Assembly (NCBI GenBank): GCA_001887945.1
Contig: LDOQ01000276.1
Span: forward strand, 1-64,000
DNA from: Spraguea lophii
Taxonomy: Eukaryota; Microsporidia; Spragueidae
Reading direction: 5' to 3'
DNA: 64,000 bases
This document shows positions 1-64,000 of the stretch, one piece after another. The position numbers and the translations under genes are program-made. The notes under the pieces are model-generated. The model was not told the origin of the DNA, searched no databases, and saw only the letters and a list, made by a program, of their open reading frames with translations. The stretch's first letter is position 1. Each line of letters starts with the position of its first letter.

Positions 1-935
1 GGATTTCTTCATTGATTGGAGCCTTCCCTAGAACAAGATGTGCCACTTGGGTCTCCGGATCCGCTAGATGGCTAAAAAGGTTTGGGCATGCAGTGCTTGA
101 ATCTCGTGTTCCTGATCATAAGAAAGTGGAGTTAATCGCAGACGTGATCAGGAACAGAGAGGTCTCTCGGGATAGGTCTGTCATAGGGAGGATCAGAGAT
201 GGTGGTAATATACGTCTGATCCCACCCAAGCTGTTAGCAGCCAAGAACCACCTCTATAGTGGATGGATGGCTTTGATACGTTTACGTATTGGAACATTTT
301 ATATCTCTTATAGAATGGCTGTGTCAGGAAGGATTGACAGCAGATATAGACAGTCCTGTCCCTTCTGCGGTGGCGGAAGAGAGACGATGTTTCATCTCTT
401 GTGGGTATGTCCTAGATGGGCTCTACAAAGAGAAGAAGCATTTAGTTGGATAAGGTCAGAGGACAATATTGTTCTTCGAGCCTTATCTGCTAGCATTTCA
501 AATCCACCAGAAGACAATCCAAGTCTTCTGGGGGTACTCTTAGGGGGAGAGTGGGAAGCTACTGGTCCGCAGCAATCAAAGGTAATTGTGGCTACGGCCA
601 CGTATCTACATAATATAGTAAAAATAAGAAATATAATTTTAAATGAGTATATAGAAGGCCACAGAAACCCTGATGAATAAAGTGGCCAGGGAACTAATTT
701 TAATCTATAAAAAATTTAAAAAATATTTTGTTAAATTATTATATGCCTCCAGGAACCAAAGGTCCCAGACCATGATGGGCCGCAGCCGGCCAGGAGAAGA
801 TTTGTTGTGATCCTCCCCGGAGAAGCTGATATATCAGATTGGGAGTTGAGTTGAAGAGTAGAAAAATAAAAATATAGTTGTAATGAAGTAAAAAAGCATC
901 GTAAATAAAATTTTCTTATGTTTAAAAAAAATAGA
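1..935 (+). mobile_element. Non-LTR retrotransposon (LINE), 3' portion, copy A
   Basis: This is the 3' end of a LINE running in from the left edge: the end of the polyprotein, a 3' untranslated region, and an A-rich end near 935. A second copy of the same 3' end lies at 10871-11610. Both share the untranslated block with 'aaccaaaggtc' and the final stretch 'gtaaataaaattttctta' followed by A residues. The untranslated region (about 750-800) also matches the 3' tail of the SINE copies in this window. The 5' limit is outside the window. Confidence 0.75.
3..680 (+). CDS. LINE polyprotein C-terminus with CCHC zinc knuckle (partial)
   Basis: The frame is open to the left edge, so the start is missing. 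What is visible is the region downstream of a reverse transcriptase, about 226 residues. A zinc-binding motif CPFCGGG..T.FHLLWVCPRW (C-x2-C, then H-x4-C) matches the zf-RVT type of finger that ends many LINE proteins. After it come about 100 residues ending NPDE with no endonuclease motif I can recognise. The reading frame is intact, so this copy may be young. Base composition is clearly richer in G+C than the host genes, as expected for a mobile element. In the second copy the same stretch is frameshifted and has stops. Confidence 0.7.
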   Translation: MSSLIGAFPRTRCATWVSGSARWLKRFGHAVLESRVPDHKKVELIADVIRNREVSRDRSVIGRIRDGGNIRLIPPKLLAAKNHLYSGWMALIRLRIGTFYISYRMAVSGRIDSRYRQSCPFCGGGRETMFHLLWVCPRWALQREEAFSWIRSEDNIVLRALSASISNPPEDNPSLLGVLLGGEWEATGPQQSKVIVATATYLHNIVKIRNIILNEYIEGHRNPDE

Positions 936-1255
936 AAATATTTTCAAAGAATGTTAAATATGGCTTTAAATAATAAAATAAATATATTAATTTTTAAAAA
1001 TTTATAATATTTTATCTAATTTCTATATGTTTACAATATAAGTTATATAAAATGTCATTTAACTACATAAGAGATTATATTTATTTCTTTTAAAATAATA
1101 ACAATTACAATAATGCCATTGTTATTATTAATAGTATATGACAAAAATTTAAAAAAGATTTAAGGAGAATATGCATTATAAAAAAGTTATTTATGGTTTA
1201 ATGATGTTTTCATTAATTATGGTTTAAAAATTTTTATTTTTAATATTTTAACCTA
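936..1255. other. AT-rich spacer between LINE and SINE
   Basis: No coding frame or recognisable repeat is seen. The stretch is almost pure A/T and separates the LINE tail from the SINE target site. Confidence 0.5.
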
Positions 1256-1267
1256 ATCTTATCTGCA
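1256..1267. repeat. Target-site duplication, left copy (12 bp)
   Basis: ATCTTATCTGCA occurs here, immediately beside the poly-A end of the SINE, and again at 1758-1769 beside its truncated head. A perfect 12-bp direct repeat flanking the element is the footprint of target-primed reverse transcription. Confidence 0.85.
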
Positions 1268-1757
1268 TTTTTTTTTTACGAATGAAACTTTTATTTATCA
1301 AAGCTTCCTGGCCGGTTGCGGCCTACCATGGTCTGTGACCTTCGGTTCCTCGAGCGACATTAAACTTGTACTAACTGGTTTCGCTACAGATATGCATTAA
1401 TCTCATCTTACCTTATGCTCCAGAGTGTTAGGATTTTGCGTATGGTGCGCGTCGCCGCCCCCACTTCCAGCTCTTAAGGAATTCCCAGCCTCTTTCGTTG
1501 CATAGTATTGGCCGAGTCACTAATCAATACAGGGATTGCAACTACATCAGCTAAACACTACTTTAATCTAGTAGCGGGGCCGTCATACAAAGCACAGCTA
1601 TGCTGTGCTATCGAAACCTCACCCACTCAACAACCTTTTTTCTTCTCTTCTGCATTTATTATTATTTTTTATTTTTTTTTTGTTTTGAAAACTTTTTCTG
1701 GATGAGGGATTCGAACCCGCCAGGCTTGGGGTTTGGTTACCACCCCACGACCACTGG
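1268..1757 (-). mobile_element. tRNA-headed SINE, young copy, 5'-truncated
   Basis: Read on the minus strand, the element starts inside a tRNA-like head (1698-1757). The head carries a pol III B box GGTTCGAATCC and part of an A box. A unique body of about 360 bp follows, then a tail of about 75 bp and a poly-A run at 1268. It is nearly identical to the copy at 44899-45397 (single-base indels only), so both are recent. The head is cut at the A box, lacking about 15 bp present in the other copy, which is ordinary 5' truncation. The tail (about 1277-1352) matches the LINE 3' untranslated region. Perfect 12-bp target-site duplications flank it. In one frame the body also reads like a decayed LINE C-terminus, which is weak evidence only. 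Confidence 0.85.
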
Positions 1758-1769
1758 ATCTTATCTGCA
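1758..1769. repeat. Target-site duplication, right copy (12 bp)
   Basis: Perfect repeat of ATCTTATCTGCA at 1256-1267, abutting the truncated tRNA-like head. Confidence 0.85.
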
Positions 1770-1837
1770 ACGACTAAAAAATTTTCTTCTATTGGTGTAA
1801 GCATATCTTTTTAAATCCATCCAGTTCCATTCTATCA

Positions 1838-4459
1838 TTATTGATTTAATTCATTATTATTCTTTTCTTCTATGCAAAGATAACCCATTGACCTTAAAAG
1901 TATATGAGCACCTTCATCGTTTATTTGAAAATAATCTTCATCATCAATGTATTCAAATATATTACTTATTCTAAACTCTTCTCCAAATTTCTTAGTTAAA
2001 TATTCCCTTGATTGATTATATAAGGTTAAACCAGATTTTATATCTTTTAGATATTCATTTATTTCTTCTATTATTATTTTGTAAGTAAATTTACTAAAAA
2101 ACTGTTCAATTATATATCTTTTATTATGGAGTTCTGGTATCATAGACATATTACCATATAAATTGGTCGTTTTCTCGAATCCAAGTTCGTCTGCTAATAT
2201 ATTTCTCCAATTTAAAAAAGTCTCAGCTTCTTCCTTTTCACCTTTACCAGTAGTAATGTTTTTAAGGATTTCAAATTTAAGATTTGTTATTATTTCAATT
2301 ATCTTCTCTTCGGCTGAACTACAATCATTTCCTTGTTTCAGAAATATGTATGTTGCTATAAATGCTTCTTCTTGACCATCTAAACAGGAAACATTATCTG
2401 TAGTCGTGTTATGGTTGAAATTTAATTGATCCAAAAGTCTAACAAGCGTTTCTTCTACATCATCTTGTTTTTCTGGAAGCATTTCAGTCATTGTTATTAC
2501 AATAGCTTCGAAATGATCGATGATTGAGTTTCTTTCTTGGCAATCAATAAGTGAATCTTGAATTAGTTCTGGATTATCCTCATAACAATAATATATTTTT
2601 ATTCTTCTTAACAAAAAGTTTAATTTTTCTTCTCTCTTATATGTTATACAATTAAAAATATTTTGTAACATTTCCTCTATTTCTTCTCTAGTTTTTTTAT
2701 GTTTTGGTGGTTTATTCGTTTTACATAATCTTATCATATCTAAATTTAATCTTTCTTTAATAGAAATATCAAGTTCTTCATAAAATGTATCAATATCTAA
2801 ATCAAAGTTTGTGTTTTCCGGAATTGCGAATGTTCTTACCCTATCATATCTGATATTTCTTAAAATGTTTTGATCTACTTGTTCAATAGTGATTAATTCT
2901 GAATTATGCGAATCGGCATCTATCTCCAAACGCAAAGGATTCCTACATAAATTAATTTCCAAATTTCTATTACTCATATTATTGATATTAGAAGGAAGTA
3001 ATTCTATACTATTAAAAATTAAATTCAATTTTTCAAGAGTAACCATGTCAAATATACTTCTATCAATATTGGTTATTCTGTTAAAAGCCAAATCTAGCGA
3101 TTTTAATGAAGTCATGCTTGTAAAAACATTCTCTAGGATAATTATTTCATTACCGTTTGCGTTAAATGTTTTCAAATTTATGAGTTTTGAAATACCCGGA
3201 GATATACTTGTTAAGAAACAATTAGATAAATATAAATATTCGATTTTAGAATTTGTTTGAGCATATTCAAATATATCAACTTCGTCATTGAATCTATTAA
3301 TACAACTAACAGTTAGTTTATATATACCATTATAACAAAAAATATTAGGCAATACACTTATATCTTTAAGAGTTAAAGAAAGATTTATTAGATTATCTCT
3401 TATACAAGGAAATTTCTTAATTTCAGTAAATATGACTCTGAACACTGATAAATTTTTTAGCTGTTTTAATTGAAAAATATTTCGATCAAGTTTTGGAAAA
3501 TTATTGCATTCTAAGTCAAGTGTTTCCAAGCTTCGTAATGCATTATCAGAGATTGATAATTCAGTTATTTCGTTATTATAAAGATATAACCCCAACAAAT
3601 TATTAAACATACCGTTCTTAATAATTAGATTTTTAATACGGTTATAGGAAATATTTAATATTCTTAAGTTAGCAAAGGAATATAGCTCATGAGGTATCTC
3701 TTCAAATAAATTGTCAGAAATATTAAGTTCTTCTAAATTTATAAAATTGCAAAAAACCCCTAAGAACACACTCAAATCATTATCAGGAATAATTAATTTT
3801 TTTAAGGATTTATAAGACGCAAAATTTGTATAATTATTATTATCTGAATAAACAGAAAAATCATTCTTTTTAAATAATGAGTGGTTGTGTGACAAATTTA
3901 ATTTTTTTAGATTTTTTAATCTAAATAAATTTGAACTGATGTTTATTAAATCATAACAATATCCAATATGTAATGTTTCAAGACTGTTCATTTGTACAAT
4001 TCCAGAAGGTATCATATCAAATTTATTAAAATTCAAATGAAGAGTTTTCAATTTTAGTAATGAAAATAGAACCTGGGGAAATTCTTTAAATTCATTAATA
4101 TTCAAATCTAACTCTTCTAATTTTTCAAAATTTTCAAATTGGTCGGGTAATCTGGATAATACCAAACCATTAAGTATTAAATGTTTGATATCATTGATTT
4201 CACAAAATACTACAGGAAATATATTATTTTCTGTAGTATTTTGTGAATCGATGTTATCTAATATTATAATTGTAATTTCTTTCATATCTTCATTTATTTC
4301 AAATAAACATGAAAAATCCAGGTTTTTTATAATTTCATCATATAAACCAGTTTTATATGGGTTGGGTATTAACTTCTTAATACAATCATAATCACTATGT
4401 GTTATTTTATATCTAATACATTTCATCAATGCTGGGAAAAAGACTAATAAAAAGTTCAT
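1838..4459 (-). CDS. Leucine-rich-repeat protein with possible NEL-type E3 ligase C-terminus
   Basis: This 873-aa protein has a hydrophobic start (MNFLLVFFPAL) that could be a weak signal, then LRRs from about residue 85 to 510 with the usual L..L.L..N.....P pattern. The C-terminal 350 residues are helical and Cys-poor. Around residue 692 there is a C-x-D motif (SCLDG), with C692 181 residues from the end. It is followed by NLKFEILKNI (about 726-735) and EAETFLNWRNILADELGF (about 744-761). LRR followed by a helical domain with a C-x-D nucleophile, then an acidic E-x-x-x-(F/Y)-L helix, is the layout of bacterial NEL (IpaH/SspH-type) ubiquitin ligases. The similarity is by eye and unproven. Microsporidia carry large LRR families, so an ordinary LRR paralogue with a lineage-specific tail is the alternative. 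Minus-strand CCC lies 8-10 nt before the ATG (4468-4470), supporting this start. An inverted repeat lies within the gene at 4199-4247. Confidence 0.8.
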   Translation of the reverse strand: MNFLLVFFPALMKCIRYKITHSDYDCIKKLIPNPYKTGLYDEIIKNLDFSCLFEINEDMKEITIIILDNIDSQNTTENNIFPVVFCEINDIKHLILNGLVLSRLPDQFENFEKLEELDLNINEFKEFPQVLFSLLKLKTLHLNFNKFDMIPSGIVQMNSLETLHIGYCYDLINISSNLFRLKNLKKLNLSHNHSLFKKNDFSVYSDNNNYTNFASYKSLKKLIIPDNDLSVFLGVFCNFINLEELNISDNLFEEIPHELYSFANLRILNISYNRIKNLIIKNGMFNNLLGLYLYNNEITELSISDNALRSLETLDLECNNFPKLDRNIFQLKQLKNLSVFRVIFTEIKKFPCIRDNLINLSLTLKDISVLPNIFCYNGIYKLTVSCINRFNDEVDIFEYAQTNSKIEYLYLSNCFLTSISPGISKLINLKTFNANGNEIIILENVFTSMTSLKSLDLAFNRITNIDRSIFDMVTLEKLNLIFNSIELLPSNINNMSNRNLEINLCRNPLRLEIDADSHNSELITIEQVDQNILRNIRYDRVRTFAIPENTNFDLDIDTFYEELDISIKERLNLDMIRLCKTNKPPKHKKTREEIEEMLQNIFNCITYKREEKLNFLLRRIKIYYCYEDNPELIQDSLIDCQERNSIIDHFEAIVITMTEMLPEKQDDVEETLVRLLDQLNFNHNTTTDNVSCLDGQEEAFIATYIFLKQGNDCSSAEEKIIEIITNLKFEILKNITTGKGEKEEAETFLNWRNILADELGFEKTTNLYGNMSMIPELHNKRYIIEQFFSKFTYKIIIEEINEYLKDIKSGLTLYNQSREYLTKKFGEEFRISNIFEYIDDEDYFQINDEGAHILLRSMGYLCIEEKNNNELNQ
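4199..4247. repeat. Perfect 17-bp inverted repeat inside the LRR gene
   Basis: Arms 4199-4215 and 4231-4247 are exact reverse complements (TTCACAAAATACTACAG). Three more A-T pairs and one G-T pair extend the stem inward and leave a loop of about 7 bases. It is in frame and falls near residues 71-87, just before the LRRs. Confidence 0.85.
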
Positions 4460-5515
4460 AAAAACAAGGGTTTCTTTCTCTTATAAAGTTTTTTTATCAA
4501 TTCTTTTTATATTTTTAAATGATAAGAATATTTTCAAAAAGGAATTCATAAATATAATGTGAGAGATTGAAATAAATTCAAATTTATATAAAAATAAATT
4601 GAAAAATAATAATATAAAAAAATATTTTGAATTACCAAAAATAATAATCGAAGCTGTCAAACATCTTAAATATAAAATATTTATGAGACGTTATTTAACT
4701 ATATAAGAGACTGGGCAATAAAATTAATGGATTTTCAAATAGTTTTATCAAGTTTAAGATGTTAATGTTGTTTGTAATATATTCAATAAAACATGTTTGG
4801 AATGAAAAAATATTAAAAGATATCATAACTTTATAAGCTGTTTTAATTTTTATTATAAAATCTTCTTTTATTTTTATTTTATTAATATTACTTTTAAGAA
4901 TAATAAATCAATAAATATTATAATAGAAAAAAATAATATTTACAATAAAAAAACCATATACATTGATTGTTAGAAGAGGATCCTTTTTATTTATATGTAA
5001 AACATAGTTAAAATAATATATATAAACGAATTTCTTATATATATGAATAAAATGAACAATATGAAAAAAGTATTTGGTATAAAATATTATTTGATAGAAT
5101 ACGTATAAATTGATTTATACTTGATTTTTTTTAATTTTTTTCGCTTGATAAGAATAAGAAAAAAAGAATTCAATCATATATTTTTTTAATTAAATGTTTC
5201 TATAATTTTTCTTAAATTATATATTTTATTTTGTTTTAGAATTATTTATAAGCTTTAAAATATCGGTAATTTATACTTTTCATATAATTTATAAAAAAAT
5301 TAAACTTCATTAAAGGTTATTCATTAAAAAAACTTTATATGATCAATATGATGATGGATATATTACATTTATATCTATATTACTATATTATTATATTTCA
5401 AAATAGTATTATTTTATTTTTATATCTATTAAACACCAATTAATTTAACCAAATTTTTATATTTCTTTTAAAACTTAAAAAACTCTCGAATATGGATCAA
5501 ACATTAATTATAAAG

Positions 5516-5550
5516 TTTTACGAATGAAACTTTCGTTTTTATAGGCTTCT
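5516..5550 (-). mobile_element. SINE 3'-tail remnant
   Basis: Contains 'tacgaatgaaactttcgttt...aggcttc', matching the last ~35 bp of the young SINE copies in the same orientation. The rest of the element is eroded or was never inserted. Confidence 0.55.
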
Positions 5551-6496
5551 TAATTAAAAGAAAAAGTATTGGACGTGGATCAGTATTTATTTTATCTTCT
5601 TTTTATAAACGATATTATTGTATTTCTTGTTATTTATTTGTCATTGTTTGCTTGTTGATGATACTATTATTCAACAATTATTATTAAGGTATTTATATTT
5701 CCATTGAAAATTTTCAATGGTTTAAACTTTATAAAATATAATATTTAAACATATTACCAGATTAAATTGCAAGGTATATTAATACCTTTATTATATATTT
5801 GTATAGTAATATTATTATATTCAATATATATCTTGCTTAACTTTTAATTCAGAAAGTTTCAAATAAAAAAATAAAATTAACTTAGGTTTCCGAATTGATG
5901 TGATAATTTATATGAATAAGTAAATTATATATATTATGTACCGTTATATATTAAACTTAATTCATTTACTGTTCCATTTTTTAAAAATCTTTGGTTTTTA
6001 TATATCTCTAAATTAGAATAATGCAGTGATTTGTAAATATTTTATAAATAATGTGTATTATTATATCTATTATATTTTACATATTTATTGTTTCACTCTA
6101 ATACATAAACATTTAAATAAAAAATATAAGATATAAAAAAATAAATATATACTAATAATTTAATATTTAACCAGTATAATATAATTAATATTTAAGCGTA
6201 TGAATAAAAAATAAACAATGGGGTATAAATATTTAATCAACTGACGAAGTAATATATGTAAATATTTTAAAAAATTGTTACTAACTATTAAACCTAATTA
6301 TAACCCGACCGCATTTCTTTATCTATTAAAATATATGAAAAGTTTATAAATCTATAGTTTACTATCCGAAAAATCCGGATCTCATATTAAATTTAATATA
6401 TCTGTGAGATAACATTTCAATTCTTAAGAAAAATAATAAAATTAATCCGTATAATGATAAAATAAAAAAATAAATAGAATTATCTGAAAAGAATAC

Positions 6497-6790
6497 GAAT
6501 ACTCATGATCATTTTATCCACAGCGAAAATGATTTTGAAATTACACCTATAATAAAAAAATTAAAATAACGAAGAATTATATTATTGTGAAATTAATTCT
6601 TAAACGAATTCTTGTTATTTTTAAAATTTAAAAACAGATATAGAAAACGGCAATGTTAATATTACACTTAATAACCATATTAGTACACACGATCAAAAAA
6701 CAAGGTTATGATGATTATGAAAGAGATATTGAATTACGAAATTGCATGTAATATCATAGATGGTTTTATAGCAAGAAAGTTAAAATTTAA
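6497..6790 (+). pseudogene. Possible decayed coding sequence
   Basis: Short protein-like runs (HDHFIHSENDFEITPIIKKL, then KTDIENGNVNITLNNHISTH) follow each other on the plus strand in shifting frames, broken by stops and interrupted by pure AT. Codon make-up is unlike the surrounding spacer. No family recognised; it may be chance. Confidence 0.25.
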
Positions 6791-8395
6791 ATATAATAAA
6801 AAGAATAAATGATATATATAATAATATAATAAAAATATGTTGATGATAAGATTATAAGAAAAGTTATAAAATAATTTTTGATTTACAATAAAAAGTATAT
6901 AATGATTAACCTAATCTGGTTGGTGCATTTCGTTTCTTTTTTAAAAAAATTGTCGATTGATGTAATATATTATAATATACATAAATAAAGATATTCTGTT
7001 GTAGGATTTCCAATCTTATTTAAAATATATAAATTATATGTAGTTTTATGAACGGACGAGTTGGTACTATGGTTATATTTTTTGAATACATTATTTCCTT
7101 TTTGTAATAATGATTCGATGTAATTAACTATCCATAATAATCGATTTTTTATGATATTTGTATAATATTCCATTTTCTATAATTCATTTATATTTATTTT
7201 AGCATAATAGAATATGGGTAAATTGTTGATAGGATATAAACAAAATTAATTGATACTTTATTAATTAAAAAATATTTTGATTCTATTAATATTATACGAC
7301 CCTTTTTAAAAACTTCTTATTATTTTAAAAACACCTTCACATTTTTCAATTGCTATCTATTATTAGTTTTTGTTTATGGGGAATTATAAAATAAAAATTT
7401 TGCGTGAATTATATTTCCCCATCAACGTATCCAACCTAATTTGATTATTATTATTAATTTAATAAATTCTTCAAATAATTATGTATCTTACTTTAAATTT
7501 ATAATCATCGAATAAAAAAATATTCTAATATTTCCAAACCATATTATCTGGAATTATAACAAATATAAAATGAATTTAAAAAAGGAGAAAAAAACAAATA
7601 CTCATTGTAATTATATTTAAAGTAAATAAAAGTTTATTTATACTCCAAAAATCATTTAATCACAGGTATTCATATAGATACAGGTTGTTCATGATTATAA
7701 TCAATTCAAGTAAGAAAGATAATTATATTTGGTTGAATAATATATTTTTAATATTATGTTTTCTATTATAATTTTATCAGAATATTTTATAATTCATCAC
7801 AACCCATATATTTAGATTTTTAATATATTCTTTATTATTTATAGTAACTATAATATATATAAAATAATCGAATATTTATATTTAAATTAAGTATAATCTG
7901 TGTATTTTTTCATATAAAATTGTATTTCTTTCCTATTGGCTTTATTATTTTCTGAATCATTGATTTTTTAAAATAACCCTTCTATTTTTAAAAGATTTAA
8001 TTATTTATTTATCTTAAAAATATAGGTGATGCGAATATGTAAGTATGTATATTCGTTATATTTTATTAACTAATTATTTATCTTAATTTACCTAAAAATA
8101 AAATTTGTTTCAAAATATTTTATTGTATATTATTTTTATGTTAAGTTCCACGAATGAATAAAAAAATTTAAAAAATACAAATCTTTTATTTATATTATAT
8201 AATTATAGGTTATACAATATGAATACTATATAATATTTCAATCTATATCTTATTCTTCTTAGCAAAATATATTTTTTAAAGAAATCAATTAAAATTAAAA
8301 AGAATAAAGAAGATTGCAATCTTTTAATTATGTTTAAAAGGCCGGTTTTATTCGTTTAATGACTCTAAAGAAAAGTTATTTTTTTATATTTTATT

Positions 8396-9565
8396 CTAAC
8401 TTAACACCCAACTTAGACTCAAAATAAAAAATAATTTCCATATTTTAAATTTCCATGCAATTTCGTTATCCGAATTTTCTTTTTGTATTTCTTCATGTGA
8501 TTGTTCATCTATTTCCCTGTGTGATTGTTCATGTGTTTCTTCATGTGATTGTTCATCTATTTCCCCATGTGATTGTTCATGTGTTTCTTCATGTGATTGT
8601 TCATCTATTTCCCCGTGTGATTGTTCATGTATTTCTTCATGTGTTTGTTCATGTGTTTCTTCATGTGATTGTTCATCTATTTCTTCATGTGTTTCTTCAT
8701 GTGATTGTTCAGCTATTTCTGGACAAAGTTTTGATTGTGATTCAGGTTGAGGTATTAATCTAATTCTTTGAGATTTGTCCATAGTATTATTATAATAGAT
8801 ATAACCTTTATGCTTGATATTAGATATTTTCATATCCCAGTTTTTGTCAGTGAATTCTATAATATGTTTGTCTTTTAATATATTTCCTAAATTATCGATG
8901 TAGCACCCTTTTATGTTATCAAATTCCACAGGAAAATATTTATTTTTTATTTTAGATGGTAGATAAATAATAGCATACCTAGTATCTATTGGTATTTCAC
9001 TGCTAATTGCATCATTATATTTAAATTGATCCGAGTATTTAAAATATAGATATGTTTCATATTCATCATCTTTGATCATTATAGTAGCTTTAAATGTTAT
9101 TGTTTCAGTTAATAACATATTTTCTGTTATCATATTTCCATTTTGATCTACACCTTCTATCATACCATATTTATTAATTTCTAATTTTGAAAAATACACG
9201 TACTCCATACTCTTTCTTATTACTACATCGACACCACTAAATTCTAGCCTTTTGATTTTAATTTTAAGTTTCATTTGCTTATTTTTTAATTTTACTTTAT
9301 AACCAAGTTTATTAGTAATTCCATTGCTTTGTATTTCTATTCCGTTTTTCGTTTGTATCTTTATTAAAACATCTTTAACATTGGCTTCTTCTCCAAGGTT
9401 ACTCACATTACTTGCTTGTATGTTCATAAAATATATTAAACAAAGAACGGGCAATTTTTTTATTCTTATCATGATTAATAATTTAATATATTTGTGTAGT
9501 TTAATAAAAAAATTAGAGTTTTTTTCTTTCCTGCAAAGAAAATCTGATTCATTTCTATTTAACAT
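8396..9565 (-). CDS. Putative secreted/GPI-anchored His-Glu repeat protein
   Basis: This 389-aa protein is not recognised as any family. A hydrophobic segment at about residues 38-50 (LPVLCLIYFMNIQA) looks like a signal peptide if translation starts at M32 (9472), or a signal anchor if it starts at M1. A GGG motif lies just upstream of M1 on the minus strand (9572-9574), favouring M1. Residues 51-280 look beta-rich. Residues about 282-361 are a tandem array of SHEETHEQ / SHGEIDEQ octamers, very rich in His and Glu. The extreme C-terminus is hydrophobic (WKLFFILSLSWVLS), as in GPI-anchored proteins. It is isolated, with kilobases of spacer on both sides. A surface or spore-wall role is inference from signal, repeats and tail. 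Confidence 0.65.
   Translation of the reverse strand: MLNRNESDFLCRKEKNSNFFIKLHKYIKLLIMIRIKKLPVLCLIYFMNIQASNVSNLGEEANVKDVLIKIQTKNGIEIQSNGITNKLGYKVKLKNKQMKLKIKIKRLEFSGVDVVIRKSMEYVYFSKLEINKYGMIEGVDQNGNMITENMLLTETITFKATIMIKDDEYETYLYFKYSDQFKYNDAISSEIPIDTRYAIIYLPSKIKNKYFPVEFDNIKGCYIDNLGNILKDKHIIEFTDKNWDMKISNIKHKGYIYYNNTMDKSQRIRLIPQPESQSKLCPEIAEQSHEETHEEIDEQSHEETHEQTHEEIHEQSHGEIDEQSHEETHEQSHGEIDEQSHEETHEQSHREIDEQSHEEIQKENSDNEIAWKFKIWKLFFILSLSWVLS
8478..8722. repeat. Tandem 24-bp-type repeats encoding HEETHEQS
   Basis: Units built on 'tcatgtgattgttcatctatttcc' and variants 'cttcatgtgtttcttcatgt' repeat about ten times in the 3' third of the secreted-protein gene. All are multiples of three, so copy-number change would keep the frame. 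Confidence 0.85.
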
Positions 9566-10116
9566 TTCTTACCCTCGTTAAAAAAAAAGATTATATACTT
9601 ATTCATTCTTATCAAAATATATAAAAGGAGATCCATTTTTATAACTATAATCAAATATAATTTATTGATGACATAATAGTAAAAATGATATTCTGTTATT
9701 TATAATATTCAACTTTGAATCATAGTATTATATAACTATTAATATTTACTTCAATATTCTATATATATCGATATATCAACATATATATGTTATAAATAGT
9801 TATCATTAAATCTTAATATTAAATAATGACATGAAGATAAAATAGCTAAAATAACATCGTATGGATATTATATACAAAAATATAATATATTATGTTTTTT
9901 ATACAAAGTAAAAATTAAAATAGATAAAAGTTATTCTTTATATGTATTTTTTCTTATATTTAATGAAGCCCTTGTATATACTGATAAATTTATTGTATAA
10001 TTGGTGAGTAATATATATTAAACATTACCCCGTATAAAATCTATAAAAAAATTAATAATTTTTATAGTAACTTTTTTTGCTAATAAAAACAAACCAAATT
10101 TAATAGGAGTATCTGA
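9566..10116. other. AT-rich spacer
   Basis: No coding frame, repeat family or RNA gene seen. Confidence 0.4.
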
Positions 10117-10570
10117 TTAAGATTTAATTTTAACACTTGCAATAATTTCCATAAAATGATTATTGATTCGTTTATGGTATAATTCTAAAGGATTTTCTTT
10201 ACACTTAAATTCTTTTTTTTGTTCCCGGAATAAAGAAATTTTATCTCCATCATTTATAACAAAATTCAGATAAAAAGATTTACAAACAAGACATACAACA
10301 TAGTCTTAAAATAATACTTTTTTAAATGCGGGGTTTTAGTATTAATTCTATATATTTTATATATCTTGCAATATTTATTTTACTACTTTTCTTTTCATGA
10401 AAATATATTGCTGTCGAGCCTATACAAACAATGTTTAAATAATCCACATTATTAACTAATATAACAATAAGAGGATTTACAATAATATTATCTTTCCCAA
10501 ATTTTATATTATAATTTATATCTATAAATGCTATATTCCATTTATCTATAAATATGTTAATTGCAAAAAT
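10117..10570 (-). pseudogene. Decayed gene of unknown family
   Basis: Two consecutive protein-like minus-strand stretches in different frames. One spans 10570-10325 (82 codons, includes VNNVDYLNIVCIGSTAIYF). The other ends at a stop at 10117-10119 (about 62 codons, includes NFVINDGDKISLFREQKKEF and ENPLELYHKRINNHFMEII). Mixed, non-repetitive residue use is unlike random AT-rich sequence. The frames are separated by a frameshift and a stop at about 10300-10325, and no start codon precedes the first. It reads as one gene that has lost its 5' end and been frameshifted. I do not recognise the family. Confidence 0.4.
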
Positions 10571-10870
10571 TTAAAAAATAAAAATAAATATTTATTTATA
10601 TTGTCAAATATATTTATTTTTTTTCAAATAGCATTTTTTTATGTCCGTTTTAGCCAAACTATTAACTTGCAATGTTTATCTTTTCAAATTCGTATGTTTG
10701 ATTATTTCCTTAGAATTATATAACAATGTTTTTCAATCTCTAATTCGTTGATTATTTTTATTTCAATAAATAAATCTGATTATCCCCCTGAGGAATTGTA
10801 TCATTGATATTTGTTAAATATAAATCTGATTTTTTTTATTTTTATATTTATTTTTAAGCTTAAGAAGTAT

Positions 10871-11610
10871 ACATCAGAGATGGTGATAATATACGTCTGG
10901 TCCCACCCAAGCTGTTAGCAGTCGAGAACTACCTTTATAGTGGATGGATGACTCTGATACGTTTGCGTATTGGAGCATTTTATCTCTTTCATAGAATGGC
11001 TGTGTCAGGAAGGATTGACAGCGGATGCAGACAGTCCTGTCCCTTCTGTGGTGGCGGAAGAAAGACAATGTTTCACCTCTTGTGGGTATGTCCTAGATGG
11101 GCTCTACAAAGAGAAGAAGCATTTAGTTGGATAAGGTCAGAGGACAATATTGTGCTACGGGCCTTATTTGCTAGCATTTAAAATCTACCAGAAAACAATC
11201 CAGGTCTTCGGGGGTACTCTTAGGGGGGAGAATGGGAAGCTGCTGGTCCGCAGCAATTAAAGGTAATTGTGGCTACGGCCACTTACCTAAAGTTTATAAT
11301 TAGTTTTAGAAATAGATTATTAAACGAATATATAGAAAGCCACAGTAATCCTGATTCCGAACGTGGCCAGGAAACTAATTAGTGTGTATTTCAAACATTA
11401 ATTTCGTAATATGTTATGTACCTCCAAGAACCAAAGGTCTCCGACAACGATGGGCTGCAACCGGCCAGTAGAAGATTTAATAGTAGACCCTCCCAGAGAA
11501 GCTGATCTATTAGATAGGGAGTTGAGTAGAAGTGTATGAAAATATAAATAATTGAGAAAAAAAAGAAAAAAAATATCGTAAATAAATTTTCTTATTTTTA
11601 AAAAAATGTT
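10871..11610 (+). mobile_element. LINE 3' portion, copy B (5'-truncated, decayed)
   Basis: Aligns to 196-935 at clearly high identity, beginning within the polyprotein at 'atcagagatggtgataat' and ending in the same untranslated block and A-rich end. The abrupt start in the coding region is typical LINE 5' truncation. I could not find a convincing target-site duplication. Confidence 0.8.
10875..11382 (+). pseudogene. LINE polyprotein C-terminus, broken copy
   Basis: Carries the same zinc knuckle (CPFCGGGRKTMFHLLWVCPRW) as the copy at the left edge. A stop codon follows FASI near 11180. A one-base loss near 11208 and a compensating extra G near 11226 then throw the frame, adding another stop. 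The protein cannot be made, so this copy is dead. Confidence 0.8.
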
Positions 11611-11648
11611 ATTAAATAAAAGGATTTACAGTATAAATCTTTTTTTCT

Positions 11649-12578
11649 TTAAAATTTAATATCGTAGATTCTAAATAAATTAAGTAGCATATTTAAGTCC
11701 GAATCTTGTATATTTTTTTTATTTTTCATTTTTTGTATTATTTTCTGAGAATGCTGAGGAAGATATTCTAATAAATTTACAAAATTTTTTGATATTACGT
11801 TTAATAATTCATTTATATTGTTTATTTTGTTTTTCTTTTTATTTTTCTTTTTTAAGACTGATTCGATTACAGGTAATATCTTTGATATTGTCAGTGTTTC
11901 ATTTTCTTTTCTATTTTCCGATTTTTTATTACCTTCTGATTTAATAATTATTTCTTTCTTCTTTTTATTTTTTTTCTTATTATTTAAATTATCATCTTTA
12001 TTTTTGTTATTTCTATTATTCTTATTATTTAAATTATTATCTTTATTTTTGATATTCTTATTATTTAAATTATCATTTTTATTTATTATTTCTTTTCGTG
12101 GTTTATAATTTTTATCGAATGTCATACATAAATATTCTATAAATAATTCATTTGCCCCTTTTAACAAATATGTCCTTAGATTGAATGTTTTGGCTTTTAA
12201 ATTAAGTATTTTATCTCGTGTAAGTAATACACTATTTTTCTTTCTAAAAACTTTATCTAATATTTGATCATCATTAATTTCCATTTTTAATTTTGTTATA
12301 TTTTCATCTATGACTATATCCTCTTCTATATCCATTTTATTAATATTAGTATATCCTTCAACTTCTACATTTATATTATTTATTATTTTTTCAATAAAAG
12401 CTACTGCTAATCTGGATTCTACTGTTTTTATTTTGTCTAATTCATACAGAACTATCTTAGGAATACAGATAGATATATGAAAATTAAATTTATGTGATAA
12501 TAAACATTCTATAATGGAATAATCATGAATAAGAATGTTTGTATCTATAATAATGTTAACTATGGTATCAATATCCAT
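11649..12578 (-). CDS. PIN-domain ribonuclease, Swt1-like
   Basis: 309 aa. The N-terminal ~140 residues have the PIN layout: D12 in IIDTNILIHD, E46 in VLYELDKIK, acidic D103/D104, and D122 in LLTRDKILNLKA. These are the metal-binding acidic residues of Mg-dependent endoribonucleases. The spacing and the YELDKIK helix resemble the Swt1/PIN_4 group involved in nuclear mRNA quality control. The centre (about 155-235) is a Lys/Asn tract and the last 75 residues are helical. GGGG on the plus strand (12588-12591), CCCC upstream of the ATG when read on the gene strand, supports the start. Family assignment beyond PIN is uncertain. Confidence 0.65.
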   Translation of the reverse strand: MDIDTIVNIIIDTNILIHDYSIIECLLSHKFNFHISICIPKIVLYELDKIKTVESRLAVAFIEKIINNINVEVEGYTNINKMDIEEDIVIDENITKLKMEINDDQILDKVFRKKNSVLLTRDKILNLKAKTFNLRTYLLKGANELFIEYLCMTFDKNYKPRKEIINKNDNLNNKNIKNKDNNLNNKNNRNNKNKDDNLNNKKKNKKKKEIIIKSEGNKKSENRKENETLTISKILPVIESVLKKKNKKKNKINNINELLNVISKNFVNLLEYLPQHSQKIIQKMKNKKNIQDSDLNMLLNLFRIYDIKF

Positions 12579-13270
12579 ATTAAAATAGGGGTTGACGTAG
12601 ATTTTAGAATGACGGTAAAAAATTATTCAAAACAAAATTATTTTTATAGATAATTTGATGTTTGTGCGAATGTAAGAAAATTTTTAAATGTTATAGAATA
12701 TGTTTTATAGTTTATTTAATATAATAGAATCATTTAAATTTAATTGTTAAATATACAGAATTATTAAAATATAAAATAATTATACAAGACTAATTTAAAA
12801 GATTTGGGGTTAAAGTTAAAGTAAATTTTATTTGTAAAATTTTCTTTGTAATTATCAAAGTTATTCAGCGATTCCCAAGATTTTTTAAATCTCAAATTAG
12901 TTTTTAATTATTATTTTCTTTTATCTAAGAAAGATAGATTTCCTTAACATACATATTTTTTGAGAAGATTAGAAACCATAAAAACGTCGTAATAGGACAG
13001 TAAAACCGCATGCTAACTATAGTAGATGATAATGTTCTTTTTCAACCATCTTTTTGTTAAAATAAATAAATCTTAAAGATAGATATATTGGTGTATTAAT
13101 TTATTAAGATATTATTGGTGTTTATATTCCCCTTAATATAGGGGTATATATTCTCTATTTGTTAATAAATAATCTATGTTTATGGTTAAAATACAACAAT
13201 ATTACATGTATATCTTATTTTTATGAATATTTTTTCTTCTATTATGAATAGTTATTTCATAATATTCTAG
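12579..13270. other. Divergent intergenic region
   Basis: Between the PIN gene (minus) and the transporter (plus). Apart from the SINE relic that begins at about 13275, I see only AT-rich sequence. Confidence 0.4.
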
Positions 13271-13274
13271 ATAA

Positions 13275-13380
13275 TAAAGTAAGATGAGATCAATGCATGT
13301 ATGTAACGAGATCGTTAGTACGAATTATTCATATTTCAAAAAACCAACAATTTCAGATCATAATGGGCCGATTGTTTTGA
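13275..13380 (+). mobile_element. Old SINE remnant
   Basis: 'gtaagatgagatcaatgcatgtatgtaacga...cgttagtac...atcataatgggccg' matches the 3' half of the SINE, here on the plus strand, with many substitutions. It lies about 100 bp upstream of the transporter start and may contribute its 5' leader. Confidence 0.65.
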
Positions 13381-13482
13381 TATTAATTAAAATTTTATCA
13401 AAAAATAATAATAATTTCAAAAAAATCTCCCTTTTTGGGCATAAAATATTTTTTTTAAAAACCAAAAAAAAACCAGGGACCT

Positions 13483-14712
13483 ATGAAGAACGATAAACTT
13501 GATATTTTTAGAACTTCGATGTTTTTGGTTACTGCAATGTTCGGTGTAGGTATAATTTCATTACCCAAGGCATTTTTAAATGGTGGATATCTTCTATCTT
13601 TTCTATTTTTAGGATTAATTGGTTATTTTACATTTATCTCGTTTAGTTGTCTGGCGATTTCAGCACATATTTTAGGGGAAAATAAAAGAGAGATGACATA
13701 TTTTGACGTTTGTAAAAATATCCATCCTTCCATTGGTATATTGTTAGAGTTTGGTGTAATGTTTGGTGCTATAATGACATGTAATATATTTTTGAAATAT
13801 ATAACAGATTGGATAATTACTATCTTATTACCTGTGGTAAATTTACACCTTTCAAGATATTGGGTTGCGGCAATTATTCTCCTGCTCTTGTTCGTACCAT
13901 CAATACAAAAAGATTTTAAACGATTACAATTTGCTGGATATTTGTCAATAATCTCTTTTATATCATTATTTTTTATTCTGATTTATTATTTTATAGCTTT
14001 AGAAAAGCCCAATATTCCTATAAAACCTATAGGAAACAACATAGCTGCTGGAATTGGTCCTTTGTTATTTTCATTCTCCGCACAGATGAACGCCATTAAT
14101 ATTTTTAATAGACTAAAAAATCCAACCATTAGACGATGCTTCTATTTCTCAGGTCTTGCAATAATTATATCTGGTATATTCAATTTCGGTGTAGGATTTT
14201 TGGGATATTTTACTTTTAGAAATTATAGTAACATCGATATAATATCTTTAATCTGTATAGCAGATAGCCCTGGTGCAAAAATGATACAAGAAACATGGGA
14301 TAAAAAGCTTATATTATCAAAAATTGCTGTTTTTTCATTTTGTATTTTACTATCATCAGGATATTGCATTAGAATGAATCCAGCACGAAGATCTATCATG
14401 AATTTACTTTCTACTATCATAAAAAAAGAATTTACAGAAAAAACAGAATTACAATTAAGAATTTTATTTACACTTTTAATTTTTGCTATAAATTACATAG
14501 TAACGGTTTGGAATATAGAAGCAGATGTTTTAATTTCGATGTCAGCATGCACATTATCCCCCATAATTTGTTTTTATTTGCCATCGTTTGCTTATTTAAA
14601 AGCCACTAATTATAAAAAGTCATTATTTAAAAATTTAGTAATTTTGAATATTTTTTGTGGAATATTTATTATGATTTTTGTAATGTATGGATTGATATTT
14701 CAAAGAAAATAA
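13483..14712 (+). CDS. Amino-acid transporter, AAAP (AVT/SLC38) family
   Basis: 409 aa with about eleven hydrophobic segments. The first carries the family signature MFGVGIISLPKAFLNGGY (residues about 19-37), the GxGILxLPxA motif of amino acid/auxin permeases. It should move neutral or cationic amino acids, either across the plasma membrane for scavenging from the host or across an internal compartment; which one cannot be read from sequence. GGG lies 5 nt before the ATG (13476-13478). Length is normal for a compact member. Confidence 0.8.
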   Translation: MKNDKLDIFRTSMFLVTAMFGVGIISLPKAFLNGGYLLSFLFLGLIGYFTFISFSCLAISAHILGENKREMTYFDVCKNIHPSIGILLEFGVMFGAIMTCNIFLKYITDWIITILLPVVNLHLSRYWVAAIILLLLFVPSIQKDFKRLQFAGYLSIISFISLFFILIYYFIALEKPNIPIKPIGNNIAAGIGPLLFSFSAQMNAINIFNRLKNPTIRRCFYFSGLAIIISGIFNFGVGFLGYFTFRNYSNIDIISLICIADSPGAKMIQETWDKKLILSKIAVFSFCILLSSGYCIRMNPARRSIMNLLSTIIKKEFTEKTELQLRILFTLLIFAINYIVTVWNIEADVLISMSACTLSPIICFYLPSFAYLKATNYKKSLFKNLVILNIFCGIFIMIFVMYGLIFQRK

Positions 14713-14950
14713 ATTTTATTTATTTTAAAAATATAAAATTTTATCACGTAATTTAAATATAATAATTTTTATTTATTCTGTAATTTATTTTTGAACTATA
14801 TATTATTTTCAAATAATCCAAACACCTTAGAAACACCAATAATAAATGGGTAAAATTTTTTCTTCTTTCATAATAGAAAAAGGAAAAATATATCTTCATT
14901 AATATTTTTAATAAATTCTATTTACATATAATATTTTTATATTATCTGTA

Positions 14951-15667
14951 TTACGCCAGATCTAATTTTATAGCAATTTTAACATCTTCTTCAATTCCAT
15001 ATATTAAACAGTATTTATCAAAAATACACAGAAATATTTCTCCATCTAACATTTCTAAATATTTAAAAGATTTTCTATTTACTCTGAATTCTAATCTTTC
15101 CTCTATATTTGTTTTTATTTTGAAAATAGTTTTAAAAATTACAATATCATCATTTAATAAAATAACAATTGATTCTTTTTCTATAATAATAGTTGGATTA
15201 ATGCTATCTTTAAGATAAGACATATGATTTATAATATCTTTATTAAGTTTTATTGTTTTTATTGGCTCTCCTATGGTAATATCTGGATAATCTTCAAAAG
15301 TTTTAATAAATCTAAAAACCTCAAAACTATTCTTTCGTATTGAATATGTAAGAAATGTTTCTTCTTGAATCTCTGGAAGTTCTAATGGGTTATTTCCATT
15401 ATAATCACTAGATTGTATTTTATTTACTTCATTTTCTGTTTTTATTTGTATTCCAGATTGCATAAGATTTGTGTCTTCTAAAATTGTTAGAAAATCGGAT
15501 GTCTTAATTGTAAAGATTTTATTAGTAAATTTAGGAATTTCTATGAATAGATTGTCGCATATAAGATAATTTGGTTTTATTGTTACATAATCCGTATATT
15601 TATGTAATAAATTTGCTTGTCTCTTTAAAATTGGGGAGTTTATAAAATGTGTATTGGAAAGCATCAT
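14951..15667 (-). CDS. Hypothetical protein, 238 aa
   Basis: Not recognised. It is a mixed alpha/beta, mostly soluble protein with no signal peptide or membrane segment, ending KIAIKLDLA. Alternating short hydrophobic strands (for example SIVILLNDDIVIFKTIF) recall a sliding-clamp-like or other beta-rich fold, but I see no motif to support that. CC (TATCC) precedes the ATG directly. Two ATGs are adjacent and the first is used here. Confidence 0.6.
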   Translation of the reverse strand: MMLSNTHFINSPILKRQANLLHKYTDYVTIKPNYLICDNLFIEIPKFTNKIFTIKTSDFLTILEDTNLMQSGIQIKTENEVNKIQSSDYNGNNPLELPEIQEETFLTYSIRKNSFEVFRFIKTFEDYPDITIGEPIKTIKLNKDIINHMSYLKDSINPTIIIEKESIVILLNDDIVIFKTIFKIKTNIEERLEFRVNRKSFKYLEMLDGEIFLCIFDKYCLIYGIEEDVKIAIKLDLA

Positions 15668-16316
15668 GGATAGAAAAATAAAAATATATTAAAATCATTT
15701 GTTAAATAAAATAACTGGTCAGAAGAATACAATATCATTACTCAATAGAAGTACGAAAGTTAAAAGTTCTTCATTATCCCAGCAAAAGATAAAATAATGT
15801 AAACTTTTATATTAATTTTTTAATAATAACTATTTTATTATAATCAGATTTATTGAATAACCTATAATCTGGAATCAATGAATTTTTTATGTAACATAAC
15901 CTATTTACATCAAGTAAACTTTCCATATATGCATGTATATCATTATAAATTATATTTTCGAATATTATAAATTTTAAGATAATTAATTCCAATACCATTT
16001 CATATAGTAATAAAAATTATAACATTATTTTATTGTAGTCTCTGTATACCAATAATCTATACAAAGATTGTAATTATAATAATAGACTTCGTAGGAAATT
16101 TGACTAAAATACCTCTTATGCATATTCATTTATTTTTAATCAAATAGGGTTTATTTCTTTCTAATTATTATAAATAAATTTTAAAATCCCATATTTTACT
16201 TTTAATTATTCAATTGTATGTTTGTATCATTGATTATTTTTATATTACGTAAAAAATTGCTTTTTGGATTATAAATTTTTTTTTCTAAAAATTCTTAAAA
16301 ATTTCTCACCCTAACA
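15668..16316. other. Divergent intergenic region
   Basis: Between the minus-strand hypothetical gene and eS28. A 63-codon minus-strand frame at 15807-15998 has no start motif and no recognisable content, so it is not called. CCC at 16309-16311 belongs to eS28. Confidence 0.4.
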
Positions 16317-16514
16317 ATGAGTGAAGAAGTTTATATTGGTGAAGTTTTACAAACATTAGAAAAGACTGGACCAGGTGGTGGTTTAACTATGTGTCAAGTA
16401 CAATTAAAAGATCAGAAGAGAACTTTATACAGAGCAATTATGGGTCCTATTGCAGTTGGAGATTTAGTAGCATTGTTAGATTGTGAGAGAGAGCATAGAA
16501 GAGGAAGATTTTAA
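16317..16514 (+). CDS. RPS28: 40S ribosomal protein eS28
   Basis: 65 aa, full length for the family (60-70). It has the S1-like OB fold: GEVLQTLEKTGPGGG at the start, YRAIMGPIAVGDLVALLDCEREHRRGR at the end. The GPxxxGDxxxLLxxEREARRxR-type ending is diagnostic. It sits on the head of the small subunit near the mRNA exit channel. CCC at 16309-16311, 5 nt before ATG. RAD52 follows 72 bp downstream on the same strand. Confidence 0.92.
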   Translation: MSEEVYIGEVLQTLEKTGPGGGLTMCQVQLKDQKRTLYRAIMGPIAVGDLVALLDCEREHRRGRF

Positions 16515-16586
16515 AAATTGAATGAATAAAATATCTTAATTTTTAAAATTATTTTTATATTTATTTTTTTATGCTTTAATTTCCCC

Positions 16587-17147
16587 ATGAAAAAATGTTC
16601 TATCAGCAAAACACTCGATAAAAGATTATCACCAGAATATATTTCATATAGACGCGCGTGGGGTGAAACAGAGGTTGCGTACATTGAAGGATGGTCTGCA
16701 ATAGCTATAGCAAATAAAATATTCGGTTATAATGGATGGTCGTCAACAATCAAAGAAATTAAAATAGATTTTATCGAAGAAGTAAATAAAAAGTTTATTA
16801 TATCGGTATCATGTATTGTAACAATCACATTAAAAGATGGCACACAGCGAGAAGATGTAGGGTGTGGTAGCTCAGAATCAAAAAATAAAATTATAGGAAT
16901 AGAAAAGGCTAAAAAAGAGGCTGCAACAGATGCTATAAAAAGAACATTAAGACAGTTTGGTAATGCATTAGGAAATTGTTGTTATGATAAAGAATATTTA
17001 GCATTCATTAAAAAAAATAGAAAACAAACAAAACCCAAATTCAATTCAAATGATCTTTTAGATAGAAATTTTATTTATGAAAATCAAGATAGCAGCGAAA
17101 TAGATATTTTAGCATCATTTAATAGTGAAGCTTACAAAGATAAATAA
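16587..17147 (+). CDS. RAD52: RAD52 recombination mediator, minimal form
   Basis: 186 aa. Residues about 10-150 are the conserved RAD52/Rad22 N-terminal domain: LSPEYISYRRAWG, YIEGWSAIAIANKIFGYNGWSS, DGTQREDVGCGSSESK, AKKEAATDAIKRTLRQFGNALGNCCYD. This is the DNA-binding and strand-annealing ring domain. Yeast and animal proteins are over 400 aa and add RPA- and Rad51-binding tails. Only a short tail of about 35 residues remains here, so annealing is expected to be kept and classic Rad51 loading may be reduced. CCCC directly precedes the ATG (16583-16586). Confidence 0.92.
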   Translation: MKKCSISKTLDKRLSPEYISYRRAWGETEVAYIEGWSAIAIANKIFGYNGWSSTIKEIKIDFIEEVNKKFIISVSCIVTITLKDGTQREDVGCGSSESKNKIIGIEKAKKEAATDAIKRTLRQFGNALGNCCYDKEYLAFIKKNRKQTKPKFNSNDLLDRNFIYENQDSSEIDILASFNSEAYKDK

Positions 17148-17758
17148 AAAATATTGATTATGTTTTTCGTCAGAGAAGAAAGAACACATTTAAAACACCT
17201 ATTACTATAATCTAATATTAATTATAATTCTTGTTACAAAACTTAGTAGTGAATTATAATTAAGTGAATATTTTCCCTTCCTTTAGTAAGAAACAGAATA
17301 AAATTATAATTATTTCTCACGGTTGCTATATTCATATGATTTCAATTAAATTTTTTAATTCATATTTGTTTCTTTTATCTAAATTACTCTATATCTCTAC
17401 AACTTAAATGGAACGTGTAAATAATTATAAAATTATTCTGTTTCCTGCCATAGAAAGAGAAAATCTATCCTTTGTTTATTATTAGGATCATGGTGTTATT
17501 ACATTACGTATGTAATAAATGTTAAAATTATATTTTATTTCAGTATAAACCATATGCTTATTATACATAATTTTAACATCCGTATACATTTGTTATAATA
17601 TTCTATGATTGAAATAATAATGAATAAAAAATATATTAAATGAATAATGCTTATATATAAACTCTATAATCCATTTGGACATAATTATTTAACTATGGAA
17701 TAAATAATATTAACAATTTAATTTATTTAATATTTTAATTTCAAAATAATAACCCTTA
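17148..17758. other. AT-rich spacer
   Basis: No gene, repeat family or RNA recognised. CCC at about 17754-17756 belongs to the downstream gene. Confidence 0.4.
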
Positions 17759-18022
17759 ATGAAAAAACTCGAAACACAAAAACTAAATGGAAAGCTTTCT
17801 AAAATACCTGAAATGAACGCTCTTAAACAGCTTAAAAAACAACCTAAGCTTCTTATTGTAAGCCCTGTACAAGTATTAGTAATGTCTCTTATATTTGTTG
17901 GACTTGTCTTTTTCTTCCATCTTTCAGCAAGATTTATTTCGACAGGATCTATATACCAAACAGTATTTTCTATATTGGTATTAGTTGCATCTATTATATT
18001 CTCTTATTCGATGTTGAGGTGA
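17759..18022 (+). CDS. Sec61-beta-like translocon subunit with an extra C-terminal membrane segment
   Basis: 87 aa. Residues 39-64 (SPVQVLVMSLIFVGLVFFFH) closely follow the Sec61-beta/Sbh1 tail anchor signature P-x-x-VLVMSL-x-F-x(5)-LH. The charged N-terminus (res 1-37) faces the cytosol in that family. Known Sec61-beta proteins end right after this helix. Here a second hydrophobic stretch (about 69-86, YQTVFSILVLVASIIFSYSM) follows, which would turn a tail-anchored protein into a hairpin. Either the translocon subunit is modified or this is another small ER protein sharing the motif. AACCC lies just before the ATG. Confidence 0.6.
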   Translation: MKKLETQKLNGKLSKIPEMNALKQLKKQPKLLIVSPVQVLVMSLIFVGLVFFFHLSARFISTGSIYQTVFSILVLVASIIFSYSMLR

Positions 18023-19148
18023 TTTATTAAAAATTCTTTAAAATAATTAAAATTGTGTTAGGATTTTATATTTATTTTAAAATATGTGTGTGTATATTTT
18101 ATTTTTATAATTTAATTATTTCATTCTATAAATACTATTTAAATTATTTTATTTTCAAATGAAATGCTTATAACTAAGAAGGGATCTTTATGAATAAAAA
18201 ATTTATTTAAAAATATATTATTTTTATGCAAAATAGAAGAAATATAATTAAATTTAAATATTTATGCTATATATTTAATTGAAGTAATTTATCTATTATA
18301 CGCAAATACCTAACATTCTGAAGCATAATGTAAGATGAGATTAATATATATATAGTTATATATATATTAAAAAGGAAATAATTGATATATTTACCAAAAA
18401 TTGACAAAGAATACCTTTCCCTTTAGAAACATTTAAGAGGTTAAATAACATATGAATATTGTCTTTCATTACAAAATTTTGATAAAGGTTGTTTGTTAAA
18501 ATTTACTTTTAACAAATCACAAGGGAATAGTACCTTATGATTGATATATCACTATCAAATAACAGATCATATCTTATACCCAGAAAATAATAATAAAAAC
18601 TGTTAATACAAGCTTAATATGTCATTTAAATAACTAAATAGTTTTAGAATATAATATGGTACAATTACTTAAAAATAGTGATAAATAAAACCAAGTAAAG
18701 ACACGTAACAATATAATTATATTTTCTATAGAAATTACATCTTGGTATAAGATCTTTTTTATTTCAATAAAACTTTTTTATATGTAAATAGTTTTTATTT
18801 ATTACAAAAATCATTGTTACTTATTTTTAAATATAAAATTTACTTTCTATTTTTTCATGGTTTAATTTTTCTATGTAAAATCATTATTCTCTAAAATCAA
18901 TTGAAAAAAAGTAAATATAAAAGGAGAAAGAATCAAATTAAAAATTAACCTCAAATATTTGAATTTTCATTGCACAAATTAATTTATAAAAGGAAATATG
19001 ATTAACCAATCAAAATATTATTTATATAAAAAACTGAAAATTTTGTTTCTATGTCTCCTTCTCCTTATCAATTTTTAATCTTTGTTTCTATTTTCTTACA
19101 TTCTCAATCAAATTTTTTTCTATAAAACAAAAAAATTGATACAGGGGT
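18023..19148. other. AT-rich spacer with one SINE relic
   Basis: No gene seen. An old SINE fragment is at 18308-18350. GGGG immediately before the next ATG is that gene's start motif. Confidence 0.45.
18308..18350 (+). mobile_element. Old SINE fragment
   Basis: 'cctaacattctgaagcataatgtaagatgagattaat' matches the middle of the SINE body on the plus strand. Sequence on either side has decayed beyond recognition. Confidence 0.55.
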
Positions 19149-19682
19149 ATGGCAAGAGATCCACTGAAAGAAGTTCTTCAAAGTAACAAAAATTATGGAC
19201 GTATGTACAATATTCCACTCAAACATAGTGATTTTTTCAGAGAAGCACGCAGAATGGACTTAGAATACTTTGGTTTGACATTTTCACAAAGAATGATAGC
19301 ATTTGTATCTTGTATGGTTGTTGGTGTATTGTGTTTTATATATGCATTGTTCAATATTCCAAGCGCAGTATTCAGACCATCTAAATTCGCTTTTCCATAT
19401 GCTTTTTCTAATTTTCTCTTTTTCATGATGATAGGATTTATATTTGGATTTAGAACATATTTTAAAAATATAATGTCAAAGAAAAGAAAAGCATATACAA
19501 TTGCTTTCCTTTGTTCTACATTGTTGACACTTTATGTAGCAGTAAAAGTACATAGTTACATAATTAATTTTTTCATGATGATTGTACAGCTTTGTTCGTT
19601 TTTAGCATTCATGGTGTCTTTCATACCAGGTGGAACAAAAGGACTGTCGGGAGTAGTAGATATGATATTGAGTAGAGGTTAA
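19149..19682 (+). CDS. SFT2: Sft2/Got1-family Golgi membrane protein
   Basis: 177 aa with four hydrophobic helices. The entry LTFSQRMIAFVSCMVVGVLCF (res about 43-63), the FSNFLFFMMIGFIFG helix, LTLYVAV and the end LAFMVSFIPGG match the Sft2 pattern (LSWxxRxxGFxxCxxxGxxxF, YTLxNxxxLGS, LTLYxA, WYxLSYIPF). Sft2 acts in fusion of endosome-derived vesicles with the Golgi. The length is normal. GGGG is within 5 nt of the ATG. Confidence 0.82.
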   Translation: MARDPLKEVLQSNKNYGRMYNIPLKHSDFFREARRMDLEYFGLTFSQRMIAFVSCMVVGVLCFIYALFNIPSAVFRPSKFAFPYAFSNFLFFMMIGFIFGFRTYFKNIMSKKRKAYTIAFLCSTLLTLYVAVKVHSYIINFFMMIVQLCSFLAFMVSFIPGGTKGLSGVVDMILSRG

Positions 19683-19797
19683 TTAAAGTACGATAGTAAA
19701 CTTTTTATTTTTAAATTTTTTTGATTCATCAATTACTTATTATGATGAAACAGTTTCGTATTAAATTATTTAAAGAGAAAATACACACATCATTCAA

Positions 19798-20508
19798 ATG
19801 CCAGATGAGTATTTTCAAAGTCCTCGTTTTGTTACAATAGGAGATCTTGAAGAAAAGCAAATTTTTTTCGATACTAAGAAATTCAGAGATAGATGTCACG
19901 GTGATGTCCCAAAATGCGATGTGATAATAAAAGGAAGAGTAACGAGAAGTAGAAAAGGATGTGATCATACGTACATTTATGAATCAGAAGATGGATACAT
20001 GACTTTAAAAGCAAAAAAACATTTTATGAAATATAAAATATATCGTAATGATTATTGTATTGCAGAATTACATTCTAATATATTTGGTAGCCATTATAGA
20101 TTTTACTTACACGAATGTGAAAATTTAATAATTAATTATAAGTTTGGGTTATGTAGATCCAAAGGCCCTAGAGAATTTGAAATTATATATTTGGCAAAGA
20201 AGTTTAACGGACATCTTATTGAATACTGGAAAGAAGATTATTCTAATCGTTTTAAAGTTCTTACGAATAGAAAGCCATTGTATTCTGCAGAAACAAATTC
20301 TTTCGTACTTAATTTCAATGGAAGAGTTACTATGCCTTCAGTTAAGAATTTTCAAATAGTTCATCCTATGGAATTATCATCAGTTACACTTACTTTTGGA
20401 AAAATCGATAAAGATTCATTTGTATTGGATTATGGTCATCCCTGGTCACCAATCCGAGCTTTTGGTATTGCATTAACAGCATTGGATTTCAAAGTGGGAT
20501 GTGAGTAA
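19798..20508 (+). CDS. Tubby-like protein (tubby C-terminal domain)
   Basis: 236 aa, almost entirely one tubby domain. Diagnostic stretches near the end are LNFNGRVTMPSVKNFQIVHP, LTFGKIDKDSFVLDYGHPWS and PIRAFGIALTALDFKVGCE. Tubby domains bind phosphoinositides such as PI(4,5)P2 and in other eukaryotes deliver membrane cargo. No F-box or SOCS box precedes the domain, so this is a bare module. No CCC/GGG motif precedes the ATG, unlike most neighbours. It starts 115 bp after the SFT2 stop on the same strand. Confidence 0.9.
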   Translation: MPDEYFQSPRFVTIGDLEEKQIFFDTKKFRDRCHGDVPKCDVIIKGRVTRSRKGCDHTYIYESEDGYMTLKAKKHFMKYKIYRNDYCIAELHSNIFGSHYRFYLHECENLIINYKFGLCRSKGPREFEIIYLAKKFNGHLIEYWKEDYSNRFKVLTNRKPLYSAETNSFVLNFNGRVTMPSVKNFQIVHPMELSSVTLTFGKIDKDSFVLDYGHPWSPIRAFGIALTALDFKVGCE

Positions 20509-20808
20509 AAAGGGGTTATGGCGTTTCAAATTGGTTTAAATAAACTTTTCTAGTCATAACATTTTAATTAAAACTAAAGGTTATGGTTGTTAGAAATAAT
20601 TATCTTATGTGAATTTAATTTTTTTAAAACACATAATAAACTCTTAATAACTGGTTCGTATACATTAACTCTAAATCAGGCTATATTATAGAGTCTTAGA
20701 AATTTATAACAAATAATATAATTTGTATATATGTTCTATCTTGATTTTATTCTCTTTGTATTTTAAATTAAAAATAAAACAAATTCTTTAAAAATTTATC
20801 CCTTAATT
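20509..20808. other. Intergenic, with possible SINE relic
   Basis: A degraded match to the SINE body is at 20638-20700. CCC at about 20799-20801 belongs to Rpt6. Confidence 0.4.
20638..20700 (-). mobile_element. Possible very old SINE fragment
   Basis: 'aaactcttaataactggttcg...tacattaactc...agagtcttag' lines up with the SINE segment running from 'aaacttgtactaactggtttcg' to 'cagagtgttagg' with many gaps. Weak. Confidence 0.35.
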
Positions 20809-21984
20809 ATGCAAATGAACATATTTTCAGAGTATTACAAAGATAAGATAGAATCTTTAGAAGCAGAGATTGAGATATATAAAAAGAATATCGAAAGCTT
20901 AGAACAACAGAGAGATGAGATGACAGCAGCCACATGTAAAATCTACAAAGAAATATCAATGGTGCAAGAGCCTAGTTCAAATGTAGGAACAGTAATAAAG
21001 TTGATGGGTAATAATAAAGTGTTGGTAAAACTACAACCAGATGGTAAAATGTATGTAAATGTAGAAGAGTGCATTAAATATCAAGATTTAAAGTCTGGAA
21101 TGAGAGTATCATTGAGAAGTGATAGTTATGCAATACATAAAATACTTCCAACATTAGTAGATCCTTTGGTTTCTTTGATGATGGTAGAAAAAGTGCCAGA
21201 TTCAACATATGATATGATCGGTGGATTAGATGAGCAAATAAAAGAAATTAGAGAAGTTATTGAAATACCTATAAAACATCCAGAGTTGTTTGAGAATTTA
21301 GGAATAGCACAACCTAAAGGTGTGTTATTATACGGTCCACCGGGTACTGGGAAAACATTACTTGCAAGAGCTGTGGCTCATCACACACAATGTAAGTTTA
21401 TAAGAGTATCTGGATCTGAATTAGTACAAAAATATATTGGAGAAGGTTCTAGATTGGTAAGAGAATTGTTTGTTATGGCCAGAGAGCATGCACCTTCCAT
21501 TATTTTTATGGATGAAATAGATTCTATTGGTTCTACACGTACAGAAGCTCAAGGTGGTGATTCAGAAGTTCAAAGAACCATGTTAGAACTTTTAAACCAG
21601 TTGGATGGATTTGAATCAAAACAAAATATAAAGGTTATAATGGCTACCAACCGTATAGACATTTTAGACCCTGCATTATTACGTACGGGTAGAATAGATA
21701 GAAAAATAGAATTTCCAACACCTAAAGAAGAGGCTAGATTAGAAATATTAAAAATACATTCTAGAAAGATGAATCTGAGTAAGGGTATTAATCTAAAAAA
21801 GATAGCAGATCAACTTGTTGGTGCTAGTGGTGCTGAAGTAAAAGGAGTGTGTATGGAAGCTGGTATGTTTGCTCTTAGAGAGCGTAGAGTTCATGTAACA
21901 CAAGAAGACTTTGACATGTCAGTAGCCAAAGTAACAAAAGCATGCAAATCCCCAGCAAGCGATTTAAAAAAGATACTTAAATAA
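20809..21984 (+). CDS. RPT6: 26S proteasome regulatory ATPase Rpt6
   Basis: 391 aa. The order is an N-terminal coiled coil (about 8-50), an OB domain, and an AAA domain with Walker A GPPGTGKT at 176-183 and Walker B IIFMDEID at 231-238. Rpt6 signatures are [39 protein letters not shown] and the C-terminal [13 protein letters not shown]. Rpt6 is one of six ATPases that unfold and feed ubiquitylated substrates into the 20S core. Two small departures from the usual sequence are SRLVRELF (usually ARMVRELF) and [10 protein letters not shown] (usually LLRPGRIDRK). Rpt1 is also in this window (43-44 kb). CCC lies about 8 nt before the ATG; M3 is a possible alternative start. Confidence 0.95.
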
Positions 21985-22018
21985 AGTCTAGTAAAAATAT
22001 TTTTTTAATTTTTTTTTG

Positions 22019-22021
22019 CCC
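22019..22021 (+). promoter_or_regulatory. CCC start-proximal motif of eL36
   Basis: GCCCTTTAAAATG: the motif lies 6 nt before the ATG at 22028 and fixes that ATG as the start. An upstream in-frame TTG is not a start. Confidence 0.7.
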
Positions 22022-22027
22022 TTTAAA

Positions 22028-22324
22028 ATGAAAATTAACAAATTAAACAACGCATCCAAAGCATTATCCTACCCAGTTAAAAAGCTAGCAAAGACAGAAA
22101 AGGCACCACTAACAGAAAAACAACAACGTTCCAAAGAATTAAAGAAATTTGCCATGTCAATAGCAAGAGAGGTTGGAGGTTTAGCACCCTATGAACTTAG
22201 AGCAACAGAATTACTAAGAAGAGACGAAGATAAGAGATGCAAAAAGTTTATGAAGAAGAGATTAGGATCATTAAAGATGGCAAAGAAGAAAATTGAATTA
22301 TTAGCAGAAGAAATGAGAGCTTAA
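22028..22324 (+). CDS. RPL36: 60S ribosomal protein eL36
   Basis: 98 aa, close to the family's usual ~100. The core [43 protein letters not shown] is the eL36 signature (V.G.APYE.R..ELL....DKRA.KF.KKRLG....AK.K). It is very basic. It follows Rpt6 by only 43 bp on the same strand. Confidence 0.93.
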
Positions 22325-22342
22325 ATTCTTAAAAATAAAGAG

Positions 22343-22440
22343 TTATTGGTAAAAGAAATAAAATCATAATTTCGAATTACCAATAAAGAAGAAAACGAGA
22401 TCATAATTTCAAATTACCAATAAAAGAAATGAGATCGTAA
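22343..22440. repeat. Short tandem/inverted repeat downstream of eL36
   Basis: TTATTGGTAA (22343 onward) is the reverse complement of TTACCAATAA, which appears twice downstream within near-identical 38-bp units containing 'gatcataatttc.aattaccaataaa'. It could form alternative 10-bp hairpins in the eL36 3' region. A role in 3'-end formation is a guess. Confidence 0.55.
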
Positions 22441-22475
22441 CTTTCTTAAAGATAAAAAATTAAAACTTTTTAATC

Positions 22476-23384
22476 TCAATTATTTTTTTCATATATTCTA
22501 TTATTTTTATGATCATACGAATATTTCATTGTATTGAATACGAATTCCCTCCCATCGTTATTTACCGCTATCAAATTACCCTCGCATATATCTTTCACCA
22601 ACAATTGTATATCTCCATAAAATATATATTTTTTAAAATTATAATATTTTAAAATATCTTCTAAAACAATAAAATTATCATTCCGCAATAATTTCAAATA
22701 CATATCCAAAAAATCATATTTTTGAATTCTTATACCAGAAAGTTGTTCTACATTAGAATATATTTTATTAGATACACTATACCGTTCTGTACCATTTATA
22801 TATTTTCTCATAGATATATCATCAAACGAATATTCTTCATAATATAAATTTATACCTATTCCTACAATAATATAACCATCTACAATATCTACTATTATTC
22901 CAGATATTTTATCTTCTTCAACCAATATATCATTAGGCCATTTTATAGAAGCATTAACACCAAACTGTTTTAATGTATCAGAAATTGTTATCAAATAGTT
23001 TATATATATATTTATATCATTTATATTTATATTATTTATATTATTTATATTGTTTATATTGTTTATATTGGAATTTATATCATCTCTATCACATATATCA
23101 AAATTTTTATCATTTCTATCTCTCCTATCACTGATAGATATTGGTTGTGCAATAGAAAACATAAGACACCCATTATAAGATTTCCAATTATTATTTATTC
23201 TCCCTCTTCCATGTGTTTGATATTTAGCAACAACAACAACATTTCTAATATCTTTATCTATCTTATTGTATATCAATGATATATTATCTTTGAGAAAAGA
23301 TTGTGTAGATGATAATATATCATATTCATATATTATATTATTTTTATAATATCTTGTATTTGTAGGTTTGTTAGTAGATAACAT
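22476..23384 (-). CDS. Biotin-protein ligase
   Basis: 302 aa. It has the catalytic core of the BirA/holocarboxylase synthetase family: QTHGRGRINNNW (56-67, the GRGR adenylate loop), KWPNDILVEEDKISGIIVD (148-166, with the biotinyl-AMP lysine K159) and GIGINL (175-180). It activates biotin to biotinyl-AMP and attaches it to a carboxylase lysine. Between the two halves (about 95-130) there is an Asn/Ile run from a simple-sequence expansion. CCC lies 4 nt before the ATG on the gene strand. Most microsporidia are thought to lack biotin-dependent carboxylases, so its substrate is an open question. Confidence 0.88.
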   Translation of the reverse strand: MLSTNKPTNTRYYKNNIIYEYDILSSTQSFLKDNISLIYNKIDKDIRNVVVVAKYQTHGRGRINNNWKSYNGCLMFSIAQPISISDRRDRNDKNFDICDRDDINSNINNINNINNINNININDINIYINYLITISDTLKQFGVNASIKWPNDILVEEDKISGIIVDIVDGYIIVGIGINLYYEEYSFDDISMRKYINGTERYSVSNKIYSNVEQLSGIRIQKYDFLDMYLKLLRNDNFIVLEDILKYYNFKKYIFYGDIQLLVKDICEGNLIAVNNDGREFVFNTMKYSYDHKNNRIYEKNN

Positions 23385-23762
23385 ACAGGGTATAGGTAAT
23401 TTAATATTTTAATATCATATAAATATCTTATATTATAGTTTATTAGTTATTAAAATATTATTATAAGATGTATTATAAGCATATTAAAATATCATTATAA
23501 ATATCTTATAGTTTCTTAGTTATAGTTTATTAAAGTATTCTTATAATCTAGAATATTTAAATTAGAAATATCGAACATATAACATATAATAAATATTTAA
23601 TTATCATCTATAACATATAAAATATATAACATATAATAATCTTATTATATTTATATTTATTTTAATATATCATTTTATCTTATATCTATTATATCTATTT
23701 ATCTTATATCTGTTACATCTGTTTCATCTTTATTATATATATAATTTTATAACAAACATATA
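23385..23762. other. AT-rich divergent promoter region
   Basis: Contains repeated 'tattataa' and 'atcttatatctattata' type words but no gene. It separates biotin ligase (minus) from the adaptin-like gene (plus). Confidence 0.4.
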
Positions 23763-26700
23763 ATGATATATAAAATAAATCCACATATAAAACAATTTGT
23801 AAAAGAATATGAACAATTAATAAATAAATGTAAAGATAATAGGATTATTGTGCACAAAAAACAATGTAATAATTGTAATAGTAATGATATGAGTAATACG
23901 AGTGATATAAATCATAATAATATAAGTAATATAAGTAATATATATAATAATAATACTACTAATATGAATGATACTGAGATTATGAAACTATTATATACAT
24001 CACATAATGATAATACAGATATATTCTTACTTAAATTATTATTTATATCTAATACATATAAGATAAAAGATAATATACCATTTATAAATCATAGTATATC
24101 TAAATCTAAATATAATAAAATAACAGCGTATATAGGAGCATCGTTAATAGAGAATAATAATTATGATAATAATAATAGTTATGATGGTGGTAATAATAAA
24201 GATAGTTATGATAGTTATAATTATGTTAGTGATTATAATAGTAGTGATATTAATAATATTATAACTAACATTACAACTAATAATACAACTAATAATCATA
24301 ATACAAATAACACTACAACTAACAATCATAATAAAAATAATAATAATGAACTATTGTTAATGACAAATACATTAAAGAATGATTTTTTATCTTATGACAC
24401 TCTATATAGAATATTATCATCTAATTTCATAGCCAATTGTAGATGGAAATTACCTGAATTAGATTCTGCATTCCAAATAAAACAAAATAATAATAAAATA
24501 AATAATATGAATAGAAAAATAGATAGTAAACAAGAGCTTATAGCGTGGTATAAGCTTACAGGTAAAATAGCAACAAGAAAATATAATGAATTGTTTATAA
24601 CATTACAATTGATAATAGATAGATTAGGTTATTATAATAATCTATATAATAGTATTAATAAAGATAGTAATAATTTTAGTGATGATAGTATTAGTGGTGG
24701 TAGTATTAGTGATAACAATTTAAATAGAGATAGTAATAATTTAAATGATAACAATATTAATATTACTACTAATAACTTAAATACTATTACTAACAATACT
24801 AATAACTTAAATGATAATACTAACAATATTACTATTACAGATAACATAAAAAATAATATAATGATGAGAAAACAAAAGCATATAGATTCTGTAAAAGAAA
24901 AATATCATATTCTTAAATTACCTACATATAAAAATAATTATAAAAACAATAAACATAATAGAAATTATAGACATAATACTAACAGTGGTAATAATTATAC
25001 TCGTAATATTAATACTCATAATATTAATAACCATATCCATATTCGTAATACTAACAATCACACACATACAAATACTAATACCACTAACAATCATATTAAG
25101 AATGATAATATAGTAACATATAATAATAATAATTATATAAAATTAAAATTATTACAATTATTACATCACGTAGATCGTATAGGAAATAATCTTTATAAAA
25201 CAATAGAAAAATATATAATAAATAATATAAATAATATAGAATTAGCAGTATCATTAGAAGCATGTAAACTTATATTAAATAAATATAATAATGATAGAGA
25301 TATAGATGGTAATAGTTATATGAGAGATGTAGATGATAATGATAATGATAGAAATAATAGCGATAATAATAATAATAATACTAATACTCATACTAATACT
25401 AACAACCATACTAATACTAATAATAATAATAATACTACAGATATAAAGAAAGTATATACATTTATATCAAATTTATTAACATCTAAGAATGATAATTATA
25501 TAGCTATAGGATTAAATATATGTAATAAATATAATATACTAACATCTATAGCTATAGATAAATCTTTTAAATACTATAACAATTATAATATTAAGAATAT
25601 TAATAATTATAATAGTAATAAGTGTGATAAGGATATTGGTAATAGTAATACACACATAAATAAGAATAATAACACACATATAAATAATATAAATACACAT
25701 ACAACTAAGAATATAAATACACATATAAATAATATAAATATATATAATAGAATATATAAAGATATCGATATAAACTATGAATCATTGATAAAATTAACAA
25801 ATAAAAATACTTATAAAAGAATATATGATAAGATAATAGAAATAGAAGAATATTATTTTACCAATAATATAGATAATGATAATAAGATTCTAGATAAACA
25901 TAATGATATTACTACGAATACTAATAATACTACTACTACTAATAATATTACGAATAATATTATAGATAAGAAGGTGAATATAGATTTTAATAAATATAAT
26001 GAATCATTAAATGATATAAGTAATACTACTACGTATACAAGCATAGATATAGATTATAAAGATACAGAATTATTTTATAATGGTATAAAGTTTAATACAC
26101 CTAATAATTATAATTATGATAATAATAATATAGAATATATAGATAGTAATAATAATGCTATTAATACTAAGAATAATTTATCTGAGAATAATAATACTAT
26201 TAACCATATTAATCAAACTAATCAAACTAACACACATACCAATACACCTATTAATCAAACTAATACACATCAAATTAATAATAATCGTATTATAAATAAT
26301 ATATTATATAATAAACTAATGAATAAAATATATTCTATAGCTTCTAATACATTCATACATACATCTATACATTCTAATATTAAAATATTATATTCTCTTA
26401 ATAAGAATACTATAGATAATATATTTAGAAATATAAATATAAATATTATTAATATAGAAGATAGATTATTATATTATTATATTCTATTAAACAATAATAA
26501 TAGTAGGAGTGATATGGATATGAGAGATAGAGATATGGATATGAGTGGTAATAAGGATGATAATAAAAACAATGAAGATAATATTAGTAATACTATAAAT
26601 AATAATACCATTACTAAGAATAATAAGAATATAAAAGAAATAGAAGATGAGTGTATAAAGAATATAATAAATATATTAAAATATAATATAACAGAATATA

Positions 26701-27311
26701 ATAGTATTATATTATACAATACTATAGAATATATGTATATTAAAGGATATACTAATAAGAATATATTATATCTTATAGATTTATATAATTATCATAGTGA
26801 TAATAGATGTGATGGTAATAATAATAATAATAAAAGATATGATAATAGTAATGGTAATAATAACATTGATATAAATATTACTACTAATATCAATACACGT
26901 ATAAACAATATTACTATTACTAATAAGATATTAAATAATATATTAATTATGAGTATTATATCTAAGTATAAGATATTTATATTATCTAAAAAATATATTT
27001 TATATTATACTGTAGATAATAATAATATTATATTTTATAATAATAACAATAATATTAAAATATATAAATATAATAATAGAGATGATAAAGATGGTATGTG
27101 TGATATCTATGATAGAGATAATAAATGTGATATAGGTGATATGTATAATAGAGATAATAAATGTGATATATGTGATATTACTAACAATAGTAATAATGAT
27201 ACTACTGATAACAATATAACCTATACTAACCCTAGTATAAATAATATATTTAATATAAAAGATAATATTATAATAGAATATAATAATAAGATATATTATT
27301 TTAAACAATAA
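23763..27311 (+). CDS. Adaptin-like large subunit, heavily asparagine-inflated
   Basis: 1182 aa, probably a third of it asparagine. Between Asn tracts, conserved islands follow the N-terminal HEAT-repeat order of gamma/alpha adaptins: IKQFVKEYEQLINKCK, ISKSKYNKITAYIGASLIEN, ELLLMTNTLKNDF and IELAVSLEACKLILNKY. In AP-1 gamma the matching parts are the K-RIGYLGA.LLL and LL.TNS.KNDL helices. The Asn tracts come from AAT/AAC trinucleotide expansion and are inserted at loops, so the fold may be intact. No CCC/GGG motif precedes the ATG. It converges with the next gene, 114 bp apart. Adaptin identity is moderate; another HEAT-repeat coat protein is possible. Confidence 0.6.
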   Translation: MIYKINPHIKQFVKEYEQLINKCKDNRIIVHKKQCNNCNSNDMSNTSDINHNNISNISNIYNNNTTNMNDTEIMKLLYTSHNDNTDIFLLKLLFISNTYKIKDNIPFINHSISKSKYNKITAYIGASLIENNNYDNNNSYDGGNNKDSYDSYNYVSDYNSSDINNIITNITTNNTTNNHNTNNTTTNNHNKNNNNELLLMTNTLKNDFLSYDTLYRILSSNFIANCRWKLPELDSAFQIKQNNNKINNMNRKIDSKQELIAWYKLTGKIATRKYNELFITLQLIIDRLGYYNNLYNSINKDSNNFSDDSISGGSISDNNLNRDSNNLNDNNINITTNNLNTITNNTNNLNDNTNNITITDNIKNNIMMRKQKHIDSVKEKYHILKLPTYKNNYKNNKHNRNYRHNTNSGNNYTRNINTHNINNHIHIRNTNNHTHTNTNTTNNHIKNDNIVTYNNNNYIKLKLLQLLHHVDRIGNNLYKTIEKYIINNINNIELAVSLEACKLILNKYNNDRDIDGNSYMRDVDDNDNDRNNSDNNNNNTNTHTNTNNHTNTNNNNNTTDIKKVYTFISNLLTSKNDNYIAIGLNICNKYNILTSIAIDKSFKYYNNYNIKNINNYNSNKCDKDIGNSNTHINKNNNTHINNINTHTTKNINTHINNINIYNRIYKDIDINYESLIKLTNKNTYKRIYDKIIEIEEYYFTNNIDNDNKILDKHNDITTNTNNTTTTNNITNNIIDKKVNIDFNKYNESLNDISNTTTYTSIDIDYKDTELFYNGIKFNTPNNYNYDNNNIEYIDSNNNAINTKNNLSENNNTINHINQTNQTNTHTNTPINQTNTHQINNNRIINNILYNKLMNKIYSIASNTFIHTSIHSNIKILYSLNKNTIDNIFRNININIINIEDRLLYYYILLNNNNSRSDMDMRDRDMDMSGNKDDNKNNEDNISNTINNNTITKNNKNIKEIEDECIKNIINILKYNITEYNSIILYNTIEYMYIKGYTNKNILYLIDLYNYHSDNRCDGNNNNNKRYDNSNGNNNIDINITTNINTRINNITITNKILNNILIMSIISKYKIFILSKKYILYYTVDNNNIIFYNNNNNIKIYKYNNRDDKDGMCDIYDRDNKCDIGDMYNRDNKCDICDITNNSNNDTTDNNITYTNPSINNIFNIKDNIIIEYNNKIYYFKQ
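24140..26900. repeat. AAT/ACT trinucleotide low-complexity tracts
   Basis: Extended runs of AAT, ACT, GAT and CAT codons on the plus strand encode Asn/Asp/Thr/Ser/His tracts. Because TTA/ATT read on the other strand gives Leu/Ile/Val, long spurious antisense frames appear here. Confidence 0.85.
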
Positions 27312-27425
27312 AGATTAATAAATAATAAATGTTTATTATACGTATTACTTCTTATTAGCTTATAATATTATTATCATTCATATTCTCATACTCTCATACC
27401 TATTACCACTATTATACTCACTCAC

Positions 27426-30400
27426 TTATAGTTTATTGATATACTCTTCTATTCTTCTTATTATAATTATATTATTATTCTTAATAGAATGATAGAATAT
27501 AATATATTTTAATATTCTTATAATATTTATATTTATTTTATTATCCAATATATAATTATTTATTATATTTCTTAATCTATAAATATATTCTATAGGTAAT
27601 ACATATGCTATATCTTTTATTATATTAATATCTATTATATTGGTTATAGTAGTATTGGTATTGGTTGATATGTTGTTAGTAGGTGATATGTTGTTAGTAG
27701 TTGATATATTGTTAGTAATACTATTATTACTATCATTACCATCTACCATCCTATCACTATCAATACCCATATCATTAGTATTGTTATTAAATATATTATA
27801 AATATTATCAGTATCATTTATATCTATCAAATACATTAATACTTCTATATAATTATTCTTATTAATTATCCTATCACCATACTTATTATCTATCATATTA
27901 CTATATATCTTAATATTACTGTTATTACCTATCATATTATAACCATTAGTATTATTATTATTGTATATACTTATACCTATATTACTGTATACGTATATAT
28001 TACTATCATCTATATGTATATTATATATAATAATACTATCTAATGTTAATATCTTTAATAATACCTTACTGTTTATATCTATTATCTTTATATTATTCAT
28101 ATCATTTATATATATATTATTACCATATACATATATATTACTATGTGTAATAGTATTGTTAGTATGTGTTGTATTAGTAGTAGTAATAGTATTATCATAT
28201 CTATTAATGTTATTATTACTATCATATCTACTCATATCACCATATCTACTTATCATATTACTATTGTTATATCGACTATAACTACTAATATAATTATAAT
28301 TTATATCTAACATAGTTATACTATCTTCTGATAATATTAATATATATTTATTATTAATATTTATATCTTCTATATCTTTATCATGTGTATATGTATTCAT
28401 TCTATTCTTGGTAATAGAATATGTTATTATTTTATTACCTTCTATAGTATATATAATATTATTATATATATTTATTCTATTAAGCATATAATCTATAGGT
28501 ATACTATCTATTATCTTATTTATATTATAATTATATATAAATATATTATTATTAGTTGTAGTAGATATGATATGGTTGTTAGTGGTAGTATTGTTGTTAT
28601 CATTGGTAGTGTTATTAGTATCTATCTCTTTATCACTCACACTCACATCCTTATCTACATCAGATTTGTTATCATATCTTTTATCAGTAGTATTATTATA
28701 ACTATAAATATATAATAGATTATTATCTATAGCTGTTAATGTTATATTTATATCCATCTTAATATCTTTGAATATTATTAATTTATTTCTATTACATAGT
28801 AATATTCTATTATCTGTAGTAGTAGCTATAATTATATTATTCTTATAGTGTATATTAGTAATTGTAGTGATATTATTGTTTGTAGTAATGGGAGTATCTA
28901 TCTTATTGTTATTTAATCTATTACCTGTATTATTATATTTTAGAGTATAGAATATACCTTCTGAATATACTCTTATTCTACCATCACTACATCCTATAGC
29001 TATCTCTTTATTATCTATATCCATAGCTGTTATATCTATCAATGGTAAAGTATATATTATATCTTTCTTATTATAATCATATATATTAAAACTACTATCA
29101 TTTATTAATATTATATTATTATTGATTACTCTCATATCTTTAAATATCATATTATTATCATTCGTAGTAGTGTTTATAGTATGGTTGTTAGTATTACTTA
29201 TATCATTTATATCACTATTATCATTTGTATTGTTAATAAAATATACTTCTTCGTTATTAAGATAGAATGATATTTTATTATCTGTAAGTATTATTAAATA
29301 TTCTTTATATTCATTTATAGATAATATATTATCTTTATAAGTATCATTAATATGTTTATTGGTAGTATGATTATATGTATTAGTATCATTGTTATCATAT
29401 GATAATATCTTAATAATATTATATTCTTTATCAAATGTATAATATTTATTATAATTATATACTATAATTTTATTATTATATGTTATTACATCTATAGTAC
29501 TTTTAAATTTATATATTACCTTTACTTTATTATTTGTATTATTTGTATGGTTGGTAGTATTACTATTAGTAGTAGTGGTAGTATTATTATCATTTATATT
29601 ACTTATATCACTTCTTATCTCATTATCACTATTACTATTACTTATATCATCTATGTTATAGTAATATAGAATATTATTATCTGTTAAGAATAATAAATTA
29701 TTATTATGTTCTATTATTCTTTTAATGGTATTATTAAATAATATTCTTTTAATAAGTTTAAAAGGTTTATAATAATTATTACATAGAGTATAAAAATATA
29801 TATACTTACTATCTGTTACTACTATTATATTAGTATTATTATTGTTAGCATTGTTGTTGTTAGTAGTAATGGTGGTGGTATTGCTATTGTTTTTATTATC
29901 ATTCTCATCATTCTTACCGGTGTTACCATTCTCGTCGTTATTATTCTTAACATTGTTATTATTATTGTTATGTTTATTCGATATAATGTATATATTAGGA
30001 TTATCTATTTTTATACTTCTTTCTATATTATTATCTATTACATATAATCTATCCGTGGTTGTTGTATATATAATATTATCTACTACTATTAGGTTGGTTA
30101 TATTATTCTTTATAGAATGTATATGTGTTATTTTATTATTAGATAATTTATATATGTTATTTTTTGTATTAAAGTATAATATATTATTAGTATTAGTAAT
30201 ATTAGTTTTAGTATTGGTGTTATTACTGTTGTTGGTTGTTATATTGTTTTTGTTAGTTGTTCTGTTGTTATTATTCTTATCTTTATCGTTATTATCATTA
30301 TGACTCATATCACTATTATCATTACCTTTATCACTTATTTTATGCTTACTTATTCTATTATATGTTATGCATAAAATATCTGTGTTTGTTGGTATATTAT

Positions 30401-30488
30401 ATTTTATGCTATCTGTAGATATATTAATTTTTATATTTAATTTTTTATGCGTATAATCGTTATCTGTATATTTCTTTCTTTTTATCAT
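27426..30488 (-). CDS. Asn-rich beta-propeller protein, possible Utp12/Utp13-type
   Basis: 1020 aa with Asn/Thr tracts scattered throughout. The intervening parts are short beta strands in propeller-like order (for example ITAMDIDNKEIAIGCSDGRIRVYS, a WD40 blade). The last ~65 residues (AYVLPIEYIYRLRNIINNYI ... ILKYIIFYHSIKNNNIIIIRRIEEYI) fit the helical Utp12/13 C-terminal domain (LP...L..L...I......I..IL..L...H...I). This points to a U3 snoRNP (small-subunit processome) WD40 subunit such as Utp12, Utp13, Pwp2 or Utp4. CCC (TATCCCAA) lies 2 nt before the ATG on the gene strand. Family choice is uncertain. Confidence 0.5.
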   Translation of the reverse strand: MIKRKKYTDNDYTHKKLNIKINISTDSIKYNIPTNTDILCITYNRISKHKISDKGNDNSDMSHNDNNDKDKNNNNRTTNKNNITTNNSNNTNTKTNITNTNNILYFNTKNNIYKLSNNKITHIHSIKNNITNLIVVDNIIYTTTTDRLYVIDNNIERSIKIDNPNIYIISNKHNNNNNNVKNNNDENGNTGKNDENDNKNNSNTTTITTNNNNANNNNTNIIVVTDSKYIYFYTLCNNYYKPFKLIKRILFNNTIKRIIEHNNNLLFLTDNNILYYYNIDDISNSNSDNEIRSDISNINDNNTTTTTNSNTTNHTNNTNNKVKVIYKFKSTIDVITYNNKIIVYNYNKYYTFDKEYNIIKILSYDNNDTNTYNHTTNKHINDTYKDNILSINEYKEYLIILTDNKISFYLNNEEVYFINNTNDNSDINDISNTNNHTINTTTNDNNMIFKDMRVINNNIILINDSSFNIYDYNKKDIIYTLPLIDITAMDIDNKEIAIGCSDGRIRVYSEGIFYTLKYNNTGNRLNNNKIDTPITTNNNITTITNIHYKNNIIIATTTDNRILLCNRNKLIIFKDIKMDINITLTAIDNNLLYIYSYNNTTDKRYDNKSDVDKDVSVSDKEIDTNNTTNDNNNTTTNNHIISTTTNNNIFIYNYNINKIIDSIPIDYMLNRINIYNNIIYTIEGNKIITYSITKNRMNTYTHDKDIEDININNKYILILSEDSITMLDINYNYISSYSRYNNSNMISRYGDMSRYDSNNNINRYDNTITTTNTTHTNNTITHSNIYVYGNNIYINDMNNIKIIDINSKVLLKILTLDSIIIYNIHIDDSNIYVYSNIGISIYNNNNTNGYNMIGNNSNIKIYSNMIDNKYGDRIINKNNYIEVLMYLIDINDTDNIYNIFNNNTNDMGIDSDRMVDGNDSNNSITNNISTTNNISPTNNISTNTNTTITNIIDINIIKDIAYVLPIEYIYRLRNIINNYILDNKININIIRILKYIIFYHSIKNNNIIIIRRIEEYINKL

Positions 30489-30763
30489 TTGGGATAAAAA
30501 ATAATTATTATAATTATTATGATAAATATTATGATAGTAATTGTAATAATGATGGTGATAGTAATGGTAATGGTGATAAGAAGAATAAGATTAATGATGT
30601 GATAATGATAAAAAGAATAAAATATATTATAATTAATAAACAACTGTAAATATATTATAACTATAAATAAATTATAACATTAAATTATAACTATAACATT
30701 AAAATAAATTATAAAATAAAAATATTATGATAATCATTTATTAAAATATATTACATAAAAATA

Positions 30764-32944
30764 TTATTTCTTTTCTTCAAATAATGAATTATTACCTTTA
30801 TCTGTATCATTGTTATAATTTAATAATGCTTCAAATGGATTAGTACTATCATTACCAGATAATGTATTAAATAATGATTCTTCAGATTTCTTCTTTTCTT
30901 CTGTATTAATATTAGGTATATTACCAAATAATGAAGTATTTGTATTATTTGTACTAATAGATGGATTAAATGTATTACCTATACCATTATTCGTATTCAT
31001 TGTATTATTTAGATTAAATGGTGTAGTAGTAAACATTGTATTAGCTGTATTGTTTATATTGTTAGTTGTATTACCTACATTATTTATATTACCTATATTA
31101 TTAGTTGTATTACCTATACTATTATTCATATCACTTATATTATTATTTATACCACTAAAAGTTAATGTTTCGTTTCTTTTAAACAATGGTTCTTGTACAT
31201 TTATTTTTCTTTTACTATTTTCAAATGGATTAAACTGTGGTTGTAAAAATGATGGCATAGTATTATTTGCATTGTTGTATTCTGATGTAGTATTTTGTTG
31301 TTGTGGAATGTTAAATAAAGATATTGGTTTTATAGGTTGTGGTTCTTCTGTCCTAATTTCTTGTGTATCTTTTTTAAATAATGATAAATTTTCTGTAATA
31401 TTTTTAGATTCAGATATTATATCTTTCTTCTTATCTTCTTGGTTAAATGTAAATATTACATCTTTTTTTATTTCATTATTATTTTGTTGGTTGAATATAG
31501 ACGGCTTTTGTTGTTCTTTTTCTTTGGTTAATTCAATCTCTTCTACTTTTGGTTCTTTAGAAATATTGCTAAAAAGGTTGGATGTAGCTTCTTTGGAGAT
31601 ATTGTTAAAAATATTGGATGTAGGTTCTTTGGTCATATTATTAAAAATGCTTGATGTAGGTTCTTTGGAAATATTATTGAAAATACTTGGTGTAGGTTTT
31701 TTAGAATCTGTTAAAGTATTATTAGTCATAACATTATTTGATAAACCTTTATTATCTACCACTGTATTATTAAAATTAAATGAAAATTTGGGTTTATTGT
31801 CGGCGTCTTTAGTTTCTTCGCTTGTAGATAGATAATCTGTTTTTGTTTCTTCGCTAAAACTAGAGAATAATGGTTTATCATTTATTTTATTATCTGATTG
31901 TATACCTATACTCTCGCTTATTTCTGGTTTATCATCAGATTGTATATTTATACTTTCATTGATTTCTTCATTCTTAATTTCTTTTATTTCTGGCACCTCA
32001 TTGATTGTAACTTGTTTAATATTATTCATATCATTATTTATCATTATCTTCTCTTTATCATATTCATTTCTAATTTCATTCTCTCTTTTATTATATTCAA
32101 ACAATTCTTTAAACCCTTTTTCATATTCTTCCATAAGTTTATTATCTGCTCTTTTCAATTTATTCTCTAACTCTCTCACATCTTTCTCTATACAATTATT
32201 ATCTACATTCTTTAATATTACATCTTTTATTTCATTTAATACATTTATCTCTTTAATTTTATCACTCTTATTATAACTACTATTTAGTATCCAATCAAAA
32301 GAATTCGTACGCAATAGATCATTATGTGAATTATATCTGTTAATATTATTTTCTCTTTTTACAACAATATTAGTCAATCTCCTTATTATATCTTTTACAA
32401 GATTAATATATTTCTGTTTATAAATATTATCTATATCCGTTTCCATACATCTAAAACAATTATTGTCTGTAGAGACGGATAATATCATATCCGGTTTATG
32501 GTTATGATATATTTTATTAACTTTATTATTATTTCTTACTAAATTGTTAATCTTTACCTTATTTTCATTATTATCCAAATAACTCATTGCACCATATGGA
32601 TATATACGTTCATATTCTCTTTTTATAAAATTTTCATATCCTGCTATTCCTGTTATTGATTCTTTCATGCCTTCATCTATTATAAGTTTATGCTTGAAAA
32701 TATCATCCATATCTTCTATGCGTCTTTTAGATTTTTTAAGTAATGCATCACCAATAGCAGTATCGTTAAGAGAACGTTGGAATATTTCTCTAACTGAAAG
32801 TGATGTTTCGGCAACAATATTCTCTAGATTATCTGTATCTAGGGTGGTTTTTATAGGATTTTCATGTGTGTTGGGTTTACGTCTTTTGTTGGATGTTTGT
32901 TTTGTGAAATATGTACGTAGCATAGATGATAGGTAGTTAAACAT
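30764..32944 (-). CDS. FG-poor nucleoporin-like protein (Nup1/Nup60/Nup153-like)
   Basis: 726 aa. The N-terminus MFNYLSSMLRTYF can form an amphipathic helix, followed by basic residues (NKRRK), as in nuclear-basket nucleoporins. The C-terminal half is low-complexity Asn/Ser/Thr with repeated SIFNN, LFGN, SLFN and FNPF motifs, a degenerate form of F-x-F-G/GLFG repeats. Five near-identical units of KEPTSSIFNNIS type occupy about 31556-31700. Middle residues (about 220-300) are coiled coil. It would contribute to the permeability barrier or basket. CCC lies 4 nt before the ATG on the gene strand. Assignment rests on composition and layout. Confidence 0.45.
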   Translation of the reverse strand: MFNYLSSMLRTYFTKQTSNKRRKPNTHENPIKTTLDTDNLENIVAETSLSVREIFQRSLNDTAIGDALLKKSKRRIEDMDDIFKHKLIIDEGMKESITGIAGYENFIKREYERIYPYGAMSYLDNNENKVKINNLVRNNNKVNKIYHNHKPDMILSVSTDNNCFRCMETDIDNIYKQKYINLVKDIIRRLTNIVVKRENNINRYNSHNDLLRTNSFDWILNSSYNKSDKIKEINVLNEIKDVILKNVDNNCIEKDVRELENKLKRADNKLMEEYEKGFKELFEYNKRENEIRNEYDKEKIMINNDMNNIKQVTINEVPEIKEIKNEEINESINIQSDDKPEISESIGIQSDNKINDKPLFSSFSEETKTDYLSTSEETKDADNKPKFSFNFNNTVVDNKGLSNNVMTNNTLTDSKKPTPSIFNNISKEPTSSIFNNMTKEPTSNIFNNISKEATSNLFSNISKEPKVEEIELTKEKEQQKPSIFNQQNNNEIKKDVIFTFNQEDKKKDIISESKNITENLSLFKKDTQEIRTEEPQPIKPISLFNIPQQQNTTSEYNNANNTMPSFLQPQFNPFENSKRKINVQEPLFKRNETLTFSGINNNISDMNNSIGNTTNNIGNINNVGNTTNNINNTANTMFTTTPFNLNNTMNTNNGIGNTFNPSISTNNTNTSLFGNIPNINTEEKKKSEESLFNTLSGNDSTNPFEALLNYNNDTDKGNNSLFEEKK
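31556..31700. repeat. Tandem 45-bp-type repeats in the nucleoporin-like gene
   Basis: Four to five copies of a unit that includes 'gatgtaggttctttgg' and 'atattattaaaaat', each encoding KEPTSxIFNNxS. In-frame and mildly diverged. Confidence 0.75.
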
Positions 32945-33226
32945 TTAAGGGTGAAAATAATATTTTTATTTTTTATGTTTGTTGTAAAAAAGATAAAAAT
33001 GAATAAAGGAATAAAGGAGTAATATGGATAACAGAATAAAAGTTATGATACATATTATTTAAGTAGAAATTTATGATCTTTTTTAGAATAGTTTTTTATC
33101 ATTTACAGAAATAAATATTTAAATATAATATGCTATTAAATTTAATAAATAATTACAATTGAATGTTTTCTCAAAATTAAATAAAAACAAACAAAATATT
33201 TATGTAATTTATATATTTTATATATT

Positions 33227-33685
33227 TTATTCATTTTTATTTTTCTTATGCTCTTTTGAACTTATTATTCTTCTTCTATGCATAAATCCTAATTTAGGAA
33301 TCATGACCATACACAATGATATAAAGCAAAGTATAAACATTGTATTATTCCACTTTACTAGATGATTGCCTAGAATAAATAATATAACGGGAAATAATCC
33401 TAAAAACCACACAGTTTCTGTATTATCCAACTGCTCTACCATCTGTTCCCAAAATGTATGAGTTACATATCTAGAATCAAAGGGGTCTCCTATTATACAA
33501 TGAAAGAATATAAATGTTGCCATATTATATGTTAGTATGGTTAGTTGATAAGATAGATTGCGTGAAAAAAGCTGTGCGTAAAGTATGTTCACGAGAAATG
33601 TTATAAGAATATGGGAAATGAAAGATCCTCTTTGAAATGTCCAGGCTACATTTTGTGAAACGCCGCTAGGTAGAAAATTTTCCAT
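33227..33685 (-). CDS. ORM1: ORM family sphingolipid-synthesis regulator
   Basis: 152 aa from the second Met, matching the 153-aa ORMDL length. An in-frame ATG at 33745 would add 20 residues. Conserved ORM elements are NVAWTFQRGSF, LTILTYNMATFIFFHCIIGDPF, YVTHTFWEQM, a hydrophobic FLGLFPVILFILGNHLVKW helix, and PKLGFMHRRRI. Orm proteins are ER membrane proteins that bind and restrain serine palmitoyltransferase. Neither ATG has a CCC motif close by. The Lys-rich tail (KEHKKNKNE) is an added feature. Confidence 0.88.
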   Translation of the reverse strand: MENFLPSGVSQNVAWTFQRGSFISHILITFLVNILYAQLFSRNLSYQLTILTYNMATFIFFHCIIGDPFDSRYVTHTFWEQMVEQLDNTETVWFLGLFPVILFILGNHLVKWNNTMFILCFISLCMVMIPKLGFMHRRRIISSKEHKKNKNE

Positions 33686-33745
33686 GAATATAATATTTCT
33701 TGTAATGTATATATAACATGTAAAACAAAATTTTCGGTGAAACAT

Positions 33746-34321
33746 ATAAAAAATATTGACGTTGAAAAAAAGGTGGTGATTGTTTTGTAATGGTTAATAT
33801 TCATTTAAAAATATTTGTGATGGTGATATTGTTAGAAAATAAACCATTCTTGTTTAATATGGAAAATAAATTAAGATATATAAATATTTCATAGATATTT
33901 ACAGGGTAATCATTATAGATGTTACAAAAAATGTTTTATAAAAATATATTATTCTTATAGGTGCAATTATTTGTAATATTATGATTTTTATAACATAATT
34001 AGTGATATAATAAAACCTAAATCATATGTTATCAATCAATTAAGATGTATCAAATAGTAAATACTTTATATGGATAGTTTTCTAGAATATAGGATAAATG
34101 AAATTAATATATATATAACAAAATTGGTTATCATAAGTATTATATATTTTAAGAAATTCAAAATTTCAAAATATATGTATATTAACCCGAAAAGAAATTT
34201 GATTATAATTATAATGTTCTAAGTAAAAACATGTTGTCGTTTGTATTATATATTATACGATTGTCATCATTTTTCAACAAAATATTAACAGTTAAATTTT
34301 ATTTCATTTTTTATCCTCTAT
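33746..34321. other. AT-rich spacer
   Basis: No gene or repeat recognised. 'tatcctctat' sits just before the next ATG. Confidence 0.4.
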
Positions 34322-34816
34322 ATGGATATTCAAGTAGCATTAAAAAATATCAATAATAATAAAAATATTATAGAAACCTTTGAATACGTAATAAAAAATG
34401 TTTATGAATATGATAATACAACATTATTGGAAATATTTAATAACATAAAAATATTATACTACAATAATACTAAAATAACAAATTATTGGATAAAAATATT
34501 ATCTAAAATAAATTATGAACATTGCAAAAAAGATTGTAATCATAATATAGAAGAAAAATGTGAAATTTTTAAAAATATAGAAAATAATCGTAATAATGAT
34601 ATTTATATTATTTCTCAAACAAACGTAATTAAATATTTAGATTTATTTTTTTATACTGTAAACTTAAAAGAATGTGATATAACTGAACTTATAAATAAAT
34701 ATCAAGGTTTATTGATTAAATACGGTGAATATTTAAATGACGAGGATTTGCAAAGTGTGGAAATAAAATATAATAATGAGTTAAGGGAAGAAATGAAAAT
34801 TTTGGATTTGGAATAA
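34322..34816 (+). CDS. Hypothetical helical protein, 164 aa
   Basis: Not recognised. It is soluble, predicted helical, rich in Asn/Ile/Lys, with a Cys/His cluster in the middle (YEHCKKDCNHNIEEKCEI, C-x3-C-x-H ... C) that might bind a metal. It is followed by a decayed LINE end and then Mtr4. A CC lies a few bases before the ATG. Confidence 0.5.
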   Translation: MDIQVALKNINNNKNIIETFEYVIKNVYEYDNTTLLEIFNNIKILYYNNTKITNYWIKILSKINYEHCKKDCNHNIEEKCEIFKNIENNRNNDIYIISQTNVIKYLDLFFYTVNLKECDITELINKYQGLLIKYGEYLNDEDLQSVEIKYNNELREEMKILDLE

Positions 34817-34882
34817 TTTTTTATTTTATTAAATTTGTTTGATTTTATTTAATATACTTTTTTGTATAACTATTTTGTATTT

Positions 34883-34992
34883 TCCAACTCATCTCTCAAT
34901 CTGATAGTGCAGTTTCTCTGAGGAGGGCATACAATTAAATCTTCTCTTAGCTGGTTGCGGCACATCATGGTTTTAGATCTTTAGCTCTTGAA
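34883..34992 (-). mobile_element. Decayed LINE 3' end
   Basis: On the minus strand 'aaaaccatgatgtgccgcaaccagct...agaagattta' and 'gaaactgcactatcagattgagag' follow the order of the LINE 3' untranslated region at about 750-855, with many substitutions. Only the final ~110 bp are present. It lies about 45 bp upstream of the Mtr4 start. Confidence 0.65.
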
Positions 34993-35034
34993 CTTAAATT
35001 TGTTTGGCTTAAGTAAAAATATTTATTTTTTATG

Positions 35035-35037
35035 CCC
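35035..35037 (+). promoter_or_regulatory. CCC start-proximal motif of MTR4
   Basis: ATGCCCATG: CCC touches the ATG at 35038, which suggests initiation there and not at the ATG two codons earlier (35032). Confidence 0.5.
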
Positions 35038-37749
35038 ATGAATAAAAATATAGATGAATGTTTTGATATTTTTACCGATGAAAGTACTGTGCCAGTAATT
35101 TCTCCTTTAGTGAGTAGCATGGATGAAGAATTATTAATTGAAAGGAATAATTACGGTGATACTATACATGAGATAGTATATCCTAACGGTAAAACAAAGT
35201 TTGAACTTCTTCCACCTTCTGCTATGAATTTTCCTTTTGAATTGGATTTATTTCAAAAGATATCTATTTCTGCTATTAAGCATGATGAAAGTGTTTTGGT
35301 AAGTGCGCATACTTCATCTGGTAAAACGGTTGTCGCGGAATATAGTATTGCTATGGCTTTACTAAATAAACAGAGAGTAATTTATACATCACCTATAAAA
35401 GCTTTGAGTAATCAAAAATATAGAGAATTAAGTAATAAATTTGGTGATGTGGGTTTGATGACTGGTGATACCACAATTAATCCAGAAGCCAGTTGTATTG
35501 TTATGACAACTGAGATTCTGAGGAATATGTTTTATAGAGGAAATGAGATTATGAGAGAAATCCATTGGGTAATTTTTGATGAAATACATTATATGAAAGA
35601 TAGAGAAAGAGGAGTTGTTTGGGAAGAGACAATTATTTTATTACCTAGTCATGTGAGAGCTGTGTTTTTAAGTGCTACAATACCAAATTCATTGGAATTT
35701 GCAAAGTGGGTGGCAACAATACACAAAATGCCTATGCATGTTGTTTATACAGAAAAGAGACCTATACCTCTGATACATTACACTTCTCCTCTTGGCGGTG
35801 ATGGTATGTATAAAATAAAAGACGATGAAAAATTTAATATTAAAAATTATACGCTTGCTTGTAAAGGATTAACAACTAGGAGAAAGAATGCAGAAGATAT
35901 TAAAACGTTAATATATTCTCTTGTAGAAAGAGAGTATTTACCTGTTATTGTATTTTCTTTTAGAAGAAAGGAATGTGAAGAATATGCAACAACCATAACA
36001 GATAATTTTTTAAACGAAGAAGAAAAGGAGACAGTCAGACTTATTTTTGAAAATGCATTGAAATCTTTAAGATCGGAAGATAGATCTTTACCTTTGATAC
36101 AAAATATATTACCACTTTTATTACGAGGAGTAGGTATACACCATTCTGGATTATTACCTATAATCAAGGAAGTTGTAGAGATATTATTTCAAGAAAATTT
36201 ATTGAAAGTACTTTTTGCAACAGAAACATTTTCCATTGGATTAAACATGCCTGCACGTGCTGTAATTTTTACTTCTTTATCAAAATATGATGGTATACAA
36301 GATAGAATCGTTAGTTCTGGTGAATATATACAGATGAGTGGAAGAGCTGGTAGAAGAGGGTTGGATAAAAAAGGAGTTGTAATAAGTTTACTATCAGAAA
36401 ATATTACACTTAAAGAAGCAAAAGAACTTTTTAGTGGAAAGAGTGATAAACTAGATAGTGCATTCCATTTGTCGTATAATATGATATTAAATTTATTAAG
36501 AGTAGAAGGGTTGGATCCTTTATTTTTGTTAGAAAGAAGTTTTTTTCATTTCCAGAAAAAAGAAGAAATTAAAAAAGTAGAGAAAGAAATAAAAAGAATG
36601 TATAATTATTTACAGGAGAATAAAAGAGAAGGTTATGAAGATTTATTAATTAAATTAAAAGAGAGAGAAAATATTATTATGGAAAAAAATACAAATAGAA
36701 AGATTGAACGAGAACATTATAAAATAGGAAGAGTAGTGGATGTAATAATTCCTAGAAATGGACCAGCACTTCGCATTAAAAACGGTGTGATAACTAAAAT
36801 GTTTGAGACCAAAGCAGAGATTACATTTCATGTTGATGATCAATTTAAATCGAAAATATTTCCATTAAATTATATAGAACATTTTTACCAAATGCGCTTA
36901 AAAGTTATAAATGCTGAAACTGTTGGAAGAAAATATCAAAGAATTGTAGAAGATTGTGATGATGCCATACTCAAGATTAATAAAGAAATAGAAAAAATGG
37001 ATGGCTTTATTCCATGGACCAGTTGTTACATATGTGATAAAAAAACAACTGAAGAGTGTATAGACGGTAAATGTTTGCCACAAAATGAGAAGAATGAATT
37101 TTTTTATTATGAAAGACTTAAAGACGAATACAATGAAAAAAATAAAAAATTAAGAGAACTAACTGAAATATATCATATGGAAGAATACAAAAAGATGGTA
37201 CAAGTACTTAGAAGATTAGATTATTATAATGATGATGGTATAACAGTGAAAGGTAGAGTTGCAGCAGAAATATCAACGGGAGATGAATTATTATTAACTG
37301 AGATTATTTTCAATGGAGATTTTCTATCTCTTCCTTTAGAAAATATTTTGGCATTGCTATCATGCACCATATTTGAAGAAAAATCTGATGTTGTTGAAAA
37401 CAACAAAAAAGATTTTGAGATTATAACAAATACTCTTAAGAAATTAACAAACGTTTTTGAAACATGTTCTCTTCGTGCAGATTATGATGAACTTATAAAG
37501 AAATATTCAGCAGGTCTTATGAATACTGTAAAATCTTGGGTAGGCGGTGCTACATTTTTAGAAATTACAAATAAAACAAATGTGTTTGAAGGATCCATAA
37601 TACGATGCTTTAGAAGATTAGAAGAATTGCTTAGGCAATTATCATCTGCTGCAAGAGCTATTGGTAATACTGAATTAGAAAATATATTTTCTTCTGGTAT
37701 CAGTAAAATAAAGAGGGATATAGTTTTTGCAAATTCATTATATTTATAA
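35038..37749 (+). CDS. MTR4: Mtr4-type exosome RNA helicase
   Basis: 903 aa, about 85% of the yeast length. It has a DExH helicase core with motif I AHTSSGKT (90-97), motif II DEIH (181-184), SAT (about 212) and motif VI QMSGRAGRRG (432-441). A shortened arch/KOW region follows (about 530-740, with HYKIGRVVDVIIPRNGPALR), then the helical C-terminus DVFEGSIIRCFRRLEELLRQ and KIKRDIVFANSLYL, which are Mtr4 and not Ski2 signatures. It unwinds RNA for the nuclear exosome (rRNA processing, surveillance). A cluster C663-x2-C666-x7-C674-x4-C679 in the arch could bind zinc. No TRAMP partner is visible in the window. Confidence 0.93.
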   Translation: MNKNIDECFDIFTDESTVPVISPLVSSMDEELLIERNNYGDTIHEIVYPNGKTKFELLPPSAMNFPFELDLFQKISISAIKHDESVLVSAHTSSGKTVVAEYSIAMALLNKQRVIYTSPIKALSNQKYRELSNKFGDVGLMTGDTTINPEASCIVMTTEILRNMFYRGNEIMREIHWVIFDEIHYMKDRERGVVWEETIILLPSHVRAVFLSATIPNSLEFAKWVATIHKMPMHVVYTEKRPIPLIHYTSPLGGDGMYKIKDDEKFNIKNYTLACKGLTTRRKNAEDIKTLIYSLVEREYLPVIVFSFRRKECEEYATTITDNFLNEEEKETVRLIFENALKSLRSEDRSLPLIQNILPLLLRGVGIHHSGLLPIIKEVVEILFQENLLKVLFATETFSIGLNMPARAVIFTSLSKYDGIQDRIVSSGEYIQMSGRAGRRGLDKKGVVISLLSENITLKEAKELFSGKSDKLDSAFHLSYNMILNLLRVEGLDPLFLLERSFFHFQKKEEIKKVEKEIKRMYNYLQENKREGYEDLLIKLKERENIIMEKNTNRKIEREHYKIGRVVDVIIPRNGPALRIKNGVITKMFETKAEITFHVDDQFKSKIFPLNYIEHFYQMRLKVINAETVGRKYQRIVEDCDDAILKINKEIEKMDGFIPWTSCYICDKKTTEECIDGKCLPQNEKNEFFYYERLKDEYNEKNKKLRELTEIYHMEEYKKMVQVLRRLDYYNDDGITVKGRVAAEISTGDELLLTEIIFNGDFLSLPLENILALLSCTIFEEKSDVVENNKKDFEIITNTLKKLTNVFETCSLRADYDELIKKYSAGLMNTVKSWVGGATFLEITNKTNVFEGSIIRCFRRLEELLRQLSSAARAIGNTELENIFSSGISKIKRDIVFANSLYL

Positions 37750-38631
37750 ACAAAATAATTAAATGTTGAATAATAAACATAAATCTGGCATAGAAAAAGG
37801 TTAAAATTAAGATTAAACAAAAAATTATATAAGAGATATCTGCTATACAATAAATAATAATTTAAACATAAAAATAAAAAAGTTATAATACAAATTTTTT
37901 ATTCTAATTTGTATCTCTTACATCCTGTAATTTTTACATGAACATTGCTATATTTTTGCTTAGTAACCATTATTCCCATCCCTATTTCATTCTCTTTCTC
38001 TTCTAAAATATATAATTCTTATTCATGAAATTCATTTTCATTGTCTGATTTTTTATATACTCTATCTTGTGTGATATTATAGAAGATTCTTTTTTAATAA
38101 GTTCTGGGAAAACATTTTACTAAAAAAATGATTATCTCTCATCATTTAATATAAAGTTATAGTTTTTTGCATCGATTTTTCTTATTGATGAAACTTTCAT
38201 TTATAGAAGTTTCCTGGCTGGTTGTGGCCTATCCTTATCTATAATATTTGGCTTCTAAACCATATTTAAACTTGTATTAATTGGTTTCATTACAAATATG
38301 CATTAACCTTATCTTACCTTATGCTTCAGAATGTTAAGATTTTACGTATGGTGCACGTCGCCGCACTCCCAACTTTATAAAAATTCCTACCCTCTTTGTA
38401 TATATTGTTAATAACAACACTTTCATTACAATATAATAAATCAAAGTAATTACAGTCCATCATGATTTTAAATGATGAATTCAATTGTTTTTATTAAAAT
38501 TTCATACACATTTTCAAAAAAGTAATTTTTATTATAAAAATAAATATTTTTTTTAAATTAAAAAAAACTTTTAATGAATAAAACATTCTTACAAAATTAT
38601 GAAAATTAAAATACTATTAAAATGCACAATT
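37750..38631. other. Convergent intergenic region with SINE relic
   Basis: AT-rich. The only recognisable content is the old SINE at 38175-38412. Confidence 0.45.
38175..38412 (-). mobile_element. Old SINE copy, 3' half
   Basis: From 'attgatgaaactttcatttatagaagtttcctggctggttgtggcc' to 'ttacgtatggtgcacgtcgccgcactcccaac' the order of the young SINE is kept at roughly 80% identity by eye. The tRNA head and first body part are missing. Confidence 0.75.
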
Positions 38632-40452
38632 TTATTTCTTAGATTCCAACATTTTAGGATTTTTCTTTTTCTTATTATAAAGAGTGTTTAAATATTTAGT
38701 CATTGTAATAATAGTTCCATCCACTATAAAATAATTGGAAATAAGTTCATTAAGAATAAACATAGAATCACTAAACTTCTTATTCTCATCGTCAGATAAA
38801 TCGTCAACACTTAAATTAACACATGTTACAATCTCTTTCAGAAGTTCTATAGATTCATCAGTAATTACGTTGTTTAATTTATCCACACAAATATGTAACA
38901 GATTGATAATATCTGAACGATCAAGGTCATGAAGAAGCGAAGCATTAGCATGAGAAATAAATATATCATAATCTTCATCTGTTTCAATAAGAGATATTGC
39001 TTCGCTCATCTTTCCATTTTCTAATGCTGTTATAATCTTTTTATCTCTGGAATCAGTATCCACTAATTGTTTTGTTATTTCATTCATACTATTTTCTATC
39101 GCAGGAACCACAGATTGGGTAAAAATATTTCCAATACTCTTAAGAATTTCTTTTTTATTGGGCATTTCATTTTTCTTAATAACATCAATAATATTTTTTT
39201 CCATATTTTTTAATTTCTTTTCCAATGTTTCTTGGTTCTTTTTTATACGTTCCATTTCATCCTTCTGTGTTTTCATTATTTTTTGTAGAAGACGATCAAA
39301 GTTTTTATTGAGTTGTTCACTAAGTTTATCTAATAACATATTCTGTCTATTTTTTTCTTTATCTTCTCTCTTTTTTATTTCTTGTTCAAATTTTTTAAAT
39401 ATTTCATTTTTACTTTCATCACTTACCATAGGGGGTTGAATTTTACATTCTTTTATTTTTGTCTCAATTGTCTCAATAGTCGAAGCTTTGTTTTTTAAAG
39501 AGAATATAATATTATAAGCTATATCTTTATCATCAAGTAAACTACTTTCTAACCATGATATATTTTTTGCGACCTTAAAATTATATATCTCATAATTTTC
39601 TTTTATTTCTTTCAACAGTACAAATCTCTTGGAAATAATCTGATAGATTTTTAATCCGTTGTAATATACAAATAATAAATCATTTGTTGTGCAATATAAA
39701 CTTTCATCGTTTATATTCAATTCATGATGTCTCTTAAATTTTTTGTCTATAAAATAAAGCATATCCTGGTTTTTTACGACACCTCCACCTTTTATTTCTA
39801 AAATATTTTCTCCTTCTTCTTTTTTATCTCCACATATATCATATATAACATTATCTTGTATTATTAATGCTTCTTGGTTAAATTTAACTAATTTAGGCAT
39901 ACTGGTCTTTTCTAATCCCAATAAACTCTGATTAGAATTTAATAATATTTTATATTCATCATCCTCTTCAATTAAACAAACAATATTTTCATTGATAAAT
40001 ACCAAATCTATGATATCATCCATTCTACCAATTTCTTTCAAGATAAGATCATCCTCTGCTTCGATAGAAAAAAATTCTGCTGTTCTATTATGAAATAATA
40101 TTGCTAGATTAGATCCTTTATTATAAAAATATACATCTTTTATATATTTCTTCATATCTACATATAATCCATTACTATTTTTTAGAATACAGATGGTGGT
40201 AGGATTTAAATCAAAGGCAATCGCGTTGTCATAAGCCTGTATAACGGTATTATCAAACCCTTCTTCAGAAAGAAAGCATATCCGTGCACATTTATGTGCA
40301 TGAAGCTCAATAACTTCACCAAGTTCTAAAACTCTTTCAACATTCTCCATATCTGCTTCAGATACATACCCATAAGGATTAGTTACAGTATAATTTTTCG
40401 TATTTTCAAGCATAGAAATTTCTTTATGCATGTTTTCAAATATTTGTTTCAT
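38632..40452 (-). CDS. Edc4/Ge-1-like mRNA decapping scaffold
   Basis: 606 aa. Residues about 30-330 are short beta strands in propeller style. Residues 350-430 form a charged coiled coil with EEL/KK heptads. The end has SVVPAIENSMNEITKQ (about 457-472), then ALENGKMSEAISLIETDEDYDIFI (about 483-506), which follow the Ge-1 C-terminal helical repeat pattern (VLPAFE.....MF.Q, then A...G....AF..AL...DL..V). WD40, coiled coil and this tail together are the Edc4 layout, the scaffold that links Dcp2 to its activators in cytoplasmic bodies. CCC lies 5 nt before the ATG on the gene strand. Assigned on layout and the tail. Confidence 0.55.
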   Translation of the reverse strand: MKQIFENMHKEISMLENTKNYTVTNPYGYVSEADMENVERVLELGEVIELHAHKCARICFLSEEGFDNTVIQAYDNAIAFDLNPTTICILKNSNGLYVDMKKYIKDVYFYNKGSNLAILFHNRTAEFFSIEAEDDLILKEIGRMDDIIDLVFINENIVCLIEEDDEYKILLNSNQSLLGLEKTSMPKLVKFNQEALIIQDNVIYDICGDKKEEGENILEIKGGGVVKNQDMLYFIDKKFKRHHELNINDESLYCTTNDLLFVYYNGLKIYQIISKRFVLLKEIKENYEIYNFKVAKNISWLESSLLDDKDIAYNIIFSLKNKASTIETIETKIKECKIQPPMVSDESKNEIFKKFEQEIKKREDKEKNRQNMLLDKLSEQLNKNFDRLLQKIMKTQKDEMERIKKNQETLEKKLKNMEKNIIDVIKKNEMPNKKEILKSIGNIFTQSVVPAIENSMNEITKQLVDTDSRDKKIITALENGKMSEAISLIETDEDYDIFISHANASLLHDLDRSDIINLLHICVDKLNNVITDESIELLKEIVTCVNLSVDDLSDDENKKFSDSMFILNELISNYFIVDGTIITMTKYLNTLYNKKKKNPKMLESKK

Positions 40453-40574
40453 TTAGAGGGTGTCAATAAATCCAAATTAAAAAACCACATTCATTTTAAA
40501 TGTGTTGGTAAAACTGTTAATGATTTTTTAATATAAAATTTATATATTTTTAAAAGAAAGATATAGTATCATTA

Positions 40575-42896
40575 TTAACGCATGGTATCTATTTCTTTTA
40601 AAAAATCATTAAAGTTTTCTAAATACATATTATTTTCATCATTATTAAAATATATGTTTTTAATTTCAACTCTTTCTTCTTCTGTACATTCCAATATAAC
40701 TTTTATTATAAAATCATAACATTTCATTTTTTTACTTTTTAAGTATTTCCTACTAATTAAAAATATCATGATTATCATAAAATGAAATTTACTCGTATTA
40801 TTTCTATTTATCTTCATATTATCTTTATTTTTATTAATTATCTTATTTAATTCTGGAATATAATCATTTTTGATACAAATATATGAAATACTATAAATTA
40901 TTAATCTCTGTGTTATTTTAAAATCTTTTTTTCCTAAAATAGATACAATACACATTAAATAATCAAATATTGATATAATATTTCTTTTTGAAAAACCATC
41001 ACTAATACAACTTAAAAGAACAAAGATATGTGGATTAAGCACTTTAATTTCTGATAAACGTTGGAATAACGATACAATAATCTTTTCTTTATTTTTACAG
41101 TATCTCATTAAATAATCTAAAATAATATTTCTTCTCTTAGAAATTATATTGTTATTTAGACACTCTATATTAAAAAGATAAAGATCTATTATTATATCAT
41201 GGTTAACGATATTATATTTTTTAATTGTAATATTCTTTTTATAACTGTTTTGAGTTTTCTTGTCATATTTCTCTTTTTCTGAATTATTAATAGTAATTTC
41301 TGGAAGAGGTTGTTTTGAACAAATATCTTTTTCTTGATCATTCAATTCTGTATTGTTTTCTTGATAATTTAATTTTGTATTGCTTTCTTGATAATTCAAT
41401 TCTGTATTGTTTTTTTCATTAATATTATTTATAAATTCACTAACATAATTATCATCATCAGATTTTTTACAAATTATTTTTTCTCTATTTTTTATGTTTT
41501 TATATTGTTGAATTAATTTAAAAGTGAATAATGTTAATTCTTCTTGTTTATTATATTTTGCTAATTGTTTTATAAACAATCTTATATTTGGAAATTTATT
41601 ATTTGTAACAAAATCTATAGAATAAATTATTCTTTTCTCATCTACAATAAGTGGAGTTATCATATTAAAATCTACCATATTTAAAATTACATTTGTATTT
41701 TGTATTAAATTTAAACCTTCTGTACCATTTTCTAAATCTCTGTATAAAGATTGTGTATTAAAACTTATTTTCATTATATTATCAGTGCTTAAATCTGGAA
41801 GTTCTTTATTATTATCTTCTAAAAGTATATCTAATAGTTCATATTTATATGAAATAAATTTATTATACATAAAATACCATTCTTTTGTATTAATTCCTTC
41901 TATTTTACATATATAAATCTTTTCTATTATTTTATACATTTCAATATAATCATACATTCTACTACCTAATCTATAAGAAAATTTATAAAATATTGTTATT
42001 AATCTGATTGTTGATACTAAAACTACTATATCTTCTAATAAACTAGATCTAATATATGATATATCACAATTTTTATCACTATTATATTCAACTATATATT
42101 CAAGATTATTATAACAATCTGTAAATATACCATATGCAATATTTAACATTTTAGTATCTTTAAAATTTATTTCTGTGATATTTTCTATTGTATCAAGAAG
42201 TAACACAGTTTCTTTGAAGCTTATAAAATTAAAATTATTTGAATCATAAAATATATGTACTAGATAACTTAATAATGATGTTGTATATTCTTCTTTTTTA
42301 ATAATATACCTTGGTGCACAAACAACAAGTGCTTTTAATATTTTGCTGCAAGAAATTATATTATTTTCTACTATATTTTCTGATGCATATGTAGAAATAC
42401 GTTTAAAAACAGGAAATAGATTTTGAAATACTAATTTCTCATTATCAAGTAATTTCATTATCAAAAATAATTCATTATATTCATATTCTTCTTTTAATAC
42501 TGTAATACAAATATTTCTGTAATATTTGTATATATCAGAATAATTAAAACATTTTTTTAGCTCTGTTATAAATTTTTCATTTAAATCAAAAAGAGAAAAA
42601 AATCGTATGGCCAATTTAACGTCTACTGAATTGTCTAAGTGGTGCAAAATAGATAAACATATCTTTTTGTCTTTATTTATAAGACAATCTTCTTTATATT
42701 TTTTAATCGGTTGATATAATGTTTTAAGGATATTGTTATCTATATATTTGTATGATATATTTATTTTTGTTAATAAAAAAATAGAGAAATAGTAGTTATC
42801 TTTTTTTATAAAATTTTTTAGCTTTACTTTAAAGACCTCTTCTTCAATGTCAGCAGGAAAATATTGTTTTAAATCATCATCATATATTTTTATCAT
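40575..42896 (-). CDS. Hypothetical alpha-helical protein, 773 aa
   Basis: Not recognised. It is almost wholly helical, without membrane segments or signal. It contains Lys/Asn-rich linkers and three tandem 10-residue repeats (NTELNYQE type, about residues 495-530) that split an N-terminal helical array (1-470) from a C-terminal one (about 575-770). The layout suggests a HEAT-like or scaffold protein, for example of a ribosome-assembly or transport complex, but nothing specific supports that. It sits between the Edc4-like gene and RPT1, all on the minus strand. No CCC/GGG motif is near the ATG. Confidence 0.6.
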   Translation of the reverse strand: MIKIYDDDLKQYFPADIEEEVFKVKLKNFIKKDNYYFSIFLLTKINISYKYIDNNILKTLYQPIKKYKEDCLINKDKKICLSILHHLDNSVDVKLAIRFFSLFDLNEKFITELKKCFNYSDIYKYYRNICITVLKEEYEYNELFLIMKLLDNEKLVFQNLFPVFKRISTYASENIVENNIISCSKILKALVVCAPRYIIKKEEYTTSLLSYLVHIFYDSNNFNFISFKETVLLLDTIENITEINFKDTKMLNIAYGIFTDCYNNLEYIVEYNSDKNCDISYIRSSLLEDIVVLVSTIRLITIFYKFSYRLGSRMYDYIEMYKIIEKIYICKIEGINTKEWYFMYNKFISYKYELLDILLEDNNKELPDLSTDNIMKISFNTQSLYRDLENGTEGLNLIQNTNVILNMVDFNMITPLIVDEKRIIYSIDFVTNNKFPNIRLFIKQLAKYNKQEELTLFTFKLIQQYKNIKNREKIICKKSDDDNYVSEFINNINEKNNTELNYQESNTKLNYQENNTELNDQEKDICSKQPLPEITINNSEKEKYDKKTQNSYKKNITIKKYNIVNHDIIIDLYLFNIECLNNNIISKRRNIILDYLMRYCKNKEKIIVSLFQRLSEIKVLNPHIFVLLSCISDGFSKRNIISIFDYLMCIVSILGKKDFKITQRLIIYSISYICIKNDYIPELNKIINKNKDNMKINRNNTSKFHFMIIMIFLISRKYLKSKKMKCYDFIIKVILECTEEERVEIKNIYFNNDENNMYLENFNDFLKEIDTMR

Positions 42897-43027
42897 AAAA
42901 AATCAATAGAAATTTTTTATAAACTAGGAAAATATTATTGGTGACGAATTAAAATATTTTATCTTTTTAAAAAAAATGATAATTGGTTAAAGATTAAAAT
43001 AAATACATTTTTATATTTCTTAATCAT

Positions 43028-44263
43028 TTAATTATAAGTCATATACTTTGGTGTAGAAGAGAATTGAGCATAACCTCTTATAACCTTATCGATTGCTTTA
43101 AGAAAATCTTTTTCTGTCGCAATTTTTCTTTTATCACGTATAGCAAACATACCAGCTTCAGTACAAACACTTCTAAGTTCAGCTCCTGTTGCATTAGGAC
43201 ACAATCTTGCTATTAATTCATAACGTATACCCTTTTCAACACTCATAGTTCTTGTATGTATTTTTAGAATAGTTGTTCTTCCTTCTATATCCGGTACTGA
43301 GAATTCTATTTTTCTATCTAATCTTCCTGGTCTAAGCAATGCTGGATCAAGAGTATCAGGTCTATTGGTTGCCATTAGTATTTTTACATTACCCCTAGGA
43401 TCAAAACCATCAAGTTGGTTTATTAATTCTAACATGGTTCTTTGTACTTCATTATCTGAAGAATCTTCAAATCTTGTTCCTCCGAATGCATCTACTTCAT
43501 CAAAAAATATAATAGCCGTTTTCTTAGATTTGGCAAGAGTAAAAATTTCTCTAACCATTCTTGCTCCTTCACCCACATATTTCTGAACTAGCTCAGAACC
43601 AATAACTCTAATAAATGTTGCATCTGTTCTATTAGCAACTGCACGTGCCAAAAGAGTTTTTCCTGTACCAGGAGGACCATATAAAAGAACACCTTTAGGT
43701 GGATCTATTCCCAAAGTTATAAATTTCTCTGGCTCCATAAGAGGTAACTCAACTACTTCTTTAATTTTCCTAATTTCTTCTTTACATCCACCAATATCAT
43801 CATATGTTACATCTGGTCTTTCTTCAACCTGCATCATTGTTACAGAAGCATCTATTTTTCTAGGTAATGGTTTTATTATCTGGTATTTTTGTCTATCAAC
43901 ACCAACCCTAATTCCTTCTTCCAAAATAACATTATCACCCACTCTTTTCCCTTTCGTAACAATAAATTTAGCTATTTGTCTTAAACTTATCATATATTTA
44001 CCATTGGGTAATATTTTACAAATTTTAGCTACTTGCAAAGGTTGTTCTTGATTCATACGATTTCTATCTGCTACAAGATCCCAACAACTATGTGGAGCAA
44101 CACCAGTTTCTTCCTCTCTAGTTCCTAATTTTACATCAATATTTCCTGATATTTGAGATATCTTCTTCTCTATATCATTTATTTCTTCTTTATAAATATT
44201 CTCTCCGTGACTAAGAATACTTTTTAAAAGCTTATCGTCTATAGGAATAATCTTTTCAGACAT
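43028..44263 (-). CDS. RPT1: 26S proteasome regulatory ATPase Rpt1
   Basis: 411 aa. The order is an N-terminal helix, an OB domain, and AAA with Walker A GPPGTGKT (196-203), Walker B IIFFDEVD (251-258) and arginine fingers in [10 protein letters not shown]. Rpt1-specific stretches are [64 protein letters not shown] and the end [11 protein letters not shown]. It pairs with Rpt2 in the ATPase ring of the 19S particle. CCCC lies 3 nt before the ATG on the gene strand. Sequence is close to full length and intact. Confidence 0.95.
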
Positions 44264-44884
44264 TAGGGGTATTTGTTTTCTAAATTAAATTATCATACTT
44301 TAAAAATTATATCAAACACTGTTTATTTTTGTTACCATTGTTTAAAATTCAAGATTGATAGTTTAAAATAAACAATGTACCTGTCAGTTTTGTATCGTAA
44401 GAAAAAAAATATTATTTTTTGAATAAAACGTACTTAATTTATAAAAAGACATAATATTTTAAGCAATATTTTTATTCGTAACTCAAGAGAATTTCATGTC
44501 CTTCTCTTCTTCTTTTAGATTCTAAACAAATAAAAGATATTTTATTTTTTATTTATATTTTTTTATTAAAACTTATTTTTGCACGTATAACACCATAATA
44601 TCATTACTTTTTTAAGAAATGTTAGGTATATTTAATTAAATACCAACTTTGTGGTAAATAGATCTTATAAAAAATTACATTATATTTATAAAGATTTCCA
44701 ATCTTTTGCAACCTATATCAGCTTGATTTTTTTTATTTCTTAAAATTATTTAAGCTGTATTTGTTAAATATTAAGTGGATATACTAACCTAATACAGGAT
44801 TATTATGTATCGCGGATTGGGGATGGGATATGTTAATTCCACGTAAACCCATATTTAATATTTGGTTTTTCATAGTATTATATT
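44264..44884. other. AT-rich spacer
   Basis: No gene, RNA or repeat recognised ahead of the composite SINE. Confidence 0.4.
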
Positions 44885-44898
44885 AGTTTATTAAGTAA
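44885..44898. repeat. Target-site duplication, left copy (14 bp)
   Basis: AGTTTATTAAGTAA here is repeated perfectly at 45961-45974, so the duplication spans the whole 1.06-kb composite and not only the inner SINE. Confidence 0.85.
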
Positions 44899-45324
44899 TT
44901 TTTTTTACGAATGAAACTTTTATTTATCAAAGCTTCCTGGCCGGTTGCGGCCTACATGGTCTGTGACCTTCGGTTCCTCGAGCGACATTAAACTTGTACT
45001 AACTGGTTTCGCTACAGATATGCATTAATCTCATCTTACCTTATGCTCCAGAGTGTTAGGATTTTGCGTATGGTGCGCGTCGCCGCCCCCACTTCCAGCT
45101 CTTAAGGAATTCCCAGCCTCTTTCGTTGCATAGTATTGGCCGAGTCACTAATCAATACAGGGATTGCAACTACATCAGCTAAACACTACTTTAATCTAGT
45201 AGCGGGGCCGTCATACAAAGCACAGCTATGCTGTGCTATCGAAACCTCACCCACTCAACAACCTTTTTCTTCTCTTCTGCATTTATTATTATTTTTTATT
45301 TTTTTTTTGTTTTGAAAACTTTTT

Positions 45325-45397
45325 CTGGATGAGGGATTCGAACCCGCCAGGCTTGGGGTTTGGTTACCACCCCACGACCACTGGGCCAGGCGGGACT
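45325..45397 (-). mobile_element. Inner SINE tRNA-like head (pol III A and B boxes)
   Basis: On the minus strand: A box TGGCCCAGTGG and B box GGTTCGAATCC, about 40 nt apart, as in tRNA genes. The acceptor ends do not pair, so it is a tRNA-derived promoter head and not a working tRNA. The same sequence recurs at 1698-1757, 45888-45959 and, decayed, at 46505-46572. Confidence 0.8.
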
Positions 45398-45398
45398 C

Positions 45399-45680
45399 TG
45401 TTCTCTTTATAGCTCCAAAAATCCAAGTTCCATCAATCCTACAATCTTTATTGTATTATCTATTACCGAATTTTGATTCTTTAATTTCTACATTGACATC
45501 TTTCCCACCTAATTTAATATTTTTATGTATTTTAATACAATTTTTTATTGTTTTTGTTTTTACGTTATATAATAATATAATACACTTGTTACTTACTAAA
45601 ATATTATATATTATTGAAATAACTTTATCACAAGCTAGTTTTGAATTAAAAAAAGTTTTTAATAATAAAAATTTTGGTTT
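45399..45680 (-). pseudogene. Merlin / ISXO2-type DDE transposase relic
   Basis: One minus-strand frame reads KLGGKDVNVEIKESKFGNR, a stop, then YNKDCRIDGTWIFGAIKRTESR, preceded by about 55 further codons. The IGG..V.VEIDESKFG..KYN.G....G.W.FG...R..S pattern is the catalytic region of ISXO2-like (Merlin) transposases. The first catalytic Asp is Lys here (VEIKES) and a stop follows FGNR, so it is dead. The relic ends exactly where the inner SINE head begins, so the SINE truncated or captured it. Confidence 0.65.
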
Positions 45681-45887
45681 TTATACATTTTATTATAATT
45701 TTAATATTTTTTACAATGCTCCTCCGGTAAAGCAGTGCATACACACTATTATAGTTGTTTTTCTTCTATGAATATGGTTTTAAAACACTCTAATACCATT
45801 CCTTTTTGTTTGTTATCACAAGTGTAAAAAAAAATTTAATTTCTTTCAAAAGGGTATATTGTAGGTATCTGAGCTCCAATTTTTTTT

Positions 45888-45959
45888 CTGGATGAGGGAT
45901 TCGAACCCGCCAGGCTTGGGGTTTGGTTACCACCACACGACCACTGGGCCAGGCGGACT
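45888..45959 (-). mobile_element. Outer SINE tRNA-like head
   Basis: Almost identical to the inner head (one-base loss at the 5' end, one C/A change). It is followed on the minus strand by A residues instead of the SINE body. It marks the 5' end of the composite and abuts the 14-bp duplication. Confidence 0.75.
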
Positions 45960-45960
45960 A

Positions 45961-45974
45961 AGTTTATTAAGTAA
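45961..45974. repeat. Target-site duplication, right copy (14 bp)
   Basis: Perfect repeat of 44885-44898. Confidence 0.85.
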
Positions 45975-46169
45975 ATAATAAAAAATACATCCATAAGATT
46001 ACCCAAGTATTATAATGTAACAACGACGTCTTCATATAAATACGTTATATTATACTATTATCTTTCTTTTTTATCTTCAAAATATCTAGAATTGACTTTC
46101 AAATATTTTTGGAATACTATGATTATTTTTTTCAAATAACATTTTAATTATTATCAAAACGCACTAACT

Positions 46170-46572
46170 AATGAGGTCTACTATAATTGAGATTATTTGT
46201 TCCTTAAAGCACAAGTAGCTTGTATTACCAATGTCGTTACATATATATATATCAATCCTATCCCATCTTATACTTTAGAATATTAGGGCTTTACATATGG
46301 TACACACTACGCCTTCCATTAATCTTGATGAAATTATAACCCTCTTCCTTGCATAATATTGGTTAATTCATTAATTAATATAGTAAATGAAACTGCACCA
46401 GTTAAACTTTACTCTAATTTAGTAGTTCGGCCATTGTACAAGAAATAATCAAATTACGTTATCGAATCCACATTTACCCAATTTTTTTATTTTAAAAACT
46501 TTTTAGGCGAAGGTCTCGAACCCGCCATGCCTGGGATTTAGTCATCACCGCATTGCCACTCGACAAACCGAT
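46170..46572 (-). mobile_element. Old, nearly full-length SINE
   Basis: Decayed but ordered match to the SINE from just inside the LINE-like tail (about 46172) through the body ('cttatactttagaatattagggctttacatatggtacac') to the tRNA-like head (46505-46572, 'gtctcgaacccgccatgcctggg'). Heavily substituted, so much older than the adjacent composite. Confidence 0.7.
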
Positions 46573-46752
46573 ATTTCAAAGATCATTATATCACAAATTT
46601 TTAACAAAAAATACTTTACCTGTAGGGATTAAACAAAATAATTAAAAATATAACGATAATGGAATAATAATAATATATTTTTAATTAACTAATTCTTATT
46701 AAAAAAATGTATGACAAATCTTATAAATTCAAATAAATAAAAATTTTTATTT

Positions 46753-47775
46753 TTATCTCAAAAATATCCTCCTAGCAACAAAATTATCATCCTCTTCTCT
46801 TTTTTTATTTTCTTTTATTTTCCATAATTTCAGAGACTGGTCAAGAGATGCTGTTGCTAATATATTTTTGGGTAAATAGTATGCTGAGTATAAAACTCTA
46901 CTATTATGAATTCTTTTTTCTGCAACCATTCCTAAATTCTTCGACTTCCATTCAATCATTGAATTTCCAGCATATCCGTGCGTTGTAATCATATTCATAT
47001 TTTCAAGAAAATGAACATCGCATATCTGAGAATTCGTATGTCTTTCAGCTATTTTGTCAAAGCTTCTTACATCCCACGATATAAGTCTCTTATCATATAA
47101 TCCACCTCCTGTTACTAGATTGATTGGATTCCATGGACAAAATTTCAAAGCTTTCACAGTTCCTTTATGTTCTGAAAGTGTTCTTAATTTTCTATTATAC
47201 CTGAAATCATATATTGAAACATTTTCTCTCGAATTACTAAATGCAAAATAATTAAGGTTATTTTCTGTGAAAGATATTATTTCTCCATAATCATTATTTT
47301 CATTTGATGTTAAAAATTCCGAACATTTTAGATTTTGCCTTAAATCGTGTTGTAAAATTTTTCCGTTATTAAAACCCATAATTACACCATTTTTTGACTT
47401 TTTTATGACAGGTATGCGTCCATGTGTAAATCTATGACAATCTTCCATTTTCTTTGTTTCCCTGTCAAATTTTAAAACATACCCATTTTGTGTACCAACA
47501 AAAATTTTATCATCTATATATTTGACTGCAGAAGCATATCCTAAATTATTTAAAGAAAAACGATTAATATTATCTTTATCTTTTATAATAAAAACATGCT
47601 GGTCAAAGCCTATTAATGTTTCATTTCCACATGTATCCAATACATTTAAATAATAATCATCCATAATCCTCGGTATTTTAATTGATGATTCCAATTCAAC
47701 ACCCATTTGTCCAGAAGTTATTTTTCTGTGAACATATAATTTTTTATTACTCAATTTACATATATATCTTTCCAT
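46753..47775 (-). CDS. Cdc20/Cdh1-type APC/C activator
   Basis: 340 aa, seven-blade WD40. Blades with EHKGTVKALKFCPWNPINLVTGGGLYDKRLISWDV and GYAGNSMIEWKSKNLGMVAE...HNSRVLYSAYYLPKNILATASLDQSLKLWKI follow Cdc20/Fizzy order (CPW..NLLATGGG..D..I..W; G...N....W......V.....H..RVL......D...ASAA.DE.L.LW). The C-terminus ends in ...IFLR, like the Ile-Arg tail that docks on the APC/C. The start MERYICKLS recalls the DRFIPxR C-box region. It recruits substrates to the anaphase-promoting complex. It is shorter than yeast Cdc20 because the N-terminal extension is nearly gone. No CCC motif; AAGGAT precedes the ATG. Confidence 0.75.
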   Translation of the reverse strand: MERYICKLSNKKLYVHRKITSGQMGVELESSIKIPRIMDDYYLNVLDTCGNETLIGFDQHVFIIKDKDNINRFSLNNLGYASAVKYIDDKIFVGTQNGYVLKFDRETKKMEDCHRFTHGRIPVIKKSKNGVIMGFNNGKILQHDLRQNLKCSEFLTSNENNDYGEIISFTENNLNYFAFSNSRENVSIYDFRYNRKLRTLSEHKGTVKALKFCPWNPINLVTGGGLYDKRLISWDVRSFDKIAERHTNSQICDVHFLENMNMITTHGYAGNSMIEWKSKNLGMVAEKRIHNSRVLYSAYYLPKNILATASLDQSLKLWKIKENKKREEDDNFVARRIFLR

Positions 47776-48230
47776 ATCCTTCTATTCTAATTTTATAAAA
47801 TTTATAGAATAATTTAATTATTTTGATGTAAAAATAATTTACTTCTTTTAGAAAAAAATACAAATAAAAAGAAGTAACTGCCGACAATTTATATATTTAA
47901 AAAATGAAAAAACCTGTCTTACCTTGATATGTTAAATTAAATGGTAAATATGTGTGTCAAAAAAAATAAGATTTTTCAATTCTAAAAAATATAATAATTT
48001 AATATGAACTTATAAGTAATTTGTACTTTATACTGATTTTTTTTTATTAGAAGCAACTTTTTAGAAAAATAATTTATTCCTAATTTGTTCAATATATGGT
48101 TACTAAAATATAACATATGTTTTTATATAATTATAATACTTAAAGTTCATATTAGATGACTAATCATTCTCTTAATGTTCAAATAAATAGAAAAAATTTT
48201 AATTTAACAAAAAAATCATTAAATTTAAAT
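47776..48230. other. AT-rich spacer
   Basis: No gene or repeat recognised. Confidence 0.4.
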
Positions 48231-49133
48231 CTATAAAAATTCTTCTATTTTATTTTCATACACCAAATAAACCTTACCACCATATTCTTCTATACTCAAC
48301 AATTTCTTTTTTATATCTTCTTCAATTTCCAAGTTTTGATTTAAAATAAGGATATAATCTTCATATACAATTATTTTGTCATCTAAAATTTTCACACCTC
48401 TTATTTTTCTATTCAAATTTAAAATTTTTTTATTTCTATAGATTTTCATATTAAACATTCCTAAAATAAAGATATCTCCAATATCAAAAGAAATTATTAT
48501 GTCATCCATTTTTATGATAATATTCAATTTTGTATCATATGAATATAATGTTCCATTTTCAAATGATAGATATAATTTATCTTTAACTAAAAGCTTTGTG
48601 CAAATACCATCATTTAAAGGAATTTCTTTTGTTCTCTGAAATTTATCATTATAAAAAAATATTCCATGGATATTTGCTACTACGATCTGATCTAAAAAAA
48701 CAGTACAAACACTAAAAGTTTCTAACTCTAATACGTTTATTATATTTAGAGAATCTTTTATTGAATAATATTTTTCATATGATTTTGTTGCCTCTCCAGA
48801 AATTTCAAGTGAAAAATCATTTGAAATTATTTTTTGCTGGTTAAAAAATAAAGATAACTTATAATTAGTTCTATCTGTTATTTTCATTTCTTTTATAGTA
48901 TCTTGATATATTTTAATATCTTGTATTTTATAAAGCATAGTTTTTCCAACAAGATATATTTCATTGTTATATAAAAACAAATCTAAAAGAGATAGAGAAT
49001 GTATAATTTCTAAGACTTCTTCTTTTTTTTCTGTGTTATAAAATATTATTCTTTTATTTGTAATTATAACTAAAAGATATCCGAAAACTTTAAAGTTTTT
49101 AAATTCTCCAGGAAATCTATAACTAAATTTCAT
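48231..49133 (-). CDS. Hypothetical beta-propeller-like protein, 300 aa
   Basis: Not assigned to a family. Repeating units of three or four short strands (FKVFGYLLVIITNKRIIFYNTE, NNEIYLVGKTMLYKI, DQIVVANIHGIFFYND, KDKLYLSFENGTLYSYDT, DKIIVYEDYILILN, GGKVYLVYENKIEEF) indicate a WD40/propeller-type fold with degenerate blades and no strong WD dipeptides. Soluble, no signal. It shares a 159-bp divergent promoter with SMC4. It could be a small structural subunit of a nuclear or coat complex; not determinable here. Confidence 0.55.
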   Translation of the reverse strand: MKFSYRFPGEFKNFKVFGYLLVIITNKRIIFYNTEKKEEVLEIIHSLSLLDLFLYNNEIYLVGKTMLYKIQDIKIYQDTIKEMKITDRTNYKLSLFFNQQKIISNDFSLEISGEATKSYEKYYSIKDSLNIINVLELETFSVCTVFLDQIVVANIHGIFFYNDKFQRTKEIPLNDGICTKLLVKDKLYLSFENGTLYSYDTKLNIIIKMDDIIISFDIGDIFILGMFNMKIYRNKKILNLNRKIRGVKILDDKIIVYEDYILILNQNLEIEEDIKKKLLSIEEYGGKVYLVYENKIEEFL

Positions 49134-49292
49134 GGATAAAAAATATTTTCTAAGAAAATTAAATAAAAAGATATTTGATTTATTATAATATGTTTAAAAT
49201 ATTCTTAATATAATCAGTTATTAACTATTATTTTTACCTATTTATCTTTACACACATTTTACCTCTTTTTTATGTTTTTTATTTTTATCCTT
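49134..49292. promoter_or_regulatory. Divergent promoter between propeller gene and SMC4
   Basis: 159 bp, AT-rich, between oppositely oriented starts. 'acctcttttt' and 'atcctt' near the SMC4 ATG are weak versions of the start-proximal motif. Confidence 0.4.
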
Positions 49293-52200
49293 ATGGAAGA
49301 AAAAATTCTTATCTCTGAGATAATTTTAGAAAATTTCAAAAGTTATGAAGGTAAACATGTTATAAGTGGTCTTGATAAAAATTTTTCTGCAATAATCGGA
49401 CCAAATGGATCTGGGAAAAGTAATATTATAGATAGCTTACTTTTTTTGTTTGGTTATAGAGCTAAGAAAATGAGACAATCAGTTTCTACTGATCTGATAT
49501 ACAAGGATACAATTAGAAGAGATTATTGTTCGGTTGAAATAATTTTTAAGAAAACTAATGCAAAAATATCATTGAAGAGGAAACTTAGTTTAAATAAAAA
49601 ATCACAGTATTATTTTAATGGCAAAGAAGAAAATATGAGTAAAATAAGAGAGTATATGATGCAGGAAGGTGTTGATTTGGAGAATAATAGATTTTTAATA
49701 CTTCAAGGAGAAATAGAAAATATTAGTATGATGAAGCCTAAAGGTGGTTTATTGGAATATTTAGAAGATATTATAGGATCAAATAGATATATAGAAGAAA
49801 TAGATAGGTTGGAGTGTAATGTTAAAGAAGTTAAAGAAAGCTATGAAGCTAGGAAAACAGAATTTAATTTTTATGAAAAAGAATTTTCGTATGTAGAAAA
49901 TAGAAAGAATGAAAATATAGAAAGTTTTAATATGAGAGTTAAAAATTTAAAAACATCTGAATGCTTGAACAAAACTGAAAATGAAATATATCAAAGAAAA
50001 TTAGTTTTATTAAATACAGAGAGAAAAGATATCGAAAAAGAGATTAAAATATCTGAAGAAAAAAGTGCAGGAAATAATGCTACAATAAATAAAAAGGAAA
50101 AAGAAATACAAAAAATGAAGAATGCTTTACAAAAGATAGAAACTGAATATTTTAATCTAAAAAAGATAATACAAAAATTAGAGAGAGACAATAAACATGA
50201 ATTAGAAAAGAAAAATCAAATGGAGAAAAAAATAATTTCATTGAAAGAAGAAATAGAAGAAGGTAATAATAAACAAAAAATGTATCTTGCGGAAAAAGAA
50301 ATAATGGAAAAAGAAGTGAGAGAAAATAATGAAGAATTAAATGTTCTTAAGAATAAACTTAAAGAAAAATTAGATGAAATAAAAATATTAAATGAAAATA
50401 AAGATGTAAAAAAAATATTAAAAGAAAAAGAAGCTGTTGAAAAGAATGTTATAATATTGATAAAAGAAAAGAATGAGATTTTAAAAGATGAAAATATTTT
50501 CTTAAATGTAATAGATAATATGAAGAAAGAAAAGGATGAGATAAAAAAGAAGTTAGAGTCTGAGAAAGAAAATAAAATAAATATTTTAAATGATAAAAAA
50601 TTAACAATAAATCAAGATGAAAAAATTTCAGTTGATAATGAAAAATACAACGAAGTAATTAAAAATATTGAAAACGAAATAAAAAAACATAAAAATGAAG
50701 TATGTAATTATAAAAAGAGAATAGAAGATATTGGTAATAGAAGTAGAAGTGATAAACAAAAAAATGAAGTTTTCAAAAAGATTAAACACATTGAAGGTGT
50801 TTTAGGAAGACTCGGTGATTTAGGAAATATCGATAAAAAATATGAGCAGGCAGTATTTTCTGCAAGTAAGGCACAAATAAATAATATCGTTGTAGATAAA
50901 ACCAGTACAGCCGAGAAATGTATTGCTGTAATAAAAAGAGAAGGTTTACCCAAAACTACATTTATTATTTTGGATAAGATGAAGCCAATACCGCATTTAC
51001 AAAAAGAAAAAGTTCCTTTTCTGATAGATTTAATTAGCTGTGATGAAATTTATAAAAAATGTTTCTTTTTTGTTTTGAAGGATACACTTATGTGTAAAGA
51101 TGTTGATGAAGCTACAAAACTATCATTTGGTTCGAGTAGAAAGAGGACCGTTACACTTAGTGGAACGCTTATAGAAAAAAGTGGTTTAATGAGTAATTTT
51201 AAAATGTTTGGAAGTTTAGTAAGTAAAGATAAGTTGGAGGCAGAATTAAATAAATTTAATAAAAAGTTGATAACATTTGAAAACGAAAGAAAAATGTTGA
51301 TAGAAAGTTATGAAAGTTTAAAGAAAATTAATTTTTTAAATGAAAAATATAATGAGATTGAATATAAAATAACAGAGAAAGAAAAAGAAGCGAAAAAATT
51401 AAAAAAGAACAAAGAAATAGAAAAGGTGAATAATACAATTAACAAAGAAAAAGAAAAAATTAAAGTATTTGAAAAAAAGCTTAATAGCATACAAGGTTTG
51501 GGAATAAAAAGTAAAAGAGCAGAGGTTGATTTACTTTATGAACAAATTGATTTATTGGAAAGAAGAAATAATGATCTTAAGATTTCGCAAACTTCCGTTT
51601 CTACAGACGATTTGAAAAATAAAGAAAAATTGATTTTAAAGTTAGAGAAAGAATTAAAAAGTGTTGAACATAAAGAATTTACAAATGAAAAGGCAAAATA
51701 TGAAAAAATAGAAGATGAATACAAACAAAAAAACAATGACATTAAAATATACGTGAAAGAGTTAGAGAGCTTAAAAGAAGAGATAGGAACAGAATATCAG
51801 AAATCTGTAGAGCTTGAAACAAAATTTTCAGAGATAAAAGAAGAAATTAAAGATTCTAAAAAAAGACTAGAATCCAATAAAATAGAGCTTGGAAAAATTA
51901 AAGAAGAAGCTAAACAAATAAAATCCATTGGTACAGATGAAATAAAATTTCAAGAAGAAGAAAATATAGATTATAAATCTATTGACATTGAAGAATTAGA
52001 AGATATGGTAGAGAATTATAAAAAAATAATAAAAAGAGAAGAAAAAAAAGTGGACTGGAAAATTTTAGAAGAATACGCACAAAAGAAACAAGAATTCGAT
52101 AGAATAAATAAAAACTTCAATAATTTCAAAAATGAAATGAATAGTAAAATAGATGAATATAATTTATTAAAGGATAAAAGATACACAGAATTTAAAACAG

Positions 52201-52676
52201 GATTTGACTCAATATCATCTAACCTTAAAAAAGTATATTCAACCATTACCTTTGGAGGATCAGCCGAATTAGAAATGATAAATGAATGTGATCCTTTTTC
52301 AGATGGTATAATTCTTTCAGTAAAACCACCAAAAAAGGTATGGAATAATATATCCAATCTTAGTGGTGGAGAAAAAACATTATCTTCACTAGCTTTAGTA
52401 TTTGCACTCCATCAATACAAACCTTCCCCGTTCTACGTAATGGATGAAATAGATGCGGCATTAGATTATAAGAATGTTAGTGTTATAGCCAATTATATTA
52501 GTAAAAGAGCCACCGATACACAATTCTTAGTAATCAGTCTTCGTAGTAATATGTTTGAACTAGCCAATGTTCTAGCAGGCATCTATAAATTCAATGGTAT
52601 TAGTAAAATTATAAAAATAGATGTTAATAAATTTATAGGTGAAAATAAGGAAAATAAAATGATAACCAATAATTAA
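49293..52676 (+). CDS. SMC4: Condensin subunit SMC4
   Basis: 1127 aa from the second ATG; an ATG at 49272 would add seven hydrophobic residues. Walker A GPNGSGKS at 36-43 is followed by the SMC4-type NRFLILQGEIENISMMKPKGG. Long coiled coils flank a hinge (about 500-650) with GRLGDLGNIDKKYEQAV, characteristic of SMC4. The C-terminal head has LSGGEKT (about 1023-1029) and Walker B FYVMDEIDAALD (about 1047-1058). It pairs with SMC2 to compact mitotic chromosomes. About 20% shorter than yeast SMC4, mostly in the coiled coils and N-terminal tail. Confidence 0.94.
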   Translation: MEEKILISEIILENFKSYEGKHVISGLDKNFSAIIGPNGSGKSNIIDSLLFLFGYRAKKMRQSVSTDLIYKDTIRRDYCSVEIIFKKTNAKISLKRKLSLNKKSQYYFNGKEENMSKIREYMMQEGVDLENNRFLILQGEIENISMMKPKGGLLEYLEDIIGSNRYIEEIDRLECNVKEVKESYEARKTEFNFYEKEFSYVENRKNENIESFNMRVKNLKTSECLNKTENEIYQRKLVLLNTERKDIEKEIKISEEKSAGNNATINKKEKEIQKMKNALQKIETEYFNLKKIIQKLERDNKHELEKKNQMEKKIISLKEEIEEGNNKQKMYLAEKEIMEKEVRENNEELNVLKNKLKEKLDEIKILNENKDVKKILKEKEAVEKNVIILIKEKNEILKDENIFLNVIDNMKKEKDEIKKKLESEKENKINILNDKKLTINQDEKISVDNEKYNEVIKNIENEIKKHKNEVCNYKKRIEDIGNRSRSDKQKNEVFKKIKHIEGVLGRLGDLGNIDKKYEQAVFSASKAQINNIVVDKTSTAEKCIAVIKREGLPKTTFIILDKMKPIPHLQKEKVPFLIDLISCDEIYKKCFFFVLKDTLMCKDVDEATKLSFGSSRKRTVTLSGTLIEKSGLMSNFKMFGSLVSKDKLEAELNKFNKKLITFENERKMLIESYESLKKINFLNEKYNEIEYKITEKEKEAKKLKKNKEIEKVNNTINKEKEKIKVFEKKLNSIQGLGIKSKRAEVDLLYEQIDLLERRNNDLKISQTSVSTDDLKNKEKLILKLEKELKSVEHKEFTNEKAKYEKIEDEYKQKNNDIKIYVKELESLKEEIGTEYQKSVELETKFSEIKEEIKDSKKRLESNKIELGKIKEEAKQIKSIGTDEIKFQEEENIDYKSIDIEELEDMVENYKKIIKREEKKVDWKILEEYAQKKQEFDRINKNFNNFKNEMNSKIDEYNLLKDKRYTEFKTGFDSISSNLKKVYSTITFGGSAELEMINECDPFSDGIILSVKPPKKVWNNISNLSGGEKTLSSLALVFALHQYKPSPFYVMDEIDAALDYKNVSVIANYISKRATDTQFLVISLRSNMFELANVLAGIYKFNGISKIIKIDVNKFIGENKENKMITNN

Positions 52677-53281
52677 ATATTAATGTTTAAAAATGATGTT
52701 TAATGTTTATGATTATTATTTAATTTGTAGAATCAATTACATATAACAATTAAAGTATTCTTTACCAATGTAAATAAATAACACATTTTATTTTATTTTA
52801 TTCTATATGTCAAAAAATCATAACAATTTAAAATTTATTTATAACTTTTCTTAATTATAATTATATAATTTTATTTTACATCGAAGAATCGTATATAATA
52901 AAAATATTTATTATCTAATTTTTTTTGTATAAATGTATTTACATTTATTTAATTGTTTTAATAGTTTAAAATAATTAAAAAAAGAATATAATTATTTTAA
53001 TAGAAAGTAGAGTATTTCTAATATAAGAATTTGGTTGCATCGATCTAATATCTTTATTAATATAACCAATTAAAATAATGTGACTGTTAAAGAATTGATA
53101 AGTTTGATTCCCTTTAAATACCAATTATTTGGAGAAAATAAATTTAATAATACATATTGGATGTTTTTAAAATTATCAATAAATAATTTCAACTTTTAAA
53201 TAAATTATTATTTAAGGTATAAATTCATTAATTAATAGCTGTCGAAAAAAAGTATAAATAACTCAATTTTTTTTTAAAATT
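52677..53281. other. AT-rich spacer
   Basis: No gene or repeat recognised. Confidence 0.4.
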
Positions 53282-53716
53282 ATGTATACATTCATGATAT
53301 TTCTTTTAATTATAAAACAAATATACTGTACATATGAAACTTGGTCTCCTTTAGATTTTTTCGAAATTAAAGATTTTCATGGCAATGGTGTAGATCTAGT
53401 TTCTATTCCCAATCTTATGCCATATGAAGATTTACAACTTCAATTTCTGGATAAAATGGGCGTTCTATTCCCAGATATAAAAAAATACTTCAAATATTAC
53501 ATTAAACATAAAGGTCTTATATTGGACTTGTATTTTTATTCCACATTAATGAATATAATTAGTCGTGATACGACAATAACGACATCAATGTGGGATGGGG
53601 TAAATGTGTTTTTTATAACACCTGAAAGGTTTTGTAATCTTGTTAAATATGTAACAGAATATATACTTTTTTACGAAGAAAAAAAAGAAGGAGGGGATTT
53701 GAAATTCACTTTTTGA
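53282..53716 (+). CDS. Hypothetical secreted protein, 144 aa
   Basis: The N-terminus MYTFMIFLLIIKQIYC is a classic signal peptide, with likely cleavage just after the Cys. The mature part is about 125 aa, with a Phe/Tyr-rich helical centre (FPDIKKYFKYYIKH) and a single later Cys (FCNLVK). There is no known domain, membrane anchor or repeat. It might be exported into the host cell or the spore wall; neither is shown. It lies alone between SMC4 and the next gene. No CCC motif precedes the ATG. Confidence 0.5.
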   Translation: MYTFMIFLLIIKQIYCTYETWSPLDFFEIKDFHGNGVDLVSIPNLMPYEDLQLQFLDKMGVLFPDIKKYFKYYIKHKGLILDLYFYSTLMNIISRDTTITTSMWDGVNVFFITPERFCNLVKYVTEYILFYEEKKEGGDLKFTF

Positions 53717-53979
53717 TTATGAATACAATATCAAGGAATTATAGGGAATGTTAAATAAAATGTAAATTAGCGAATATTTTGTAATAAAAATATCTAAAGT
53801 AATTTTTTTATGTCACAATTATTTCTGTTTCTCATCAGAAAAAAAAGTTTCACTCAATTACTACAAAGATATTAAATTTATTATTCTGTTAGTGCTACCT
53901 AGAAGCATTAATTTTATTATAATATTTTATTACTTAGAAATATAAAGATTCTATTGTTTAAATATGATTATATATACAA

Positions 53980-53983
53980 CCCC
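53980..53983 (+). promoter_or_regulatory. CCCC start-proximal motif
   Basis: ACAACCCCATGG: the motif directly touches the ATG at 53984 and makes that ATG the likely start. An in-frame TTG 30 nt upstream is not used. Confidence 0.7.
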
Positions 53984-55705
53984 ATGGATAATTTTTATAC
54001 AGAAACAATCCAAAAATTTTTTCAACCATACATTACATTAAAAAAAGTAAATTGTTCTGATAACAATGAAAATATAAAACATTTAAATTCAGAAAGCAAT
54101 AACAATACAAAAGAATTTACTAACGATATAAAAGATAGCAATATAGATAATAAATCAGAGAATAATATAGAATTTATAAAAGAGTTGAAAATAGATAAAG
54201 AATCAGGTAATAATATAAAATCTAAAGAATATTCAGAATTACAAAATAATACATTAAATGACGATACACCTATATATCACCCATCAAAGAAATATACATA
54301 CAGCAAATATAATATAAAATATAATAAAATAGAAAAAATATCCATAGAAGAAGAAATATATAAATATATGTCTAAAACACAAAATCTAATATCAAAATTT
54401 TACACAAAGAATAATACCATAGAAAATTCCATAATAAATTTCCTATGTAATTTATTTATAAAAAAAGGTATATATTCTCATTACAACAAAATAACAATAG
54501 AATATGAAAATGATATAACCGAAGAAGATATACAAAAAATATTACATAAATATTTGAATGATATAAAAATTAAAATAATAGAATTAGAGAAGCCTATAAA
54601 CTATTTTACAAAAAATAAAAATATATTATTATCCAAATATTATTTTATATTACAGAATTATTATTCCTGTAAAAAATATTCTAATTCTGATATTAAAAAA
54701 ATATATATAAATTTATTAACAGATGAAACAATATACGGTAATACAGATAATGGATATAATAGAAATAATAATATAACATTAAACGATATAAAGATTATAA
54801 AAAATAATATAAATTCTTTATCTGTTTTTATCATTGTATTATACGCTTATAAAATAAAAGATATACCATTGATATATCATTCAATAAATAATATATTATC
54901 AGATAAGTATCCATTACTCTCTATCGTTCTTAAAATTCAATTAGCTATCACATTAAAAGAAAATAATATACATCAGAATAAAATATTATTTTTTATATAT
55001 GATATTGCATTAGAAATGAAAAAATATCATTTTTGTAATATAGGATTAGAATTGTTATATTATTTTATAGATATAATACTAAATGCTAAAGATAAATATA
55101 AAAAAATAGTATTTAAATTATTATTAGAGTTATACCAATATAATTCTGATAAGGATTATTGTAATGTAAATAAAGAAGATGATATAAATTTAAATAGAAT
55201 TATATTAAAAAATAATTCTGATAAAGATTGTCATAATGTAAATGAGAATAATAAAGAAAGTATAAATTTAAATAAAATTCTATTGAAAAATAATTCTGCT
55301 AGAAATCATCATAGTACAAATGAAGAAGAAAATATAAAGTTAAATAGATCTGTATTAAAAGAAATAATTGAAAAATATATAAATTTATATTATAAAGAAA
55401 ATATATTGGATATAAAATATTTAAATATTATATTATCTACATTACAAGAAGATATTTCAATAGAAGAAATAAATCGTAAAGATTTATATTTGGAATTAAA
55501 AAATGATAAGATAGAGAATATTATAAAATATCTAAATTATAATAATGTGATAATAAAAATATCAGGTAAAGAAGATATAATATTAAATAGAGAAAACAAT
55601 TATAATTATAAAGATATATGTATGAATAAAATACATATTAATGATAATATTAAATATATAACTGTTCATATAAATAATAGATATCTTAAAATAATATATC
55701 TATAA
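53984..55705 (+). CDS. Hypothetical helical protein, 573 aa
   Basis: Not recognised. Residues about 20-110 are a low-complexity Asn/Lys/Ser/Glu segment. Residues about 115-400 are helical with Tyr/Leu-rich segments. About residues 400-475 hold three imperfect ~30-residue repeats (NNSDKDY.NVN....INLNRIILK). The last ~90 residues look beta-rich (NVIIKISGKEDIILN...IKYITVHINNRYLKIIYL). No signal or membrane helix. A helical repeat followed by a terminal beta domain is seen in vesicle-coat and TRAPP-type subunits, but I cannot assign it. Confidence 0.55.
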   Translation: MDNFYTETIQKFFQPYITLKKVNCSDNNENIKHLNSESNNNTKEFTNDIKDSNIDNKSENNIEFIKELKIDKESGNNIKSKEYSELQNNTLNDDTPIYHPSKKYTYSKYNIKYNKIEKISIEEEIYKYMSKTQNLISKFYTKNNTIENSIINFLCNLFIKKGIYSHYNKITIEYENDITEEDIQKILHKYLNDIKIKIIELEKPINYFTKNKNILLSKYYFILQNYYSCKKYSNSDIKKIYINLLTDETIYGNTDNGYNRNNNITLNDIKIIKNNINSLSVFIIVLYAYKIKDIPLIYHSINNILSDKYPLLSIVLKIQLAITLKENNIHQNKILFFIYDIALEMKKYHFCNIGLELLYYFIDIILNAKDKYKKIVFKLLLELYQYNSDKDYCNVNKEDDINLNRIILKNNSDKDCHNVNENNKESINLNKILLKNNSARNHHSTNEEENIKLNRSVLKEIIEKYINLYYKENILDIKYLNIILSTLQEDISIEEINRKDLYLELKNDKIENIIKYLNYNNVIIKISGKEDIILNRENNYNYKDICMNKIHINDNIKYITVHINNRYLKIIYL

Positions 55706-56092
55706 TTTAATAACGTTTATAGAAATATAATTATCAGTGTTATGTTAGATTATTTTCTTTAATAAATATTTTTATTTTTATGAAGTTCTCTTACTTTAAA
55801 ATAAATGATTATATATTTTATTTTTCATCATAAGATAAGAAAATTATTTATCCGCTTATAAAATTATATTATTTTAGCTAGGAATTATACAAATTAAAAT
55901 ATGTAAATAAAATGCAATAATATATTCCAATTATTTAATTTAATACATGTCAGTTATATATTTTTTATTAAATTTATACTTATCAAACATAATATATTAA
56001 AAGATAACATATTTATTTAAACTCATTTAAATTTTTTGTTTGTTTTATTATTCCTAATATAGAAAATATAATATATTCTAAGATTTCCCTTT
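55706..56092. other. AT-rich spacer
   Basis: No gene or repeat. CCC at about 56087-56089 belongs to the MLH3-like gene. Confidence 0.4.
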
Positions 56093-57181
56093 ATGGATAA
56101 TTTGTTTAAATATATTTATAAGCAAAATGGTAGTATTCTTTTATTGAATGAAGATTATATATATTTTGATGTAGGAAAGAGTGTAATAGATATTGTAATA
56201 TCGTCTATTGAAAATAATAAATATATTTTTAAAAATGAGATTATAATAATAGAAAGAATAAACAATAATATAACAATGTATTTAGAAAGAGATATAAAAA
56301 TAATACATAAAAATATATTTGATAGAAATAATAAATTAGATAATATAGATAATAACTCATACAATAGAAATAATAAATTAGATAATAGAAATAATAACAC
56401 ATATGATAGAAATAATAAATTACATAATAAACCCAATAACACATATAATAAAACCAATAAATTAGATAATAGAAATAATAAAGATTTTATAAATATTTAT
56501 AAAGGAAAAACAGATATATCTATTTATAATTTTACTGTAAAATATCTTATAAAGTATCTTTTAAATATTGATATAGAAAATGAATATGGAATATATATTT
56601 TATCAACACTTAATAATATTTTATATATTAATTTAAAAAAATATTGTATAAGTAAAACCAATGGTAATATAATATTATTAAAAAATTATTTTAAAAGAAA
56701 TAATAAGCAATCAATTGAAGATTTAGAAATAATAAATTATAAAAATAAAATAATAAGTGATATAAAAATAAAAAAGATAAAACAAAGTAAAAATGATTGT
56801 TTTTTAGATACTGTTTCGAGAAGGGATATATACGAGTGTAGAATAATAGGTCAATTTAATAATGAATTTATTATATTAAGTAATAAAGAAAAAATATTTA
56901 TAATAGATCAACATGCTATACACGAAAGAATAAGATATGAAAAGATTACTAGGATTTATATAGAAGAAAATAATAATATGTATAATATTTTTAAAATAGA
57001 TAAAATAATAGATGAAAGAAATAAAAGTATTGCTTGTTCCAATGCTATAAAATTTGGAGATAAGCTAAATTTATTTCAAATAAAGAATTTGATATTGGGA
57101 TTTAAAGAATGTAAATATCCTTTTAAGTGTATACATGGGAGACCTACAGTTATATCAGTTATAATAAAAGATAAATTATAA
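56093..57181 (+). CDS. MLH3-like MutL homologue with decayed ATPase domain
   Basis: 362 aa. The C-terminal ~120 residues carry all three MutL endonuclease metal motifs: DQHAIHERIRYE (272-283, the DQHA-x2-E-x4-E site), SACSNAIKFGD (near 313-322) and CIHGRP (346-351). The wording AIKFxD...LPFxCxHGRPS is MLH3-like and less like PMS1/PMS2. The N-terminal ~110 residues replace a ~330-residue GHKL ATPase. KSVIDIVISSIENN may be the ghost of the N-motif (E..LNSIDA), with the key Glu and Asn changed. No GFRGEAL or Mg-binding motif remains. Residues about 80-125 are Asn-rich 10-15-residue repeats. CCC is 3 nt before the ATG. MLH3 nicks DNA in meiotic crossover and mismatch repair with MLH1. Confidence 0.75.
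   Translation: MDNLFKYIYKQNGSILLLNEDYIYFDVGKSVIDIVISSIENNKYIFKNEIIIIERINNNITMYLERDIKIIHKNIFDRNNKLDNIDNNSYNRNNKLDNRNNNTYDRNNKLHNKPNNTYNKTNKLDNRNNKDFINIYKGKTDISIYNFTVKYLIKYLLNIDIENEYGIYILSTLNNILYINLKKYCISKTNGNIILLKNYFKRNNKQSIEDLEIINYKNKIISDIKIKKIKQSKNDCFLDTVSRRDIYECRIIGQFNNEFIILSNKEKIFIIDQHAIHERIRYEKITRIYIEENNNMYNIFKIDKIIDERNKSIACSNAIKFGDKLNLFQIKNLILGFKECKYPFKCIHGRPTVISVIIKDKL
56310..56485. repeat. Tandem ~30-bp repeats in the MLH3-like gene
   Basis: Repeats of 'agaaataataaattagataataga...aataac' encode RNNKLDNRNNNTY units. They sit exactly where the catalytic ATPase domain would be in relatives. Confidence 0.7.
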
Positions 57182-57486
57182 ATATTTTAAGATGATTATA
57201 CTCTTTATAGAAGTTTTTATATATCAGTATTATATATGATATTTATTTTCGTTAAAAAATCTAAATTAATTTATCGAGTGATGTGTAGATACATTCAATA
57301 TGATTTTATTTTGGTTAAGAATGTAAATTAATGTATAATGTTCTTAAAAAATATTTTGAATAGTTATAATTATTTTCCCTTATAATACAGATTAACATAA
57401 TTTAATTAGTTTGAAGATATATTTTATGTTAAATATATTTAATTAAAATATCTTTATGTTTCATGAACATATTATCTTATAATATT
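57182..57486. other. AT-rich convergent spacer
   Basis: No gene or repeat recognised. Confidence 0.4.
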
Positions 57487-58059
57487 TTATATTATATTTT
57501 CTTCTTCTATACTATTTTCTGTTATATTTTTTTGTATTTCTATTTCTTCTTTATCATCTTCAAAATTTATATCTTTTATTTCACAATTATCTTCTTTAAC
57601 GTTATTTTCAAATATCTTTATTTCTTCTTTTCTACTATTTTCTATTACCAATTTCTCTATTATTTTTGTTATTAATTTTATATCTACAGATTTTAATTCT
57701 TTTAATATCCTTAAAATAATATCACCATCAAAATTATAATGCTCACCCAACAATATAATAGTTGTTGCCAAAATATTATCTTCATTTTCTTTATTGTTAT
57801 TATTATTTTCCTTTCTTTTTATAATAGCTTTCAAATGTTTCTCAACTCTTTTGTTTTCTTTTTGTGATGATAATATTTTATTTTTTTGTTGAATGTTAAT
57901 TTTACTAAGGCTTATTATTTTTTCTTCAAGAATTTCTATTTTTCTGTTAAGGTTGGATATTTTTTTATTTTTTTTATCTACGTCGGTTTTATATTCTTTG
58001 GTAAGATTGTTAAGATCGTGTATTTCTATTATAAGTGATTCTATTGTTTTGTCGTTCAT
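57487..58059 (-). CDS. Hypothetical coiled-coil protein, 190 aa
   Basis: Not recognised. The start is set at MNDKTIES, because CCC (plus-strand GGG at 58065-58067) lies 5 nt before that ATG, not the ATG at 58077. Residues about 5-85 form an uninterrupted coiled coil (KTDVDKKNKKISNLNRKIEI, LEEKIISLSK). A short basic/Asn run is followed by a helical segment (ILATTIILLGEHYNFDGDIILRILKEL) and an acidic tail (EDDKEEIEIQ). Coiled coil plus acidic tail suggests a structural or complex-assembly subunit such as a kinetochore or spindle component, which is a guess. Confidence 0.5.
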   Translation of the reverse strand: MNDKTIESLIIEIHDLNNLTKEYKTDVDKKNKKISNLNRKIEILEEKIISLSKINIQQKNKILSSQKENKRVEKHLKAIIKRKENNNNNKENEDNILATTIILLGEHYNFDGDIILRILKELKSVDIKLITKIIEKLVIENSRKEEIKIFENNVKEDNCEIKDINFEDDKEEIEIQKNITENSIEEENII

Positions 58060-58064
58060 AAAGA

Positions 58065-58067
58065 GGG
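58065..58067 (-). promoter_or_regulatory. CCC start-proximal motif of the coiled-coil gene
   Basis: Read on the minus strand as ACCCTCTTTATG; picks the ATG at 58059 over the one 18 nt upstream. Confidence 0.65.
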
Positions 58068-58371
58068 TAAATAACATTTTCTTTAAAAAATGATTATAGG
58101 TTGTTGATAATCAGATAACAATTTAAAATGAATCATTTCTTATAATCTACTTTTATATCGATATGTTTTTTAATCGTTATTATTGTTTTTATTATCTTCA
58201 TTTCCTATAATCTAGTTTTATATTAATATGTTTTTTCAACTTAAATAAAATAATGAATCAAATAGTAAATCATCTATTTTTTATAATTGAATTATATACA
58301 CATTCTAAATAATTATATTACCAATAAATATTTGATATAATATATCATTATTATAATTTTATTTATTTTCA

Positions 58372-58530
58372 TTACGTTCTTAGATGAAATTTTTATTTAT
58401 AAAAGTTTTATAATAGATTATAATCTCTTATGATACGTAATTTTGGTTTCTCGTTATTTTTTGATTTGTAATTGATAAGTATTAGAGTATATTCACCACT
58501 CTCGTCTTATTCTCTGTTATATATTTTTCA
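58372..58530 (-). mobile_element. Very old SINE copy
   Basis: 'gatgaaatttttatttataaaagtttt...taattttggtttctcg...attgataagtat...caccactctcgtcttattctctgt' keeps the order of SINE tail and body at low identity. Ends shortly before the uL11 start. Confidence 0.5.
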
Positions 58531-58586
58531 AAAAGTATTTTTCATATTGAAAGATATTTTATTTTTCCAAAATTTTTTTACCCTCA

Positions 58587-59081
58587 ATGTCTGCACCAAA
58601 ACAAGATTCCGATGAAAAACTAATATTCTTACGTGTTGTAGGTGGTGAAGCACCTGGTAGTACTCTTGCCCAACGTGTTGGTCCATTAGGTATATCTGCC
58701 AAAGTAGTAGGAGAAGATATAAAAAAAGTTACTGCAAAATACCAAGGAATGAAAGTTGGTGTTTTATTACGTATAAAGGATAGAAAGGCTGCAGTAGAAG
58801 TAATTCTTAGCACAGCCAATCTTGTTATTGAAGCATTAAACGAACCACCAAGAGATAGAAAGAAAGTAAAAAACATTAATCACTCAGGAGATCTTTCCAT
58901 GACAGATATTGTTATAATTGGTAGAAAAGTAGCAACTAAAGCATATTCTAAAACATTAACAGGAACAGTTAAACAAGTATTGGGTACATGTTTATCTGTA
59001 GGATGTACTGTAGAAGGAAAAAATCCTAAAACAGTAATTAGGGAGATAAATGAAGGTATGGTAACATTACCAGCAGAATAA
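58587..59081 (+). CDS. RPL12: 60S ribosomal protein uL11 (L12)
   Basis: 164 aa, normal length. VVGGEAPGSTLAQRVGPLGIS near the start is the uL11 proline-rich hinge (GGE.....LAPKIGPLGLSPKKVGEDI), then VGVLLRIKDRKAAVEVI, MTDIVIIGRKVA.KAYSKTLTGTVKQVLGTCLSVGCTV. It forms the stalk base where elongation factors act. CCC is 3 nt before ATG. Confidence 0.95.
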   Translation: MSAPKQDSDEKLIFLRVVGGEAPGSTLAQRVGPLGISAKVVGEDIKKVTAKYQGMKVGVLLRIKDRKAAVEVILSTANLVIEALNEPPRDRKKVKNINHSGDLSMTDIVIIGRKVATKAYSKTLTGTVKQVLGTCLSVGCTVEGKNPKTVIREINEGMVTLPAE

Positions 59082-59195
59082 ATTATTATTTTATTCCTCA
59101 AATTTTTTATTCTTTATAAAAAAATAAAAATTTTATAAAAAATATTTTTTTAACGAATTTCCATTAAAAAAAATTGTACCTCAATTTGAATTTAA

Positions 59196-60332
59196 TTATG
59201 GAATCGTGTAATAAACTTCATTTGGATTTATAGGTGATGCTTTATAATTAAAAAGATAATAATTCAATTTTCCATCTCCCTTACAGAAGCCGAGCTCTAA
59301 AAGTTCTTCTTCATTAAAGAATATATCTGTTGTATTAAACATTTTACATCCTTCTATCTTACTAAGCTCTATCAAACTTTTTACCATTTCATATTTTTTA
59401 TCCCCGTTTATCATGTAAAGATAAGCACATGGAATTTCTTGATTGGTTTCTATTGCTGTGGTGCTTAAAATATAAAATGATCCAAAACTTATAACTTTAC
59501 CTCCTTCTTCTTTTACATAAGAATAAACAACATTTTTTTTCTTTAAGAAATTATATCTGAACATCTCTTGATCCATAATTTCGTATATTTTTTTATTTTT
59601 CATATCTCTATCGTATAATATTTTTACTTGATCAAAATCTTCTTCTTTTAATTCTCTTGTGTTCAAACCAATAGATAAATTATATTTCAATGATAAGAAT
59701 GTTTCATCACAGAATCCAATTTTGTTAAGAAAATGGATGTCTATCAAATAATGATAATATTTTACCTGTGTTAATTTAAATGGAAGATCTTGTCCAGCGG
59801 TAAATATAGCAGATATAATATTATTATAATTAATTCTTCTTCTAATTTCTGATATCATTACTGGTGATAATCTTTTATTTCTTAATTGTTTATCCAAACA
59901 CAAAAAATTAACTATTGCCATTTTCTGTTCTTTTCCATTGATTTTTATATTTTTTTCTGTAGCAAATATAAGACCTTTTATAATATTTTTATATTTTATT
60001 GTGACAGCATATTCATTTTTAAATCCAGGAGATAACAATTGCCATAAAAGATGCTCTTTTGAATAAAGTAATCTAAATTTTGAGTGTCCATCTTCTACAT
60101 AATTTTCTTTCAAAAATTCATATACTGCGTGTAATTCATTTTTTACATCCAAAGTAGAAAATTTAAAATATTTTGGAAGAACAATAGATTTTTCTACAAT
60201 TTCGCATTTTTTTTCTATTACACAATTATCATCACCAACTTCCACGGGCTGTGTCTGCCAAAATGTATGTTCTTTTTTTATTTCATTATTTTCTTGATCG
60301 TGTACATCTTTATCATTTTTATTCATACTCAT
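59196..60332 (-). CDS. NMT1: N-myristoyltransferase
   Basis: 378 aa, slightly shorter than yeast (455). Motifs in order: HTFWQTQPVEV (23-33), KFRLLYSKEHLLWQLLSPGF, AIVNFLCLDKQLRNKRLSPVMISEIRRR (the acyl-CoA GNAT-fold core) and IFTAGQDLP. It transfers myristate from myristoyl-CoA to N-terminal Gly of proteins such as Arf GTPases. Two Met (residues 1 and 3) are close; the CCC (AACCCATTAAC) before residue 1 supports the first. The C-terminus lacks the usual LL carboxylate ending and stops at VYYTIP. Confidence 0.93.
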   Translation of the reverse strand: MSMNKNDKDVHDQENNEIKKEHTFWQTQPVEVGDDNCVIEKKCEIVEKSIVLPKYFKFSTLDVKNELHAVYEFLKENYVEDGHSKFRLLYSKEHLLWQLLSPGFKNEYAVTIKYKNIIKGLIFATEKNIKINGKEQKMAIVNFLCLDKQLRNKRLSPVMISEIRRRINYNNIISAIFTAGQDLPFKLTQVKYYHYLIDIHFLNKIGFCDETFLSLKYNLSIGLNTRELKEEDFDQVKILYDRDMKNKKIYEIMDQEMFRYNFLKKKNVVYSYVKEEGGKVISFGSFYILSTTAIETNQEIPCAYLYMINGDKKYEMVKSLIELSKIEGCKMFNTTDIFFNEEELLELGFCKGDGKLNYYLFNYKASPINPNEVYYTIP

Positions 60333-60855
60333 GTTAATGGGTTTAATTTTTGTTTTTTATATCTTAATATGAAAATGTTTCATCATTGTTTGTTACTTGC
60401 GATATAATGTTTTACAATAAAACTAAAATATCATATAATCTTTGTTTAAATATACTTGGAAATTCTTACTGGTTATTATTTATTAATTATTCTTAATTAA
60501 ATTACTCATACGATTTAAGTGAATTATATTATTTAAAAAATAAAAAATATATCAAAAAGTAACTTCGATATTTAAAATATTATATGTTTTTTTATCATAG
60601 AAGAAGAAAATCTCTCATCTGCCCATTTATTAGAATTTTTATTATTACACCCACGGACAATATTTAATATTTTTAAAAAATGAGATGATTGTATTTTTTT
60701 ATATTTTATCCTCTTTATAATAAGAATTATATATTTTTAATATATTCTTTTTTTTCTTTATATTAAATTACTTTAATGAGATTTTCATTGAATAATGTCT
60801 ATCGGCATATTATTTTTTATAATAATTTTAATATAAAAGGGTATCACTTAAAGAT
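60333..60855. other. Divergent intergenic region
   Basis: AT-rich. GGG at 60839-60841 may belong to the small membrane-protein gene that follows. Confidence 0.4.
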
Positions 60856-60940
60856 ATGTTCTTAGAATATTATTTATATGACTTGATAAATAAATCAGTA
60901 TATTTATTATTAAATACTTTATCAATTCAAACAATATTTT

Positions 60941-61366
60941 ATGTTTCTTTTATCTTTTCTATTACCAAAGTTTTTAAAAACCATTTTTTATATTATATTT
61001 CTGTGTTTTCTCTTATACACGTTAATTATAATCTATTTTCAGAAGCATTTAAAAATTTCGGCAGAAATAGATGTAGTAGATGGTATTTACACAGAGTTTT
61101 GTATAAATAATACCAGTTATTTTGATATTACTCTAAATAAAGTGAAATATTTACCAAACGATGGTGTAAATATGGAAACATTTGAGGTTGATGGAAAATA
61201 TTTATATGAATTTAATAGTGTGTATATACACAGCGGAGATTTTATCTATGTAAATTTGTATTTTGAACCAGATAAAAAATTGAGTTCTTATGATGGAACT
61301 ATAAATTTAAGATTTAATTTTTTATTGCTCTATTTTACAATTCCAGCAGAAATAAAAACACAGTAA
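60941..61366 (+). CDS. Small single-pass membrane protein, start uncertain
   Basis: 141 aa, not recognised. Residues 1-38 are hydrophobic (FLKTIFYIIFLCFLLYTLIII), then about 100 residues of beta-rich sequence (KISAEIDVVDGIYTEFCINN, TFEVDGKYLYEFN, GDFIYVNLYFEP) that would sit outside. A second frame, 60856-61110, starts 15 nt after a GGG motif and also begins with a membrane helix. It overlaps this one in the +1 frame. Either the true protein starts at 60856 and a one-base sequencing error or frameshift joins the two, or the motif is coincidental and translation starts at 60941. The beta region is the part I trust. Confidence 0.5.
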   Translation: MFLLSFLLPKFLKTIFYIIFLCFLLYTLIIIYFQKHLKISAEIDVVDGIYTEFCINNTSYFDITLNKVKYLPNDGVNMETFEVDGKYLYEFNSVYIHSGDFIYVNLYFEPDKKLSSYDGTINLRFNFLLLYFTIPAEIKTQ

Positions 61367-61439
61367 AAAGATAAAATAAAAAAACATTTATTTTTATATA
61401 TTGTAATTAAATATTTTATACGCTTGATAATAATAACAT

Positions 61440-61652
61440 TTATCGTAATATTTTTTGTAGTAATTGTTTATTTCTTTCTTTTCTTCTTTTTCTTTTATCT
61501 TTTTTAAGTTCGTGTTTTTTACGTGCTATGTTTTCTTTAATTTTTTTCTTTTTAATATTTTTAAAGGAATCGACAAATGCTTTTTTATCTTGTTCGTTAA
61601 AGTTAAGTTCGACTTTTTCTATATTTTTTCTTCGAAGATTGTCAAACGACAT
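61440..61652 (-). CDS. Rrp17/Nop25-like nucleolar protein, minimal
   Basis: 70 aa, extremely basic. KVELNFNEQDKKAFVDSFKNIKKKKIKENIARKKHELKKDKRKRRKER fits the conserved core of the Nop25/Rrp17 family (FDEE.R.EFLTGFHKRK..RKK.A.EE......R...RKE.R.ER). Rrp17 is a 5'-3' exonuclease factor for 60S pre-rRNA. Yeast Rrp17 is about 235 aa, so only the core is left. A CC lies just before the ATG. Any short Lys-rich protein could look similar, hence moderate confidence. Confidence 0.5.
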   Translation of the reverse strand: MSFDNLRRKNIEKVELNFNEQDKKAFVDSFKNIKKKKIKENIARKKHELKKDKRKRRKERNKQLLQKILR

Positions 61653-61684
61653 GGATAAAAAATATTTAGAATAATAATTTTTAT

Positions 61685-61765
61685 TTTTTTTAATAAAACT
61701 TTTATTTATAGAAGTTTACTAACCGATTGCAGTCTATTGTGGTTTATAAAGCATATTTAAGAAAA
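61685..61765 (-). mobile_element. Old SINE tail fragment
   Basis: 'aataaaacttttatttatagaagtttactaaccgattgcagtctattgtgg' matches the LINE-like tail of the SINE. Confidence 0.5.
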
Positions 61766-61985
61766 GAAAAAAATCTTTATCTACTTATTACTAAGATCTT
61801 GAGATTATTACATTTTATATTCAGAATAACTTTTTTATTTTATACCAAAAGATTATAAAATTTTTCATTCATGTATTATTGGTACATTTAAATTGGTTTA
61901 TATTTAAATATAATATTTTAAAAAAATAAAATTATCAGTTTCTAAAGATTTTTATTTATAATTGTGATATTTCTTCAAAAATGTT

Positions 61986-62720
61986 TTATTGTTCTTTAAA
62001 AATTTCATTTATTCTTGTATTATATGAACCACATCTTTTACATTTGTTATATAAAAATTGATAACAATTACTCCCAGTTCGATTGCAATCATAACATGAT
62101 AATTCACAATTTAATTGTGTTGTTTCTTTTTGAATAGTATTGTTTTCTTGTATAATATGGTCTATCTTTTTATTTAAAGTATTTGTATGACCAGAGGATT
62201 TTAAACATATAGGACATTGTATTGAAGATGATTTGTACGAAAAATAACATTTTTCGTGAATGGGATGACCACATTTCAGCTGTAATATTTCAAAAACAGA
62301 ATCAAATAGATAGTCAGCACATATGGGACATGTACTCTTTAATGTATTTTCTATATGTCGATGGTTATCTTTTAATTCTATTTGCATACACACAGAACAT
62401 TCATCACAATGAAAAAAGTCTTTAGGATTACCCTTTCTACAAAGTTTACATTTCATACAATGGTATGTATTTACATCATTTGTCCAAAATTTACATAATG
62501 TACAAAAATATCTCGCCATGAAATTTTCGCATTTTTTGCATTTATTAGATGCTTCTTGAATAAGACCACAAAACAAACATAACATTTCTTTAGTTTTATG
62601 TCTATCAATAATATGGTCCTCGTTAAGATCATGGCAGTGTCTACATGGGTATGATCGTTTACAGCAGTCTGTTATTATTAAACAGTTTCTGTAATAATGT
62701 TTACAACCAAAACCATTCAT
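61986..62720 (-). CDS. Pirh2/RCHY1-type CHY-zinc and RING E3 ligase
   Basis: 244 aa, packed with Cys/His. CHY zinc finger at residues 5-65 (CKHYYRNCLI, CCKRSYPCRHCHD, CLFCGLIQ, CKKC). CTCHY region 65-125 (CTLCKFWTND, YHCMKCKLCRKG, HCDECSVC). RING 131-173 (CPICADYLFDS...LKCGHPIHEKCYF..SSIQCPIC). C-terminal zinc ribbon (CYDCNRTG...CKRCG). This domain order is specific to RCHY1 (Pirh2), which with E2 enzymes ubiquitylates p53 in animals and has yeast/plant relatives. Only the minimal Zn modules remain. Together with Rpt1, Rpt6 and Cdc20/Cdh1 it makes this window rich in ubiquitin-proteasome genes. Confidence 0.88.
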   Translation of the reverse strand: MNGFGCKHYYRNCLIITDCCKRSYPCRHCHDLNEDHIIDRHKTKEMLCLFCGLIQEASNKCKKCENFMARYFCTLCKFWTNDVNTYHCMKCKLCRKGNPKDFFHCDECSVCMQIELKDNHRHIENTLKSTCPICADYLFDSVFEILQLKCGHPIHEKCYFSYKSSSIQCPICLKSSGHTNTLNKKIDHIIQENNTIQKETTQLNCELSCYDCNRTGSNCYQFLYNKCKRCGSYNTRINEIFKEQ

Positions 62721-63341
62721 AAACCAACTCCATACATTTCTTTTGAAATAAAACTGTTGTAAAACAACACCAATAAAATCAGCATTAATTATCAGTCATA
62801 TTTACTATCCTCCAATTATTAACAAGAAAATAATAATAGGAGAATTGTTGATTGTAAAAATTTTTAGAAAAGAATTTAAGTTTAAACACAAATAAAATAC
62901 TCTTTTTAAAATATCTAAATTAGGACCAATAAATGTATTGTTTAGACTTTGTTACGTAATCAAAAACAAAGTTTGATATGCTATAGGCAAATAATACCTC
63001 TAATAAATAATTAAAGATAAAACCCAATACATTGTTTAGATTTGATTATAATCTTTATATCAAAATACCATTGACATAAAAATTATGTAAAAAAAATGAC
63101 ATTTTTATTACAAAACTTATATCATAGAAAAATTTTAACAAAAAAGACAATAAAATAGAACATCATCTTTTAATGTTATCAACAACTTAATATATCAAAT
63201 TTGATATTGATAACCAATTTTTAATTTCTAGAAATACTTTTAATTCATTATCAAATACAATATTTTATGATGTATTGAATATCCTATAACTATTACTTCA
63301 ATTTCAATATGTCTGATAATTTATTTCTTTCGTAACACCCT
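62721..63341. other. AT-rich divergent spacer
   Basis: No gene or repeat. CCC at about 63338-63340 belongs to the PHD gene. Confidence 0.4.
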
Positions 63342-64000
63342 ATGATATGGACAACCCATGAACAAGCAATATCATCAAAAATATTTTTTGAAGATTTTAA
63401 AGCTGAATGGAAAGTAAAGTATTTATTGGATAATTATAAAAATTTAGATGATGATAATTTTTTGAAGGTTTCTAAAATCGTATTTGGAAAATCTCGTTTC
63501 TTAAAACAAAGGAAAAATATTTTACAGGAATATTTTCTATATCAATTAGAAGAAATAGATCCAAGTGTGTTGTTAGGTACTATCGGTGAAATAATACCAG
63601 AAGTTAAAGAAAAATGTAAATTTTGTAAGAAAGAAAAAAATATAGAATGTAAAGGACATGTGGAAGATTATTGTCCATTATGTTATCAAAACTACAATCC
63701 TAACGATTATGAAATAAAAATGATGGAGTGTTCTAGTTGTCAACGATGGATCCATTTTAATTGTGATAATAAAATAACAGAAGAAGAATATGAAAATTTA
63801 GAAAATACATTTTATGAATGCGAAATATGCACTAAAAGTAAAAATATGATAGAAAATATGAGAAGATATAAAACAGATGCATATAATAGTTGTTTTGCTT
63901 GTAAAATGGATATTGATTATAGTTTATCTGATGTAGGAAAGATTATTGAAATAAAGAATTATAAACCTACTGTTTACGGGCATGCGGGATGTATACTTTT
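63342..64000 (+). CDS. PHD-finger chromatin protein, N-terminal part (runs off the edge)
   Basis: An open frame of 219 codons with no stop before the right edge. It starts at ATG 63342, directly after ACACCCT (CCC motif). After about 80 helical residues comes CKFCKKEKNIECKGH, then a C4HC3 PHD finger: CPLC...ECSSCQRWIHFNC...FYECEIC. The W-I-H-F-N-C core and the spacing fit histone-H3-tail readers. A further Cys pair (CFACKMD) and HAGC start a second zinc module at the very end, as in extended PHD or MLL/Trithorax-type proteins. The remainder, including any catalytic domain such as SET, lies outside. Confidence 0.8.
   Translation, partial: MIWTTHEQAISSKIFFEDFKAEWKVKYLLDNYKNLDDDNFLKVSKIVFGKSRFLKQRKNILQEYFLYQLEEIDPSVLLGTIGEIIPEVKEKCKFCKKEKNIECKGHVEDYCPLCYQNYNPNDYEIKMMECSSCQRWIHFNCDNKITEEEYENLENTFYECEICTKSKNMIENMRRYKTDAYNSCFACKMDIDYSLSDVGKIIEIKNYKPTVYGHAGCIL

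What the first reader, a model, noticed from the sequence alone, without database searches (positions are those of the whole stretch)
1268..1757. tRNA-headed SINE whose 3' tail matches the local LINE
The last ~75 bp of the SINE (about 1277-1352 on the minus strand) aligns with the LINE 3' untranslated region at about 745-800. By eye roughly 50 of 56 positions of the block around 'aaccgaaggtcacagaccat' agree. Both then end in a similar 'taaataaaa.tttc' stretch and A run. With a pol III A/B-box head this is the structure of a SINE mobilised in trans by its partner LINE. I know of no well-described SINE of this type in microsporidia.
Basis: partly seen in the sequence, partly recalled or inferred. 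Interest (0 to 1): 0.85.

Follow-up and report, generated by a model that had tools for sequence, protein, structure and literature searches.

The report
Microsporidian SINE borrowing LINE tail
A short non-coding "hitch-hiker" DNA element, present in about a hundred young copies in the small genome of a microsporidian parasite, ends in the same kind of RNA tail as a larger self-copying element there and so probably spreads by borrowing that element's copying enzyme, an arrangement known from animals, plants and some fungi but apparently not described before in this group.

Summary
Window 1268-1757 (minus strand) is one copy of a ~490-bp SINE flanked by a perfect 12-bp target-site duplication (1256-1267 / 1758-1769). 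The 5.27-Mb genome holds 111 heads at <=3 mismatches (reversed-pattern control 0). The 31 copies aligned average 1.4% from consensus; 23 of 31 have >=9-bp duplications abutting the 5' end (mode 14; re-paired control mean 0.6). Family heads carry a Pol III A box (30/31) and B box (31/31); the window copy lost its first 12 nt and part of the A box. The tail match to the neighbouring LINE is real (49 of 56 aligned positions; best of 10,000 shuffles scores half) but bipartite: a ~47-nt double-hairpin block and a short terminal motif, 10 nt apart in the SINE, 108 nt apart in the window LINE. The LINE is APE-type by weak domain matches; some 5'-truncated copies also carry duplications. My searches found no complete LINE copy, so helper activity is inferred. 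It is a LINE-tailed SINE with a tRNA-like promoter: a new member of a known kind, apparently undescribed in microsporidia in the papers I could search. Unsettled: partner identity, hairpin function (covariation test negative), and the head's tRNA source (none found).

The parts
1268..1757 (-). SINE copy, starts at consensus position 13 (lacks first 12 nt)
   Evidence: 480 of 490 aligned columns match the 31-copy consensus; 40 near-full-length matches at 96-100% among 43 matches in the genome
1758..1769 (.). Target-site duplication at the 5' end of the SINE (TGCAGATAAGAT on minus strand)
1256..1267 (.). Target-site duplication at the 3' end of the SINE
1707..1717 (-). Pol III B box GGTTCGAATCC
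   Evidence: exact match, kept in 31 of 31 copies analysed; box consensus recalled
1745..1757 (-). Remnant of tRNA-like 5' head with incomplete A box (family consensus TGGCCCAGTGG)
1360..1640 (-). SINE body (about 280 nt, limits approximate), origin unknown
   Evidence: no Rfam match beyond a B-box-like 13-mer at E<=1; no blastn hit to 8 LINE and old-SINE loci except tail, A-rich stretches and the old SINEs themselves
1308..1354 (-). Shared core tail block: hairpin ACCG-AA-GGTC-ACA-GACC-A-TGGT plus hairpin GGCCG-CAAC-CGGCC
1278..1298 (-). Terminal tail motif ATAAATAAAAGTTTCATTCGT, followed by A(10) at 1268-1277
3..680 (+). C-terminal part of LINE ORF with C-X2-C-X8-H-X4-C zinc knuckle (read by eye); contig starts inside it
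   Evidence: no Pfam match at E<=0.01
681..931 (+). LINE 3'UTR ending in A-run 924-931; shared core ~747-793 and terminal motif from 902
44899..45396 (-). Second young SINE copy (full length, complete head)
45883..45958 (-). SINE head only, followed by a DNA-transposon-like piece; its 5' flank TTACTTAATAAACT (45961-45974) recurs as the 3' flank of the copy at 44899-45396 (44885-44898)
38176..38407 (-). Old SINE relic (79% over its best 200 nt)
46150..46570 (-). Old SINE relic with head and body (76-79% in pieces)
61679..61743 (-). Relic of a SINE 3' end
34812..35050 (-). Old LINE 3'UTR relic with the shared block
10873..11606 (+). Older LINE copy (C-terminal ORF with 2 stops at 10873-11355, 3'UTR to 11606) with the shared block

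Best explanation
The element is a non-autonomous retroposon (SINE). Step 1 (inferred): RNA polymerase III transcribes it from the A and B boxes of its tRNA-like head. Step 2 (inferred): the reverse transcriptase of an APE-type LINE in the same genome binds the RNA through the shared 3' tail (double hairpin plus terminal motif and A-run). Step 3 (products shown): target-primed reverse transcription inserts it at A/T-rich sites, leaving duplications of most often 14 bp, A-tails and some 5'-truncated copies. The partner is most likely the LINE family lying at window 3-931, or an unassembled close relative of it.
For: 111 heads at <=3 mismatches and 119 tail-core hits at <=1 mismatch (the latter include LINEs), reversed-pattern controls 0. 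31 copies 0.6-3.2% from consensus, mean 1.4%. TSD >=9 bp in 23 of 31 copies, 11 of those 23 exactly 14 bp, re-paired control mean 0.64, max 3. Of 31 listed tails without a listed head, 6 were opened and all 6 are 5'-truncated SINEs, 4 with repeats of 11-14 bp and 2 of 8 bp, no separate control. A box and B box together in 30/31 at tRNA-like spacing (A starts at 9, B at 53); one T4 and no T5 run in the sense consensus against six A runs of >=4; 1 of 31 copies has a sense T5. Tail similarity to LINE far beyond shuffles; nine further LINE copies at 37-42 of 45-48 positions. LINE copies have repeats >=11 bp in 4 of 21 3'UTR loci, all four 5'-truncated, control 0. Same double-hairpin MFE for the SINE core and the core of LINE copy L038. 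EN and RT in a 479-aa frame: PF14529 and PF00078, both below curated cut-off, and L1 ORF2p-like at E ~1e-9. A degenerate copy (C1, L047) carries the start of that RT, remnants of this C-terminus and this 3'UTR together.
Against: No complete LINE copy was found, and none of the LINE cores compared is identical to the SINE core. The SINE lacks ~98 nt that the window LINE has between the blocks. Hairpin covariation is not above shuffles (81-247 of 500 shuffles reach the five observed values). The window LINE copy itself does not fold into the double hairpin (z -0.64 and -0.40). In 9 old SINE relics the core is less conserved than the body (291/401 against 1667/2125, P 0.011). No ARAGORN tRNA in the head, and no clear progenitor among 40 of the 57 genomic tRNA matches. 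No RNA data.
Confidence: 0.82

Rival explanations
1. The SINE is mobilised by a different or unassembled LINE (for example LINE-B of contig C21, 39% identical in protein over 89 residues, or a subfamily whose 3' end lacks the ~98-nt segment); the window LINE only shares an ancestral tail.
For: None of the LINE cores compared is identical to the SINE core. LINE-B's 3' region holds a weak sequence match with the same hairpin layout (60 of 3000 shuffles score as high). Young LINE pieces stop at contig edges, so copies are probably missing.
Against: The LINE-A core is far closer (up to 42 of 47) than LINE-B; LINE-A copies also share the terminal motif and A-run.
Confidence: 0.17
2. Relaxed, L1-like recognition: the LINE uses only the terminal A-run, and the tail core is a historical remnant of how the SINE was built.
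For: The SINE and LINE copies printed end in A-rich runs; no covariation and no extra conservation of the core in old copies.
Against: The core is the only long block found shared by the two otherwise unrelated sequences. A polyA-only system should also mobilise mRNAs, but retrogenes were not searched for here.
Confidence: 0.2
3. The tail similarity arose the other way round: the LINE captured its 3' block from a SINE, or both took it from a third element.
For: The core lies 108 nt inside the terminal motif of the window LINE, not at its very end.
Against: Strongly diverged LINE relics (62-72% identity: L041, L046, L047) still show a block in the same place.
Confidence: 0.1
4. Artefact or host contamination: the repeats belong to host DNA in the assembly.
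For: SINE G+C is 43-46% and LINE frames 43-48% while the window is 23%.
Against: The 100 listed heads lie on 48 of 73 contigs; copies are inserted with TSDs on the contig that carries the microsporidian Rad52 gene and are nested with older relics of the same family.
Confidence: 0.02

Closest known systems
Mg-SINE of Magnaporthe grisea with LINE MGR583, and SINE2-1_BG of Blumeria graminis with Tad1-24_BG (rows of Table 1 of PMC3747384, passage seen)
   Same: tRNA-type SINE in a fungus with a 3' end shared with a local LINE
   Different: The Blumeria partner is named a Tad1 element; their sequences were not compared here. This host is a microsporidian with a 5.27-Mb assembly, and the shared tail is in two blocks
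Eel LINE UnaL2 and its SINE, and other 'stringent' SINE/LINE pairs (passages of PMC3747384)
   Same: Shared tail with an RNA hairpin thought to be read by the LINE reverse transcriptase
   Different: UnaL2 ends in TGTAA repeats and a cited paper's title speaks of the hairpin's functional importance (title only); here the end is A and nothing has been tested
Entamoeba histolytica EhLSINE1 with EhLINE1 (row of Table 1 of PMC3747384)
   Same: SINE/LINE pair in a unicellular parasite
   Different: The table lists its promoter as unknown; here the head has A and B boxes and the LINE has an APE-type endonuclease
'SINE' line in the Nosema bombycis repeat table, 28,669 bp, 0.18% (PMC3614468, passage seen)
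   Same: SINE reported from a microsporidian in a classification table
   Different: 'SINE' occurs once in that text; no head, tail, TSD or partner in the passages seen

Membership tests
tRNA-type SINE | Short, non-coding, dispersed multi-copy element | tested here: met
   ~490 bp; 111 heads; stops in all six frames of the consensus
tRNA-type SINE | Internal Pol III A and B boxes at tRNA-like spacing | tested here: met
   A at 9-19, B at 53-63 of consensus; both in 30 of 31 copies; the window copy has only B
tRNA-type SINE | Head derived from an identifiable tRNA or folding as one | tested here: not met
   ARAGORN finds none; best of 40 genomic tRNA loci (of 57 matches) aligns only loosely; MFE is not a cloverleaf. 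Head is tRNA-like by promoter boxes only
tRNA-type SINE | Pol III transcript | not testable with these tools
   no RNA data; a near absence of sense T5 runs is compatible
LINE-mobilised retroposon | Target-site duplications, A-tail, 5' truncation | tested here: met
Stringent SINE/LINE pair | 3' tail homologous to a LINE of the same genome | tested here: met
   49 of 56; shuffles at most half the score; two blocks, not continuous
Stringent SINE/LINE pair | Conserved RNA hairpin in the tail | tested here: inconclusive
   window SINE tail z -2.63, same fold in the core of LINE L038 but not in the window LINE; covariation not above shuffles
Stringent SINE/LINE pair | Active full-length partner LINE | tested here: inconclusive
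   a 479-aa EN-RT frame and open C-terminal frames exist but on different contig edges; no complete copy found
Stringent SINE/LINE pair | LINE reverse transcriptase needs the tail | not testable with these tools
   bench assay needed
SINE superfamilies with a conserved central domain (CORE, V, Deu and others; names recalled) | Known central domain sequence | not tested
   no SINE reference library on hand

The most novel reading that the evidence does not exclude
Microsporidian LINEs of this lineage read a compact, bipartite RNA signal (double hairpin plus terminal TAAATAAAA-nTTTC-A(n)) that works with or without the ~98-nt spacer. The SINE is a natural minimal version of it. The same hairpin layout in a second LINE (LINE-B, 39% identical in protein over 89 residues) would make it an old, lineage-wide recognition element. 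The 43-48% G+C of these LINE frames in a 23% G+C window would fit arrival from another host.
Probability: 0.25. Interest if true: 0.62.

Novelty: new member of a known kind. Interest (0 to 1): 0.5.

Why it matters
Microsporidia are known for genome reduction, yet this one carries about 110 recent SINE heads, about 1% of the assembly if each were full length. That implies a working LINE reverse transcriptase and Pol III in the same cell, and it gives near-identical dispersed repeats that seem already to have recombined with one another. The ~98-nt difference between two shared blocks points to the minimal RNA the LINE enzyme may need, which is testable in vitro. Young insertions could also serve as strain markers.

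Tried and rejected
Known RNA in the element: Rfam scan of window 1-4000 at E<=1 gave only a 13-nt B-box-like match. Host tRNA as progenitor: 40 of the 57 tRNA matches fetched, none a convincing source; the other 17 were not fetched. SINE body derived from LINE parts: in the 8 loci compared (5 LINE, 3 old SINE) the LINE hits were tail, A-rich or flanking stretches. Preference of SINEs for tRNA genes: 5 of 100 listed heads within 500 bp of 56 of the 57 tRNA matches, expected 1.7 (P 0.03), but 5 within 1000 bp against 2.7 (P 0.14); treated as chance. Covariation support for hairpins: none. Extra constraint on the core in old copies: none, slightly the reverse. A second SINE type with the same head: of 40 listed heads without a listed tail, 12 opened, 11 were full-length SINEs with a changed tail core and 1 head-only. 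A template-jump chimera at 44885-45974 was considered and dropped after the middle proved to be a repeated element. Other species: the window LINE C-terminus found no protein at E<=0.001; the EN-RT piece found 20 proteins, the named ones from Acanthocheilonema viteae, Smittium culicis and Strigamia maritima. No other microsporidian genome was searchable. Literature. Judged by listed titles and abstract starts, none describes a microsporidian SINE family; several listings were capped (30 of 661, 25 of 2,252, 30 of 32, 12 of 19), and subscription papers are not in that library.

Full report
What is there. The window is the start of contig C11 of a 5.27-Mb, 73-contig assembly. It is microsporidian by its Rad52 protein (16587-17147), whose nearest named relatives are in Trachipleistophora hominis (58%) and Hamiltosporidium magnivora (59%); no named identical protein was listed, so the species is not identified. 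At 1268-1757 on the minus strand lies one copy of a repeated element of about 490 bp, between perfect 12-bp direct repeats. Beside it, at 3-931 on the plus strand, lies the 3' end of a LINE: a C-terminal ORF with a zinc knuckle, a 3'UTR and an A-run.

The family. A genome search scored 40 of 451 first-look candidates and gave 43 matches: 40 near full length at 96-100% identity and 3 partial ones at 76-98%. By pattern, 111 places match the 34-nt head at up to 3 mismatches and 119 match the 19-nt tail core at up to 1 mismatch (LINE copies included); the reversed patterns match nowhere. The 100 listed heads lie on 48 contigs; 111 x 497 bp is about 1% of the assembly. The 31 distinct copies aligned differ from their consensus by 0.6-3.2%, mean 1.4%, so the family spread recently. 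Relics at about 70-80% identity show that it is also old here.

Retroposition marks. In 23 of 31 copies a direct repeat of at least 9 bp abuts the 5' end and recurs after the A-tail; 11 of the 23 are exactly 14 bp; re-paired flanks give a mean of 0.64 and at most 3 in 200 trials. Two of the remaining eight (L020) are an opposite-strand pair whose repeats are swapped, as after recombination between the two copies. Of the 100 listed tail hits I set aside 6 LINE copies and 3 old SINEs; of the 91 left, 60 have a head 385-414 bp upstream and 31 have none listed within 700 bp. Six of those 31 were opened: all six are 5'-truncated SINEs, four with repeats of 11-14 bp and two of 8 bp. The LINE shows the same marks: 4 of 21 3'UTR loci have repeats of at least 11 bp (control 0), all four in 5'-truncated copies.

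The head. The consensus begins GTCCCGCC and has an A box (9-19) and a B box (53-63) with tRNA-like spacing; both are intact in 30 of 31 copies. The window copy is the exception: it begins at consensus position 13 and keeps only the end of the A box. The head is not recognised as a tRNA by ARAGORN, does not fold as a cloverleaf, and none of 40 genomic tRNA loci compared (of 57 matches) is a convincing source. The sense consensus has one T4 and no T5 run against six A runs of four or more; 1 of 31 copies has a T5, which suits Pol III. No transcript data were available.

The tail. SINE tail and window LINE 3'UTR agree at 49 of 56 aligned positions with one 2-nt gap (score 38); 10,000 shuffles reach at most 19. 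Against nine further LINE copies the core agrees at 37-42 of 45-48 positions (the tenth row, L031, picked up the window SINE itself and is ignored). The terminal motif agrees at 19 of 25 positions; being A/T-rich it would mean little alone, but it sits at the very end of both. Between the end of the core and the terminal motif there are 10 nt in the SINE and 108 nt in the window LINE. The window SINE tail is predicted to form the two hairpins (z -2.63, 3 of 200 shuffles as good), and the core of LINE copy L038 has the same minimum-energy fold, although the window LINE copy does not. On 17 sequences the pairing is kept in 86.5% of cells, but none of the five measures stands out from shuffled columns (81-247 of 500 shuffles as high), so covariation gives no support (one row, L063, is shifted by a base in that alignment). 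In nine old SINE relics the core is less, not more, conserved than the body (291/401 against 1667/2125, P 0.011), perhaps because G+C-rich stretches decay faster here; I report this as a result against special constraint visible in dead copies.

The LINE. A 479-aa frame on contig C72 carries an APE-type endonuclease (PF14529) and the start of RVT_1, both below the curated cut-offs; it resembles human L1 ORF2p at E about 1e-9 over residues 360-467. No young copy of the middle of the reverse transcriptase was found; the young pieces stop at contig edges. That these pieces are one element rests on a degenerate copy on C1 (L047), where the C72-type RT start, remnants of the window-type C-terminus (read by eye) and the window-type 3'UTR follow one another, and on a degenerate copy on C48 that matches both the C72 and C61 pieces at 26-61%. 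A second LINE (LINE-B, C21:1-815, 39% identical over 89 residues) has a weak core-like match of the same hairpin layout in its 3' region (60 of 3000 shuffles as high). The LINE frames have 43-48% G+C where three host genes have 24-34%.

Verdict and comparison. It works like, and meets most tests of, a LINE-tailed tRNA-type SINE. The one defining feature tested and not met is an identifiable tRNA source, so 'tRNA-type' rests on the promoter boxes. In the review whose table I saw in part (PMC3747384, passages), SINE/LINE pairs are listed for animals, plants, algae, Entamoeba and two fungi, with no microsporidian among the rows shown. A microsporidian transposon survey (PMC4202319, passages) lists LINEs, and its main text has no word beginning with SINE; the N. 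bombycis genome paper has one table line 'SINE 0.18%' (PMC3614468, passage); the Spraguea lophii paper reports transcripts of non-LTR elements (PMC3749934, passages). The paper searches named under Tried and rejected showed, by titles and abstract starts, no description of a microsporidian SINE family. So: new member of a known kind, in a phylum where it seems undescribed in the open literature searched.

Noticed in passing
L020/L013 (C45:92455-92938 + and 93186-93673 -): Two young SINEs in opposite orientation with exchanged target-site duplications, the mark of an inversion by recombination between the two copies.
   Followed up: partly
window 44885-45974 (-): SINE head, then ~480 bp of a repeated element, then a full SINE, all inside one 14-bp duplication (TTACTTAATAAACT). 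Best read as SINE in transposon in SINE followed by SINE-SINE recombination.
   Followed up: partly
window 45400-45882 (-); C42:5504-6388; C14:41400-42307: Part of a DNA-transposon-like repeat (29 matches from 20 candidates) whose terminal ~70 bp recur inverted about 0.9 kb away, so probably a terminal-inverted-repeat element.
   Followed up: partly
C21:1-2100 (L066, L120, L124): A second LINE (LINE-B, 48% G+C) followed by a 5'-truncated LINE-A copy and a piece of LINE reverse transcriptase: nested LINE insertions at a contig end.
   Followed up: partly
C40:3118-3300 (L132): A head-only SINE fragment starting about 10 bp downstream of a tRNA match.
   Followed up: partly
window 58384-58408 (-): Isolated 25-nt stretch like the SINE terminal motif between two ORFs; origin not identified.
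   Followed up: no
window 1838-4459 (-): 873-aa leucine-rich-repeat protein next to the SINE; a large LRR family is described as possible pathogenicity factors in Spraguea lophii (PMC3749934, passages).
   Followed up: no
C73:38503-41979 (L067), C44:26334-29807 (L069): LTR-retrotransposon-like pol frames (515 and 395 aa open) are present in the same genome.
   Followed up: no
contig edges C15, C25, C58 (tails at 47-48); C3, C19, C35, C36, C46, C47, C48 (heads below position 400): Many contigs begin in a SINE copy, so young SINEs probably break this assembly and true copy number may be higher.
   Followed up: no
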